Source: Malania oleifera (lineage: Eukaryota > Streptophyta > Magnoliopsida > Santalales > Ximeniaceae). Taken from it: a stretch of 64,000 nucleotides of DNA. Every line of letters begins with the position of its first letter. Position 1 is the stretch's first letter. The notes beneath the pieces are model-generated. The model saw nothing but the letters and a program-made list of their open reading frames with translations, did not search any database and had not been told where the DNA came from. The position numbers and the translations under genes were made by a program. The stretch lies in contig NC_080420.1 of assembly GCF_029873635.1 (NCBI RefSeq), positions 123,760,719-123,824,718 of the forward strand, read 5' to 3'. Positions 1 through 64,000 of the stretch are shown here, piece after piece.

Positions 1-40
1 TTGTGAACTTCCTTGCTCTGCTTCAAAATTGATAATTGCG

Positions 41-176
41 TAGCATTTCAGCGAATACAGAAAAAATGAAAGAGGTCTGAAGTGAACCACAACATCTCTT
101 ATGAGATGGATGCATAGCATTTCTGTGAATACAGAACAAATGAAAGAGGTCTGAAGTGAACCACAACATCTCATAT
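41..176. repeat. Tandem duplication, period 74 bp, two units
   Basis: Units at 41-114 and 115-176 share the block 'gaatacagaa.aaatgaaagaggtc' followed by 'tgaagtgaaccacaacatct', with only a few substitutions. The second unit is slightly shorter. No coding content. Confidence 0.8.
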
Positions 177-3100
177 GAACATACACCGTTACATGGATCT
201 CAATGTTGGGCAACTAATAGTGAACATGCATAAAATTTATTTGACCGAATGTTCGCTACATAGGAATATAATGAAATCTAGTGAAACATATATGAATTTA
301 TACCTCGATTTCGTCATATTCTCCATTCAAAATTCCATTTCATTGAGCGAACCAAACATGATGCTAGTGTAAAGAAACATGATATAATTTCTTTCCCTAT
401 GAAAAATAATGCACCATTCATCACTAATTCAAACTCTTAAAATTTTTTTTGCATAGATGATCAATCAAAGATATTTCAGTGTTTGCACACACTCAAATTG
501 AAACTGTTGGGGTCAAATTACAACACTTTGAAAGCTATAGGGTGTTTTAGGACAGCCCAAGTGATGGATCCTGTAAGAAAATGCTGGGCATATATTCCAT
601 AAAAATTGAAATCATAATGGCATTATTTTTTCATGTGTTCAAAACTTGAAATTGCCCACCACCACCACTTTATACATTCCTCCATACAGGTCGAAGTTTG
701 GAACTTGAAATCGCTCCCAAACTTATTATGATTGAGACTATTTTCTCTTTTGTAGTGCTACATGATTTATAGCTTCGGAATATAAGTTTTTGAATTTGAA
801 TTTGTATGAATTTAAATATAACTTAGCTTTATTTTGCATAATATTTATTCAAAGGTCTGATTTTTGGAATTTATTTTTTGGATTCAAATTTACTGGAGAC
901 GTTTGTAAAATAATATAAAATTATATCATGTTTTGTCAAAATTTATACAAATTTAAATTTTGTACATGTTTCCAAACACCACATTAGCTGATGCGGTTGA
1001 GTTATTAGTTACTGGCATTGAGGAATGACACATGATAACGAGAGCCAACGGTCACCATTATTGTTATTATTATTATTGTGGGGTTAGCTGGGGAATGAAT
1101 GACCACATTATAATGTAAGTAGTTGCCTTGCCGGTGAGGACATCTCTTATTGATGGAAACTGATTTGGCTTAGATCATTCTCAATGAGATTGGATTGTAT
1201 TTCATTCTATTCTTATATTACTATTAGGGCAAAAGACACGTACCTTTCTTTTTAAGATTTCAAATTTTCAAATATCTCTGCTGAGGTTTTAAAAATTTTG
1301 AGTTTGTTAAAAAAACACAAATCTCTCTTTCTATTTTACAAAAAAATAAGTTTTTTTAGGAGGTTTTCGCCTTTCTAACAAACCTTAGAGGAGGTTTTTC
1401 GTATTTTTGAAATTCGAGTGAGGTCATTGTAGTTTTGCTAAACCTCAAGGTGGGTGAATGGTTTTTGCACTTATTATTATTTTGTGTTTGGATGATTTCT
1501 TTCAAGACTCAAAATTATTATAACAAAGGTATTTTTGTTTCTCATTATTGTAATAAGATGGTAGCATTCTCATTTTTGAGACATAAAAGGTTAAAAACTT
1601 AGTTTACATTTGGTTTGTGAAATGTTTATTCCCAGGGGTAGATTTGTTTTAGTATATTAGTTACAATTAATTAACTTGATCAGCGAGACCTAGGGGCGGA
1701 GGATGCTGATCCGTAGGTTTAGTGCCGCACCAGTGGATTCGAAGGGCTTGTTGGTGGCTGGAGTTCCTATATAAATAAATAAAAAATTTATATTTCATCT
1801 TATTTCAATGAAAAGCTACTCCGCCAAAGCTAACGAGTCGTCAATTTCTTTTCACCCCAAGGTGCTCAAATCTTTTCTCGCATTCCAAACCTAATATGCT
1901 TTAATATTGCGTTTAGGAACATTAGTTTTCGACTTTAAATTTAAATTTAGGTGAATTTGAATAAATTTGAATACAATTTTATATTATATTTTATTTAAAT
2001 TCAATATAAATTTTTTTTAAAAAATGATCATTCTTGTTTAATTAAAAAATGGGTTTCACTAAAAATGATTTTGCCTCAAACGTGGCCTAACTTTTTCCAA
2101 AGAAAATAATAAAAGAGATAATTATTGTGGAAAAAAAAAGACAAGTGAGTGGATTGCAAAAAGGGTGAGGGTGACCTCCACCACGCATGGGACTTTTCTT
2201 CACCCAACACTAGAAATGACTATGAAGGGCATTAGACACGACATATCTCTGCTGTCTTCATCAACAAAGTAGCCCAGGAAATTTCTTAGCGTCCAACTTT
2301 AGGGTTTAGCTAATTTTTTGAATTAAAAAAAAAATTTATATGCCCACATTGGCCCACATAGTATTCACCTTCTATTTCATATTCTTAGGACTGAGGGAAT
2401 GAAAGTAGTGACCCTAGTAGGACTGAGGGCACGGGGGAGGCCCTTTTGGAGGGTCTGTCTAGTTTCAGGGAGTGACTGACGTCATAGCGGGAAAGAGGAT
2501 AACGAGACAGGACAAAGGCGCTCGTCGATCCGCAAGCATTGCAGGCAGGAAAGGGCTTGGTCTCAGGAGGGGCACAATCACAAAAACTTTAGTACATACA
2601 TTTTAGATTTTTCAATCACTGAAATATTTAGGAGACATTAACCTTTCACCTTTCCCAAACTCATCTCATCGATGAAATTCTATTCTCTGTCCGACCTCCT
2701 ATGAGCCCTAAGCAGGCCAAGCTTCCTTAGCGTTCTGAGCCTACCTATTCAAGAGAACAAAGACTAGCTACAATGGTCTTCATTCTCCTTTCAAGGGAGA
2801 TCCTTTCTAGAGTCATCCGCTAGCCAGAATCTCCACATAAAATGTCCTTATACGACAGTCACGACAAACCACGCCCTTCTCTTTCCCAACTCCTACCCTA
2901 ACACCACAACGCAATATCCCATCTCTAAAATTTAGAGGAAGTTTTTTGTTTATGGAATGAACCCTGATCTCCTCAACAAGAAGCTAGGAGGTGAATCAAG
3001 TCGATGGTCGGGTTTATAACTTGACACCACTAAATTGTTAAATTTTTATTGAAATATCTTCCATTAAGGTAGGACTGTACTTTGAGGAGGAAAAGATTAA

Positions 3101-3289
3101 GATACCGTTTGATAACACTTTAAAAAAAAAGTATTTGTATCATTTATCATTTAAAATAAGTTATTTTTTTTTTTTTAAATGTTGCTTAATGTGTTTTCAA
3201 ACATTTGTGGAAAAATAGCTACTTTTAAAATGAATTTTGAAAAACGAAGGAGCATTTGTCTTTGTTCTCTAAAAACATTTGTTGTTTAT

Positions 3290-3800
3290 GCACGATAACA
3301 TAAATTTATAATGTATGTTATTTTGTATGTACCATAACATATTACTGTTAATGACAAAATAATATGGCAATTATATTAATTAAAATTGTTAATTTAATTA
3401 ATAATAGTGTTGTTAACATAAATTAATGATCTTATGTTATTTCATTATGTCTTATTATTATTACTTTAATAAGAAGATAATAATATTACTTCAATAAGAA
3501 GATAATCATGATGAATTATGTTAATCAAATTGTTGACTAATTAATAATACTAGTAGTAACATAAAGTAATGAACATAATTATTTTGCATATATTATTATG
3601 TCCTATAGTATATTATTGTTGGTTAGATGTTATCAATGATGAACTATATTAATTTGAAAATAGTAACTAAAAATGTTAATTTGATTAAAAATACCATTAC
3701 TAACATAAACTAATTATTGCATATTATTTTATTATGTATTATTATATATTATTGTTAGTGAGAACTTAATAAGAAATGAATTAAATTATTAATCAACACT
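3290..3800. repeat. Degenerate AT-rich tandem repeat, roughly 130-150-bp period
   Basis: Blocks such as 'aacataaattaatga', 'tattattatgtc' and 'gttaatttgattaa' recur about four times with many substitutions and indels. The AT content is extreme. Unit borders cannot be set precisely by eye. Confidence 0.5.
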
Positions 3801-4675
3801 AATCAAATCGTATTTACGACTTTCATCGCTTTTTTAGTCTATTTATTATTAGTATTTTATCAAATTATGCACTTTTTTTTTTTTTCCCTTTTAGTTCAAC
3901 ATTTTTTTCTTATTAGTGGTTCGAAATTATCTTTCTTAGATTTGCTATTCTGACATTAGTGGAAAAAGTAAAAAAATTGAAAGATAGTTGTTCGGGATGC
4001 TACTTTTTTCAATATCATGCATATGATGTGTGCGACTATTCACTGGGTGTCTCACTTCGAAGCAATGGACACACGGATAACATGGAAGAATAGATACGCT
4101 TTATAATTTCTCTTAGGTTCTGTTTGGAACTTGGAAAAATACAAAAAAAAAAAAAAAATCAAAGAATTCACATTTTCATGTCTTGTTGTCAAGAAAAATG
4201 AAAATACATATATATATATATATAATTTGATTTTATACATTATTAATGTTTAGTTGTTCTTAATTTTTAGTCATTGAAATAAAATTTCATTTTTGATAGT
4301 ATTAAATAGAGAAGGAAAATACGGGAGAAAATAAGTTTCTTTTTTTTTTTGTTCCTTTTCCCAATCAAAATTTTAATAGAAATGAACACTTAAAATAAAC
4401 GTTATTAAGAAAATAAATATTTAATTTTTACATTAATTATAAAAGGGCAAACTTTTTGCTTTTAAACTTCTCAAATTATGAGCGGCCAGAAAATCTCTCA
4501 AAAAACAAAAAGGCATTTATTTGCATTTTCAAAAAAAAAAAAAATTTATTAAGTGCCTCGAACATAATGAAAAAAAATGAGAGGTTCTACGTGAAGATAG
4601 GTTGAACAAATGTTGAAACTTGAAAAGATAATTAGGTTTTAAATTTGACTTTTAGTTGAGAAAAAAGTATCTCGA

Positions 4676-4925
4676 AAAAGAAGACTAACCGTACATAAGA
4701 TACGCTTATAGCTTCAATGATTACTCTTAAAAATTCAAAAAAATATTTATTAATTTCTGAATCTAACTCTTGCTTTTACAAATTGAAAATTATCTAAAAA
4801 AGGAGACTAAATGTACACGAGTACACTTATAGCTTCAATAACTACTCTTAAAAATTCAAAAAAAATATATATTTATCAAATTCTTTGAACCTAACTCTTG
4901 CTTTTACAAATTAAAAATTCTCCCA
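4676..4925. repeat. Tandem duplication, period about 122 bp, two units
   Basis: Units begin near 4676 and 4798. Both contain 'agactaa..gtaca', 'cttatagcttcaat', 'actcttaaaaattcaaaaa' and 'ctaactcttgcttttacaaa' in the same order. Divergence is moderate, so the duplication is not recent. No coding potential. Confidence 0.8.
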
Positions 4926-5059
4926 AAAATTACGCTAGAAACATTCTAAGACAGATGTGGGATAGATAGTCCAAAAAATGATATTGATAATTAAATTTAT
5001 TTTTAATAATAATAATAATAATTAAATATTTATTATTAATGTTAGAAGGAAAGACACCC

Positions 5060-6300
5060 ACCTTTCTTGAGATTTGATACAAGAACAAAGATCTTCCATA
5101 AAGTACCAAAAATACTGTAAACCTCCATGAGATTTAAAAAATTTCATAAATTTTCCTTAAGATTTGTTAAAAGAACACAGCTTTACCCTAAAAAATTTTA
5201 TTTTTTTATAAAATAATCAGAGAATGTTTATGTACTTTTGAAAAAAATTAGAAAAAATCTTTAAAATTTTTAAAACCTGAGAGACCCATCATTATCTTTT
5301 TATCAATTTTAAGGGAAGTTGTCGTCTTTTTATTATTATAATAATAATTATTATTATTATTAATAGTAATAGTGGAAAAGCGCAGTGTACCGTACGTCTA
5401 TTTATTTAATATTAAAAAAGCAAGTATAATAAACAAGGGTCTGGAAGGAGTAGGAGCATGGGGGAGGACGTTTTGGTTTTAGTGCCGGTCTGCCACGTGG
5501 CGAGGCGCACGTTAGCATCTTCCGGGGGGGGGGGGGGGGAGTATAACAAGTTAGAACGCATTGGAGCAGAGGGGAGACAAAACGGTTATTAGAGGTCTTC
5601 AAGCCGGAGGCAGAGGTCCTCGGGTTCCGTGTAGGGCGGGGGGAGAGACCTCCGCCCCTCGATTGCCTCACGACTGTTTTTTCTCGTCGGATTGAATTTG
5701 GAGCACCTTAGTCTTACTTCTCATCTTATTCTATTCCTCTTTTCCTAAGTTACATTTTTTCCTTTCCCCTTAATAAAGTCATTGTCGACTTGCGTCCTTT
5801 TTGTTAATTTTAGAAGTACAAACTTAGACGCAACCTTTTTAAAAGACCCCCCAAAAAAAAAGATGAACAAAATTTGGTAAAAACGGTAGGACCTTCTTTA
5901 ATATTTTGATACTTCAATAAACTTTTACCGATGTTTTGAAATTTCTACATACTTTTCCTTACATTTGATTTTTGAGACATTTGTATTATTTGACACTTTT
6001 ATATTTTGATATAAAATATTGATCTTCCTAGTTTTGACAAAAAAAAAAAAAGATATTTCTTGAGGTTTTAAAAATTCATTGACCTTTCTCGAGGTTTTAA
6101 AAATGTCATACACATTTTTTGAGATTTCTCGAAAAGACAAAAGTCTTCCCTTAAAAAGTTTATTTTTTATTTTTTGTAAAATATAAGAGAATGTTTGTAT
6201 CCTTTTGACAAACCTTATAAGAGATTTCTAAAATTTTTGAAATCTCAAGAAAGATAATTAATGTCCTTTTACAAGCCTTATAAGAGGTTAGGGCCTTCTA
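5060..6300. repeat. Two diverged copies of an AT-rich dispersed repeat
   Basis: The segments at about 5060-5310 and 6040-6300 align along their length: 'gagattt', then 'gaaaagacaaaag' or 'taaaagaacacag', then a poly-T block, then 'agagaatgttt', then a closing 'aaatttttgaaatctcaagaaag'-like block. Weaker relatives lie near 1230-1450, 6420-6490 and 7690-8010. No termini or coding capacity are visible. Confidence 0.5.
5524..5539 (+). repeat. Poly-G tract (16 G)
   Basis: An uninterrupted run of 16 G lies inside a short GC-rich island (about 5450-5680) within strongly AT-rich DNA. It could form a G-quadruplex, or its length could be a sequencing or assembly uncertainty. No gene is attached to it. 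Confidence 0.8.
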
Positions 6301-8739
6301 TCTTCTATTATTATTATTATTATTTTTTTATTTTTTTATTTTTTATTTTGTTGTTGTTGTCGTCGTCGTCGTTATTGTTATTATAATTATTATTATTTGC
6401 AATTATAAGTAAAGGTTAGTGTCTTTTTAGTAAACTTCAATTGAGGTTTGTGAAAATTTTGAAATCTTAATAGAGGACAATGTTTTTTGTCTAAAGAAAA
6501 ATGCAAGAAGTCTTGAATTTACTTTTTTTATCAAAACACTCTTAGATTATTTGGTGTTAGTCATGGTAAGCAATAGTGGATTCAAAACCTTGGAGTCAGT
6601 GGGAACTAAGTAATTTGTGTCTGGTGAATGAGACAACTTTTAAAACTTTTTTTTAATAAATAATTAGATTTAAACTTTTTACAATTATTTAATCGTAATC
6701 ATGAACTACGACAAAAAAATTAAGACATAACATTGAAGTACTAATAAAACAAAACTCCTCACCATATTCGTGATACCGAAAAAAAAAAAAAGCACCTTAT
6801 AATTATACTTAACAAGTTTTTATGGTGTACAATTTCTCTATAATAAACTCGATCGTAAATTTTTAAAAAATCCCTCTCAATATAAGTAACTAAACAATCA
6901 TTCATTCAACAATTTAGGGTTTAATAAAAAAAAAAAATGTACATTTTATTTTTATTTTATTTTTATAACATTGCAACTGTAGCCGTCATTGCGTCACTTT
7001 AGATATTGTGATATGACATCAAATTTAAAAGAGTGAAAATTGTCTACCCTTTGGCACACCTTGATAATTCATCGGATAAATTATTATGGAGAAATTGACT
7101 CATGAACTTTAGAAATTGACCTGTGACCTTAGGGCATTATGTTAGTCCCGGCTAGAAGTAGTGGATCCAAAACATTCAAAGTCAGTTGGTTTTCATTGTA
7201 TAGCTTTTGTTAATTGGTGACATAGATAATCATTCCCGTGACATGGCAGCATCTAATTGGCCACCATGCGTTCATTTTAGACCTAACCCCATCTCAGTGG
7301 GCCCCACGTTGAAATTAAGTAACGCCTCCGTTGTTACACCCAAACCACTTGCATGCGTCCGGTCCAGCTAAACCCCACATTTCCCACGATAAAATATTTA
7401 CCAATCATATTTTGCCACCTGTCCGGACTTAAATGAAATTTGTATTTATTTATTTTTGACTCATTTAGACATTGACGTCCATTTTTTTATTTTTGCATAT
7501 CTAAATATTCAATGATAATATAGATGTCATCTTATCTTTTTTGGTCTAGTATTTATTTAAAAGAATTTAAAAATAATAAAAAAATTTATAAAAAATGAAA
7601 ATTTTATAATTACTTAAAAAATAAGATAGAAATAAAAATTATTTCCCAGAACAATTTTAATATTTTGAGTAAAAAATATTAATCTTTTTTAAAATTTGAT
7701 AAAAAATAAACAAAAAATAATAAACCCTTGAAATTTGATCTAAAATATATATATTTTTTTAGATATTAAATAATTTTAAAACTTCTTTTGAGATTTGACA
7801 ACAAGATGTGAGTTTCTATTTTTTAAGGTTTCAAAAATTATAATTATCTCTCTGAAAATATGATGAAAAGAATGTATACCTCTTTATCGTATTTGATAAA
7901 AAGAAAAACTCAAGAAAGAGTATAAGTGTTACAAAATCAAATGTCAAAAGTGGTCTCCGCAAATTTTAAAATTTTAGGGGAGTTATATATTTTTTTTTTA
8001 TAGTAAAAAATTTAAAGAGGGTAAGGGCTCACTTAGCTGTGTATCAAGACTTTAATTAAAAATATAAAAAATAATTACAAAAGGAAAAACTTATTTTTCG
8101 ATATTTTTCAAAAATGATATAAGGTATTGTTTGTGATCATAGATTCCGGGAGTTTAAATTTTGACTTCTATGGATTTAGAAGAAATTGAATGATAATCAA
8201 GACAAATTAAAGTTCAAGATTTGAATCTCATGCTTGCATAACTAAAGGAACATTTAGAAATTCAGTAAATAATGAAAATATATTTTTCAAAATTTTTATA
8301 TAAATTTTGAAAATTAGAAAATAAGGTGACATTTTTCTGTAATTATTTGAAAATACAGAAATAAAAAATAAAATTATTTCTAAAAGAAAATAGCATAATA
8401 ATTTTTATTTTCATTTATCTATTTCATACAAATATTTTAAAAATATAAAATTAACATTTTTTTTGTAATTTTTTGAAAAGTAAAAGTAAAAATAAAATTA
8501 TTTTTTTACTTTTAAACGGACCGAGTGTTTTTGGTACCCAAACCAAAATTCTAAAAAATAAAAAAATAAATCTTTTTCTTGTATTTAAATTTAATAAGTG
8601 TAATCATACTTTCTTTTTTTATGGAATCCAAAAAAATATTTTCAAATTTTTATTTTTATTTTAGAATATATTATATATATTGTTATATAATAATATATAA
8701 TATAAATAATATATATTTTAGAACATATGTCTGTTTAAT

Positions 8740-8743
<4 letters not shown>

Positions 8744-8787
<44 letters not shown>
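8744..8787. repeat. Compound (TA)n(TG)n microsatellite
   Basis: About 16 TA units run directly into TG units. The tract sits immediately upstream of the NYN gene and merges with its likely TATA region, so repeat-length change could alter promoter spacing. Confidence 0.9.
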
Positions 8788-8798
8788 ATATATATTTA
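8787..8798 (+). promoter_or_regulatory. Probable TATA box of the NYN gene
   Basis: A TATATATTTAAG string ends the microsatellite about 205 bp upstream of the start codon at 9002. The intervening 8800-9001 is GC-richer than the flanks, as expected for a 5' UTR. The assignment is positional only; the repetitive TA context makes the exact box ambiguous. Confidence 0.4.
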
Positions 8799-9001
8799 AG
8801 CCTCCAACCCGGCGCACGATAGCTCGACCACCGTCCTTCCACCAGGGACAAAATCGTAATTTCGAAAACCTAACCACAAACCAGAGTCCCAAGCCACACA
8901 AAAGCTAGGCGTCCCCCTTCGAACCTTCTTCACTCTTGTGCGTCGGTTTTGCTGCTTCTTTTTCTGCTTTTTCACCGTTAAGACCAGTGGTGGCGGTGGC
9001 C

Positions 9002-12000
9002 ATGGGCGGTGGAGCGGGGCTGTCGGTGGCGTTGGCGGAGGAACAGTACGTGAGGGCGAAGACGTCGGTGTGGTGGGATATAGAGAACTGCCAGGTGCCG
9101 AGGGGGTGCGAGCCGCACGCGATCGCGCAGAACATAAGCTCCGCGCTGGTTAAGATGAACTACTGTGGGCCCGTCTCCATCTCCGCCTACGGCGACACCA
9201 CCAGGATCCACCACTCCGTACAGCAAGCCCTCTCCAGCACCGGCATCGCCTTGAACCACGTTCCCGCCGGTACGTCTTCTTCATCAAATCAATATATAAT
9301 AGTTTGATTTTGGTTTAATTTTCTATTTTTCAGTAGTATCTTATGTAAAATGTGAAGTAGTTTCAGTTTGGTGTATCTTTCCGTATTTCGGTAATGTATT
9401 AACGTAAAAAGTCCCTAAATCAATGTGTAAAATGGTTCTATTTTGGTTTGTTTTTTGATTTTTTGGAAGTGTTTGTTATATTGCCTCTCAATTGAAGTTT
9501 AAAACGGTTGGATTTTGGCCTGGCTTTTATTTATTTATTTTGCAGTAATTTTTTTACACTTGAAGGCTCTCTAAATTGAAGTGTAAAACGGTTTGGTTTT
9601 GATATGATTTTTATTTAATTTGTCGTTGATATTTGTGCTACTAGTTTAAGAAGTTTGAATCTCACTGGGTGCAATTAACTACCTCGAGAAGTTGGAGTTA
9701 ATTGTGATATGCATTTTGTACTGCCAACTTTTGCATAAGTGCAAATGCCAACTTTTGCATAAATGCGATCTGTATTAGTTGTCTTGAGGACTTTATTATT
9801 ATTATTTAAAATTTTGTTACTTGAGAAGCTGTACTTTGGAAGTCGTTGAATTTTGTGATTTTTTATGGCGGATCATCAAAACTTGTTTTACGTTTTTTGC
9901 GAAAAATCGATCCAACCAAATGAAAAATCACAAAGCACAAGGAATTAATGTGGCTCGGCTTTGTAGCCTACGTCCACGGACAAGACAAGAAAGAATTCTA
10001 TTATTAACAAAGATCATATACAAGAAGCAAATCTCGGATGCTCTCAACCCTCTCCAAACCATTCCCCCTTTTATAGTTGCAAAAAGAGGTGAGAATGGAA
10101 GAGAAGATCCTGTTCCTCCAACGGCATCTATTGTTCCTCCAGTGGCATCTACTGTTCCTTCCGCGGTGGCAGTTGTAGAAATGTGTCCAAATTTCTCAAA
10201 TCCCCACCTTGACAATTTCATAAGCTTCCAGTTCTGATTCTTCTCTAGAGATTCAATAATTTCTTTCATAGCACCAATCCACTGGTCAGAATCTGAACAT
10301 CTAAAAGCCTCCTGATATGTGGTTGGTTCCTGCATATGTATAATCTCTGCAACAAATAATGCAAAAGCAACAAAATCATCGTATGAGGTGGTCATTGAGT
10401 TCTCAGCGTTCTTCCAGTGGCAATACTATACTGTTGATGTTAAATATGCGGATATTCATGTTGTTCATCCTCTTCTTCTTCCCTTTGCATTTGATGGGAT
10501 GAATTTCCATTCTTTTGCACATCTGGAGCTTCTACCTCAAGCTCCACCTGCTCTCTGACACCGTGGTCCTTTATTGTTATTGATTTTTCCTTTTGATGGT
10601 TCAAAATGAAGACTCATTAAAGGTAACATCTCCGCTAATTATAACCTGGAGGCTTCAGATCTGTGCACCACAACTGTGCATCACAACCGATAGCCTTTCC
10701 CTCTAGATGCATAGCATAGGAATATGCATTTCTTTGTCCTTGGCTCAAGTTTACCATCATTCACATGAGCATAAGCAGGACAACCAAATACTCTTAAATT
10801 AGAGCAATCAGCAAGGGAACCATACCATACCTCAAAAGGAGTTTTACATTCAATAGCTGTAGATGGAGACCGGTTTATTAATTAGCAAGATGTGCTCACT
10901 GTGTCAGCCCAAAACTCTCCTCCCAACTCAGCATTGGAAAGCATACAAGGATCTTTCGAGTAATGTTCTGTTCATTCGTCCTGCAACTCCGTTTTGTTAT
11001 GGTGTCTTTGTAACAATGATGTGTCTCACTATTCCTTCATTCTTGCAGAACTCGTTGAACTCACCAGAACAAGATTCTAGGCCGTTATTTGCTCGAAGTT
11101 GCTTTACCTTCTTTGAAGTATGCTTTTCAATCAGCAACTTCCATTGCTTGAAAGTGGCAAAGACTTCGTATTTTGCCTTCAGAAATACATCCATACCATT
11201 CTAGAATAATCATCAATAAAAGTTACAAAATACTTGGCACCTCCTTTTGAGGCAACTCTAGAGGGTCCCAAAGGTGTGTAATGCTTTACTGAAGTTAACT
11301 CGGGTTTGCTTACCAAAGGCACAATGCTCACAGAATTTGAGTTTACCTATCTTTTTTCCACACATCAAATCCCTCTTACTCAACTTAGAAAGTCCCCTTT
11401 CACTTATGTGGACAAGTCTCATATGCCACAACTAGGTAGTGTCAGCATCTGTACTCCCTGAAGCAATTGCAGCAACTCCTGCAATAGTGCTTCCCTGAAG
11501 AATATAAAAGCCGTCAGTCAAATTTCCCTTCATAATTACCATGAATCCCTTGGAGACCTTCAGTATACCATTTTCACCATTGTACTTGCACTTTGTGTTT
11601 ATCAAGAACACCTAGAGAAATAAGATTCTTCCTCATTTCTGGAATGTGATAACATTCCAATGTTCTGGTGATTCCATCGAACATCTTGATTCTTATGGTA
11701 CTTGTGCCAGCAATTGTTAGTGCTGAATCATTTACCAAAAATAATTTACCCTGTGTTTCCTCTAGGTAGTAGACCATTCCTTTCTGGGAGTGATGTGGAA
11801 CGATGCATTCGAATCAAGGATCCATTGGTTGTGTCATTGATTTATGGATACAGATAGGACATCACCAGAACTTTCAAAAATATTTTCTGAAACTTTAGCA
11901 ACGTTTGTTGAATCTAAAGATTTTGCAATCTCTTTTTCTTTGTACTTGATCTTCTCCTAGGATCTCTCCTGAAGTGTCCAATGTCTTCACATTCGTTGCA

Positions 12001-12920
12001 CTTAATTTCTTGGGTCTTGATTTTGATCTAGAATTCCCTTTCTTCTTTGATGATGAATTTCTTTGTTTGGTTCTTCCTTTAGTGAACAGTCCATCGTCAT
12101 GTACTTCTTCTCCTTTTCCAAGAGTTTCTTTTTCAATTCCTTAGAATTTAGAGATGCCACGACATCTTCTAAATTAAGGGATTCAGAATCTCTCCAATAG
12201 AGAATTGTATCAACAAAAGTATCATAAGAGTATGATAATGAACATAAAATTACCATAGCTTGATCTTCATCATCAATAGAAACACCTATATTCTTCAAAT
12301 CCATAATAATTGTATTTGATTCATTTAGATGGTCATTGATGAGCGTACCTTCTTTCATCGTGAGAGTGAATAATCTTTGTTTCAAGTAAAGACGATTTGT
12401 CACAAATTTCCGTGCATCTAATTCTTCTAATTTCTTCCATACATCAGATGTCGCCTTTTCCTCAGCAACTTCTTGTAGTATTTCATCTGTCAAGCTTAGA
12501 AGAATTGCACTATGAGCTTTGTCAAGAAGTTCCTCTGTTTTGTCCTTTTGCATTGTCTCAGGAAACTGTCCTTGAATTGCCTTCCATAATCCTTGTGTAA
12601 TGAGTAATGCCTTCATTTTGACGGTTGGATACCCGACTCTAGACGAAGCTTCAAGGGTTACCTTCCAAAGGCTATAACTATCCTTTCCATCAAACTTCTC
12701 GACATCATATTTTGTTGTTGAAGCCATTCGGGAGCTTGGAAGTGTCCAAAATGGAGTAAACGACCCTGAAAAGGTTGGTAAAAGCCTTGGTCAAAGTAGT
12801 TAAATTGCGGTCAACCCTTGGTCAACACATTCCAGAAGCTCACTTGGCTTGGCTGGGCTTGGCTCAGATCACTGCATCCTTGCCTTGTGGATTACTTGAA
12901 CAAGATTATAAATGCAAGAA

Positions 12921-12954
<34 letters not shown>

Positions 12955-15900
12955 CACTTAAATTTTTTAACGTGGTAAAAACCCAAGTTTGGGAAACATC
13001 CACGAGATCTCGTGATCCAAACAAACCTCCACTATGTCAATAATAGGCATACAAAGTCTACAACAATGGAAGCACTTTACTTATCTTGCCATTGATGGAT
13101 TACAAACAACAAATAACAACATTTGTTGGATTTTGCCTCCATAGGCTAAGAACAATGGAGCAAAGACATGCATACAATATTGTGTATGTTATAGGACAGC
13201 CTAGCAGCACACATTTTCCTCTTCCTTCCTTTATTCTTTCTTATTTTTTTTATTGTTTTCTTAATTGGTCGGCAGTCCACGTGGGAGGAAAAAACCGACC
13301 AACAATCTCCCCCTTTTCCAACTCATGTGGGAAATTTTTCGTCCCTACTATAATCTTGCAAGTATCAAGTTTCTTTAATGGTAATGGCTTGGTCATCATA
13401 TCTGATCCGTTGTCATCTGTGTGGATCTTTGTAAGATAGAACTTCTTCATTTCCAGTGCATCTCGAATCCAATGACACCTGACTTCAATATGTTTTGATC
13501 GTGAATGAAATATTGGATTTTGGCAGGGTCAGTGGCACTTTGGCTATCACTTTGAAGTTCATACTTCTCTTGTTTGAAACCAAGTTCGCTTCTGTGATGA
13601 CAATATACTCTGCTTCAGTACTTGATAATGGAATGCACTTTTGCAATTTTGATTGCCACGATATTGCTCCACCTGCGAATGTTGTCGTATAACACGAAGT
13701 TGATTTTCTTGAGTTAACATCTCCAGTTAAATTTGCATCAGTATATCCTACTAATATTGGTTTTCCTTGACCAAAACATAAGCATAGTTTACTAGTACCA
13801 TGAAGATACCTAAAGAAAAATAAGCGTTTGTACCTCATCATCAAGCACTAGCTTTGTGGTCACCAACTGATTCAGAATTTCCTGAAACTTGTTCAAGTGT
13901 TCAGATGCACTTTGCCCATTATAATACTTTAAGTTGATCAACTTTATAATTCAGAGGAATAGTAGACGCTGCCAGAGGAAGAGGATCTTCTCTTCCATTC
14001 TCATCTTTTTAGTTACTACAAAAGGGGATGGTTTGTGAGGGTTGAGAGCATTTGAGAGTTGCTTCTTGTATATGATCTTTGTTAATAATAGAATTCTTTC
14101 TTGTCTTGCCCGTGGACGTAGGCTACAAGCCGAACCATGTTAATTTCTTGTGTTTTGTGATCGTTTTGTGGTTATTTTTCGTTTGGTTGGATCAATTTTT
14201 CGCAACAGATTGGTACCATAGCCAGTTCTAATCGGACGATTGAGATTAAACATTTCAGATGTGAGATCCAGAACGAAACCCACTCTCACCGGCAGCGCAT
14301 GGTGGAGAGTGCAGCTCACCTTGGCGAGCTTCGGCGACGTGCTTGGTACCAGTGCGAAGGTTTTTGCAGAAGCTGAATATGACCTCAAAAGTGGCAAAAA
14401 CTCAGCCGGTTTGAGCCGATTTGAGCACAAAATTCTGCTCCTTTTCTGGTGGAAAATGAGGCCAAATGGTCAAGCCTCCTTTGAGGCGCTTGTATAGGTC
14501 GATTTGTCTCTACCTTCTAAGCATGGTGGTGGTGGAGGTGTCGACCACTTCCCTTGGAAAAAAATCTTGTGTGGTGGTCGGATAGTTCAGTTGGCGCTGG
14601 CTCTGATACCAATTTGTTATGAAAAATTGATCCAACCAAATGAAAAATCAAACCACAAACGATGACAAAACACAAGGAGTTAACGTGGTTCAGCTTGGTA
14701 GCCTTTGTCCACGGGCAAGACAAGAAATAACTCTATTATTGACAAATATCATATACAAGAAGCAACTCTCGGATGGTCTCAACCCTCGCAAACCATCCCC
14801 TTTTATAGTTACAAGAAGAGATGAGAATGGAAGAAAAGATCCTGTTCCTCCAACGACATCTACTGTTCCTCTGGCGGCGTCTACTGCTCCTCCAGTGGCG
14901 GCAGCTGTAGAAATGTGTCTAAATTTCTCAACTTCACTGCTTATTTTTAGCATGATATGCTGATAATCATATCAAATGTTGAGGATATGCCTCTTTTTGA
15001 GGGTAAAAGCGAGGAAATTAAGGTTTTTTTTCTTGGTGTTCAAATTAATTATATTTTGAAGCAGTATTGTCATGGCCTAGTTTTACTCGTCGATCCATGT
15101 TCTCATGATCTTTTAAATTTTATTCTTAATTTTTGTAACATTTATTGAATTGCAGGTATTAAGTTTTTTCTGTTGTTGTTGTTGTTTTTTTTTTTTTTTA
15201 AATTGACAATTTGGAGTTTAAATAGTTAATTGAGTTTTGGTTTATTTGGTTGCTTACAGTATGGATGGCTTGTTTCTCTTTCAACTACCAATTTCACTTG
15301 ATTATCTATTTTTGGAAAAGTATGTGAGTTTACTCAAGGAATAATGTTCTTTTTAGGTCTGTTTAGTTATTCCTACTGTAAATTTGTCCCCTCTTTGTTT
15401 TACGTTGCTTTTTTTTTAATTTTTGGTGGTGAGTGAAGAATTTAATTCTTTTTCTGATTCTTTGTTAATTGAGGAGACACTTTGTTTGAATTGGGTTCTT
15501 TGGAGAAAAAAGGAAAGAAATTAAACTCTCCTCATCCAATTCACTAATTTGGGTTGCATTTTATAGAATAAATAGAGAAACAAAGAGGTATCAAGGGACA
15601 GTAAAACCCCTTGTGACTTTTTTTGCAACTTTTTGCAAGTGGAGAGGTTGCATTTTTTTTTAAAATACAAAAATACACCATCTAATATAAAATAAAAAAG
15701 GAGAAAAAACAAATGAATGTTCAAATAGCATAAGGGAAAAATCATGGATCTGATCCCCTCCTGTTCGTCAAGAACAAATTTTATCATTTTTTAATGTGTA
15801 GTTGTCAAATCGACATTCGAATTGTGAATCGAAATTCCTATTTTGGGAATCGAGAATTGAGAATCAAATTGAATCGTAAGATTCAAAACAATTTCCAAAA

Positions 15901-18900
15901 TCAATTCTATATGATGTGCATATTTTAATATACAAATAAGCAGCAAAATGGTAAAATATATTTAAATTTTGATTAAAAAAAAAAACATATTTCATGTGTA
16001 TACTTTCCCTAAGCAAATGAAAACTAAGAAAGAGTGAAGAAATATTAATAAAAAAATGAACTTTTTGTTGTTTAAGGGAAGGAATCAAGAAAAATAATAA
16101 AAAATTGAGCTTTTGGTGTTTATCAACAATTTCTTTTTAAAAAGGGGCAGCCTGGTGCACAAAGCTCCCGCGTATGCGGGATCCGAAAAAGGGGTGGATC
16201 CTACACAGCCTTACCTTGCATTTTTGCAAGTGGCTGTTTCTATGCCTCAAACCCATGACCTCTAGGTCACACGACGATGTTTATCAACAATTTAAAAAAA
16301 TATATATTTCATGTATATTCTTTCAGAGACTAAATAGAAAAATATGATAATTACTTAACAAACTAACACGAAAACCAACTCTTGAATCTTAACAACACAA
16401 TGAAACATGAGTATCACCTCAGCCAATGAGTGTTCTTTCCCTTCTTAATAGCAGAATAGTGTACTCCTAGAGTGGAGAATGGTTTTGTGAAGGCAATATA
16501 AGATGTGAAGTTCTATTTCTTCTCTTTTTTAGCACAAAAGTAGCATAGACAAGGAATGGAAGGTAATAGTGTAGAAACAAAAGCAAGAAAAAAGAAAGAA
16601 ATGTTGTTTAGGGTTTTTAAACTAGTCAAGTTAGGATATGATAGGTCTAGAATCATGTGAATCGATAGATTGAGATCAATTCATTAGATTCACAAGGTGA
16701 ATAGATTGATTTGGCAATGATTCAGTAGGTTTTAGATTTGCTAGTAAGATTCAAATTGATTTGGTGTGGAGTTCATATGTATCGTATGAAACGAATTGAG
16801 AATTGTAAGATTCTAACAACTATGTTATAATGTGTTTATAAAATTATTGTCTATTAAACATGAAACGATTTGTTGGGAACACTATAGCCATGGATTTCCA
16901 TTTCTGCGGTTGAGATTTTAATAATTGAGCAGTAGAGGATCCTGATCTGAGAATTTACTCCCCTTTCTCTTCGTTTCTCCTTAATTATCCAGGGAAGAAA
17001 AAAGGAGAAAAAATTTCTTTTGTTTTCTCAACCACTTCATTTCCTTTCTTTTCTTTCTTGGTATCCAAAGCTAGTGAAAAATTATGGCAAGAGTTCGTTA
17101 TATCTGTATCACAATTAGAAAAAAGATTCTTGAGCAACAAGGTTGGCCCAATGCTCTGATTCTTTCCATGGATTATGGCAGATATTAAGAGTCACGATTT
17201 TAGGTGGAGTTTAAGTAAGAGATAGATTTAATGTAATATAATTTTCCGCAGTAACTGCGCTATATATCAGAATATGCTTCTCATAATTAATTTGCCAGTT
17301 TTTTTTTTTCAAATTGTGAAACTGAGCCATTATGGAAAACTCATTATTATGTAATATTGGGTGACTTGCTGCACTTGAATGCTCCCTTGAATACGTGGCT
17401 TAATTGTGACTCACTTTTTCCCTTGTTCTTTATGAAAATAATGTATTATGTACTTCATGTTTGACTGTTTTTCATCTTTTTAGTCCTTTAGCACGAGCCT
17501 CTGTTACTGTCTTAAATCTTCATGAATTCTTCAAGTTTCAGAAATCAAGAATATAGGCCTGAGTTGTTTTTCGCCTCCTCTTTTATTTGAGCAGGAGTTA
17601 AAGATGCAAGTGACAAGAAGATTCTCGTGGATATGCTGTTTTGGGCAGTGGACAATCCTGCACCTGCTAATTATTTGTTGATTTCTGGAGATCGAGACTT
17701 CTCTAATGCTCTTCATCAGTTGCGCATGAGGAGATACAACATTCTTCTAGCCCAACCCCAGAAAGCATCCATACCCCTCCTTGCTGCTGCAAAGAGCGTG
17801 TGGCTTTGGACAATTCTTTCTGATGGTGGGCCACCATTGTCAAATGGAAATTCAGAACAACTTGGTAATACATCCAATTCTAACACGTTACAGACTCCGA
17901 TCTCTGATTCGATCCAATCAAACCAACATGTGGATTCCTTTTCTGAAAACTACCATTTGGGCAATCAGAAATTGCAGAGTGTGGGGAGGGGAACTGATAT
18001 TAGACATAGATCAAAACAAACCCGGAGAAATTCTAGTCAAGCAAACATATCGAGACCATCAAGTGCATCCATTGGGATTCAAGAAGATCAAAACGGTTCT
18101 AATTCTCGTCAGACTGGATATGCACATGCGAAGCAATTTAAAGACGTACCTGAATTATCTAGTGTTTATAATTGCAATGTCCCCATAAGTGGGCCTGTGC
18201 CAAATTTTGTTCCTGGTAATATTGATCCTTCAAGGAGCAGTGGCAGTGACATCCAGAGCAATTACCAAAATCATTATACACAACCATTGAGGCCGAGCAA
18301 CTTTCCTGTGCGACCTGCATTTGCACCGGCTAATTTGTTTCCACCAAATCCTCATGCCCATGCCTCTCGCCCAATGCCTCCTAGGCCTGATGGGCCTGGC
18401 TTTACTTCTGTTCCTTTTACAAATGTGCCCAATATTGGTAAACTAAGCATTTCTCAACACCCCAGCAATGTTCACAGCCCCCACCCTCCTATTTTTCAAC
18501 AACAAAATGGAGGGGAATCGAAACAAAGATCTATGATTGATTCTACAAATATTTCAAGCTCAAGTGGTTCACAAAGAGGACATAATTTGCATGATTTTTC
18601 ATCAATTTACCATGACAAATTGGGCAATGGGTGTCCTCATGGTCCAGAATTTCCGCCATCATCCTTGTCAGCTTTGGGAACCACTAATATTCCTGGTAGT
18701 GGCGTATGGGGAACTCCAGGATGCCCTAAACCTTCAAGCTATGTCCAAGGCCTCATAGGGGTCATTTTACTTACCTTGAACAAACTGAGAAATGAAAAGA
18801 TTATGCCAACTGAAGCAAATATAGCTGACTGCATCCATTTTGGAGATTTAAACCACCGCAACACTGATGTTAGGAAAGCCCTGGAGAGTGCAATTGAGCA

Positions 18901-19371
18901 GCAAATGGTAGTGAAACAAAATCTAGGTGCTGTGCAGTTGTACATTGGGAAGAATGAGAAGTTATGGAAGTGTGTGAACCCAATAGGTGGTAATCCTAAA
19001 CAGTACAAGACGGCAATATGGGATGGAATCCAAAACTTTTTGTCATCCCCTGGTGGACGGTCTGCCATAATGGCTTCTCAGTGCAGGTAAGTTTTTGCAA
19101 CTTTGTCCTAACCAATCTTGGTTTCCTGGGATCTTTCGCAACTGCAAGAATGTACTCTTATGCTACTTCCAATCTTCTGTATAGGTATGAAGCAGGTATT
19201 ATATTAAAGAATGCATGCTTGAAGGAGCTTGCTTTGGGTGATGTTCTTCAGATTTTGAACATGGTAATTGGCCTTAAAAAATGGATTATGCATCATCCGT
19301 TGGGATGGCAACCAATTAAGATTACTCTTGCTGAGTCCAACTCTGATTCTGAAACAATAGACAGTACATAA
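9002..19371 (+). CDS. NYN-domain RNase-like protein with C-terminal OST-HTH/LOTUS-like domain (3 exons)
   Basis: Coding exons are 9002-9269, 17595-19086 and 19185-19371, joined by GT..AG introns (donors gtacgt and gtaag; acceptors gagcag and tatag). They give 648 aa. Residues about 20-165 form a NYN (PIN-like) nuclease domain. It opens with VWWDIENC (Asp26, Asn29), continues with VDMLFWA (Asp102) and has the GDRDF acidic motif (Asp122, Asp124), so the presumed metal-binding acids are intact. Residues about 175-470 are low-complexity, rich in Ser, Asn, Pro and Gln. Residues about 473-553 resemble an OST-HTH/LOTUS module, followed by a conserved helical tail ending near 636. This matches the plant family often labelled 'putative endonuclease or glycosyl hydrolase' and is related in layout to animal MARF1, which cleaves RNA; nuclease activity here is inferred. 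An upstream non-ATG extension of the frame was not used because ATG 9002 starts the conserved MGGG.. N-terminus. Intron 1 (8.3 kb) falls within the NYN domain. Confidence 0.9.
9895..10198 (-). repeat. 3' LTR of Copia-1
   Basis: It is homologous over its full length to 14615-14930. On the + strand it should open with TGTT, but here the first bases read TTTT. It ends in TTTCTCA, the complement of the usual TGAGAAA start. The 304-bp length against 316 bp in the partner and the many substitutions indicate an old element. Confidence 0.8.
10213..11777 (-). pseudogene. Copia-1 pol remnant: protease, integrase and truncated RT
   Basis: Minus-strand pieces in order: a protease-region piece (11777-11574, with the [15 protein letters not shown] block), an integrase-core piece (about 11194-10997, with [18 protein letters not shown], where Copia elements usually have RSDNG), and an RT N-terminus (about 10395-10213, with [20 protein letters not shown]). 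Frames shift and stop codons intervene. The sequence ends just after the RT N-terminus and is followed at once by a polypurine tract and LTR, so the RT palm and RNase H of this copy are missing. Confidence 0.75.
12002..12727 (-). pseudogene. Copia-1 gag
   Basis: This 241-codon open frame starts [20 protein letters not shown], typical of Copia gag (UBN2-like), with [23 protein letters not shown] and [11 protein letters not shown] blocks. A zinc-knuckle-like CNECEDIGH lies just downstream in another frame, with its last Cys missing. The frame is open but the element is otherwise broken, so it is listed as a relic. It is unrelated to the host gene on the opposite strand. Confidence 0.8.
12913..13304 (-). 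repeat. Second, unrelated LTR inside Copia-1
   Basis: On the minus strand a polypurine tract (about 13305-13318, AAAAGGGGGAGAT) precedes TGTTGGTCGG, a typical Copia LTR start at 13304. The LTR contains a 25-bp poly-A/T run and probably ends near 12913. That left border is weak because no primer-binding site follows it. It separates a pol end (13844-13250) from the gag start at 12727. Confidence 0.55.
13250..13955 (-). pseudogene. Copia gag and RNase H fragments joined
   Basis: On the minus strand, 13955-13830 encodes a gag-like piece ([22 protein letters not shown]). It is followed directly by an RNase H-like piece (about 13829-13590: [30 protein letters not shown]) and a pol C-terminus (13450-13305: [18 protein letters not shown]). 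Gag joined to RNase H with the middle missing shows an internal deletion. Stops and frameshifts are present. Confidence 0.75.
13959..14209 (+). repeat. Inverted, 5'-truncated copy of the Copia-1 LTR
   Basis: It reads on the + strand as the complement of the outer LTRs, ending ATTTTTCGCAACA. A degenerate primer-binding site, TGGTACCATAGCC, follows at 14213. It therefore faces the outer 5' LTR (14615-14930, minus) across about 405 bp of leader sequence, forming a head-to-head arrangement. Confidence 0.75.
14615..14930 (-). repeat. 5' LTR of Copia-1
   Basis: A 316-bp LTR; on the + strand it starts TGTTATGAAAAATTG and ends AAATTTCTCA. On the minus strand it is followed, after a 4-base gap, by TGGTATCAGAGCC, a match to the usual initiator-Met tRNA primer-binding site. 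Confidence 0.85.
15800..16827. mobile_element. Possible hAT-like non-autonomous element
   Basis: The ends AGTTGTCAAATC (left) and GAATCTTACAATTCTCAATT-type complement (right) are partial inverted repeats rich in GAATC/GATTC. The 8-mer taatgtgt flanks both sides (15792-15799, 16828-16835). The inverted repeat is imperfect and the left end seems to lack about six bases, so this is tentative. The SINE at 16133-16277 lies within it. Confidence 0.35.
16133..16277 (+). mobile_element. SINE, resembling plant Au-type SINEs
   Basis: The 145-bp insert contains GGGGCAGCCTGGTGCACAAA, 'gctcccgc.tatgcggg', 'cagccttaccttgcattt' and 'tgacctctaggtcacac', the block order of the widespread Au SINE as I recall it. 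A perfect 16-bp TSD, tgtttatcaacaattt, flanks it (16117-16132, 16278-16293). The 3' end appears shortened. Confidence 0.75.
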
Positions 19372-21298
19372 GATAAGAACCATTATGGTAAGGAAGGGAG
19401 ACAATGGGTTAATGGTGGAAAAGAAAACACAATGATGGTGATGAGAAAGAGGATAATAGGCCTTTTTTACCTAGAATTTGTGGTTGGAGTAGATAGGGAC
19501 GGTGAAAGTTGAACTGGAGTGGTACTATTGAGTTTATAAGAGCCTATATTCTCCTTCTATTTTAAATGCTGATGGAGCTTTTATTTATCCTAATTTTTTT
19601 TTAAAAAAAGAAAGAAATGCTTGGATGCGGTTCAGACATTGTAGAACACGTGTCTGAGGCTGTGGAGTTGATGCTCTTATTTACTAGTAGGTTGCTTAGG
19701 TTTATGAGATTCTGTTGCTCATCCTCGTAGACTTTGCAGGGAGTTTCTTAATTAGATGTGACCCAATGAATATGATTTTAATCACGAAAACATGTAGGAA
19801 ACCAGTGCAGGGGAGGATTAAGAGTTCTTTTAATCCTTGAGAAAATTGCCGTACAGTGGACTAGTAAATTGTTGCGAATCTATTTTGAAAGATTATTTCA
19901 TATTCATTTACTGCCAGTCATTCACAAAGCTGTTATTGAAAGTGGATCTATGTTTATGAGATGAATTTCCTTGAGGAAGTGGTTGATTTGGGTCTCCTTA
20001 TTAAAAGAACGAAAGGAATTGGTTTTAATCTTTCTTCAAAGATGGGGCACGAAGCTTATTTACTGGATGGAGAAGTGTTAAGTCTCAACTTGAGTTATAC
20101 AGCAGACAGCAAGTAGATTTCGTTTTTCTGATTATGGTAAGCATTGGAACTCAAAATCATCTTTCAACACTGGCTGATCTCCCAATGAGATAATTATTAC
20201 ATCAGTGAGGCAGTAGCTGTGACTGAAAGGAATTGACACAAAATGCCAATGCATAATGCAAATGTTTTGATGCTACTGGATGCTGAAACAGTTCAAGCTA
20301 ACGGGTAATGTTTTGTTCTGAAGATGGTAATGTTCGTGCGACTTACTTTCCCCTCTTTCTTCTTCTTCTTCGTCTTCTTCTTTAATGTTTATGTAAAAAA
20401 ATTACTAGTTTTGTAATGAAAATGGTAATGCTTTTACAACTTCCTCTATCTCATTCTTTAATGAGTCTTTATGTAAAGAAAACTTTTACTTGCGATATGT
20501 TAAATAGACTGTTACTTTTGTTCTGTATGGCAATGAAAGTGTAGTTTGGATCCACTTGATGTTGTATATGTTAAAAAGGGGGAAAAAACCACTTATGCTT
20601 AGTTTTGTTGTGAGGTGGCAATGCTCTCCCCTGTCTACTTGATTTTTTGACTCGTTATGATGTGTTGGTCTCCCACTTCTTTTGTGGGTTCAAGCGATGG
20701 CATGACATTTTGTTATTAACGCATTGTGAATCCATCGATATGCCTTGAAATGTAATGGAATGGTAAACATCAATTTCATTTCATTCTTTTCTATTGCATT
20801 TTTCGTTTTGTGTATCGAACATTAGGTTAGGGTTTGGTATGGTTTGCTAAGAAGTTTTATATGTTGATCATGTAAGAATTTTTAAGTATAACAAATGGGA
20901 ATATCAAATATTTTTATTAATCATGTTTTTGACGAGGGCAGGATTCATTTGGAACTATGAGCTTAACGGTTGCTTACAAACAATTACCTGCATATAGATT
21001 TATTCCTTAAATTTTTTAGTTTTAGTAGTTTGGTCACTAAAGTTATGAAGGCTATTTATAGAATTTGTTTAAAATTAAATTGAGAATTAAATTTTAACAA
21101 TTGAAACTTCAGGAAAAGGTTCAATTTAACAAAATTTTAAGAATTTGTGATATAATTTATTGGCTCCCATCTATACATACATGCACATGCATATATATGC
21201 ACTTTGCTTTTAAGCCTTTTATTTTTGGCTAAAAATTCTTTAAAATTTTGTCGAATGGTTCAAGTAATCACATCTTTACTTGCTCATTTTTTAACCTA
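19372..21298 (+). other. NYN 3' UTR and intergenic sequence
   Basis: The stop codon TAA ends at 19371. The following sequence is non-coding and T-rich and probably includes the 3' UTR, but no unambiguous polyadenylation signal or end point can be fixed. No second gene or TE terminus was recognised before the LINE TSD at 21299. Confidence 0.5.
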
Positions 21299-21678
21299 AG
21301 GAAGGTTTTTTTTTTTTTTAAATCCGAAAATTATAATTATATAGATCAAAATGGATATGAGCAATTACATTGGGTACCCAAGAGAAAGGAGAATTTAACT
21401 CCATCCAAGCATCGTATAAATACATCTAAACTGGGGATACCCAGGGGCATTGAACCTGAATGAATCAAAATCACAAGGGCCTCACGTGACTATCCCTCAA
21501 GTTACATATCATCTTGGGCATACCAGGGTGTAAGCTCCTATTTAACTACAACTCAATTATATAGAAAAGGAAGTTTGCCATACACAACTCGATAGGTGTG
21601 AGTTTGAATCACCTTAATGATGGCCTCCTCCTGGGTAATAATACCCTCAAGTCTTCTTTTGTTCCTAAAGTGCCAAAT

Positions 21679-22937
21679 CTAATAAACTGTGATGGCTAAA
21701 GCAGCTTTCTTGGCCACCGCTTGAATCCCATTGCCTTCGCCTTCCTTCAGAAGCCATTTAAGGCTAGCTTTTATAGTGGACATCATTCTGGTCAGGCCCA
21801 ACCAGCATCTAATACTGTTCCATATGATAGAGGATATTCTACATTTAAAAAATAGATGGTCAATTAATTCCTCTTCAACACCACACAACCCACAGGTTTT
21901 GTCAAGCCCCTCATCTTTGAATTTATCCCTAGTCCACAACTTTCCTTTTGCAGCCAATCAAAGAATGAAGGAATACTTCGGATCACTGATGTTTCTCTAG
22001 ACAACCTTTTGCCATGGCACCCTTCCACTCTTCATTCTCCAAAATTCATAAGCTTGAGAACACTGAAATTTTCCATCCACTGCCCATTGTTTTATATGGC
22101 TTTCTGCATTTCCTCTACCTCCTAGCTGCACCAGTAGCTTATCCTTGATATCAATAAATTTTTTAAAAAGAGGAGAGTCGTCATGCTTAGTTGCAGCTCC
22201 CCATGAATTACCTCCCCTCAGGTAAACTTGGTCAGGGCCGGCTCTTCCATTAGGCCACTGAGGTACTTGCCTAGGGCCCCAAAAATTTTGGGACCCCTAA
22301 ATATTTTTTTAATATAATAATATTAACATTATTTATAGAATTCATGTGTTTGGTGGGTGGAGTGCAGATACAGTTTAAAATTATTTGATATACTTAGAAA
22401 AATTAATTTTAAATAAAAATAAAAATTAAATAAAATATTAAGAACCCTTAATTAAATTATTCGCCTAGGGCCCCATATTGTGAAGAGCCGCTACTGAACT
22501 TGGTTCACCCATTTAGACCATAGTGAATCCTTCTTATCCTACAGATTCCATAAGGTTTTGGTAAGGAGTGCAATATTCCAGCTTTTGAGGTCCATGACTC
22601 CCAAACCACCCTCCTTCTTTTGCAAACATACCTCTCTCCAGGCTACAAGAGGCCTTTTCCTGCCACTCCATTGGAAAGCCCTACATAGCTTAATCACTTG
22701 ATTCAACACTGCACAGGGGATGGGGAAGATTGATAACCATAAACACTCAAACACACTGCACAACAGAATTCAGAAGTTCCAACTTTCCAGCATAGGATAA
22801 GGTTTTGCTTGGCCACAAACCAATAAAATTACCAATCTTACTCAGAAGAGGGGAGAAGTGTATAGAGTTCAGCCTCGTGGAAGCCATAGGGATTCCCAAA
22901 TATCGGAAAGGAAAATCCCCATAAAAAAAACCAGTTA
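21679..22937 (-). pseudogene. LINE-1 reverse-transcriptase C-terminus and zf-RVT region
   Basis: Minus-strand pieces include the post-RT block with FPIPCAVLNQVIKLCRAFQW and WREVCLQKKEGGLGVMDLK (22763-22539), and the zf-RVT zinc-binding block with CGLCGVEEELIDHLFFKC (21957-21679). These are characteristic of plant L1 ORF2 C-termini. A hAT MITE at 22233-22496 splits the two pieces. The RT catalytic palm is not present. Confidence 0.85.
22233..22496. mobile_element. hAT-type MITE, 264 bp
   Basis: The ends CAGGGCCGGCTCTTC and GAAGAGCCGCTACTG form a 15-bp inverted repeat with three mismatches. An exact 8-bp TSD, aacttggt, flanks it (22225-22232, 22497-22504), as expected for hAT transposition. 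GCCTAGGGCCCC occurs near both ends. There is no coding capacity. Removing it and one TSD restores the LINE sequence. Confidence 0.9.
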
Positions 22938-22976
22938 TATAACGACTCCAAAAATAATATACATGGAAATGTAAAA

Positions 22977-23099
22977 TATATATATATATATTAATTTATT
23001 AAATAAATAAATAAATAAATAATATTATTATTAATTAATATAATATAATATATTAATATATTAATATAATATAATATAATATAATATATATATATATAA
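22977..23099. repeat. AT-rich simple-sequence region
   Basis: (TA)n, (AATA)n and TATAATATAA-type repeats make up the first part of relLTR, where its palLTR relatives carry the palindrome array. Confidence 0.85.
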
Positions 23100-23642
23100 C
23101 ATCAAAGATGCTTTAGGAAATTAAGATTACAGAGGGCTCAGTTCTCTTTCTCTCCGTCTCTCATTCTCTCTCGCCAATCTTTTCTCTCACTCTTCCGTCC
23201 CTCCTTCTCTCTCTTCTCGATTTCCTCGGCCAAATGGGCGCCGATCAAAAAACGGAAGGTACCCCTGGGTTCCATTCTCCTCCACCGACATTTCCAACGG
23301 AGTGGATTTGTCGTAGGAGTGACGTAGGCACCACTCCTGGGGTAAGGTAATCTCTTTCTTTTTCCTCAAATTCTCCTTAAGTCTCCAACCAAATAGACGA
23401 TTGGACACAACCACAGGGTCCTAGGTTCGATCCTCGTCATGTTGGCCAGAGCAAATTTTTAATTTGGGTCTCCTACGCACCACTCCACAATTAGGGTAGG
23501 ACAGTGGAAATAAGTCCGTTAATTATTGTTAAAGTATAATTGGCTATTGGAAGTGTGTGGGTGTAGAGACCCAATGAATTATATTAATTAAATGATAGGA
23601 GGAGGAGAGGAAAAGAAATTGAAATACGAAATTCAGCAGGGT

Positions 23643-23815
23643 CTCGTTGACGAACGGGCTTCTTGGGCTTGTCGACGGGGACACGTGTCTCGTCGACGAA
23701 AAAAATACCGAGAAGGCTGATTTCGGATTTGAAATTCGTCGACAAAGAGTAAGTGTTCGTCGACGAAATTCCTTCATGTCCTCGTCGACAAAGTGACGTA
23801 TCTCGTCGATGAAGA
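23643..23815 (+). promoter_or_regulatory. TTCGTCGACGAA palindrome array in palLTR-a
   Basis: Seven copies or near-copies of the 12-bp palindrome are spaced about 15-35 bp apart and end 18 bp before a TATA-like CTACATAAG. Two CACGTG G-box cores lie in or at the edge of the array (near 23682 and 23815). Upstream-of-TATA placement suggests a U3 enhancer; this is inference. Confidence 0.65.
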
Positions 23816-24813
23816 CACGTGGCTGAGCATTCTACATAAGGCCAAGATGACCCTTTCTACGAGAGAAATCCTCTTCTTTCAGCTCTCTTTCTCTCTCTCC
23901 TGTACGGTTTTCTTCCCTTCTCTCTAGAAATCTGGGCCGATTTTCAGCCGGTTCAACGATCCGAAGTCGCCATGCTACTCTGGGGAAGTTTCTCTCCATT
24001 TCTGCTGGAGTAGATCGTTGGTGAGGCCAACTTGAACACAATCCCAAATTCAGGGTAAGTTGGCTATCTTAGGCTTTTTGATGAATATTTGGTATTTCTA
24101 GAGTTGTAGAAAAGTAGTATTTGGAGAAATACTGAAGTTCTGTTAGGAAAAGTGTTATTTTTAGGGTGTTGAATTGAGAACCCTACGGGTGCAGAGTTAG
24201 TTATTTTTGAGGCTTTCTAGTAATCAGGTAAGAGAATAAACTAAGGCAGTATTTTCCATACAAATTATTCAGTATTTGTGAGTAAGTAATTTTAGTAAAT
24301 ATGTGTATATTATGATTATGTTTGGGAAATACTGTTGATGAACAGGGAATACAGTTTTAGAAAATTTAATAAAAAAATGTGATCAGTTTATATATTCAGT
24401 TTTGATATTATTTAAACAGTGTGGCATGAATATCATTTTTACAGATAATATGTTATGTCAGATTTGCAATAAATATATATTTACAGCAATTTTTTAAAAA
24501 ACCATAAATGTTATAGAAAAGTATGGTTTCGGTATTTCATGATAAACAGTACAGATAATCAACTCAGTATGTTATGATATGTACGACACAAGGCCCTATT
24601 GATAGCCGGCGCAAAGCTGTAATTATGTACATCATCCGGCGCAAGGTCGTGTTTACTATGATATGTCAGAATTTAGAGAAATGCTATCAATCTAATTTCA
24701 TGTTAATCCAGTATATGTATATGTACTATATGTTATCAGAACCCGGATGGTAGTGTAGATAAGTATTCAGAGCACGATACCGTAACAATTCAGTTCAGTT
24801 CAGACTTGTGCTA

Positions 24814-25015
24814 CCACCCCTGCCAGTAGAGGGGGTGGGAGATGGATAGTTGATGTGACTTCAGTGTAGTGTTGTAGACGTCTCCCTGGCAGTTCGGACT
24901 AGGGTGGGGCTGGCCCATCGTACTTACAGACATATTTGACTTGGCAGTGGTCGATCAACCATTGTCAGGTCCCACTTTCGGGTTGCACAACCCGTCATGG
25001 GGGGTAATACATGAC
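24814..25015 (+). other. Conserved hairpin block in palLTR-a
   Basis: Three short potential stems: CCACCCC/GGGGTGG (24814-24838), TGGCA/TGTCA (24942-24967) and GTCATG/CATGAC (24994-25015). Equivalent positions in the other copies keep pairing, in several cases with different bases. Likely lies in transcribed LTR sequence. Confidence 0.45.
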
Positions 25016-26032
25016 ATTAGCTAGTTATCCATCTTGGGTATATTTCAGTACTATCAGTTATAGCAGATGATTTTATAATTACAGAAAATCAGTATGTTTT
25101 AATATGCTTATGATCATATATCTATTACTCAGTTATTATATTACCAATGTTTACCAGACATGTATCACATACTATTTATTTATTATAATACAAAAATATT
25201 CATGTTAACACACAACTGTATGTAGTTTATTTTCCTTTACTGAGAGGTGTCTCACCCAAGTTTAAATATTTCAAGAAACCCAGATAGACAAGCATACCGA
25301 GGTCCGCGCTGTTAGGGGCAGTTTATACCACCCTGCTAGGAGGGTGAGTTTTGAACTAGGGTCAGTTGGTTTTTGATGTATGATCCTAGTTTTATCTTTT
25401 GGTGTCTTTAGGAATTGTATATATACTTTTACAGAAATTTTGTGGATTGTGAATAGCTCTGGTATTGTTATTATGGATGAATTTTATTTTTACCGCTACT
25501 TAAGTGTCCGCTGTGTATGATAGGTATGTTCCCGTTACCCACAGGTTTAGGTTGACTTCGCTATATCATTAGTTATTGGTATCAGGGTATTTAATATGAT
25601 TGGTTATGTAGTAAATTAAGCGGGTCATTACAGTGGGCCTAGAAAATATTAAAATAATTATTATTCTAAGAGTTGAGTTGATTAATTTGGGGAAATGTGA
25701 ATTTCTGGATTTTGAGCGTCAAACGCCGCGGGCGTAGATTTGGGTATTTTAGTGTGATCTCAGTAAACCAGGTAAGGGAAATAAATTATTACAATTATTT
25801 TTGAAATTACTGGGTGAGGAAATAAATGAAAACGAAATTATGATATTTCGCCTAAAATTATTATGATAAGAATATCGGATAAAATTGTGTGGCATATGAT
25901 TTATACTGAATTGTGATGTTTTGAGAAATGATGGAAAGTGATAAATATTGTTGAGTATTTTCTGAGAAATAAAGAAATGTGAAACATAGATAGGTTTACT
26001 GAAAAATGATGGAATATGGTATACATACACAT

Positions 26033-26052
26033 ATATATATATATATATATAT
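26033..26052. repeat. (AT)n microsatellite in relLTR
   Basis: About ten AT units lie within relLTR. A second AT tract lies at 27472-27491 near its 3' end. Confidence 0.9.
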
Positions 26053-27514
26053 GGAAATATTTTCTATGATAATTGAGGAAATATGAAATGATGGTATGTG
26101 TTACTGAAAAATGATGAGAATATTGAAATTTGATATATACTATTATGAGATGAAATGTAAATACTGAAATGTAAAATTGAAATGTGAAATATTGAAATGT
26201 GGAAACGAGAGCCCTGATGGACTGCTGTTGATTGAAAGTACGATATCGTTGCTTGGGAGGTGTTAGTGCAACCACACGGTCTTGTGGAGAGTGTGGTGTT
26301 GACAGAAGATTGAGCCAGGAAGGGTAATTTTGCCCCCTGGGTCCGGACTAGGGTGTGGCAGACCAATGTCGCAATAGTTCAGTCGGCCCAATGCCGTGAT
26401 AGTTCAGTTGACCTAGTGCCGTGACAGTTCGACTGACTTTATGTCGTGATCAGTTATGATATAACAATTTATTCAGAAATTATGATATGATAGTTTTTAC
26501 GCAGAAATATGAAAACGAGATATGTTACAGTTATACTATGTATTATATGGTAGCAGAACCCTGATGGATTAGTTTAAATTCAGAGTATGGTACCGTAGCT
26601 ATTATTTCATATTAGTGCCACCACATGTCTCAGATAGAGTGTTGGTGTATGGTAGACAATTGGGCCATTGAAGAGTAGTATATCCTTTCTGGCAGTCCGA
26701 ACCAGGTTGGGGTGGCCAATCGTGCTTATAGACGAGTCAGTTTTGGCTTAGCGTGGTAGGCCAGCCATTGCTAAGTCTCGCCTACGGGTTGCACAACCCA
26801 ATCATGTGGAAGTAATACATGATATTAACTAGCTATCCATCCAAGGAAAATTTTCAGTATTATACGGATATAGCAGATGATTTACATGTATATAGAAATT
26901 TATTATGCCAGAGTAAGTTTATGTTGAAAAATATGATTTTACCAGGCTTATATAAGTATGAGTACAGATTTACATGATTTATTAGTTATAGTTAATTATG
27001 TTACAGTTAATTATTTACAGGATATGTTTATAACACACTAGAATTCATGTGGCCACACACTCATGATAATCTATCCCATCTTACTAAGAGGTGTCTCACC
27101 CAAGAGTTTAAACATTTCAAGAAACCAAGACAACCGTGTGGAGTGAGCTCCAAGGTAGAGGAGGCCTTGGTACTATAGTATCAGGGTAAGTGTTTTGAGT
27201 TGGGGGATATGTTTTATGTAAACCTTAGGATATTTTATGGATTTTTTTGGGGATGTGTATGTATATTTATGGAGACAGTAGGACTCTGGTATTGTATGTG
27301 AAGTTCAGGTATATTATGTTTTCCGCTGCATGAATAGTATGTATTTAAGAACAAGTATACCCCCGATACCCCACTTTGGGTCCGGGTTGACATTATAGAT
27401 ATTATTATTATTGGTATCGGAGCACATTTTTAGCAGAATTCACAGGTTCGTTACAGTTTGATATCAAAACAGATATATATATATATATATAAGATGGATA
27501 GTTGGGTCGTTACA

Positions 27515-27750
27515 TTAGCTTTGTAAGGGTTCCACACTACCAGTATCCTTCCAGCATTATGCTCATCAAAATTATTGTATTGACACCAACCCACCAGCTT
27601 CTTTCTCATGAACTCTTCCATTCTTCTTCCATTCATTTTAGTCTCTAGTATTCCGATAATATCAATTCTATTATTCTTAATGAGGCCAATAACCCCATTT
27701 TGCTGCAAGGGTTTATTAAAACCCCTAATATTCCAACAAGCAATCTTCAT
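27515..27750 (-). pseudogene. LINE-1 ORF2 start: AP-endonuclease fragment
   Basis: It starts MKIACWNIRGFNKPLQQN, the classic L1-type endonuclease opening, with the ILETKM and GRILVVWNPYKAN blocks. It is cut after about 79 codons by relLTR, and the other side of relLTR is the RT C-terminus, so the rest of the endonuclease and most of RT are gone. Its ATG overlaps the ORF1 stop as ATGA at 27747-27750. Confidence 0.85.
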
Positions 27751-28604
27751 TTTGTTTTAAAAGGGGCCATCAACCCATTCCCTAACACCAGAGGATAGAA
27801 ATGAGATCCCTTACCTTTCTTCTTCTTCCTTACAGGAACAAACTCCTCTACTTTCTCCTTTCCTTTACTCATTTGCTTCAAAGGCAATGCTTGATTGTCA
27901 CTGCCACTGCCTACAACTTTACTATTCCCAAATCCCATTACCTTGCCCATTGCAGCATCTCCTACCATCACTCTTGTTTGTTTCTCAGACTTTGCTTGCA
28001 TTTGATCATCATCAGGTTTCTCTCTTATCTCACTGCAAGAGATTCCATCACTGTTTGGGGCATCATGCTTCAGTTGGGCTGAATCACTTCAAATTGTAGT
28101 GTCGCCTTTAGGTTCCTCCGACTCTCCCCCATACTTCTCCCCTTTACCCAACAATAGACCCCCATCAGTTCCATCATTTACCACTACATGGTTAGTTCCA
28201 TTCAACTCAGCTCCTACTACACCAGTAGGATCATTCCCAGTAGGTTCACCTGTACGATTCATTGGTATATCTTCCTTCATAGGCTCCTTATCCTTAAACC
28301 TAGTGCTCAAGGCCCTCCCCACATCATCTCTTGGCTCATAGAAAGCCTCTGAGTGCCCAATAGCTTTGCACCTATTGTAGAATCTTGGAAGTCCCGTGTA
28401 CACTATTTCCTGCAAAATTGAGATTTCATTCGGGAGCCAAACCTTTACTTTATGTTAATCTCCTTTGCAACATCTACTTCCACCATTACCTTAGCGTAAG
28501 ACACCATGTCCTTGTTTGTTGTAAGCTTTTCCATACACAAAGGCCTAACAATTTCAGAGCAAATCCTCGATGTAGCTATCGGTGTCCAAAGCTCAAATGG
28601 AAGG

Positions 28605-29346
28605 TGTAACGCCCCAACCTGGGTCTGCTAGAGAGCATTGCGTCTCTCTTCCTCCACCTGGACTAGAGAACAGGGGAGCGGGTCTTATCAGACTAATGAC
28701 TGGCCTCACAGACCAACACGTGTCATTTTCAATGTGTTTTGTCCTCACTCACACACTTCCTGAGAAAATTTCCCAGAAGGTCACTCATCCCAAGATTACT
28801 CCAAGTCAAACACGCTTAACCGTGGAGTTCTTATTGGAAGACTCTCAAAAAGAAATGTGCACCTTGTTGATATAGTGACATCTAATCCTTTTAAGCTTTT
28901 CCTCCACGGGGTATCACATTCTCCCCTATTTACAAAACACAACGTCCTCATTGCGAACCCACATTTTCAAACCCAAGCGATGTGAATCTCATCACAGTTT
29001 TGGTTGGGTAATTGCTCTAATACCATTTTGTAATGCTCCAACATGGATCTACTAGGGAGCACTGCGTCTCTCCTCCTTCACTTGGACCAGACAACAGGGG
29101 GTGGGCCTTATCGGACTAATGACTGGCCTCATAGACCAACACATGTCATTTTTCAGTGTGTTTTATCCTCACTCATACACTTCTTGAGAAAACTTCCTAA
29201 AAGGTCACCCATCCCAAGATTAATCCAAGCTAAGCACGCTTAATCGTAGAGTTCTTATGGGAAGGCTCCCGAAAAGAAAGGTACACCTTGTTGATATGGG
29301 TAGTAACATCTAATCCTTTTAATACTTTCTTCCATAGGGTATCACA
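28605..29346 (-). mobile_element. TRIM (terminal-repeat retrotransposon in miniature), 742 bp
   Basis: LTRs of 314 bp (28605-28918) and 318 bp (29029-29346) flank only 110 bp of internal sequence. On the minus strand the LTRs start TGTGATACCC and end GC(A/G)TTACA. The right-hand LTR is followed by a 3-bp gap and the primer-binding site TGGTATTAGAGC (complement of 29014-29025). A polypurine tract, AATAGGGGAGAA (complement of about 28919-28930), abuts the other LTR. The exact 5-bp TSD gaagg flanks it (28600-28604, 29347-29351). No coding capacity. It interrupts LINE-1 ORF1. The LTRs differ at many sites, so the insertion is old. Confidence 0.92.
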
Positions 29347-30646
29347 GAAGGTCTTTTAATCGCACCCACACAAGAAGGATGGTTTTGTGCTTATGCCCAA
29401 ATTGGAAGTATTTCAACATTTTCGTTAAAATAAGGGTCCTTCCATAGATAGAATAAGGGACATTTTGTAAGACCTAATTAAGGTCCTCTTCTCTTTGAAA
29501 TTTAAAAATTATCCAACCCTTGTCGTGTTGGATTGAATCAACCTGGACTTTCCAAGATCGAACCATGGAGTTGAAAGCAGCCCTACTCGGAAACTTACCT
29601 GTGAAATACCTTTCCAGGTGTTTGTAGCAAATCCTCACCGAGTCTATGATTTCTGAGGCATGGATGCGAGCACCATCACCATTCGGGGCAAGTGTTGTTA
29701 ACAGACCACAATTCATAGGATTTCTATTGTTGGCGAATAACTCAGCCCAAACCACCTTTTTATTGTTTCTCATGATTGTTCGAACTAACTGATTCTCTTG
29801 GGCTACTGGGCTTCTCTTCTCCTGTTCAATCAGATTATTTGTAGGTTGTTGTATTTTCTCCCGTACTGAAGCAACCATGTTGCTCGAGTCTTTCGATCCC
29901 ATCATTTCTATTTCTAAAGGATCCTCATCTCCCCATGACTTCCTCCTTTCTTTAGATTTCTCAATGCTTTCACCTTTGCTCTGGTCACTACTAGTCCCAA
30001 TTAACCCCATCTTTTCTGTAACGACCTAAAATTTCCTACCATTTTTTTTAAAACTATAAAGTTTCACTACTCTAATACCTTCTAATATAAACCAAACCAT
30101 CATCACGGACTAGGTAGGGACCGTGGAATCAAAACACAATAAACTACTTAAGCAGCTGGAAGCAGAATACATACAACCATAACAAAATATACAATACCAA
30201 AGTGTCAGAATTCCTTCCAAAATATACATACACAATCATTTTCAAAATGCCCTCTTCTGGACCTAGGGACTGCTCAAGAATAACTATTCAAAATACTCAC
30301 CCTACTGTTAGGGTAGTAATGTAGCCCCCTCTACCTGCGAGCCTGATCTTCTCGCCTAACTGGATCATTTGAAAAATATTAAATCACTGGGATGAGACAA
30401 CACTTAGTAAGACGAAATATGCTATTATTAGTGTGTGGCAACTGAGTCTACACAAATAATTTACTGAAAAATAACTGAACTGAGATATCATGTAAATAAT
30501 GTGCAACTCATACCTACTTGGCTAAAATACAATTGTATTATCTAAGTGTCTATTTATCCATATTGATAAGAATATAATATATCTATTGTTCTTCTGTAAA
30601 TCCGTACATATATAAATAACTGAGAAATATCCCTAGAAATCTGTTT

Positions 30647-30894
30647 GTCAAGATTTAACCCCTCATGACAGGGTTGTGCGACTCGTAGGATGAACTTAAC
30701 TCTGGTTGGCCTACCAGGATGAGTCACCTGAATACTCTACCAATCCCTAGTTTGGCCTTTACTACAATCTCTCCAAAGGCACGGTACTGGTATCTACCTT
30801 GTCGAATAGACCTCCTCAACCCAGAATAGTAGGGAGACTGCAATCTCTCCATAGGCACGGTTGACGGAATCCACACACTATTTGAGATGTGTGG
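30647..30894 (-). other. Conserved hairpin block in palLTR-b
   Basis: Potential stems: CCACACA/TGTGTGG (30871-30894), CTGGT/ACCAG (30702-30717) and GTCATG/CTTGAC, which has one mispair (30647-30669). Order and spacing match the other palLTR copies when read on the minus strand. Confidence 0.45.
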
Positions 30895-31973
30895 TTGCAC
30901 TCTAATATGAAAATAGCAACGCTACCGTACTCTACTAACTGAATCTGTCTAAAATAATTCGTCAGGGGTTTATACTGTATAATACTAATATATATAATTA
31001 TCTTGTTGTTTTATCATGATTCCAAAATAACCATAACACTATAAATCTGATCTGAAATGCTGAAATATCTGACTAAAATAACTGTAACATATGACTGCAT
31101 AATTTATAATGTCCGAATGTTATGGTTTTGGAAATCATGGAATTCTGTAAATGCTGTAACTGCCTGTAAAATATCTGTAAAATATCTATCTGTAAAATAT
31201 CTATCTATTTATATATATACTGTAATTTATACTTCTGTAAAATTTGGTACAATATATTTCTGTGCAAAAATACTGTAAATCATAGTATTCTGAAAGATTG
31301 CATAAATTATGAACTGCCCTGATATTAACTCATGCCACATAACTAAATAAAATCTCCCTGTACTGAAATCTATATTTTCTGATAATAAAGATAATTTATA
31401 CCCTATAAAGCATATCCCAAAAACACACATATATTACTGATAATATTTCTGAAATTTCTAACATAACATATTTCTCTTACATATCTAACTGGGAGGTTGG
31501 CCTCCACTAACTCTTGCACCCTCGGTGTACCAACCCCAAAAACCTGGGCTCCCGAACAGATACTTGCTAGAGTTCTCAACTCATAATTATAGGGGCCCAA
31601 AACATACTATTCCTGAAAATATGATACCCCAAATTTATTCCACAAAACACTAGTATATTCTCATTGAATACAAAATCTCACCCCAAATAATACTAGTAAT
31701 ACTGAAAATACCTAAAATTCCACTTACCCAAATTTTAGGATGGTTCCCAAACTTCTCAAATTGAATTTTTGCTCCAGTTAGGTTATAGAGAATTTCCCCA
31801 AGATCATCGTGGTAGCTTCTAATTGTCGAGCCGAGGAGAATCAGAGCCAGAAATCTAGAGAGAAGTGAGAGAAACCCGTTTTCTAGAGAGAGAAAATGAG
31901 AGGGAGGGAGAGAGAGAGAGGAATTTTCGCCGAAAATCTGTTTTCTTCATATTTATTGGTGGCTGGCCACGTC

Positions 31974-32146
31974 GCCTCGTCAACAAGTCCATGAAGGCAG
32001 TTCGTCGACGAAGATGGTGCCCTTGTCGACGAAATTCAGGCCCTAAAAATAGTCTCTCAGTAAATTCTCGTCGGCAAGACACGTGTTCACGTTGACAAGT
32101 CCAAGAAGACGATTCATCGACAAACACTCCACATTCGTCGATGAGA
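31974..32146 (-). promoter_or_regulatory. TTCGTCGACGAA palindrome array in palLTR-b
   Basis: Seven variants of the palindrome lie upstream (minus strand) of a TATA-like box 16 bp away. One CACGTG G-box core is included. Several copies are C-to-T or G-to-A variants at the CpG positions. Confidence 0.65.
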
Positions 32147-32831
32147 CCCTGTCCCTTTTGTGAAATTTCTCTTTTCTTTCCTTTTCTTATTATTTAATTA
32201 TTATAAATTCTCCCTATCTCTACATTTTCAATTAACTTCTTATTCAACATTGACAAGGTCACCTTCTTCACCATTCCAAACTGGATATAGCTAATGGTCC
32301 CCTCACTCGAGCCAGCCAAGTTAGGGCTTGCATGTGCTCCCGTCTGCAACTGAAGTTTGTCCATCTGCTCCATTGAGCTTTGCCCAACCTTCGAAACAAC
32401 CCGTGGTATGTTCATCACCTCTTTCAACAGGCGGCCATACTCAGCCATAATTTCGTTTCTCCTCTTTTTAATCCAAACATCCCTCTTTCCCCCTTTGATT
32501 TCTATAAACTTCAGAGCGTATTTTACCTCCTCCTTGGATTTTGCTTCCATCTCTGCCTTCCCCTAAGCCCTAAATGCTCCCTTACGAACCATGAGCATAC
32601 ACAGTATGCAGATTCAAATCTGCACTTGGGCGGGAAACCGAGACTTCAAAAACCTTCGTCTACTCCAAAATCATTGATCTACCAACACAATCCTCAAAAT
32701 CTGCAAGGAATCCAGCGCTAGAAGGAGGTTCACACCCAAAACCGTGCATCCCTAGTGAGGGACGGGAGCTTCTCTTTCTAGACATGCCTCATCTTGTTAA
32801 TTAGATGGAAAGTGTACCTTTAGGAAGGTTT

Positions 32832-35177
32832 GCATACCCTAATAGTGGCTTATGTGAGGATTGCTACAAACTATATAATCAATTATGATATTCATATAGT
32901 TGATAGCATAGTTCCTATTATTGTAATCTTAATATTTAAAAAAAATTAAAATAATAAAATTTAATTGAGCTCATGAGCCAAGATTGAGCATCATGGAGCT
33001 CATACACGATGCTCTACATAAGTATTTAGGGACAGGAACATAGGTCACATGAAGTTATTTGAGGGCCTTAAAATTAATCGAATGAGAAAACAGTCTATCT
33101 TAGAATCCTTTAAATATAAATGTTAAGATATTATAATATTAGATATGACGTGAGATCTTTTTGGTTACTAACAAATGTTTGGTGTTAACTTATTTTAATA
33201 TTATATTATCAAAGTTGATTCATCATCTTGAAAAATGACATGTACCTTGGAGATAAAACTTTTATTTAATTGAATCTTTAGAAACCTTAAAGTTAAACTT
33301 TTATTTAATTGAGTCTTTGACGAGGGCGTGTACCTTGAGTTAGATATTTATATGTAAAGTCTTTGGTGATTGTGCTTCATAAATTCAAAATATTAAGTGT
33401 ACCTTGATTTTAGGTCTTGTGTGCCTACAACTAGACCCTAAAGCATTGACTTTGAATATAGTGTCTACACACAATCCTCTTTACATCACCTTCATCATAT
33501 TATTCTATTATCATTCGAGTATAGAGAGTTTGACAACTTAAAAAATATGTTTTTTTTGTAGAGTTTTGAATTCTTCCATTTATATAAAATTGGAAAGAGT
33601 CTTACGATTCAAATTGGGCTGTCGTATCCTAAGGTAGACAAGTCAAGTGAAGTTTTGCTGCATTGGTTCTTGAGTTAAGTCGAAAAAATCGGAAAGGGTT
33701 TGAATTTCCTTAAAAAGAGTGAGATATCTGTGTCTCAACCTAATTGTGAATCATGTTCGTATTTTATTTGTGTTTAATTTTTTTTTTTATTATATTTGTA
33801 CCATATTCCTAAACAATCGGTACACAAAAACTAAATAGAACAAAGTAAGAACTCTTGGTTAATTCTTTTACAATATAAACATTTTTTTTTTTTTTTTGTG
33901 ATGACTTGAAACAATAGTTTTCTCTTGTAAACTAGAAGATGCAATTTTTCCTATAATTTTTAATTTTTTACTTTAAATGTGTTCCAACAATATAAGATGT
34001 ATTTTTCCCTCTTTGTTTAATACTATGCAATTTTAAATTTAAAGAATTGTATAAAAAATTTATTTGTACACTTGAACAATGAATGGTTTAAACTTAATTT
34101 GACCTTTCCATGACTTCTAAAAAGGAAAAGATGAAAGGTAATTGATTGAGATTGTTGTGAAAATTGGTTGACCCCATAGTGAGAAAGAAGATATTAGGAA
34201 GAGAAAACTAGCATTAAGTGTTAAAAATTGGGTATAATGCGTTCGTAAACAATTTTACAAGTTTACAACTTTTTTTTAAAAAAAATCTACTATTAATTTT
34301 TTTGGGGAAAACTTTTAGAAGTTATTGATTCAAAACTTTTAAAAGTTAAAAATTACCTTTTTTTTTTCTCAACAAATTATTTTTTTCCATTGTTTCGCTT
34401 TGTTTATTTCAAATATAGCAAAATTATCAATGTATCAATAACATTTCCAAAAATACACATATGCTTTAGTCATTTCAAATGTTTTAAGGTATTTTTTCAA
34501 CTTTTTTTAAAACCAAAAATGAATAATTTAATTTCAAAAAAGTTTATTTTGAATTTTAAAATTTTCTGACAAAACAATAAAAATTAAAAATTGAAACAAA
34601 AAATTAATAATGTAAAGAAACGTATTAGTTTCTTTAATGTATAGAAATGAAAATAGAAAATAAAAAGTAAAAATAATATTAAATAGGCACCACGTTTTTA
34701 AAAGTTGAGAAAACTGTTTACCAAATACATTATATCTAACTCTTATTTTTGAAAATGAGAGGCAAAAAAAAAAAAAAAAAAGAAGAAAAAGGAGTCAAAC
34801 TCACCTTTTTTATTCGTTTGATGGACAAGATTAAGAATAAAATGAAAAGGAAGAAATTAATATTTATAATTTTATGAATTTAGCATATTATTTTTTTAAT
34901 TTCATTTCGCTCTTAATCCATTCTATCCTAACATACCAAATATAAAATTAAATTATTTAATATTGATATTTTTAATATGTAATGATTTATCATTTTTTTT
35001 AAATTTATTTTATTACCTTAAATTTATTTGGAGGGCTCTACGCATATTTAGAAGACATTTCAATGATTAAAATTTCAAAATATGTTGAAAGTTTTGATTG
35101 GAAAGGGAAGAAAGATAAGAAGGGTATTGATTGTGGGATGGGCGACTTTCAAATAATTGAGAGATATTCAAAATCTT
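32832..35177. other. AT-rich intergenic sequence, no gene recognised
   Basis: Between LINE-1 and Copia-2 the DNA is AT-rich with several poly-T and poly-A runs (for example near 33880 and 34770). No protein-like open frame and no clear TE termini were seen. Confidence 0.55.
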
Positions 35178-35182
35178 AAATT

Positions 35183-35437
35183 TGTTGTAAAACATGTATA
35201 TTTACGTGGATAAATATCTAGATAATAGGTTACGACATTTGGTATGTCCACATAATGGTTCATTATGTGGTTAACCTTTAGGATGTCAATGTATTTGCTT
35301 ATATAAGAACATGCTTTTCAATAAAATAAGATAATAAGATGATTAGCAACATCTAATTCCTGAAAAATTAGATTATTGAATTTTTATAACTCTAATTTTT
35401 TTTTTTTTGTATTCCTCTTTTTATTTCATTTACAACA
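35183..35437 (+). repeat. 5' LTR of Copia-2
   Basis: A 255-bp LTR from TGTTGTAAAA to TTTACAACA. It matches the 3' LTR (44751-45666) once the LINE-2 insertion is removed, including 'ataataggtta', 'cacataatggtt', 'atgattagcaacat' and the T-rich end. Confidence 0.85.
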
Positions 35438-35691
35438 TGTTATCGGTACGATCAAGTCTCTAATGGTATAGCAAGTTTTTGTTGGTATTATTCTAAGGTA
35501 AGAATCTTGTTTTTTTAACATTTATTATCTATATAACTTTAATTTTTTCATCAAATTATATTTATATGTTAACTATATCTCTTATTTTGAGTATGTGTCC
35601 TTAAATATTTTAATTTTAGGATATATGTAAGAATAACATTTCCATTTAATATTTACCTAACTTTGAATTTTTATTTGTTTCAAAGTGACTT

Positions 35692-36590
35692 TATGGTGTC
35701 ACACCTCACAAATCTTGAATTCGTTGCCTTTATTATTTTTCGAAGAAATTATCTATCATGGGTACTTGATGTTGAGATTCACCTAAATACTATGAATCTT
35801 CGAAGTACGATTAAAGAAGGAAATCAAGCATTCCTGTAAGATCGCGCAAAGGCAATGATTTTCCTTCAACACTATTTACACGAATAATTGAAATTTGAGT
35901 ACCTTACTATTAAGGATCCATTAGTCATTTCGAACAACTTAAAGGAGAGATATAAACACCAAAAAACGGTAATTCTTCCAAAAACTCGATATGATTAGAT
36001 ACACTTGCGACTGCAAGATTTTAAAACTGTAAGTGAATATAATTCAGTCTTGTTTAAAATTAACTCTCAATTGAAGTTATGTAGAGAAAAAATTATTGAT
36101 GATGATATGTTAGAAAAAACAAATTCGACTTTTCATGCCTCAAATGTGCTCCTGCAGCAGCAATATCGAGAGTGTAGATTTACAAAATATTTTGAGCTAA
36201 TTTCTTGTTTACTGGTGGCTGAACAAAATAATGAACTTTTGTTGAAAAATCATCAATTTCGTCCAACTATCTCAACACCATTCCCTGAAGTGAATGTGGC
36301 TTGTTCTCAAAGTTGTGGTCAAGGTTGTGGAGGTAAAAGGGGTCGTGGTAGGAAAATTTGTTGGACCCGTGATGATCATCCTTCAAAGTTTGAAAGCAAA
36401 GGTAAAGACCTAAAAGATATGGGTAAAGAATAAAAAAAGCTTTGAACAAAATAACAAAGTGCAAAATAATGACAATATTTGCTATAGGTGTGGAACAAAA
36501 GGTCATTGGTCTCAAATATGTCGCACTCCTAAACACCTAGTTGATCTTTACAAGACATCGTTAAAAGGAAAAGGAAAAAATGCTTAAGTG
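35692..36590 (+). pseudogene. Copia-2 gag with zinc knuckle
   Basis: Pieces: VSHLTNLEFVAF..NYLSWVLDVEIHL (from about 35695), a 142-codon open piece at 36005-36433 (EYNSVLFKINSQLKLC, a Gly/Arg-rich basic tail), and a zinc knuckle, CYRCGTKGHWSQIC, near 36480-36525. This is the layout of one Copia gag lineage. Stops and frameshifts separate the pieces. Confidence 0.8.
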
Positions 36591-36876
36591 AATTTGTCTG
36601 AACCCATTGATGCCAAATATGAGTCTCCTTTGGATGTTGATTTTGATGTTTCTGATTTTTTTTTAGAATCCTAGTGGCAAAATTGATCATTTGATTAGAG
36701 ATGAAAATGTCTACTATTAAATTATCTTCATATTTATGTTATTTTGGAAAAATTAACTTATGTAATTTTTTTATTAAAAGTTTTACATATAATATGCTTG
36801 GTAATATTTTGTTATCTTTCCCAATTCTTAAATTTTACTTTTCATTTACTAGATCATACAAAACAAACTTGATAAA

Positions 36877-38170
36877 ATGGAGGATGATATGTGTTTGGTG
36901 GACAGTGACATGACTCACACAATTCTTCGTGTTAAAAAATATTTCTTGCAATTAATATTAGCTGAAATTAATGTTAATACAACATCTGGCTTTGCAAATA
37001 TAATAGAGGGTTCTCGAAGAGTTCACATTATGTTTCCAAATGGGACAAAATTGTATATTGATGATGCATTGTATTCTAGTAGATTCCGAAGAAATCTACT
37101 AAGTTTTAAAGATATTCGTCGTAATGGATATCATGTTGAAACAAAAAATAAAGGAGATATGGAATATCTTTTTATTACATCTATAGTTTCAAACCAGAAT
37201 ATCATATTAGAAAAATTTTCAAGTTTTCATCTGGCCTATATTTCACAAAAATAAGGATGATTGAATCAAATTTTATGCATTGGAAATGCTCCGAGCCTAG
37301 AAGTTTTATACTTTGTCATGATTGTCTTAGTCATCCTGGTTCAATTATGATGCGATGAATCATTGAAAATACACATGGGCATCCATTAAAGGATCATAAA
37401 GTTCTTTTACATAGTGATTATTTTTGTATTTCTTGTGCTCAAGAAAAACTATTTGTTAGATATTCTCCATCTAAATTATCTTTAAAGGCTCCATCTTTTT
37501 TGCAAAGAATACAAGAAGATATTTGTAGCTTAATCCATCCATCTTGCGGACCATTTCAATATTTCATGGTTTTAATTGATGTTTCCACTTGATAGTCACA
37601 TGTTTGTCTACTTTCAACTCGTAATGTTGTTTTTGCTAAATTTCTTACTCAAATAATATAGTTAAGATCAAGTTTTCCTAATCATCCCATTTAGACTATC
37701 CATTTAGATAATGCAGGTGAATTTTCTTCAAAAGCATTTTATTACCATTGCATGTCAATAGAAATAAGTGTTGAACATTATATTGCACATGTTTATACAC
37801 AAAATGGTTTAGCGGAATCCTTCATTAAGTGTTTACAATTTATTGCTAGACCTATGTTTATCCGATCAAAGCTTCCTGCATCTGCTCGAGGTCATGTTAT
37901 AGTGCATGCTGCGTTTTTTATTAGAATTAGACCAACTGCATATCACAAATTTTCACCTTCACAACTTATGTTTAACCACCAACCTAATATATCTCATCTT
38001 AGAATTTTTGGTTGCGCTGTATATATTCCTATTGCACCTACACAAAGAAGTAAGATGGGACCACAACGTCGACTTGGTATTTATGTTGGTTTTGATTTTC
38101 CTTCTATCATTAGATATCTTGAACCACTAATAGGTGATTTTTTTAGAGAAAAATTTCTAGATTATTAATT
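36877..38170 (+). pseudogene. Copia-2 protease and integrase remnants
   Basis: The protease piece (36877-37250) has CLVDSDMTHTIL, where D-S-(G/A) is normal, so the active-site loop is altered. The integrase zinc-binding region follows (about 37310-37460: CHDCLSHPGS, then CISCAQEK), and the integrase core lies at about 37500-38165, including YTQNGLAESFIK with the catalytic Glu. In-frame stops occur between the blocks. Confidence 0.8.
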
Positions 38171-39033
38171 TGATGAATCAGTTTTCCCGTCATTAGGAGA
38201 AGGAAAAGGTAAAGGATTAAAAACACAAGAAATTTGTTGGAACACACCAACTTTGTCTAATCTTGATACACACACAAATCAATGTGAACTTGAAGTTCAA
38301 AGAATAATTCATTTGCAGAATGCTGCAAATCAATTGCCAGATGTTTTTACAGACACCAAAAGGGTCACTTAATCACATGTTTCGGCTGCAAATATTCCTG
38401 CCAGATTGATTGTTCCTGAAGAACACCTAATGGGAATAGCAGCTAATGAATCTAAAGTGCGCTAGAAGCGTGGTAAACCAATTGGTGCAAAGGATACTGT
38501 TCCTTGAAAGAAAAAGGAAATGAAAAAAGTGACACTCCAAAAGAGGTCATTAACACTCAAGAAGAGGTTAAAAGAAATATAGATCAACAATCCCATATTT
38601 CCATAGAAGTAACACCAAAAGTGTTTCTGGTACCGAAAAATTATGAGATCTCATTAAAAATTTGAAAATATGTGGAGAAAAAATGAAGTTGTTGTTGACA
38701 ATGTGTTTGCATATGCAATTGCTTCAGAAATTATTAATGATAATGAGTCTGAGCCTCAAACTGCAGAAGAATGTCAATATCGAAATGATTGGCCAAAATG
38801 GAAAGAAGTAATACAAGCTGAGCTAGACTCATTAGCCAAACGTAAGGTATTTGGACCAGTAGTCCAAACACCTAAGAATGTCAAACCTGTTGGGTATAAA
38901 TGGGTTTTTATACATAAAGGAAATAAATGAAATTGTGAGATACAAGGCGCGTCTTGTAACGACCCGGAAAATACTGATATTTAAATATTGAAGAAAGAGG
39001 AAAATGGAAACAGGAACATAAAGAGGCAGTAGA

Positions 39034-39280
39034 CTTCGTCGACGAGTACATAAGGAATTTCATCTACGAATACAGGACTTCGTCGACGACTATTCGTCGA
39101 CGAGCACATAAGAAAATTCGTCGACGAATACAGGGCCTCGTTTATGAGAAAAAATCGAGAGGGGGTATGGAGCAACGTGAATTTCGTTGACGAATACAGG
39201 GACTCATCGACGAATTTAATGAAAGACTCGTCAACAAGGTGACGTGTCTCATTGACAAGGTGACGTTTCTCGTCGACGAA
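39034..39280 (+). promoter_or_regulatory. TTCGTCGACGAA palindrome array in palLTR-c
   Basis: Nine copies; the clearest array here. Five keep the GTCGACGA core exactly. Copies alternate with ACGT-containing spacers such as 'gtgacgtgtctc'. The array stops 8 bp short of a TATA box at 39289. Confidence 0.7.
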
Positions 39281-39288
39281 TCTGGCAG

Positions 39289-39295
39289 TATAAAT
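39289..39295 (+). promoter_or_regulatory. TATA box of palLTR-c
   Basis: TATAAAT lies about 335 bp from the LTR start, just after the palindrome array; the equivalent box in palLTR-d is at 42408-42414. It would put the U3/R border near 39320. Confidence 0.6.
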
Positions 39296-39915
39296 ATTTA
39301 AAAATTGGGATTTTTATCCATTTACCAGCGCCCCTCTCTCTTTCGACGAATCCTCTCCCTTCTCTCTTCGATTTCGGCCCCACCAGTCGCCGAATTGACG
39401 ATCCGAAGCTATTGTGAAGCTCCTGGCGAAATTCTTTACAAGTCTGCTGGAGTGGATCGTCAGGAAAATGAAATTGAATTTCATCTCAAATTCAGGGTAA
39501 GGTCTTTTATTTAGATTTTGGCCTTATAACAGTTATAGAAAATGATGTAGGCGAAAAAATACTAATATTTTGTTCTGAGATATTGTGTTTTCAGGATATT
39601 GAATTAGGAATCCTACGGGTATAGAGCTAGCATTATATAGGGGCTTTTCAAAGTTAAGGTAAGGGAAACATGTTATATTAGGAATTTTCATAATACTATC
39701 AGAGATTTCATATACACATTTTTATACCAGTTTATTATATAGTATTTGCAGTATGTGAGTGTAAATGTTTGTGTGGCCTGAGTAGATTTTCATGTGATAG
39801 AGAAACTTGTATAATTTTATAAAGTATCATACTATACTGAATATACGGATAGAGACACATATTCACAGAGATTCATATACAGTTTTATATGAGTAGTTTC
39901 ATAAAACAGACATAT

Positions 39916-39922
<7 letters not shown>

Positions 39923-39964
<42 letters not shown>
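39923..39964. repeat. (TA)n microsatellite in palLTR-c
   Basis: About 20 TA units, with CATA/TACA interruptions on both sides. Confidence 0.9.
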
Positions 39965-39970
<6 letters not shown>

Positions 39971-40331
39971 CATATACATGTATACAATGTTACTCAGATC
40001 AGTATTTATATTATAGCTCATTATAGAGCAGTATACACAGAGTTATAGTATGTCATCTTCCTATTACCATAACTTATAGAGTATATAGACAGAGAACATA
40101 GACAATGGTGTAGACAGATATATATAGAGGTAGCATCAAGATGCTATAAATATAGTACACAAAGTTTACAGTAATTATAGTACAGAAAGATAGCATTATG
40201 GTAATTTTGGAAACATGACAAAAACAGTTATATGTATATATATGTATATAGTATCAGATCCCTGTGGAAAGATTGCAGATAGATACAGTTTACAGAGCAC
40301 GATACCGTTGCTATATTCAAATAGAGTGCAA

Positions 40332-40570
40332 CCACACATCTCAGATAGTGTGTGGGTACCATCTAATCGTGCTCGGAGAGGATGTAACTCCCCAGTACGC
40401 TGGGTAGAGGGGGCCGATTAGACGAGGTAGCAGCCAGTCCCGCGCCTAGGAGAGGATGCAGTTTGGCTGGGCTGAGGTAGTGTAAAGTACATTGACTTAT
40501 CTGGAGGGCCGACCAGATAGAGTCCGGCCTACGTACCACATAACCCTGTCATGAGGGGTCAAATCATGAC
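40332..40570 (+). other. Conserved hairpin block in palLTR-c
   Basis: Potential stems: CCACACA/TGTGTGG (40332-40355), ATCTGG/CCAGAT (40499-40518) and GTCATG/CATGAC (40548-40570). The order is the same in all palLTR copies. Confidence 0.5.
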
Positions 40571-41305
40571 GTACAGAGTCCTACGGAATAAGCACATATA
40601 TGTATATGTATACAATATTACAGTATATGATGAGTATAATATGATATTATCAGTATGAAAAGTAGAAAATACAAACGTTACAGTATATTTTAAATTGAGA
40701 AAGATAGATATGCATGAAAGATATGTTTTACAGATTGTTGCATTACAGTTCAGTTGCTATATCTTAAAGTACTTTTAACTTAGTTGCCACACACTAGTAA
40801 TAGTATATTTCCACTTACTGAGCGTCGACTCACCCCATTACTCTAACATTTTTCAGGTGAGCCAGATAGGCGAGCAGATCAGGCTTGTAGATAGAGAGAG
40901 TGTTTGGTCGCCCTGGTTTAGGGTGAGTTTTTGACAAAATTGGGTATATTTTTGAGTAGATGATGATAGAAGAACATTTTTGTACAACTATAGTCTATAT
41001 ATCCTGGATTCTAGTATTGTATAGTAAACATGTGAATGGTTGTATGATATATGTTTCTGCTGCTTAGGAATGGATGTGAATTCACAGATGTATATATATA
41101 TATAAAATGGTATGAATTTTGAGGTCGTTACACGTCTTGTAGCATAAGGTTTCACTCAAAGACCTGGTATAGATTATAATGAGACCTATTCCCCTATTAT
41201 GGATGCAGTTACTTTTAGATTTCTGATTAGTTTAATGGTTTCTGAAGGACTTGACATTCGCCTTATGGACGTAGTAACAACTTACTTGCATGACTTATTA
41301 AATAA

Positions 41306-41307
<2 letters not shown>

Positions 41308-41346
<39 letters not shown>
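41308..41346. repeat. (TA)n microsatellite within the RT remnant
   Basis: About 19 AT units replace the expected RT segment after NNDIY, giving an Ile-Tyr repeat if translated. It probably grew from a native ATATAT codon run. Confidence 0.9.
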
Positions 41347-41350
<4 letters not shown>

Positions 41351-42213
41351 TCTAAAGGATTTAAAATGCTTGAAGCATATAATCCAAAACAATAGCAAAT
41401 GTATTCTGTTAAATTGCAAAGATCCTTGTATGGATTGAAACAATTTGGACGAATGTGGTACAATCGTCTAAGTGAATATTTATTGAAAATTGGATATGAA
41501 AATAATTTTATCTGTCCTTGTATTTTCATTAAGAAGATAAATTCTAGATTTGCTATAGTCGTAGTTTATGTTGATGACATAAACATAATAGAAACTCTAG
41601 AAGAGATCTCAACGATTGCTGACTACTTAATGAAAGAATTTGAGACGAAGGATCTTGGGAAGACAAAATTTTGCCTTGGTTTTCAAGTTGAACATTTTAC
41701 AAATGGAATTCTTATTCATGAATCATCTTATATAGAAAAAATCTTGAAACAATTTTTTATGGATAAATCTTATCCATTAAGCTCCCCAATGGTTGTTCGT
41801 TCACTTGATGTAAAAAAGGATCTTTTTTGTCCTCAAGAAGATGATGAAGAAATCCTTGGTCCTGAAATACCCTATCTTAGTGCAATAGGAGCACTCTTAT
41901 ATCTTGCAAATTGCACTAGACCAGTATAGCTTTTGCGGTAAATTTGCTGGCAAGATTTAGTTCTACACCAACTCAGAGATATTGGAATGAAGTAAAACAT
42001 GTTCTTTATTATCTTCACGGCACATCTGATATGAGTTTGTTTTACCGAAAGGGAATAAAGTCTGTATTAAAAGGATATGCTGATATTGGATATCTTTCTG
42101 ATCCTCATAAAGCTCAATCATAAGCAAACTATATTTTTACATGTGGTGATACTTGTGACAACCCGAATAAAAATGGAATTTAAATAATAAAGAGGAAAAG
42201 AAGTTATCAGAGG

Positions 42214-42400
42214 ACTCGTTGACGAACACAGGGGATTCGTCGACGAGGGTATAAGAGAATTCGTTGACGAAGACTGAATTTCGTCGACGAGGAAATACTG
42301 AGAGAGTTTTGAGCCGACTGAATTTCATCGACAAGGACTGAATTTCATTGACGAAATTATTGAAGGATTCGTCGACCAATGACGTGGCTCGTTGATGAAT
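42214..42400 (+). promoter_or_regulatory. TTCGTCGACGAA palindrome array in palLTR-d
   Basis: Eight copies, two with the exact TCGTCGACGA core and the rest mostly CpG-to-TpG or CpA variants. It ends 7 bp before TATAAAT (42408). Confidence 0.65.
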
Positions 42401-43139
42401 CCAGTTCTATAAATATAAAAAATCCGAATTTTTAACTTCACCCTTAAGCAAACTCTCTCCCCTCTCTCTCCTCTTAGGTCCTTTCTCTCTCTTTTATAGA
42501 TTTTGGGCCGGATTTACGCCGGTTCAACATTCCGAAGTCACCACGACGCTCCTGGGGAAGTTCTCTCCAAATCTGCTAGAGCGGATCGTTGGTGAAAGTA
42601 AGTTGGAAATCATCCCTGAGTTGAGGTAAGGTTTTTTAAGCCAAATTTGATCTTACGGTAGTTATAAGAAATGATGTACATGTAGAAATACTGAAATTTA
42701 ATACTGGAAGTTTTCAGTTTCAGGGTATTGATCAGGAAATCCTACGGGGGTTAGACTAGGATATTTTAAGAGTTTTTTCAGTAGTCAGGTAAGGAAATAA
42801 ACTAACGCAGTTACTTTTTACACAACTATTATTATTTATGAGTGACTTGATTTCCTGAAAGTATTTACGGTATTTGAATATTATGGAATAAATGCACGTT
42901 TGAGAAAAATATTGCTAATGTGATGAAATGTATATATATGTATGAGATGCCAGAAATTAAGATTTTTAGAATATAATATATGGTTTTATACAGCAAATGT
43001 GTGGCATGAATGTTATTTTCCATGAAAGAATATCATGATACGACGATGATATGAATGAAATATGTTTTGAGAAATTATGAAAGAGTACAGTATATTATAA
43101 TGTTGAATTACATGATAAATGATTTATTTTCAGAATGAT

Positions 43140-43290
43140 ATGTATGATATGTTCGGCACGAGGCCGTGAGTATGAAATGTTCGACATGAGGCCGTAATTA
43201 TGTAATGTTCGGCACAAGGCCGTAATTATGTAATGTTCGACACGTGTCGAAGCCGTAATTATAAAATGTTCGACACGAGGCCGTATTTAT
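43140..43290 (+). repeat. Short tandem repeat in palLTR-d
   Basis: About five units of 'atgttcg(g/a)cacgaggccgta' plus 'attatga', with a period of about 29-35 bp. palLTR-a has only a shorter version (near 24600-24660), so copy number varies between LTR copies. Confidence 0.75.
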
Positions 43291-43420
43291 GAAATTATGA
43301 AAGATGTTATATATTAACATGTACTATATGTTATCAGAACGCGGATATTAGTTTAGTTTAGTTCAGGAGCTCGGTACCGTAGCTATATAGATAAGATATC
43401 TATGTTCAGATTAGTGCTAA

Positions 43421-43622
43421 CCACCCCACGAGGGGGTGGGAGATGGATAGTCGATGTGGCTTTCAGTAGAGTGTGGACGTCCACCTGGCAGTCCGGACCA
43501 GGATGCGGCAGGCTCATTGTACTTACAGACATTTTTGACTCGGCAGTGGTCGACCAACCATTGTTGGGTCTCGCCTTCGGGCTGCACAACCTGTCATAGG
43601 GGGCGGGGGAGTAATACATGAC
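43421..43622 (+). other. Conserved hairpin block in palLTR-d
   Basis: Potential stems: CCACCCC/GGGGTGG (43421-43439), CGGCA/TGTTG with G-U pairs (43541-43566) and GTCATA/CATGAC with one mispair or wobble (43593-43622). An extra CCTGG/CCAGG stem lies between the first two. Confidence 0.45.
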
Positions 43623-44750
43623 ATTAGCTAACTATTCATCTTAGGTATGTTTTCAGTATTATCAGTTATAACAGATCTGTTTTATGTACGTTATGATTTT
43701 TAATAAATATGAAAGTACATGAGAATTTAGTATGTTATGATGAATGTTTACCGATATACGAAATGTACTATATATGTATAATTGCATTAAATACTCGTGT
43801 TGCCACACAGCTGTATTTGGTTTATTTTCCCTTACTGAGATGTGTCTCACCCCCAACATTAATTAATTTTTCAGGAGACCCTGAGTGACCGACGGTCGTG
43901 GCCGCCGTTGAGTTACAGATATTACCCCATTAGGAGGGTAAGATTTTGTACTAGGGTCAGAATTATTTTGTGTTTGATCCTAAAGTTATTTTGATGTTTA
44001 TGAGGATGTATATAAATACAGTTTTATGATGTTGTAGCAAACTCTGGTATTATACTTTTCAAGATGGATGAATTAGATTTTATACTTGCTGCTGCTTAGG
44101 TTTCCGCTGTGATTGACAGGTGTCCCCGTTACCCACGGGTTCGGGTCGACTTTTCTATTTATTATGTTACATTTTATGTTAAGGAATTTGAAGACGTTAC
44201 AATACTGCTATCTTATGGCGATCCGTAAAGCAAACGATCACCACTACCTTTTCAAACCATTCAGAAATATTGGCAGTTCACAAAATAAGTCGTGAATGTG
44301 TATGATTAGGAACTATAATCCAACATATTAAAGGGACAAGTGGATTATCACTAGAGAATGACACACCAACAATATTGTACGAAGACAATGCATCATGTAT
44401 TGCACAAATCAAAGGTGGGTACATAAAGGTGATAGAACTAAACATATTTCACCAAAGTTCTTTTACATTCATGAACTTTTGAAAAAAGGAAATGTTGACA
44501 TTTGCAAAATTCGTTCAAGTGACAACCCAATAGATCTATTCACAAAAGTATTGCCAACTTCAATTTTCAAGAAACATGTACATAACATTGGAATGCGACA
44601 ACTTAAGGACATTTCTTAATTGATTGTATTTTTCAGGGAAAGTATGAATATTGTACTCTTTTTCCTTCGTTAAGGTTTTGTCCCACATGATTTTCCTTAG
44701 CGAAGATTTTAACGAAGCATATTCATAGTGTATAATCATTTAAGGGGAAA

Positions 44751-45666
44751 TATTGTAAAATATGTATATTTATGTATATTTATATGAATGACTATCTATA
44801 TAATAGGTTATAACCTTTGGTTTGCTCACATAATGGTTTATTATATAATTAATCTTTGGGATGCCAATGTATTTGCTTATATAAGGACATGTTTTTATTT
44901 TATTTTAAAAGAGGGCTGTACCTCCTAACTTTATTAGAAAACTCCTCACTTATGGCGGAGGAATACCGTGGTTCCAATCTTGAGACTTTGGGACATCAAA
45001 AACAAACTCCAAGACCCTAAAACTAACTTAATCAATATAATCAAAACCAATAAACCAATGACTAGCAATCAATCAAAAACTAAAAAATTTAAAAACTATA
45101 AAGTGGAAAACAAACAAAACTCCGAAAGATAAACACAAAACATTACGAGCTCAAAGAAGGAAATCCCAACAAATCCAATCGAATCATTCCCTTGACTTGT
45201 TGTGGAAGATCATCCTAACAACTATATGATCGAGAAATATCATATTCACCCTATTTGGCAAAGAAATATGCACTTTTATTCGTCTCCCGGTAAACATGAT
45301 CCACTTTAAACTGTATGTCTCTTGACGCTAGCATAAACTCTTTCCACAAATCCCATGATTTCCAAACCAAGTACTTCCCAGAATTTATCCACTGAACCAA
45401 CAAAGTAGAGTCACATGCAATCTCCAATTGGTCAAATCCGAGTTCTTTACATAAATTAATCCCTAAAATAATCGCCTTCAATTCAGTCGTGTTATTTATT
45501 CCATAACCCAATAATGAGGAAAAAACTGCTATATAAGGAAATGTTTTACAACAAAATAAGATAATAAAATGATTAGCAACATTTAGTTGCTGGAAAACTA
45601 GACTATTGAATTTCTATAGTTTCAAATTTTTTTTTTTATATTTATCTTTATATTTTATTTACAACA
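44751..45666 (+). repeat. 3' LTR of Copia-2, interrupted by LINE-2
   Basis: It starts after the polypurine tract TAAGGGGAAA and ends TTTACAACA. Without LINE-2 and its TSD it is about 264 bp, close to the 255-bp 5' LTR. Confidence 0.85.
44896..45530 (-). mobile_element. LINE-2: 5'-truncated LINE fragment with RNase H
   Basis: The 635-bp insert is flanked by a 17-bp TSD with one mismatch (atataaggacatgtttt at 44879-44895, atataaggaaatgtttt at 45531-45547). The minus-strand 3' end is A-rich. An 86-codon piece (45511-45251) encodes an RNase H-type domain: NNTTELKAIILGINLCKELG, IACDSTLLVQWI and VDHVYRETNKSA, with an Ala-free tail. 5' truncation is usual for LINE insertions. Confidence 0.88.
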
Positions 45667-45671
45667 AAATT

Positions 45672-46224
45672 GAAATTATCGGAACTATGACTATTTTACA
45701 AATTTGCTACTAAAATAGGAAGAAGAAGAAATGAATTTTCAGGACAAGTATGAAATGTCTGTAGTAAAGCGGGCACCGTTGACACAATTACCAGAGAGAG
45801 AAAGAGAGAAATCGATTTTTGTTGCTCATCGTCGGGGATGGGCGAGGCTTATCTCCGGAGTAGCACAAGAAACTCATTTAACTCAGGACACATTCTGGTC
45901 TCTGAAATTCGTTAATCGTCATTTTTGAAGCTGACTTTGATAAGAGGCAGTGTTCAGATGCCCAGCCAAACAGTAAGAGCCTGTGTGCTCTGTCACACGA
46001 ACATTCGTTATCTGAAATCTTCTGCTGAATTCTTGGGTTTTGTATTGTGATTTTTTATCTTAAAATTTTTTTTAGCGGTCTGAATCAGTGTCATCCTCTT
46101 GCTTTTCGGTGCCATGAGTTCTCAGGATAGCTTTCAACTCTTCCCATGTTTAATTTTTCATTATCACACTACTTACTTTTGCGGGGGAATAATTATAACT
46201 CGTCCATGAGCTGCTTCTGCTCCG
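45672..46224 (+). promoter_or_regulatory. Upstream region of the PPR gene
   Basis: About 550 bp lie between Copia-2 and the PPR start codon. The sequence from about 45770 on is less AT-rich and looks like native promoter and 5' UTR. No single convincing TATA box was found, which is common for PPR genes. Confidence 0.4.
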
Positions 46225-48411
46225 ATGGCCGTAAAGCTCTCACGTTTAGCATTTTTCAAGACAATTCCCAAATGGGCTTCTGTGAATGCGCGCGTTGCTT
46301 CGTTTTCATGCGCAAACCAAATCCAAAATACCTCAGAAGACGACCACACTCCGCACAACACCTCAGATTTTGAGGCCAAGATACAGTTTCTGAGGAACAA
46401 GCTTAGCCCAGATAATTTAACCCGCGTTTTGGATTCCACGAATGATTTGGGTTCTGCACTCAAGATATTCAAATGGGCTGCCCTCCAAAAGCGGTTTCGT
46501 CACACCCGTGAAACCTATTGTTCCATCATCTCGAAATTGGGGATGAATGGGTGCGTTCAGGAAATGGAGGGTTTCTGTGCTGAGATGGTGAGGGAGAGAT
46601 GCCCTGGTTTAGAGGATGCTTTTGCTGCTTTGATTGTTTCATTTGTTAGAGATCATAGGGTCCAAGAAGCTATACGGGTTCTTGTAGCCATGAGTTTGGG
46701 TGGCTATAAGCCCAATGTAGTTGTGTTTAATTTGTTATTGAGTGCCATTGTGGAGGAGAGAAGAGATTTTCAATCCGTCTTGTTTGTTTATAAGGAGATG
46801 GTGAAAGCGGGGATTGTTCCAACTGTTGATACCTTGAATTACTTGTTGGAGGCTTTGTTTGGCATGGAGCAGATTGACTCCACTATAGGTCAATTCAGAA
46901 GAATGAACAAGAAAGGGTGTCATCCTAATAGCAGGACCTTCGAGATAATTATAAGTGGTCTTGTTGTGAGAAACCGAGTTAATGAAGCGACTACCATTTT
47001 GCATGAGATGTTCGAAGCTGGATTTGAGCCTGATTTGAGTTTCTATACCAGTACAATACCTTTGTTTTGTTCAGCGAATAAACCTGAGCAAGGGATCAGG
47101 TTGTTAAGAATGATGACCGCTTCTAAAATGGTGCCAAATTCCTTGCTTTATGAGGTCCTAATTCATTGTTTGTGTGAGAACCTTTATTTGAAGGATGCGA
47201 TTGGCATTCTCGAAGAGATGATAGAACATGGTGTAATTGTGGTTGCTGATGTGTTTGTAAAAATAATAGAATGTTTCTGTAAATTAGGAAGGTTTAATGA
47301 GGCCAAAGGGTTTTTGGAAGAAAAACATGTTATGGAAGCTTTGCCACATAATGCATTGCTTGGTGGTTACTGCAATGCTGGTGACATTTCCATGGCACAA
47401 AGTGTATTTGAAAAAATGGTTGAGAGGAATATGGCTGATAGTGATTCTTGGAACATTCTTATCAGATGGTTTTGCGAGAATTCAAATCTTAGAAAAGCTT
47501 ATGAAACTCTTGGTAGAATGATTGTAACTTCATTCATCCCTGATTATGCTAGTTACTCTGCTCTTGTTGTTGGCAACTGTAAATTGAATGAGTATAGGTG
47601 TGCCATGGAGCTGTTCCATCGTATTCGTGGCAATAGTTGGGTTTTGGATTCTGTGTGTTATGCTGAGTTGCTTGGAGGCCTTTGCCAGGCAGAAAAACTT
47701 CAAGAAGCAGCTGAAGTGTTTTGCTATATGTCAAGCAAAAGATGCAGCCTTCAATCCTCCTCATTTGATATGTTGATTGAGGGTATCTGCATAAAAGGAG
47801 AGGTTGATAGAGCAATCAGGATGCTACCATTGGCTCGTTATTCTGGAACTCCTTGTGCAAGTGCCACTTACAATACTATTATGCTTGGGCTTTCTAGAAC
47901 GAAGAGGGGAAAGGATCTCCTAGTAGTGCTTTCACAAATGCTGGTAGATGGTTGCATTCTCGATGTGGAAGCATATTGTATCCTTATACAAAGCATGAGT
48001 GCACAAAGTCGGGCTAAAGATTGTACTTTGTTCTTCAATATGATGGTTAGGGAAGGTTTTGTGCCTGATTCAGAAACACTAGCCTGTCTTTTGTCATGTT
48101 TGGCTGACCATTCTCAGCTGCATATGATTTTATCAGCAGTAAATAAACTTGCCTGTGATTTTGATATTCTTAATTCATCGACTTTCAACATACTGGTTAA
48201 TGGTCTTTGGAAAGGGGGTTATGAGAGGGAGGCCCGTCAATTGTTGGACTTAATGTTGGAAAAGGGTTGGGTCCCAGATTCTATTACTCATGGACTATTA
48301 ATTGGTTCTGGTGTTAGAGAGGAAATGGATGGAACAAGAGTGACTGATAAAAATTCTGTGAAACAAGATATAGTAAGCAACATACTGGCTGAGGGCTTGG
48401 GGAAAATGTGA
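46225..48411 (+). CDS. P-class pentatricopeptide repeat (PPR) protein, 728 aa
   Basis: Single-exon frame from ATG 46225 to TGA 48411. Residues 1-30 are rich in Lys, Arg, Ser and Ala with no acidic residue, fitting an organelle (probably mitochondrial) targeting peptide. From about residue 95 to 700 there are roughly 16 PPR motifs of about 35 residues; clear ones include NVVVFNLLLSAIVEE, DTLNYLLEALFG, NSRTFEIIISGLV, ASATYNTIMLGLSR and STFNILVNGLWKGG. No E, DYW or SMR domain follows the repeats. PPR proteins bind organelle RNA in a sequence-specific way; the target here is unknown. The intronless structure is normal for the family. The frame is intact although it lies only 550 bp from nested retrotransposons. 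I do not assign an ortholog name. Confidence 0.93.
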   Translation: MAVKLSRLAFFKTIPKWASVNARVASFSCANQIQNTSEDDHTPHNTSDFEAKIQFLRNKLSPDNLTRVLDSTNDLGSALKIFKWAALQKRFRHTRETYCSIISKLGMNGCVQEMEGFCAEMVRERCPGLEDAFAALIVSFVRDHRVQEAIRVLVAMSLGGYKPNVVVFNLLLSAIVEERRDFQSVLFVYKEMVKAGIVPTVDTLNYLLEALFGMEQIDSTIGQFRRMNKKGCHPNSRTFEIIISGLVVRNRVNEATTILHEMFEAGFEPDLSFYTSTIPLFCSANKPEQGIRLLRMMTASKMVPNSLLYEVLIHCLCENLYLKDAIGILEEMIEHGVIVVADVFVKIIECFCKLGRFNEAKGFLEEKHVMEALPHNALLGGYCNAGDISMAQSVFEKMVERNMADSDSWNILIRWFCENSNLRKAYETLGRMIVTSFIPDYASYSALVVGNCKLNEYRCAMELFHRIRGNSWVLDSVCYAELLGGLCQAEKLQEAAEVFCYMSSKRCSLQSSSFDMLIEGICIKGEVDRAIRMLPLARYSGTPCASATYNTIMLGLSRTKRGKDLLVVLSQMLVDGCILDVEAYCILIQSMSAQSRAKDCTLFFNMMVREGFVPDSETLACLLSCLADHSQLHMILSAVNKLACDFDILNSSTFNILVNGLWKGGYEREARQLLDLMLEKGWVPDSITHGLLIGSGVREEMDGTRVTDKNSVKQDIVSNILAEGLGKM

Positions 48412-50030
48412 CAACCTCACTTTTCAAAAATGGCATGATGTTTGGTTGTTCCCCTGTTGGGCAGGTGCTCCTTAAAGGAATGACACTGAAGGATAGCAAC
48501 TATTGTTGCCACTCTTGAGTTCTATAGGGCATTGATCCTGCTTTTCAACCTAGTTTTGTGGTTATGATATCTGAGAAATCAGCAAGTTCTGGTGAGGTGA
48601 TATTGAGAAAATAGGTTAGTTTTCATCTCTTTTTCTGCCATGATTGATTTCGCAAGATACTAAAACACTGAAACATCCTTGTATATTCAAATATCAAAAT
48701 TTCTTTGAAATTTTAAAAAATTCTAAGACATTATGAGTTCAATATATTCTTGCTTTGTTTTTTAATTTGATTGTTATTGACTTGTTGTGACAAGGAGGTC
48801 CATCTTCTGTTACCACTAATCTATTATCTTGTTTAGGCACAAGATGCCTCTAAGATGATTATACAGTAAGAGAGGATTACTTTTAAAATGTTATAATGAA
48901 TCACACATGATTGACAGAGAAGCTCTTTGTGGTTGATTGGTCTCTTTCTCAGATTTTCTCTTGCTCCGATTCAGCCTAACATGAAACAGCATACAGGGTG
49001 TGGTATTTACTGTCTGATTACCAATTAAGAAGGTGGGGCACAAAAGGGTGCTCAGCATCTCTTTGGAATAAGACAATTGCTTACTATGTTTCTATAGTTT
49101 CATCAGATTTATCATGAATTGCAACATTCTGTCCATACAACCGGTTCATTTGTTTTCTCACGTATTGGACTGCTTTGTCCATATGATCTGTTCACAATTT
49201 TGCATTATAAAGTCCGAGAACATGGATTACTAATTCTCAGAAACAGGCATATCAAATAAGTAACAACATCCGCTAATCATTGCCATGTATATGTAACTGT
49301 GGAATGTGATGTAATGAGGCTATTAAGAGTTAGGATTCTGTAGGTACAAGATGTTATCTGTTATTCAATATATTCTCCTTTTTCCATTCGCTTAGTGTAT
49401 TCTACAATGGGAAGCAACATAGAAAAATGAGTGGAAGTAAGTAACTAATATTTCCTTAACAGTTTTGATCATCAAGCATAACTTCCAATTAAAGTCAATA
49501 ACTCAGTCAGGCATCAACTTGTTTACATTAATTATGTGTTTGACACAGACTTTTGAGGTTCAAAATCACTTTCATGTTTGAGAAAAAAAGCTGCACTAAA
49601 TGGCTCCTAAGATTAAACAGCAACACGATGGGGTAACTGATATCTAAAACTACACAAGGATGCAATAAAAATGAAAGAAAGATGGCTTTTTTCAGGCAAT
49701 CAATCTTGCCCCTTTGCTTCCTTCTGTAATGCGCACAATTCTTTATAATTATAAACTTGGTTTCAGATATATTTGTGAATTATTTCCTTAGACTGCTCTA
49801 TGCGTGCATATGTGTGTTTGATGACAAAATTCTGACCCTGGCTGCCCAATGCCATAGTGTGGATCAGCAGGGCCAATGCTAATGATGCCCATACTTCGTT
49901 TAATACTCCCTTTGCGTCTGTTAGCAATCATTCCTAGAGTTTCATGCCCTCATGTTTTTCCTTCTAAACAGATTCCCTGGGTAACTCTAATGGGATCTTT
50001 GATGGTTATATTAGTCATTTTGCATTATTT
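48412..50030 (+). other. PPR downstream region, no gene recognised
   Basis: It presumably includes the PPR 3' UTR. The sequence is AT-rich and non-coding, with no TE boundary recognised until the Copia-4 LTR near 50034. Confidence 0.5.
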
Positions 50031-50134
50031 GTGTGTTAGTATTATGTTAATAAGTTAGAGTAAGGTATCATGATCATTGGTATTCACTTGAAATATATTA
50101 TAAATGGAGGGAGAGACCAATCATTGGGACTAGG

Positions 50135-50545
50135 TGATGTAGAACAAGAAGACCTTGGGAAGATAGCTAGAAAAATAATTAAGAAGAGTTGGTTAAGGAA
50201 TTGTGGAGTTAAGTTAGTAGTTTATTATGTGTGGTTAGTAGTTTAGTATCTGTGTTCAGTATTAATTAGTATAGGAGTATGTGTATTTGGGGGTTGTTTG
50301 TAATATTTGTGTAAAGTAGGGGTATATTTGTAATGTAATGTTGTTTTAGCGGTTTAAGTATAATTTCATGTAAAGAGGTTTCTTATAAATAGTGTATGAG
50401 AGCCATGTTGTAGGCAGTTATTGATGAATGTGAATTGAAGTGAACGTGAGTTCCGCACCTCATATCTCCTCTCTTCCCCCTTCCCCTTCCTTCATCTCTT
50501 CTAATTTCTCCGTGGCTGGAGAACCTTGATGCTGCTCCTGCATCA
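50135..50545 (+). repeat. LTR L1 (outer 5' LTR)
   Basis: 411 bp, TGATGTAGAAC..CTGCATCA, directly preceded by TSD ctagg and followed by the 5-bp spacer ttagt and LTR L2. It lacks its own primer-binding site. Confidence 0.88.
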
Positions 50546-50550
50546 TTAGT

Positions 50551-50968
50551 TGATGTAGGACAAGAAGTAAAACCTTGGGAAGATCCTTGCTGGAAAATAA
50601 TTAAAAAGAGTTAGTGAAGGAATTGTGGGGTTAAGTTAGTAGTTTATCATGTGTGGTTAGTAGTTTATTATCTGTGTTCAGTATTAATTAGTATAGGATT
50701 CTGTGTATTTGGGATTTGTTTGTAATATTTGAGTAAAGTAGGGGTATATTTGTAATGTAATGTTGTTTTAGGGGTTTAAGTGTAATTTCATGTAAAGAGG
50801 CTTTCTTATAAATAGTGTATGAAAGCCATGTTGTAGGCAGTCATTGATGAATGTGAATTGAAGTGAACGTGAGTTCCCCCCCTAGTATCTCCTCTCTTCT
50901 CCCTTCCCCTTCCTTCGTCTCTTCTAATTTCTCCATGGCTGTAGAACCTTGATGCTGCCCCTTCATCA
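50551..50968 (+). repeat. LTR L2 (5' LTR with primer-binding site)
   Basis: 418 bp, highly similar to L1 and L3. It contains TTATAAATAG near its R start and is followed by tt and TGGTACCAGAGC. Confidence 0.88.
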
Positions 50969-50982
50969 TTTGGTACCAGAGC

Positions 50983-51550
50983 TCAACCACGATCTCTTTC
51001 TTCCATTTCAATTCCCCCATCTTTTCTTTTCAATATTCTTCTTCCTCCCTCTTCTTCTCTTCTTCCTTTCCCCCACTGTTCTGCAACTTCTGTCTCCCTC
51101 TGTTGCAACTTCTTTCTTTCTCTCCTTTGTTCTGTAACTTCTGCTCCCTCTCTGCTGCTGCTTCTTCTTTCTTCTCTTCTTGTTCTCTGGTTTTCTGTTC
51201 TGATCTCCTGCTCTGTCTCTAATCCTTTGTTGCCCAGCAGCCTTTTGCCCTCATCTTCTTATCTGTTTCTCTTCTCCTTCTTTTCTTCTCCTTCTCTTAA
51301 TTCTCTCCCATAATTCTTTCACCTCTCTCATTTCTGAATTCTATGGCTATCTCTTGGCAGTTTCTGGCAGTTTCTGTCCAGCAACTCCTCCAACCTCCCA
51401 TCTTATTCTTTTCTCTTCCATAACTCTCTCAACTCTCTTTCTCATTTCTAATTCTGTGGCTGTCTCTTGACAGTTTCTGGCAGTTTCTATCCAGCAACTC
51501 CTCCAACCTCCCATCTTCTTCTTTTCTCTCCTGCAGGTTTTTAACTGTCG

Positions 51551-51603
<53 letters not shown>

Positions 51604-51967
51604 TTCTGAATTACAGTTAAAAAAAAGAAAAAACTGAAGCAGTTCTGCTGTTTCTAAACTTTTCAGAAATTTCAGTCATGTCCCCAAATCTCAAACACCA
51701 CTTTCCAGCGACCGTCCTGGAACACCACCCAGACCACCAAAAACAGAAACCCCGGAAACCCTTCCCTCAAAATTTTATCGCCGTCTGACCACTGGAGGAA
51801 CCCCACCTGCTGGCCAAAACTTCTGCAGCTGTTGGCACTTCGAAAACTCTCATCTCCTGTGCTTTTCTCATTACACTGTCAATGGAACAGTAAACAGCAA
51901 AGTAAAAGATTTCTTTCCGTACTTCAGCCCACAATTATTTTCTTATTTTTCAATTCATTATTTGTAC
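50983..51967 (+). other. Leader of the Gypsy-derived element, CT-rich
   Basis: A long C/T-rich stretch (about 50990-51540) with repeated 'cttcttctttctcttc' and an internal duplication around 'ggcagtttctgtccagcaac' (51357 and 51479), ending in a (TC)n(TA)n microsatellite (51550-51602). No coding region. Unusually pyrimidine-rich on the + strand. Confidence 0.6.
51550..51602. repeat. (TC)n(TA)n compound microsatellite
   Basis: About 14 TC units run directly into about 12 TA units. Confidence 0.92.
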
Positions 51968-52087
51968 AGTTAGCATATATTTAGTTTACATGTGTAGGGC
52001 TTGCCAGATTATAGTTTACATGTTTAGGGCTAGAATCATGCTAGACCTTATTTACTTTCCATGTATAGCATTCTTGTAAAGTCTATA

Positions 52088-53901
52088 TGTGAATTTATGT
52101 GTAATCCCAAGAGGGGGGAGGAGTGAATTGGATATTTTAAAAATCGTAGTCTTTAGATTTCAATTTTGTAAAAACTTACAACCACACATGGACAAACTAG
52201 GTAACAAGCAGTTTAGTATTTCTCAACTTATCAATTTAATGTGTGACTTTATCAAGCAAACAATATTACCTAATTACTTAACATACACAACAAACAAATA
52301 ATTAAGTGCAAGCGGAAATTAAAAGAGTTAAGGGAAGAGAGATGCAAACACGATTTTTACGAGGTTCAGCCAACCCGGCCTGCGTCCTCGCCTTGGGTAG
52401 TTTACCCAAGGATTCTACTATACTGCTCCTTAACGTGGGATGGAACTTCCCGTTACAATTCGCTGCTTACAAGAGACGTAGTTATCTCCTAATCCGCTGC
52501 TTACAAGAGGTGTAGCTTCCTCCTCACGATTCACAAACCAAACCGTTAATACAAATAATGAATAATAAATTTCTGAACACTCAGACACTTCTCAATAAGC
52601 GAATGAGTACAATTAGTTTAAGCACTCTTATAAGGTATAATATGAAGTTCAAGAGGGAATATAATTTTCAATGATGTAAATGAAAAGTATGATCTTTATA
52701 TGAAAGATATATATGTACGAGGTGCTTCAAAGATCTAAACTTTATTCAATATCTCCCAAAAATGATACCTTAAAAAATATGCTTTGGAGATTCTAGGGTT
52801 TGCTTTCAAATAACTTTTGTAAGAATAATAAAATATAAAATCTTTGAATCAGAATATAACTTTGAATATCACAAAGATTTAATCTCTTGTTTTCAAATAC
52901 CTTTTGCAAAAATAATATTAAATCTTTTGAATAAAAAATATGCCTTTGGATATTACAAAAGATTTGTTTGAACAAGTAAATATGTGAGATTTGAGTTCTT
53001 GCTCCCAATATAAGATTTTAAATAAAAGAATACGGGAATAGATGAGCTTATAAGAATAAGATTGAATGCTCAATAATAAAGTTAATCAAACCTCAAGATC
53101 AAACCAGTTTTTCGTAAGATGATATGAGTGTAAGCACGTGGATCTTGAAGATGATCTTGACGAATGCCCAAACTTGATGTGAATACGTTGAAAGTAGGCA
53201 AAGCTTAGCAAAAGTTGTTCCAAAGTTGTGCTAAAGTGTTATCCTAGGGTTTAGAGTTGGTATATATAAGTATTCTCGTCCTTTGATCAATTTTCAACTG
53301 TTGGATCATTTAATTAAAAAATTTCTGTCCGTTTCTATGCTGAAGCGCCGTTTTGCGCTACGAACTCGTCGATGAATGTTCGTACCAGTCGACGAATTTC
53401 CTTTAGTCACTCGTTGACGAGAACAAGGGATTCGTTGATGATTGGGCTGTTTGAGATTTTTATGGTTTTGGTATTTTCTCATCGACAAGAATAGAGAGTG
53501 TTTCGGCGACGAGTGACCTTCAATCATTCATCGACGAGACGAGCTGCCCTTTATTCAGCCCGATCCAACCTAGGTTAATACATATGAATATGTCATGAAA
53601 AACATGCATCCTAGGTCAATTTATATGACATTTTGAGCTTCGCATCATATCTTATGAGTTATGCAAATACAATCAAACCTAATGCGAATTACTACTGAAA
53701 ATTTGGATTGCTTTTATCCTTCTGCTCTTCGGCTTCCATGGATTGAGCCAAATGGTATGTACTTCGTGTTACTCGTGGCTTCCATAGCGTGCTTACCATC
53801 TGTGCATGCTAAGTCATGATCCTGTTCAAAATCTCAATACACAGGTAAAATACCAAGTGAATTGTCATTATCAAAAAAGGATTGGACTCATAGAGCCAAT
53901 A
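52088..53901 (-). mobile_element. palLTR-e: solo LTR of a different family, 1814 bp
   Basis: It runs TGTGAATTTATG to GAGCCAATA on the + strand (TA replaces the expected terminal CA) with an exact 5-bp TSD, ctata (52083-52087, 53902-53906). The complement carries CCAAGGCGAGGACGCAGGCC and a 'gaacctcgtaaaaatcg' block typical of sense-strand Copia R/U5, so it reads on the minus strand. A TATATATA box (53261-53268) lies downstream of a palindrome array (53364-53539) in that direction. It has no coding region. It interrupts the Copia-3 5' LTR. Confidence 0.88.
53364..53539 (-). promoter_or_regulatory. TTCGTCGACGAA-type palindrome array in palLTR-e
   Basis: Seven variants, such as CTCGTCGATGAA, AGTCGACGAATT and TTCATCGACGAG. 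It lies 96 bp upstream (minus strand) of the TATA-like box at 53268-53261. The same motif is found in palLTR-a to -d, but the rest of this LTR is not similar to them. Confidence 0.6.
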
Positions 53902-54149
53902 CTATATATAATATACAAAACTCTAGGCCAAATTATTCAGCCATTCACACAATACTTTGACATGGATCAGAGCTAGCCGACTGCTAAGTTTTTTTTCCCC
54001 TTTGAATTTTTTTTGTCTTCTCGGTTTCGTGGATGTTGTGTTTTTTTTTTTTTTTTCTCTTCTGGAATTTTTTGTTCTCTGTTCTTTTGGTACTTCTATG
54101 GCTGAGTGGTTGTCGGCACAGTAGGTTTTCTGGTTTGCCATTTATTTTA

Positions 54150-54460
54150 GTGTAGGCAACAACTTTCTGTTGCTGTTCTTGGTGCTTCTCTGTCTCAGCA
54201 CAGTCGACAAGCAGGCAACAACTTTCTGTTGCTGTTTGTGACTCTCGGCAAGCAGGCAACAACTTTCTATTGCTGTTTTTGGTACTTCTCTGTCTCTGCA
54301 CAGCAGGTTTCTGTCCTTGTGATTCTCGGCACAACAGGTTTCTTGGTTCAAGATTTATTTTTTTAAGTGCAGGAAGGTTGGTCTTGGTTCTCTCTGTTTT
54401 TGTTTCTGGTGCTTCTCTGTCCTTGTGATTCTCGACGTAGCAGGTTTTTTTTTGGTTCAA
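54150..54460 (+). repeat. Short tandem repeats in the Copia-3 leader
   Basis: Units built from 'aggcaacaactttctgttgctg' pieces and 'tggtgcttctctgtct..gca' recur four to five times before gag. They create open frames on both strands that are repeat artefacts rather than proteins. Confidence 0.75.
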
Positions 54461-54860
54461 GATTTATTTTTTAGTGCAGGCATGTTGTTCTTGGTTTGTT
54501 TTGTACCTGTGTTGTTTATTTTTTGGGCTTCTAGATTTTTTGGCGGTCTTTTTCTTTCTGTACATTTTGTTTTTTGGGCTTTTCGATTTTCTCCTTTATT
54601 TAGCATGGACTCCGCACTTGTGTGTGCCAAATTTACGGGTAACAATTATTCTACGTGGTTCATTTATTTTTTAGTGTAGGCATGTTGTTCTTGGTTTGTT
54701 TTGTACCTGTGTTGTTTATTTTTTGGGCTTCTAGATTTTTTGGCGGTCTTTTTCTTTCTGTACATTTTGTTTTTTGGGCTTTTCGATTTTCTCCTTTATT
54801 TAGCATGGACTCCGCACTTGTGTGTGCCAAATTTACGGGCAACAATTATTCTACGTGGCT
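54461..54860 (+). repeat. 200-bp tandem duplication across the Copia-3 gag start
   Basis: The two units (about 54461-54660 and 54661-54860) are almost identical. Both include 'catgttgttcttggtttgtt' and the gag start MDSALVCAKFTGNNYSTW. The near-identity suggests a recent event. The duplication duplicates and disconnects the gag start. Confidence 0.88.
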
Positions 54861-55804
54861 TTTCAATTTGAACTTTTCCTAAAGGGAAAAAATCTTTGGG
54901 GTCATATTGATGGCATGGATTGTGTACCCAATCCTGATAAATCCAAGAAGTCAATGGCTTGTCCTTCATGGGTTGTGCTTGGTGCCAAGGATTCAGCAGC
55001 TTGTCCTTCATGGGCTGTGCTTGATGCTCGGATTATGTCTTGGCTTCTTGGCTCGGTTGTGCCACATATTGTCCCCAACTTGCGACCAAATTACACCGCT
55101 CAATTCGTGTGGACTTACTTAAAAACAATATATATCATCAAAATAACGGTGCTTGTCGTTTTCAGTTAGAGCATGTGGTTGCCATGTTTCAACATGACAG
55201 TCGTTCCATCCAAAACTATTATTCGGGGTTTTTGACTCTTTGGAGAAAATATTCTGATTTGGTTACTGCGAATGTTCCTGTTGCCTCTCTTCCCATTATT
55301 CAACGTCTTCACGAGACTAGTCGTCATGATCAGATTCTTGTGAAACTCCACCCCGAGTAAGAATTTGTTCGCTCGTCTCTGCTGAATCGCTCTCCTGTTC
55401 CTTCTTTTGATGTTTGTTTTGGTGAGTTACTTTGTGAAGAACAATGGATTAGTACTAAAGTTACTTTGGCACAATCTCATGGTAGTTCAGGGTCTGTCCC
55501 TGTGGCTTATGCTGCTCAACGACGAGGACTGCTTGTGCATTCTAGCACCTTGCAATGTTTTTGCTGCAAAGAATTTGGGCATATCGTTGCTAATTGTTTC
55601 AAGAAATTTTGCTCTTATTGCAAGAAGAAGGGTCACATTATCAAAGACTTTCGTATCCGCCCGCAGAATCGTCAGGCCCAGGCATTACAGACTTCAGTTA
55701 TTGTACCCCCCACAGTGACTTTTGCGGCCCCTAGCTCTTCTTCAGGTGACTCCTCTGTTCCTGCACCTCCTAGAACGAATTACTGCACACTTGACAGATG
55801 CTAA
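54805..55804 (+). pseudogene. Copia-3 gag with zinc knuckles
   Basis: Starts MDSALVCAKFTGNNYSTW (54805), continues in another frame with FLKGKNLWGHIDGMD, FVWTYLKTIY, FQHDSRSIQNYYSGF and HPE (stop near 55358). It then has two knuckles, CFCCKEFGHIVANC and CSYCKKKGHIIKDF; the last Cys of the second is lost. Frameshifts at the duplication and a stop after HPE inactivate it. Confidence 0.82.
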
Positions 55805-55829
55805 TTTCGGCATTATTAGCAATGGGGCT

Positions 55830-56839
55830 CCAAGGTAACAATTCTACTAAACTCTGGTATGTGGACTCGGGCGCCTCTAATCACATGACGAATAATCCCA
55901 CTACCCTGTGTCATGTTCGGCCCTATGGTGGTCAATATGCTATTTAGACTGCCAATGGCAATTCTTTGCCAATAGCTGCTTTTGGAGACCTCTTCTAAGT
56001 TCACTAACGTGTTTCTTGCTCCTCAGCTTTCCAAAAATCTTAATTCTGTTGGTTAATTAGTTGATAATAATTGTGCTGTTAATTTTTTTGTTAATGGTTG
56101 TATTGTGAAGGACCAGGTAACGGGGAAGCCGATCACGAAGGGACCTAAAGTGGGGCGCTTGTTTCCACTACCTTTTCCTGTTTCAGCACGTTCTCTAGTT
56201 TCTTCTATTAAGGCTTTTGTTTGTAATAATGTTTTAGATCTTCGTATAGTGTGGCATCGTCGTTTAGGCCATCCCAATACTCAGATCTTATCTCATGTAT
56301 TGAACTCTGGTTTACTTGGTAATAAAGAACGTTCTTCTTTATCTCTTGAGTGTGCCTCTTGCAAACTTGGTAAAAGCAAAACTCTTCCCTTCCCTTTGCA
56401 TGCTAGTAGAGCTTCTCAGTGCTTTGATCTTATCCATAGTGATGTTTGGGGACCTTCCCTGATTAGTTCACATGAAAAATTTAAATACTATGCGACTTTC
56501 ATTGATGATCATAGAAAATTTACTTGGGTCTACTTTCTTCGCTCTAAATTTGAGGTTTTTCATGCTTTCACTGAGTTTTTAGTGTATGTTGACAATCAAT
56601 TTTCTGCTTCTATTAAGACATTACACACATATTCTGATGGTGAATATGTGTCTATTGAGTTTCAGGAATTTTTGGCTTCTAAAGGTATTATTCATCAACA
56701 TTCATGTCGTGCTACTCCCCAACAGTACGGAGTAGCCGAACAAAAAAATTGTCATCTCGTAGATGTGGTACGTACTCTCTTGCTAGAATCCTCCGTTCCA
56801 TCCTTTTTCTGGGTTGAGGCTTTGAAAATTGCTACTTGA
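55830..56839 (+). pseudogene. Copia-3 protease and integrase
   Basis: The protease has LWYVDSGASNHMTNN (about 55852-55896, active-site DSG intact), followed by several stops. Integrase from about 56105: zinc-binding VWHRRLGHPN and CASCKLGKS, then the catalytic core with DVWGP, SDGEYVS and VAEQKN (the three acidic positions are present). It stops after EALKIAT at 56839. Confidence 0.83.
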
Positions 56840-57214
56840 TTAATCGTTTACCTTCTTAAGTCCTACTCATGGAGTCTCCCTATTTCTGCTTATTTGCTAA
56901 GCAACCTAATTACGATAACCTCCGTACCTTTGGTTGTGTATGTTTTGTTCATTTACCTCCTCATGAGCGACATAAATTATCTGCTCAATTTGTTCGATTG
57001 TGCATTCTTGGGATAAAGCGTGTGTCAAAAGGGATTTGTTTGCTATGATCCTACATTACATCGTGCACGCATTTCTAGGAATGTTATTTTCTTTGAAAAT
57101 CAACATTTCTTTCCTGTGTCCTCTGTACCCTCCTCTTCTATTGTGATTCTCCCCTTCTTTGAGGAGTAGTTCTAGGATCCTCATCAAGTTAGTTCTTGTT
57201 TTAAACCAGGTATT

Positions 57215-58317
57215 GTGTATATGCGACGCTCCCACCCACAGTCTCTTCCGGTAGCTCATCCGATATTTGATCCTACCACGCTCCAGACTCAGTTAGTTGC
57301 AGCACCTCTAGAGCCTTTGGTTCGTCGCTCTTCTCGAGTGTCTGTACCCCCAAATAGGTATGGGTTTCCCTCTTTAAGTGTTGGCAATTCTGTTTCAGCT
57401 TTTACTGCTACATTGTTCAATTTAGATATTCCCACATCCTACTCACACGCTGCCAAGGATGATTGTTGGCGACAAGCTATGCAGGAAAAAATTGCCGCTC
57501 TAGAGGCCAATCACACCTGCGACATTGAGCCTTGTCCTCCCACCATTGTTCTTTTGGGTTGTAAATGGGTTTACTTAGTCAAGGTCCGATCTGATGGAAG
57601 TCTGGATTGTTACAAAGCTTGCCTTGTTGCACTTGGGAATAATCAGGAATATGGCGTCAATTATGAAGAGACCTTTGCTCTAGTGGCTAAGATGACTACT
57701 GTTCATACAATTCTGGCTATTGCTGCATCCAGCGATTGGCCACTACATCAAATGCATGTCAAGAATGCTTTTCTTCACGAGGATCTTAAAGAGTGTATTT
57801 ATATGAAGCCACCCCCGGGCTTGTTTCCCTCTCCAACTTCACATGTGTGTAAGCTTCGTTGCTCTCTTTATGGTCTCAAACAAGCTCTGAGGGTCTGGTT
57901 TGATAAATTCCGCACCACTTTATTGCATTTTTCATTCAAGCAGAGCAAGTATGATAGTTTCTTCAAAAATCAGACATGGGTATTGTTGTTCTTTTGGTTT
58001 ATGTTGATGATATTGTGATTATTGGTTCCGATTCTGCTTTACTTGCTCAGCTCAAGACTTATCTCTCAGAGTCCTTTCATATGAAAGATCTTGGGTCTCT
58101 CACATATTTTCTTGGTCTTAAGGTGAATCGTAGTCCTTTAGGTATTTCACTCACTCAACATAAGTATGTTAGTGACTTGGTGGTCACAGCTGGCCTTCAG
58201 AAGGGTACTTCTGTTGATACTTCCATGGATTTAAATGTCAAGCTTCGCAAAGAGGAGGGTGACTTGTTGTTTATACTGGAAGTTGGTGGGTTGTCTTGTC
58301 TATCTCACCATTACTAG
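57215..58317 (+). pseudogene. Copia-3 reverse transcriptase
   Basis: Two overlapping frames (57215-58018, 57976-58317) make up the domain: WRQAMQEKIAALEANHT, GCKWVYLVKVRSDGS, YEETFALVAKMTTV, SLYGLKQALRVWFDKF and the catalytic VYVDDIVIIG (about 57996-58025). One frameshift separates them. Confidence 0.85.
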
Positions 58318-58331
58318 ACTAGACATTTCTT

Positions 58332-59101
58332 TTGTTGTACAGCAAGTTAGCTAGTTTCTTCATACTCCTCGTCATCTTCATTTGGCTGCTGTCCGTAGGA
58401 TCATACGCTATGTTCAGGGCACTTCCGCCTATGGTTTATTCTTCCCTGCAGGCAATTCTACTCGCCTTGCTACTTATAGCGATGCTTATTGGGCTGGTTG
58501 TGCGGATACGCGTCGCTCCATCACTAGTTGGTGTGTGTTCTTAGGTGATGCATTGATCTCTTAGAAGAGTAAGAAGCAAGACAGAGTTTCTAAATCTTCG
58601 ACGGAATCTGAAGCAAGATAGAGTCTCTTGGTGTGTCTTCGCCTTGCTACTTATAGTGATGCTGATTGGGCTAGTTGTGCGGATACGCATCGCTCCATCA
58701 CTGGTTGGTGTGTGTTCTTAGGTGATGCATTGATCTCTTGGAAGAGTAAGAAGCAAGACAAAGTTTCTAAGTCTTCGACGGAATCTGAATATCAGGCGAT
58801 GTCTCTTGCTTGTTCTGAAATTATTTGGAATCGAGGTTTGCTTGCTGTGCTAGACTTTTCTGAGACCCCTACACCTCTACATGCTGATAATACGAGTGCT
58901 ATCCAGATCACGACCAATCTTGTCTATCATGAGCGCACGAAGCATATTGAAGTCAATTGTCACTCTATCTATGAAGCATTTGAAGCTCGTGTTATCACTC
59001 ATACTTCCACTGAATTACAAATTGTGGTTATCTTCACCAAGGCTCTCACTCGTTATCCACATTGCTTCCTAAGTAGCAAATTGATGCTTGATAGATTATA
59101 G
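58332..59101 (+). pseudogene. Copia-3 RNase H with an in-frame tandem duplication
   Basis: Contains RRIIRYVQGTSAYGLFF, then the YSDA.WAGCADTRRSIT..CVFLGDALIS block twice. It continues with SSTESEYQAMSLACSEI, LHADNTSAIQI, RTKHIEVNCHSI and FTKALTRY. The repeat period is 177 bp (59 codons), starting at about 58464 and 58641. The first copy has a stop (TAG) where the second has Trp. Confidence 0.85.
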
Positions 59102-59230
59102 TTTACATGTATAGGGCTAGAATCATGCTAGACCTAATTTACTTTCCGTGTATAGCATTCTTGTAAAGTCTATATATAATATACATAACTTTAGGCCAAA
59201 TCATTATGCCATTCACACAATACTTTGACA

Positions 59231-59848
59231 AACACCGCCACGGCCAATAAACTCTGCATCCCTTGATCTCCCCTCAACCCAAGTTTCATTACCGGAGGTG
59301 CCTCATTGGCTGCGCATGCGCCCCACGCGCCGGCGATCTGCAACTAGGAAACTTTCACAGTTTTCTGCAATTTCCAGTCTCATGAAAAACTGCCCAGCCA
59401 GGATATTTTGGGTTTTCTCCATGAAATTTTGATCTGCAAGGAGATAATTTTTCTTGTGGACGCAACATATTGCAAGCAAGGGTGATAATTTGGCATGAAA
59501 CCCTAGAAATTGCCACTGGAAGCATTAAAAATCAGGTTTTGTTGCTGTAATTTGTGAGTTTTGTGAATTTGTTTCATTTCAGCAGGACAATCAATATCAA
59601 GGTGAATTAAAGATAGATTTTTTTTTTTTGGTGAGAAAATTGGGAGTAAGGCTTGTGGGAAATTGTGTTAAAGGCTTGTGATATATAGCTGCAGCATATG
59701 TATATGCATAATTTAGCAACATGGTGACAAATTATAGGAAAAAGGAATGTCATTTGCCAAATTTTGGGTGCAATTTTGAGCTTTTTAACACCATTCTCAA
59801 ATGCAGAGAAAAAATATTTGAAAAATCATCATTGAGGGAAGATGTCCA
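59231..59848 (+). other. Internal, non-coding part of the Gypsy-derived element
   Basis: Sequence between Copia-3 and the protease remnant, with no protein-like frame. It starts with a GC-richer patch (59231-59345). Confidence 0.45.
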
Positions 59849-60402
59849 ATGAATGTGGTTTCCATAAATGGAGTCATTTGTATGCAGCTTCATCCGGAAC
59901 CTCACCTAGAGCTTTATGTGATATCTTGGGTTGTTAACTCTATTGTACATGTTTATGAAATATGTTTGGTTCCCATCCAAATGGGTGAATATTTGGCTAA
60001 TGTTTGGTGTGATATCCTACCTATGAAGATTGGCCATGTACTCCTTGGTTGGATGATTTAGGCGTTACTCAAGGACATGAGAACACATATGTCTTTCACT
60101 GTAATGGGAAGAAAATCGTTTTGAAGTCCTCTCTACCAATGAACCAAGACAAAGAATTAGTCATAATTACTCAGCTTGAAGACAATACAAGGAAGGAAAT
60201 TAATGTGTTTGAAGACATCCAAAGTCCTTCAAGCATTCCTATTGTAGAGTTTGTCATCCCTAATGAGTTCATTGATGCTGATTCTCAAGTCATGTTTATG
60301 GTGCTGCCAATGGAACTTGGTTTCTTGCCTCCTTCAAGTGTTGGCTTTCAAAAAGTCCAAGTTTGCTTCTCCCTTTTGATCCTCCAATATTTCAAAATTT
60401 AA
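59849..60402 (+). pseudogene. Gypsy-type aspartic protease remnant
   Basis: Two frames together resemble the region around Ty3/Gypsy proteases: VVSINGVICMQLHPEPHLELYV, VPIQMGEYLANVWCDILPMKIGHVLLG and then YVFHCNGKKIVL. The usual D-S-G active site is not visible. A stop near 60060 separates the frames. No RT, RNase H or integrase follows; the polypurine tract and L3 come next, so the element was not autonomous. Confidence 0.7.
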
Positions 60403-60431
60403 GGCCGAATTTTTTCTAATTGAGGGAGAGT

Positions 60432-60844
60432 TGATGTAGGACAAGAAGTAAGACATTGTGAAGATCCTTGCTGGAAAATAATTAAGAAGAGTTGGTTATT
60501 TAATTATGGGGTTGAATTAGTAGTTTATTATGTGTGGTTAATAGTTTATTTTCTGTGGTCTGTGTTAATTAGTATAGGATTATGTGTATTTGGGGGTTGT
60601 TTGTCGTATTTGTGTAAAGGGTATATTTGTAATGTAATGTTGTTTTAGGGGTTTAAGTGTAATTTCATATAAAGAGGCTTTCTTTTAAATAGTGTATGAA
60701 AGCCATGTTATAGGCAGTTATTGATGAATGTGAATTGAAGTGAAAGTGGGTTACCCCCTAGTATCTCTTCTCACCTCCCTTCCCCTTCCTTCATCTCTTC
60801 TAATTTCTCCATGGCTGCAGAACCTTGATGCTGCCCCTGCATCA
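60432..60844 (+). repeat. LTR L3 (3' LTR)
   Basis: 413 bp, preceded by polypurine TTGAGGGAGAG and 'agt'-type junction bases ('agt' at 60429-60431), ending CTGCATCA and followed by TSD ctagg. Confidence 0.88.
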
Positions 60845-60876
60845 CTAGGTCTTCCATTCTAACCAATTATTCAACA

Positions 60877-61303
60877 TGTTATCAGCGCATGATTTTGAGA
60901 CCTAAATCCTAATTGTCACAGCCACCATCAAAACCGAAGCCTATAACACAAAATTCGCTGCCTTTCTACCATCATAGAAGAATTTCCAGCAACACCATAG
61001 CCTTGAAAAAGCAGCTTCTAGAAGCCAAAGCAATTGCCGAAAAGTTCCTGGGCGACACTGCCAGTTCAGGAGCACAAAAACCACTGTTGATTTTGCAAAA
61101 GAAACACTAGAGTCACCCACAAACATTGCCGATCCCACTGAAATCCCATCTCCAGAACTTCTTCCTTGCACCCTCACGCGTTGGTCGAAGGCACCATGTG
61201 CTGGTGCATAAAACTAATTTCAGGCATGTTTCTGGCCTAAATTCATCCAATAGTACTCAAACCCCTCTACAAACATATTCTTGAAATTTTTGTTGATGTC
61301 TTT
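60877..61303 (+). other. Copia-4 internal start (primer-binding site and leader)
   Basis: TGTTATCAGCGCATGA at 60877 resembles a primer-binding site. The following sequence (to 61303) contains a weak coding-like stretch (60913-61110) rich in Ala, Lys and Gln that could be a gag N-terminus remnant, but no family motif is recognisable. Confidence 0.4.
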
Positions 61304-61590
61304 TGTTAAAGCTTGATATACATTGTTAGTTCACAACCTAATAGCTTAAGTTTTTAGCCTTTTAGGTAAAGTGGTAATCTAACATGATATCATAATTGGT
61401 TACTAGGAGGTCCAAGGTTCTAGTCTTGTTGTCTGCGTTTGTTGTGTGCTTTTATAAAAATATTATTGTGTACCCTACTATGGGTATGATTTATCATGTC
61501 TTTATCTCTTCACGTGCTGTTGGGCTGCACATGCGAGGGAGGAGCTCACAACCTATTAGCTTAAGCTTTTAGGTAAGTGGTATTTTAACA
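61304..61590 (+). mobile_element. SMART-1: 287-bp miniature LTR element
   Basis: The 5' LTR (61304-61384, 81 bp) starts TGTTAAAGC and ends ATCTAACA. A decayed primer-binding site, TGATATCATAAT, follows. A polypurine stretch, CGAGGGAGGA (61534-61543), precedes a 3' LTR (about 61545-61590) that lacks its first 30 or so bases and ends TTTTAACA. An exact 5-bp TSD, tcttt, flanks the element (61299-61303, 61591-61595). There is no coding capacity. The size falls in the range of 'small LTR retrotransposons' (SMARTs). Confidence 0.82.
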
Positions 61591-61957
61591 TCTTTTGTCC
61601 AACGATCTTACTTTTTTTAGTTGCTTTTGTGTGGAACCTGGGGGATGGTTGTTTGATGCTTCCCAAAGCTGTTTCTCAATGTTTATTGAGTTTATTGGAG
61701 CCTCAAATGTTGGTGTTTCCTGTGTTCTTTGATTCGTTCATCGTGTTCTTCTAGTTTGCATTAGTTGTTGAAGGTTGTGTGTGTTGGGATGGAGTTGGTG
61801 AATTCCAAAAGCAAGTTGTTTGCTGTGTATTTAACATCTGATGCTCTATCAAGGTGGTATGTGTTTTGGGATGGAGTCCCCAAATCCCAAATGTGTATTC
61901 GCTCGTTAGTCACTTGTACTAGTGAACAATGTACTATAACTATCTTAGAAGAGGAGT

Positions 61958-62295
61958 TGCTAGGTACCACTTTACCTAAAAGCTTAAGTTGTTAGATTGT
62001 GGACTAACAATGCATATCAAGCTTTAATAGTCCCCTACACATGCAGCCCGACAACACCTAGAGAGATGAGGATACAATAATTTTTTAACAAACTCACATT
62101 AAATGCGGGACCCAACATACACGGTAGCTTTGTGCACCGGGCTGACCCCCGCTTTTTTTTTACATTAAATGTGGGCAACAAGACCAGAACCCGGGACCTC
62201 CTGGTAACTAGCTCTAGTAACATGTTAGGTCACCACTTCACATAAAAGCTTAAGCCATTAGGTTGTGGACTAATAATGCATATCAAGCTTTAATA
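61958..62295 (-). mobile_element. SMART-2: second copy of the miniature LTR element
   Basis: The 72-bp and 73-bp LTRs (61958-62029, 62223-62295) contain CTTAAGCTTTTA-type and AAGCTTGATATGCATT blocks shared with SMART-1. On the minus strand the primer-binding site TGTTACTAGAGC (complement of 62211-62222) follows the 5' LTR, and a GTGTAGGGGAC purine-rich stretch precedes the 3' LTR. An exact 5-bp TSD, ggagt, flanks it (61953-61957, 62296-62300). It contains a SINE fragment; without that it is about 272 bp. Confidence 0.85.
62106..62161 (-). mobile_element. SINE fragment inside SMART-2
   Basis: The 56-bp insert reads (minus) GGGGGTCAGCCCGGTGCACA then 'aagctaccg', matching the SINE at 16133. It is flanked by a 10-bp duplication, acattaaatg (62096-62105, 62162-62171). 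Only the 5' part of the SINE plus an A-run is present. Confidence 0.65.
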
Positions 62296-62407
62296 GGAGT
62301 ATTCAAGGTTCCTATAGTATTAGGCATCCCAAAAAACATTTCATCACATTGCATCTTTTTCTTAGAAAAGTAGTCATACTATCTGTATGTCATTTGGTAT
62401 CTCTCCT

Positions 62408-63993
62408 ACTAGTTCATCGGTTATGATTTTGCAGCTATTGACCATATGACAAGTGTCACCAATTTCTTTTCTACTCTCTAGTATTCTAAAAATCTACCTC
62501 AAGTTATTGTTGTTGATGGGTCTGCTACAGCTGTTAAGGGGATAGGAACAGTAAATCCTACTCCCTCCATGTTTCTTTCCTCTAATTTGTACATTTCGAA
62601 ATCCCCCTTTAATTGCATGTTTGTTAGTAAAATTATAGTCACTAAATCGCTCTATAACCTTCTTTCCTAATTTTGTTCTTTTCAGGATCTGAAGATGAGA
62701 AAGATGAGTGATACATGACATAAGGCTAGCAGACTTTACTCTTACACTCCTCCTATTGCTTGAAGTGCCACTGTCATACCACATCAAATATATTGTTGTC
62801 TTGGTCAATCATCCTTGGACAAGTTAAAACAGCTAGTTCCTACTTTGAATTCTATTTCTAACCTTGAATTTGGGTCTTGTTAATTAGGAAAGCATCATCA
62901 TGTTCCATTTACCTCCTGAGTCAACAAAAGAGTTGTTAGCCCTTTTATGTTAGTCTATTATGATGTTTGGGGTCCATGGTTTTAAATAAAGGCCGTGACC
63001 ATTACGTAACATCGCTTCGTAATGGTTTTTTGGGTTACCGATACCATTACACACCGCAAAATTGGTGGGAAGAAAAATCATAGTCGTAGCGGCCGTTACG
63101 GACTGCAACCATTACGTAAAGGCTCTACGGCCGTTACATAACCGCTACAGGACTGTTACACCAAAAAAATATTTTATTTTTTACTTTTCCTTCTCACTTT
63201 TTCCCTCTCTTTCATATATCATTCTCAATATACCTAGTGGCAAGAGGGGGAAAAGATTATAATGAGGATAATAATGATACAAAATTTACTACTTTAAATA
63301 CTAACAATAGATGCATTAATTAACAATTTGAAAATACTAACTTGTTAAGAAAATATTTTATTTTGATAATATTAGTAATGTGATATTTATGTTCTATATT
63401 TTTCAACTTCAACCTTCTTTCTTTTCTAGCTATTTTATATTTGTATTATTCGTATCTCTTATGTGTCTAATAGATTAATGGAGTGTATAATGTATTTTGT
63501 TTTATTAATTTATTTAGCACACATAAGAATTTATTACAGATAAGAACAATGAGAAGTATAAATACGCACGCACATGTAATTTTTCTATCAATGGTGGTTT
63601 AAAACAAATGTAAACTCGTTGCTCTTACCAAATAACTTAGTTACACGAACTAAAGGATCCAAAATACACTAAAACTCTTTCTAAGAAGGGCTAAAAGCTT
63701 AAAACATGCAAGTATGCTAATATGCACAAGGTTGTGCATGCTTCAAAAAAATTCGTGGTCGTCACATTCGCTTCCCATTATGTAACATGCGCTACTCCCG
63801 CTTCCCGTTACACCCATTACAGTTACGTTACGCTACCTGCTACCATGATTTAAAACCATGTTGGGGTCCTAGTCGTGTCACATCAAGGTTGGGGTTTTTG
63901 TACTTTGTTAATTTGTTGATAACTACTCCAGAATTGGCTTTTGTATTTAATGAAAGATTGTTCTCGTTGTTTAATATCTATCTTTTGCTCTAA
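62408..63993 (+). pseudogene. Copia-4 protease to integrase remnant, split by hAT-2
   Basis: A protease-type piece (AIDHMTSVTNFF, VDGSATAVKGIGTV) is followed by a pre-integrase region (QDLKMRKMS, SATVIPHQIYCCLGQSSLDKLKQL) and the start of the integrase core (YYDVWGP). After hAT-2 the same frame continues SRVTSRLGFLYFVN. Joining across one TSD restores GAT GTT TGG GGT CCT AGT (DVWGPS). Stops are present. Confidence 0.8.
62975..63860. mobile_element. hAT-2: 886-bp non-autonomous hAT-like element
   Basis: The ends CATGGTTTTAAAT and ATTTAAAACCATG are a perfect 13-bp inverted repeat. An exact 8-bp TSD, ttggggtc, flanks it (62967-62974, 63861-63868). Both subterminal regions carry many copies of short TTACG/CGTAA and CCATTAC/GTAATGG strings, on both strands, as hAT transposase-binding regions often do. 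It encodes no transposase. It is inserted in the Copia-4 integrase remnant. Confidence 0.85.
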
Positions 63994-64000
63994 AAAATGA

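Follow-up and report, generated by a model that had tools for sequence, protein, structure and literature searches.

Our results show that the genome of Malania oleifera carries very many ordered arrays of a 12-bp palindrome, YTCGTCGACGAR, that these arrays lie in long terminal repeats (LTRs) of Ty3/gypsy and Sirevirus retrotransposons, and that they keep a tight spacing and a position upstream of the TATA box. We think it probable (roughly 0.7) that the array is a promoter-proximal control module of the U3 region: eight copies of the palindrome, set in two quartets before the TATA box, would be bound by a dimeric factor, likely one of the host. The window, as used below, is the whole stretch of 64,000 nucleotides that was analyzed (NC_080420.1, positions 123,760,719 to 123,824,718).

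The repeating unit was derived from 170 sites, picked at up to three mismatches in 24 arrays that were not chosen for the motif (those of the window and of loci L005 to L024). Its core is TCGTCGACGA. In these 170 sites T2, T5, A8, and A11 are conserved at 97–99%, and of the 161 changes seen at the six CpG positions, 150 are transitions from C to T or from G to A. At the outer positions T or C prevails on one side and A or G on the other. Because the two outer bases do not covary, the symmetry of the palindrome rests on the shared core. The flanks of the sites hold little information. CpG observed/expected is 1.73 in the arrays, 0.71 in the 300-bp flanks, and 0.57 overall; we used this ratio and not the CpG-island program of PMC2829016. 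The near-invariant non-CpG positions, together with the tight spacing described below, would fit a platform for a dimeric factor, as the sequence-only reading of the window had proposed.

In the whole 1.494 Gb genome there are 37,861 exact copies of TTCGTCGACGAA versus 67 of its reversed control, and 145,455 copies of the central 8-mer CGTCGACG versus 10,405 for the control. We also surveyed contig C1, taking 10 kb every 6 Mb and counting at least three matches with up to three mismatches as an array. The survey found 19 arrays in 12 of the 20 stretches, a density of about 95 per Mb. If C1 is typical, the genome holds roughly 140,000 arrays (85,000–220,000 from counting error alone, in counts that are not independent events given the family structure of the elements).

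In the window itself there are three exact matches and 27 with up to two mismatches, where shuffled sequence leads us to expect 0.00 and 0.82 (largest shuffle 3). All 27 fall within five clusters; scattered singles are added at three mismatches. The five arrays that the sequence-only reading had described are hence real, and each lies, as it had said, inside a solo LTR, here delimited by a 5-bp target-site duplication (TSD). The features are as follows.

23562..25632, plus strand: solo LTR a, 2071 bp, TSD GTGGG
23643..23813, plus strand: array a, seven sites, spacings 25, 21, 46, 21, 25, 21
30017..32224, minus strand: solo LTR b, 2208 bp, TSD TTTTC as read on plus
32001..32145, minus strand: array b, four matches with up to three mismatches; six sites under relaxed scoring, some outside this range
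38955..41132, plus strand: solo LTR c, TGTAACGACC...GGTCGTTACA, 2178 bp, TSD CGTCT, TG/CA ends
39035..39280, plus strand: array c, ten YTCGTCGACGAR sites, CpG observed/expected 2.15
39289..39296, plus strand: TATAAATA box in LTR c, beginning 20 bp downstream of where the last palindrome begins (8-bp gap)
42154..44201, plus strand: solo LTR d, 2048 bp, TSD ATACT
42215..42399, plus strand: array d, full eight sites, offsets 0, 21, 45, 65, 109, 129, 153, 173
42408..42415, plus strand: TATAAATA box in LTR d, beginning 20 bp downstream of where the last palindrome begins (8-bp gap)
52088..53901, minus strand: solo LTR e, 1814 bp, Sirevirus type, TSD TATAG
53365..53538, minus strand: array e, seven sites (relaxed scoring), spacings 20, 25, 21, 47, 24, 25 as read on plus

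Array c is the one that had been reported at 39034–39280. Copy numbers had been given as 7, 7, 9, 8, and 7 for a to e. The total of 38 stands under relaxed scoring (C or T at position 1 of the site, A or G at position 12, CpG transitions forgiven), but the counts become 7, 6, 10, 8, and 7, so that b and c differ. The clusters are CpG-rich, as claimed, with observed/expected ratios of 1.64–2.15 versus 0.57 for the window. CACGTG, said to occur in some of them, is present near a (two copies) and b (one) and not near c, d, or e. A TATA-like box 7–18 bp downstream had been claimed for a to d. In c and d the gap is 8 bp; for b the only box found is AATAAATA, 30 bp after the last palindrome starts, and no canonical TATA box of the types searched was found after array a. 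LTR c is inserted in copia-like pol sequence (identity judged by eye). Elsewhere in the window, 26508–27514 holds diverged stretches similar to LTRs a and d, with an LTR-like end, GGGTCGTTACA, at 27504; a scan at up to three mismatches found no palindrome cluster there. At 13314 on the minus strand there is a copia-type junction word of polypurine tract (PPT) and LTR, AGGGGGAGATTGTTGG.

The layout of the arrays follows a tight spacing rule. We compared 30 arrays, six of them from loci found via exact doublets, and grouped them by LTR similarity with a shuffle control: 17 belong to family A, three to a subgroup around LTRs a and b with A-like LTRs, seven to family B, one to the Sireviruses (array e), and two to none of these. 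A complete array consists of two quartets, eight sites in all, with steps of about 20/24/20, 46, and 20/24/20 bp, and the quartets start about 110 bp apart. Among the 155 start-to-start steps shorter than 30 bp, 154 are 19–22 or 24–26 bp long; a step of 23 bp never occurs, and the one remaining step is 14 bp. Fitting an eight-slot model with a tolerance of 2 bp either way, we found all slots filled in nine arrays and at least six in 25. In the nine full arrays the offsets are 0, 19–22, 43–47, 64–68, 109–115, 129–135, 153–159, and 173–180. The same preference is seen genome-wide in exact doublets, which involve no slot fit: of 3,123 pairs with a gap of 0–30 bp, 2,059 have a gap of 7–9 and 946 of 11–13 (3,005 together), and the other 25 gap values share 118.

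The position relative to the TATA box is one-sided. Genome-wide, TATAAATA occurs 2,260 times 3–33 bp after an exact motif and 19 times before it, which strongly supports that part of the earlier interpretation that placed the array in U3, before the TATA box; the interpretation as a whole is partly supported. In family A, the commonest, 14 of the 17 arrays have the box 20 bp downstream of the last site's start and another has it at 22 bp; the other two are without a box of the searched types. Family B has it at 31–32 bp in five of seven arrays, the others at 34 and 52 bp. In the a/b subgroup, which includes L011:1802 (its LTR resembles a and b, not family B), it lies at 30 and 31 bp, and none was found in the third array. 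We do not claim helical phasing with the TATA box, since the 193 sites have no clear period (R is 0.46 at 11.0 bp and 0.23 at 10.5).

In our sample the motif is not equally common outside LTRs: 23 of the 24 arrays not chosen for it lie in something similar to an LTR. The exception, L023:7077-7223, has the usual spacing (21, 25, 20, 48, 21) and was matched to no LTR family. Relatives of LTRs a to d flank Ty3/gypsy interiors. In L005 and L012, both of family A, the paired LTRs lie about 7.1–7.2 kb apart, with pieces of Ty3/gypsy protease, reverse transcriptase, RNase H, and integrase end between them, and the domains RVP_2, RVT_1, RT_RNaseH, and SH3_Tf2-1 are recognized in L005, L012, and L009. 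The L005 interior, about 5.0 kb, accommodates gag, protease, reverse transcriptase, RNase H, integrase end, and a partial chromodomain, and leaves little room for a further gene. A putative family A chromodomain (PF00385), which would suit a chromovirus of the Del/Tekay kind, is seen as two broken pieces in the expected place behind the SH3-like domain of the integrase, with E-values of 0.0014 and 0.0051, both below the curated cut-off. In family B, L019 has Ty3_capsid and RVT_1; the pieces of L006 and L018 that were searched for domains gave no match. The pieces beside the LTR of L022 are copia gag, probably the insertion site. The elements that we examined closely are old and no longer intact, so that the array does not imply a present-day function.

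Families A and B also tell us something about the history of the array. Six of the seven spacers are 25–37% identical between them, within the range of 300 shuffles, and their lengths stay close, although the 2-bp tolerance of the slot fit limits how far these lengths could differ. The seventh, which separates sites 6 and 7, reaches 50% identity versus 26% when shuffled (maximum 38%), and because it remains similar the arrays of the two families have a common origin. By this comparison, most spacer letters have been lost since that origin and the spacing kept; part of the spacing may be inheritance. We set aside a comparison of core and spacer identity from pairwise alignments, as it was biased by a reference required to hold the core.

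Array e is of a different kind. The sequence-only reading rightly counted it as a fifth array in an LTR but missed that it belongs to another superfamily, a Sirevirus, and reads on the minus strand. Aligned stretches of LTR e, which begins TA where its relatives begin TG, are 78–84% identical to both LTRs of a Sirevirus-type element on contig C12. That copy has Retrotran_gag_2, Pol_BBD, gag_pre-integrs, SH3_retrovirus, and RVT_2, the domains of a Ty1/copia gag-pol. It also has five AGGGGGAG octamers, the last followed by AT and then TGTTGACTC (the AT/TG attachment site), and its primer-binding-site junction, CATTTGGTATCAGAGT, is two mismatches from the Sirevirus form. Multiple copies of the PPT AGGGGGAG, the last followed by AT/TG at the 3′ LTR, and the 5′ junction CA-ATTGG-TATCAGAGC are given as Sirevirus hallmarks in passages of PMC2829016. 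Judged by these relatives, array e belongs to a Ty1/copia Sirevirus LTR.

The e family has the YTCGTCGACGAR palindrome in nearly the same spacing as the gypsy arrays, with some sites degenerate. In each of the three copies examined, the TATA box comes 108 bp after the last site (TATATA in array e, in the sense of the LTR). A comparison of the central spacer with gypsy family A gave 31 and 28 for two copies, above all 100 shuffles (maximum 26 each), and no excess for the window copy (20, shuffle maximum 28). Against family B the e family has no excess over shuffles. Homology of the central spacer between the e family and family A is therefore suggestive only.

To other Sireviruses the likeness is looser. 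A Sirevirus-type PPT/LTR junction word has 7,622 matches, and our sample consists of the first 16 loci. In none of these 16 Sirevirus-type LTRs does a YTCGTCGACGAR array occupy the usual place; three YTCGTCGACGAR sites lie 1.43 kb into the LTR of L053. Arrays of a TTCAGnCGnCTGAA-type palindrome are present in seven (L051, L053, L054, L055, L057, L058, and L065), each with at least one further PPT upstream. Pooled over the 16 loci, TTCAGnCGnCTGAA yields 35 steps of 20–22 bp and seven gaps of 50–52 bp, whereas the reversed control yields seven sites with no close pair and the half-swapped control 22 sites, among which a single 22-bp step and a single gap of 51 bp occur. In L057 the steps are 21, 21, 21, 50, 22, 22, and 20. 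Because L051 and L065 have six sites ahead of the 50-bp gap, four plus four is not universal. The TATA box lies at 108–109 bp in L055, L057, and L058, at 119 bp in L053, 142 bp in L054, and 80 bp in L065; none was seen close to the array of L051. These LTRs resemble LTR e only over the first 80–310 bp or so, and their steps are 20–22 bp throughout, versus the alternating 20 and 24 of the YTCGTCGACGAR arrays. Hence the Sirevirus TTCAGnCGnCTGAA arrangement has different letters and is similar rather than identical to the YTCGTCGACGAR layout. One further sampled LTR, L064, has a single copy of CGGTCGACCG about 255 bp in, which is the Vitis Sirevirus RM word of PMC2829016.

How could such an array work? 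The position, the symmetry, the conserved core, and the tight spacing would all suit a dimer that binds cooperatively next to the core promoter. We propose that the palindromes are bound cooperatively along the DNA by a dimeric protein, most probably a transcription factor of the host, and that this binding would drive or license transcription of the element. A host factor seems likelier than an element-encoded one because the interior examined has little room and two superfamilies share the motif. That the effect is activating we infer; an effect useful to the element is favored because the lineages that multiplied kept the array. Lineages that kept sites and spacing would thus have multiplied, and their copies, once inserted, would change mostly at CpG, the pattern that methylation would produce.

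One could also argue that the array is a target of host silencing: a repressor or a methylation-guiding factor would read the palindromes, which the element either cannot lose or retains since silencing limits harm. The concentration of decay at CpG is consistent with methylated copies, and the CpG islands in LTRs of Del elements have been discussed in connection with silencing (PMC4029996, in part). However, CpG decay is to be expected of any methylated transposon, with no need of an array, and the loss of sites would benefit the elements, yet similar layouts recur in several families. We consider this reading unlikely. A signal at the level of RNA is less likely still. U3 is transcribed at the 3′ end of the RNA, where neighboring palindromes could pair into 12-bp hairpins, and the outer bases do match across 54 of 73 pairs of sites 19–22 bp apart (about 37 if independent). 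Part of this excess persists within slots (for slots 1-2 and 3-4, pairs with T/C and A/G ends match in 27 of 36 cases, about 19 expected), which is why we give the RNA signal slightly more weight. Yet there is no excess in slots 7-8 (11 of 22) or in pairs 24–26 bp apart (25 of 39, where about 24 would be expected). Shared ancestry may explain the excess, given that related arrays are not independent, and an RNA role would not predict a fixed distance to the TATA box.

The remaining two readings are the least probable. One is a platform to which an element-encoded protein binds to remove methylation, as in VANDAL21 elements, where the protein VANC21 recognizes a short motif arrayed outside the coding sequence (PMC5735166, in part); against this, the L005 gypsy interior has little room for a further gene (one interior, not read in every frame), and a palindrome common to two superfamilies speaks for a host factor that both use. 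An inert tandem repeat, in which a palindrome that arose by chance was multiplied by slippage and the spacing simply inherited, would agree with clear local duplications (39035–39083 and 39093–39141 in array c are 86% identical) and with the one spacer still similar between families A and B, but most A/B spacers have lost their similarity while motif and spacing held, and in Sirevirus-type LTRs a similar layout is built from a palindrome of other letters.

The sequence-only reading knew of no described element with such an array. This calls for a correction: CpG-rich palindrome arrays before the TATA box of LTRs have been known from Sireviruses since 2010 (PMC2829016), and in the literature searched by topic these RM boxes are the nearest match to our arrays. 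According to passages of that paper, RM boxes are CpG-rich palindromes of which an element has eight copies or more, most of them located in the LTR's upper half and a short way before the TATA box; 13 of the 21 Sireviruses listed bear them, one of which (Tnd-1) is without the CGG-CCG core, and a common binding factor could not be named. The gypsy A and B arrays likewise repeat a CpG-rich palindrome about eight times shortly before the TATA box, and the Vitis RM word CGGTCGACCG shares the GTCGAC center with the palindrome described here. In contrast, the gypsy core is TCGTCGACGA and not CGG-CCG, and most arrays read here are in Ty3/gypsy-type LTRs and not in those of Ty1/copia Sireviruses. Array e, though in a Sirevirus, has YTCGTCGACGAR without the CGG-CCG core. 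The fixed steps and two quartets found here have no counterpart in the passages of PMC2829016, where a spacing rule was not found. By analogy, the gypsy arrays appear to work like RM boxes, yet they are not members, because core and superfamily differ.

Other known systems are more distant. LTR CpG islands of Del elements occur in some monocot groups and not in the eudicot Del group (PMC4029996); a palindromic array is not described in the parts of that paper considered here. The VANDAL arrays are alike in that a short motif is repeated in the non-coding parts of a mobile element and, in VANDAL, read by a sequence-specific protein, but that motif, YAGTATTAY, is non-palindromic, stands in one orientation, and is bound by a protein of the element itself (PMC5735166, in part). 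The BII boxes of Tnt1 (PMC3316501) and the heat element of ONSEN (PMC3907296), each seen in part, are plant LTR promoter boxes bound by host factors, with other motifs. Among the candidates, the heat shock element nTTCnnGAAn (PMC3907296) does not fit in its spacing, as TTC and GAA are six bases apart in YTCGTCGACGAR.

For YTCGTCGACGAR we found no known plant factor that matches the motif. Searches with the exact 12-mer and the central 10-mer found no described motif in print; the matches listed concern unrelated subjects. The CBF/DREB site RYCGAC, a site of barley CBF1, contains GTCGAC and would explain only the central six bases; it is a lead and not a finding. We also considered INDETERMINATE-DOMAIN, WRKY, and bZIP sites as candidates for the palindrome. 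A prokaryotic or viral source was rejected: doublets occur in 22 viral contigs, 21 of them at GC 0.58–0.72, and in one Myxococcota contig at GC 0.72, and we read these as unrelated. The viral contig IMGVR_UViG_3300044612_001891 (L040:2020-2075, GC 0.40) contains TTCGTCGACGAT twice at a distance of 21 bp, with more GTCGAC palindromes close by; these are either a look-alike or a related control element.

What is new here, then, are tightly spaced palindrome arrays of the RM kind in Ty3/gypsy families of high abundance. Sirevirus lineages use different palindrome letters throughout the array, yet they keep a similar arrangement and some of them also the TATA distance. A single architecture might be common to Ty3/gypsy and Sirevirus elements: groups of palindromes about two helical turns apart, a gap of about 50 bp between quartets, and a place before the TATA box, shared by exchange or by convergence on the same host assembly, alongside a gypsy expansion to the order of 100,000 arrays. 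We hold this tentatively, at somewhat less than even odds, because the Sirevirus layout is only similar and the TATA distance holds in three of seven LTRs.

The gypsy arrays with their spacing rule offer a precise target for finding the binding factor. They also mean that very many ready-made, TATA-linked putative binding arrays are spread across a plant genome, where genes nearby could come under their influence. Should the superfamilies have exchanged the module, promoter capture would be one way in which bursts of retrotransposons arise.
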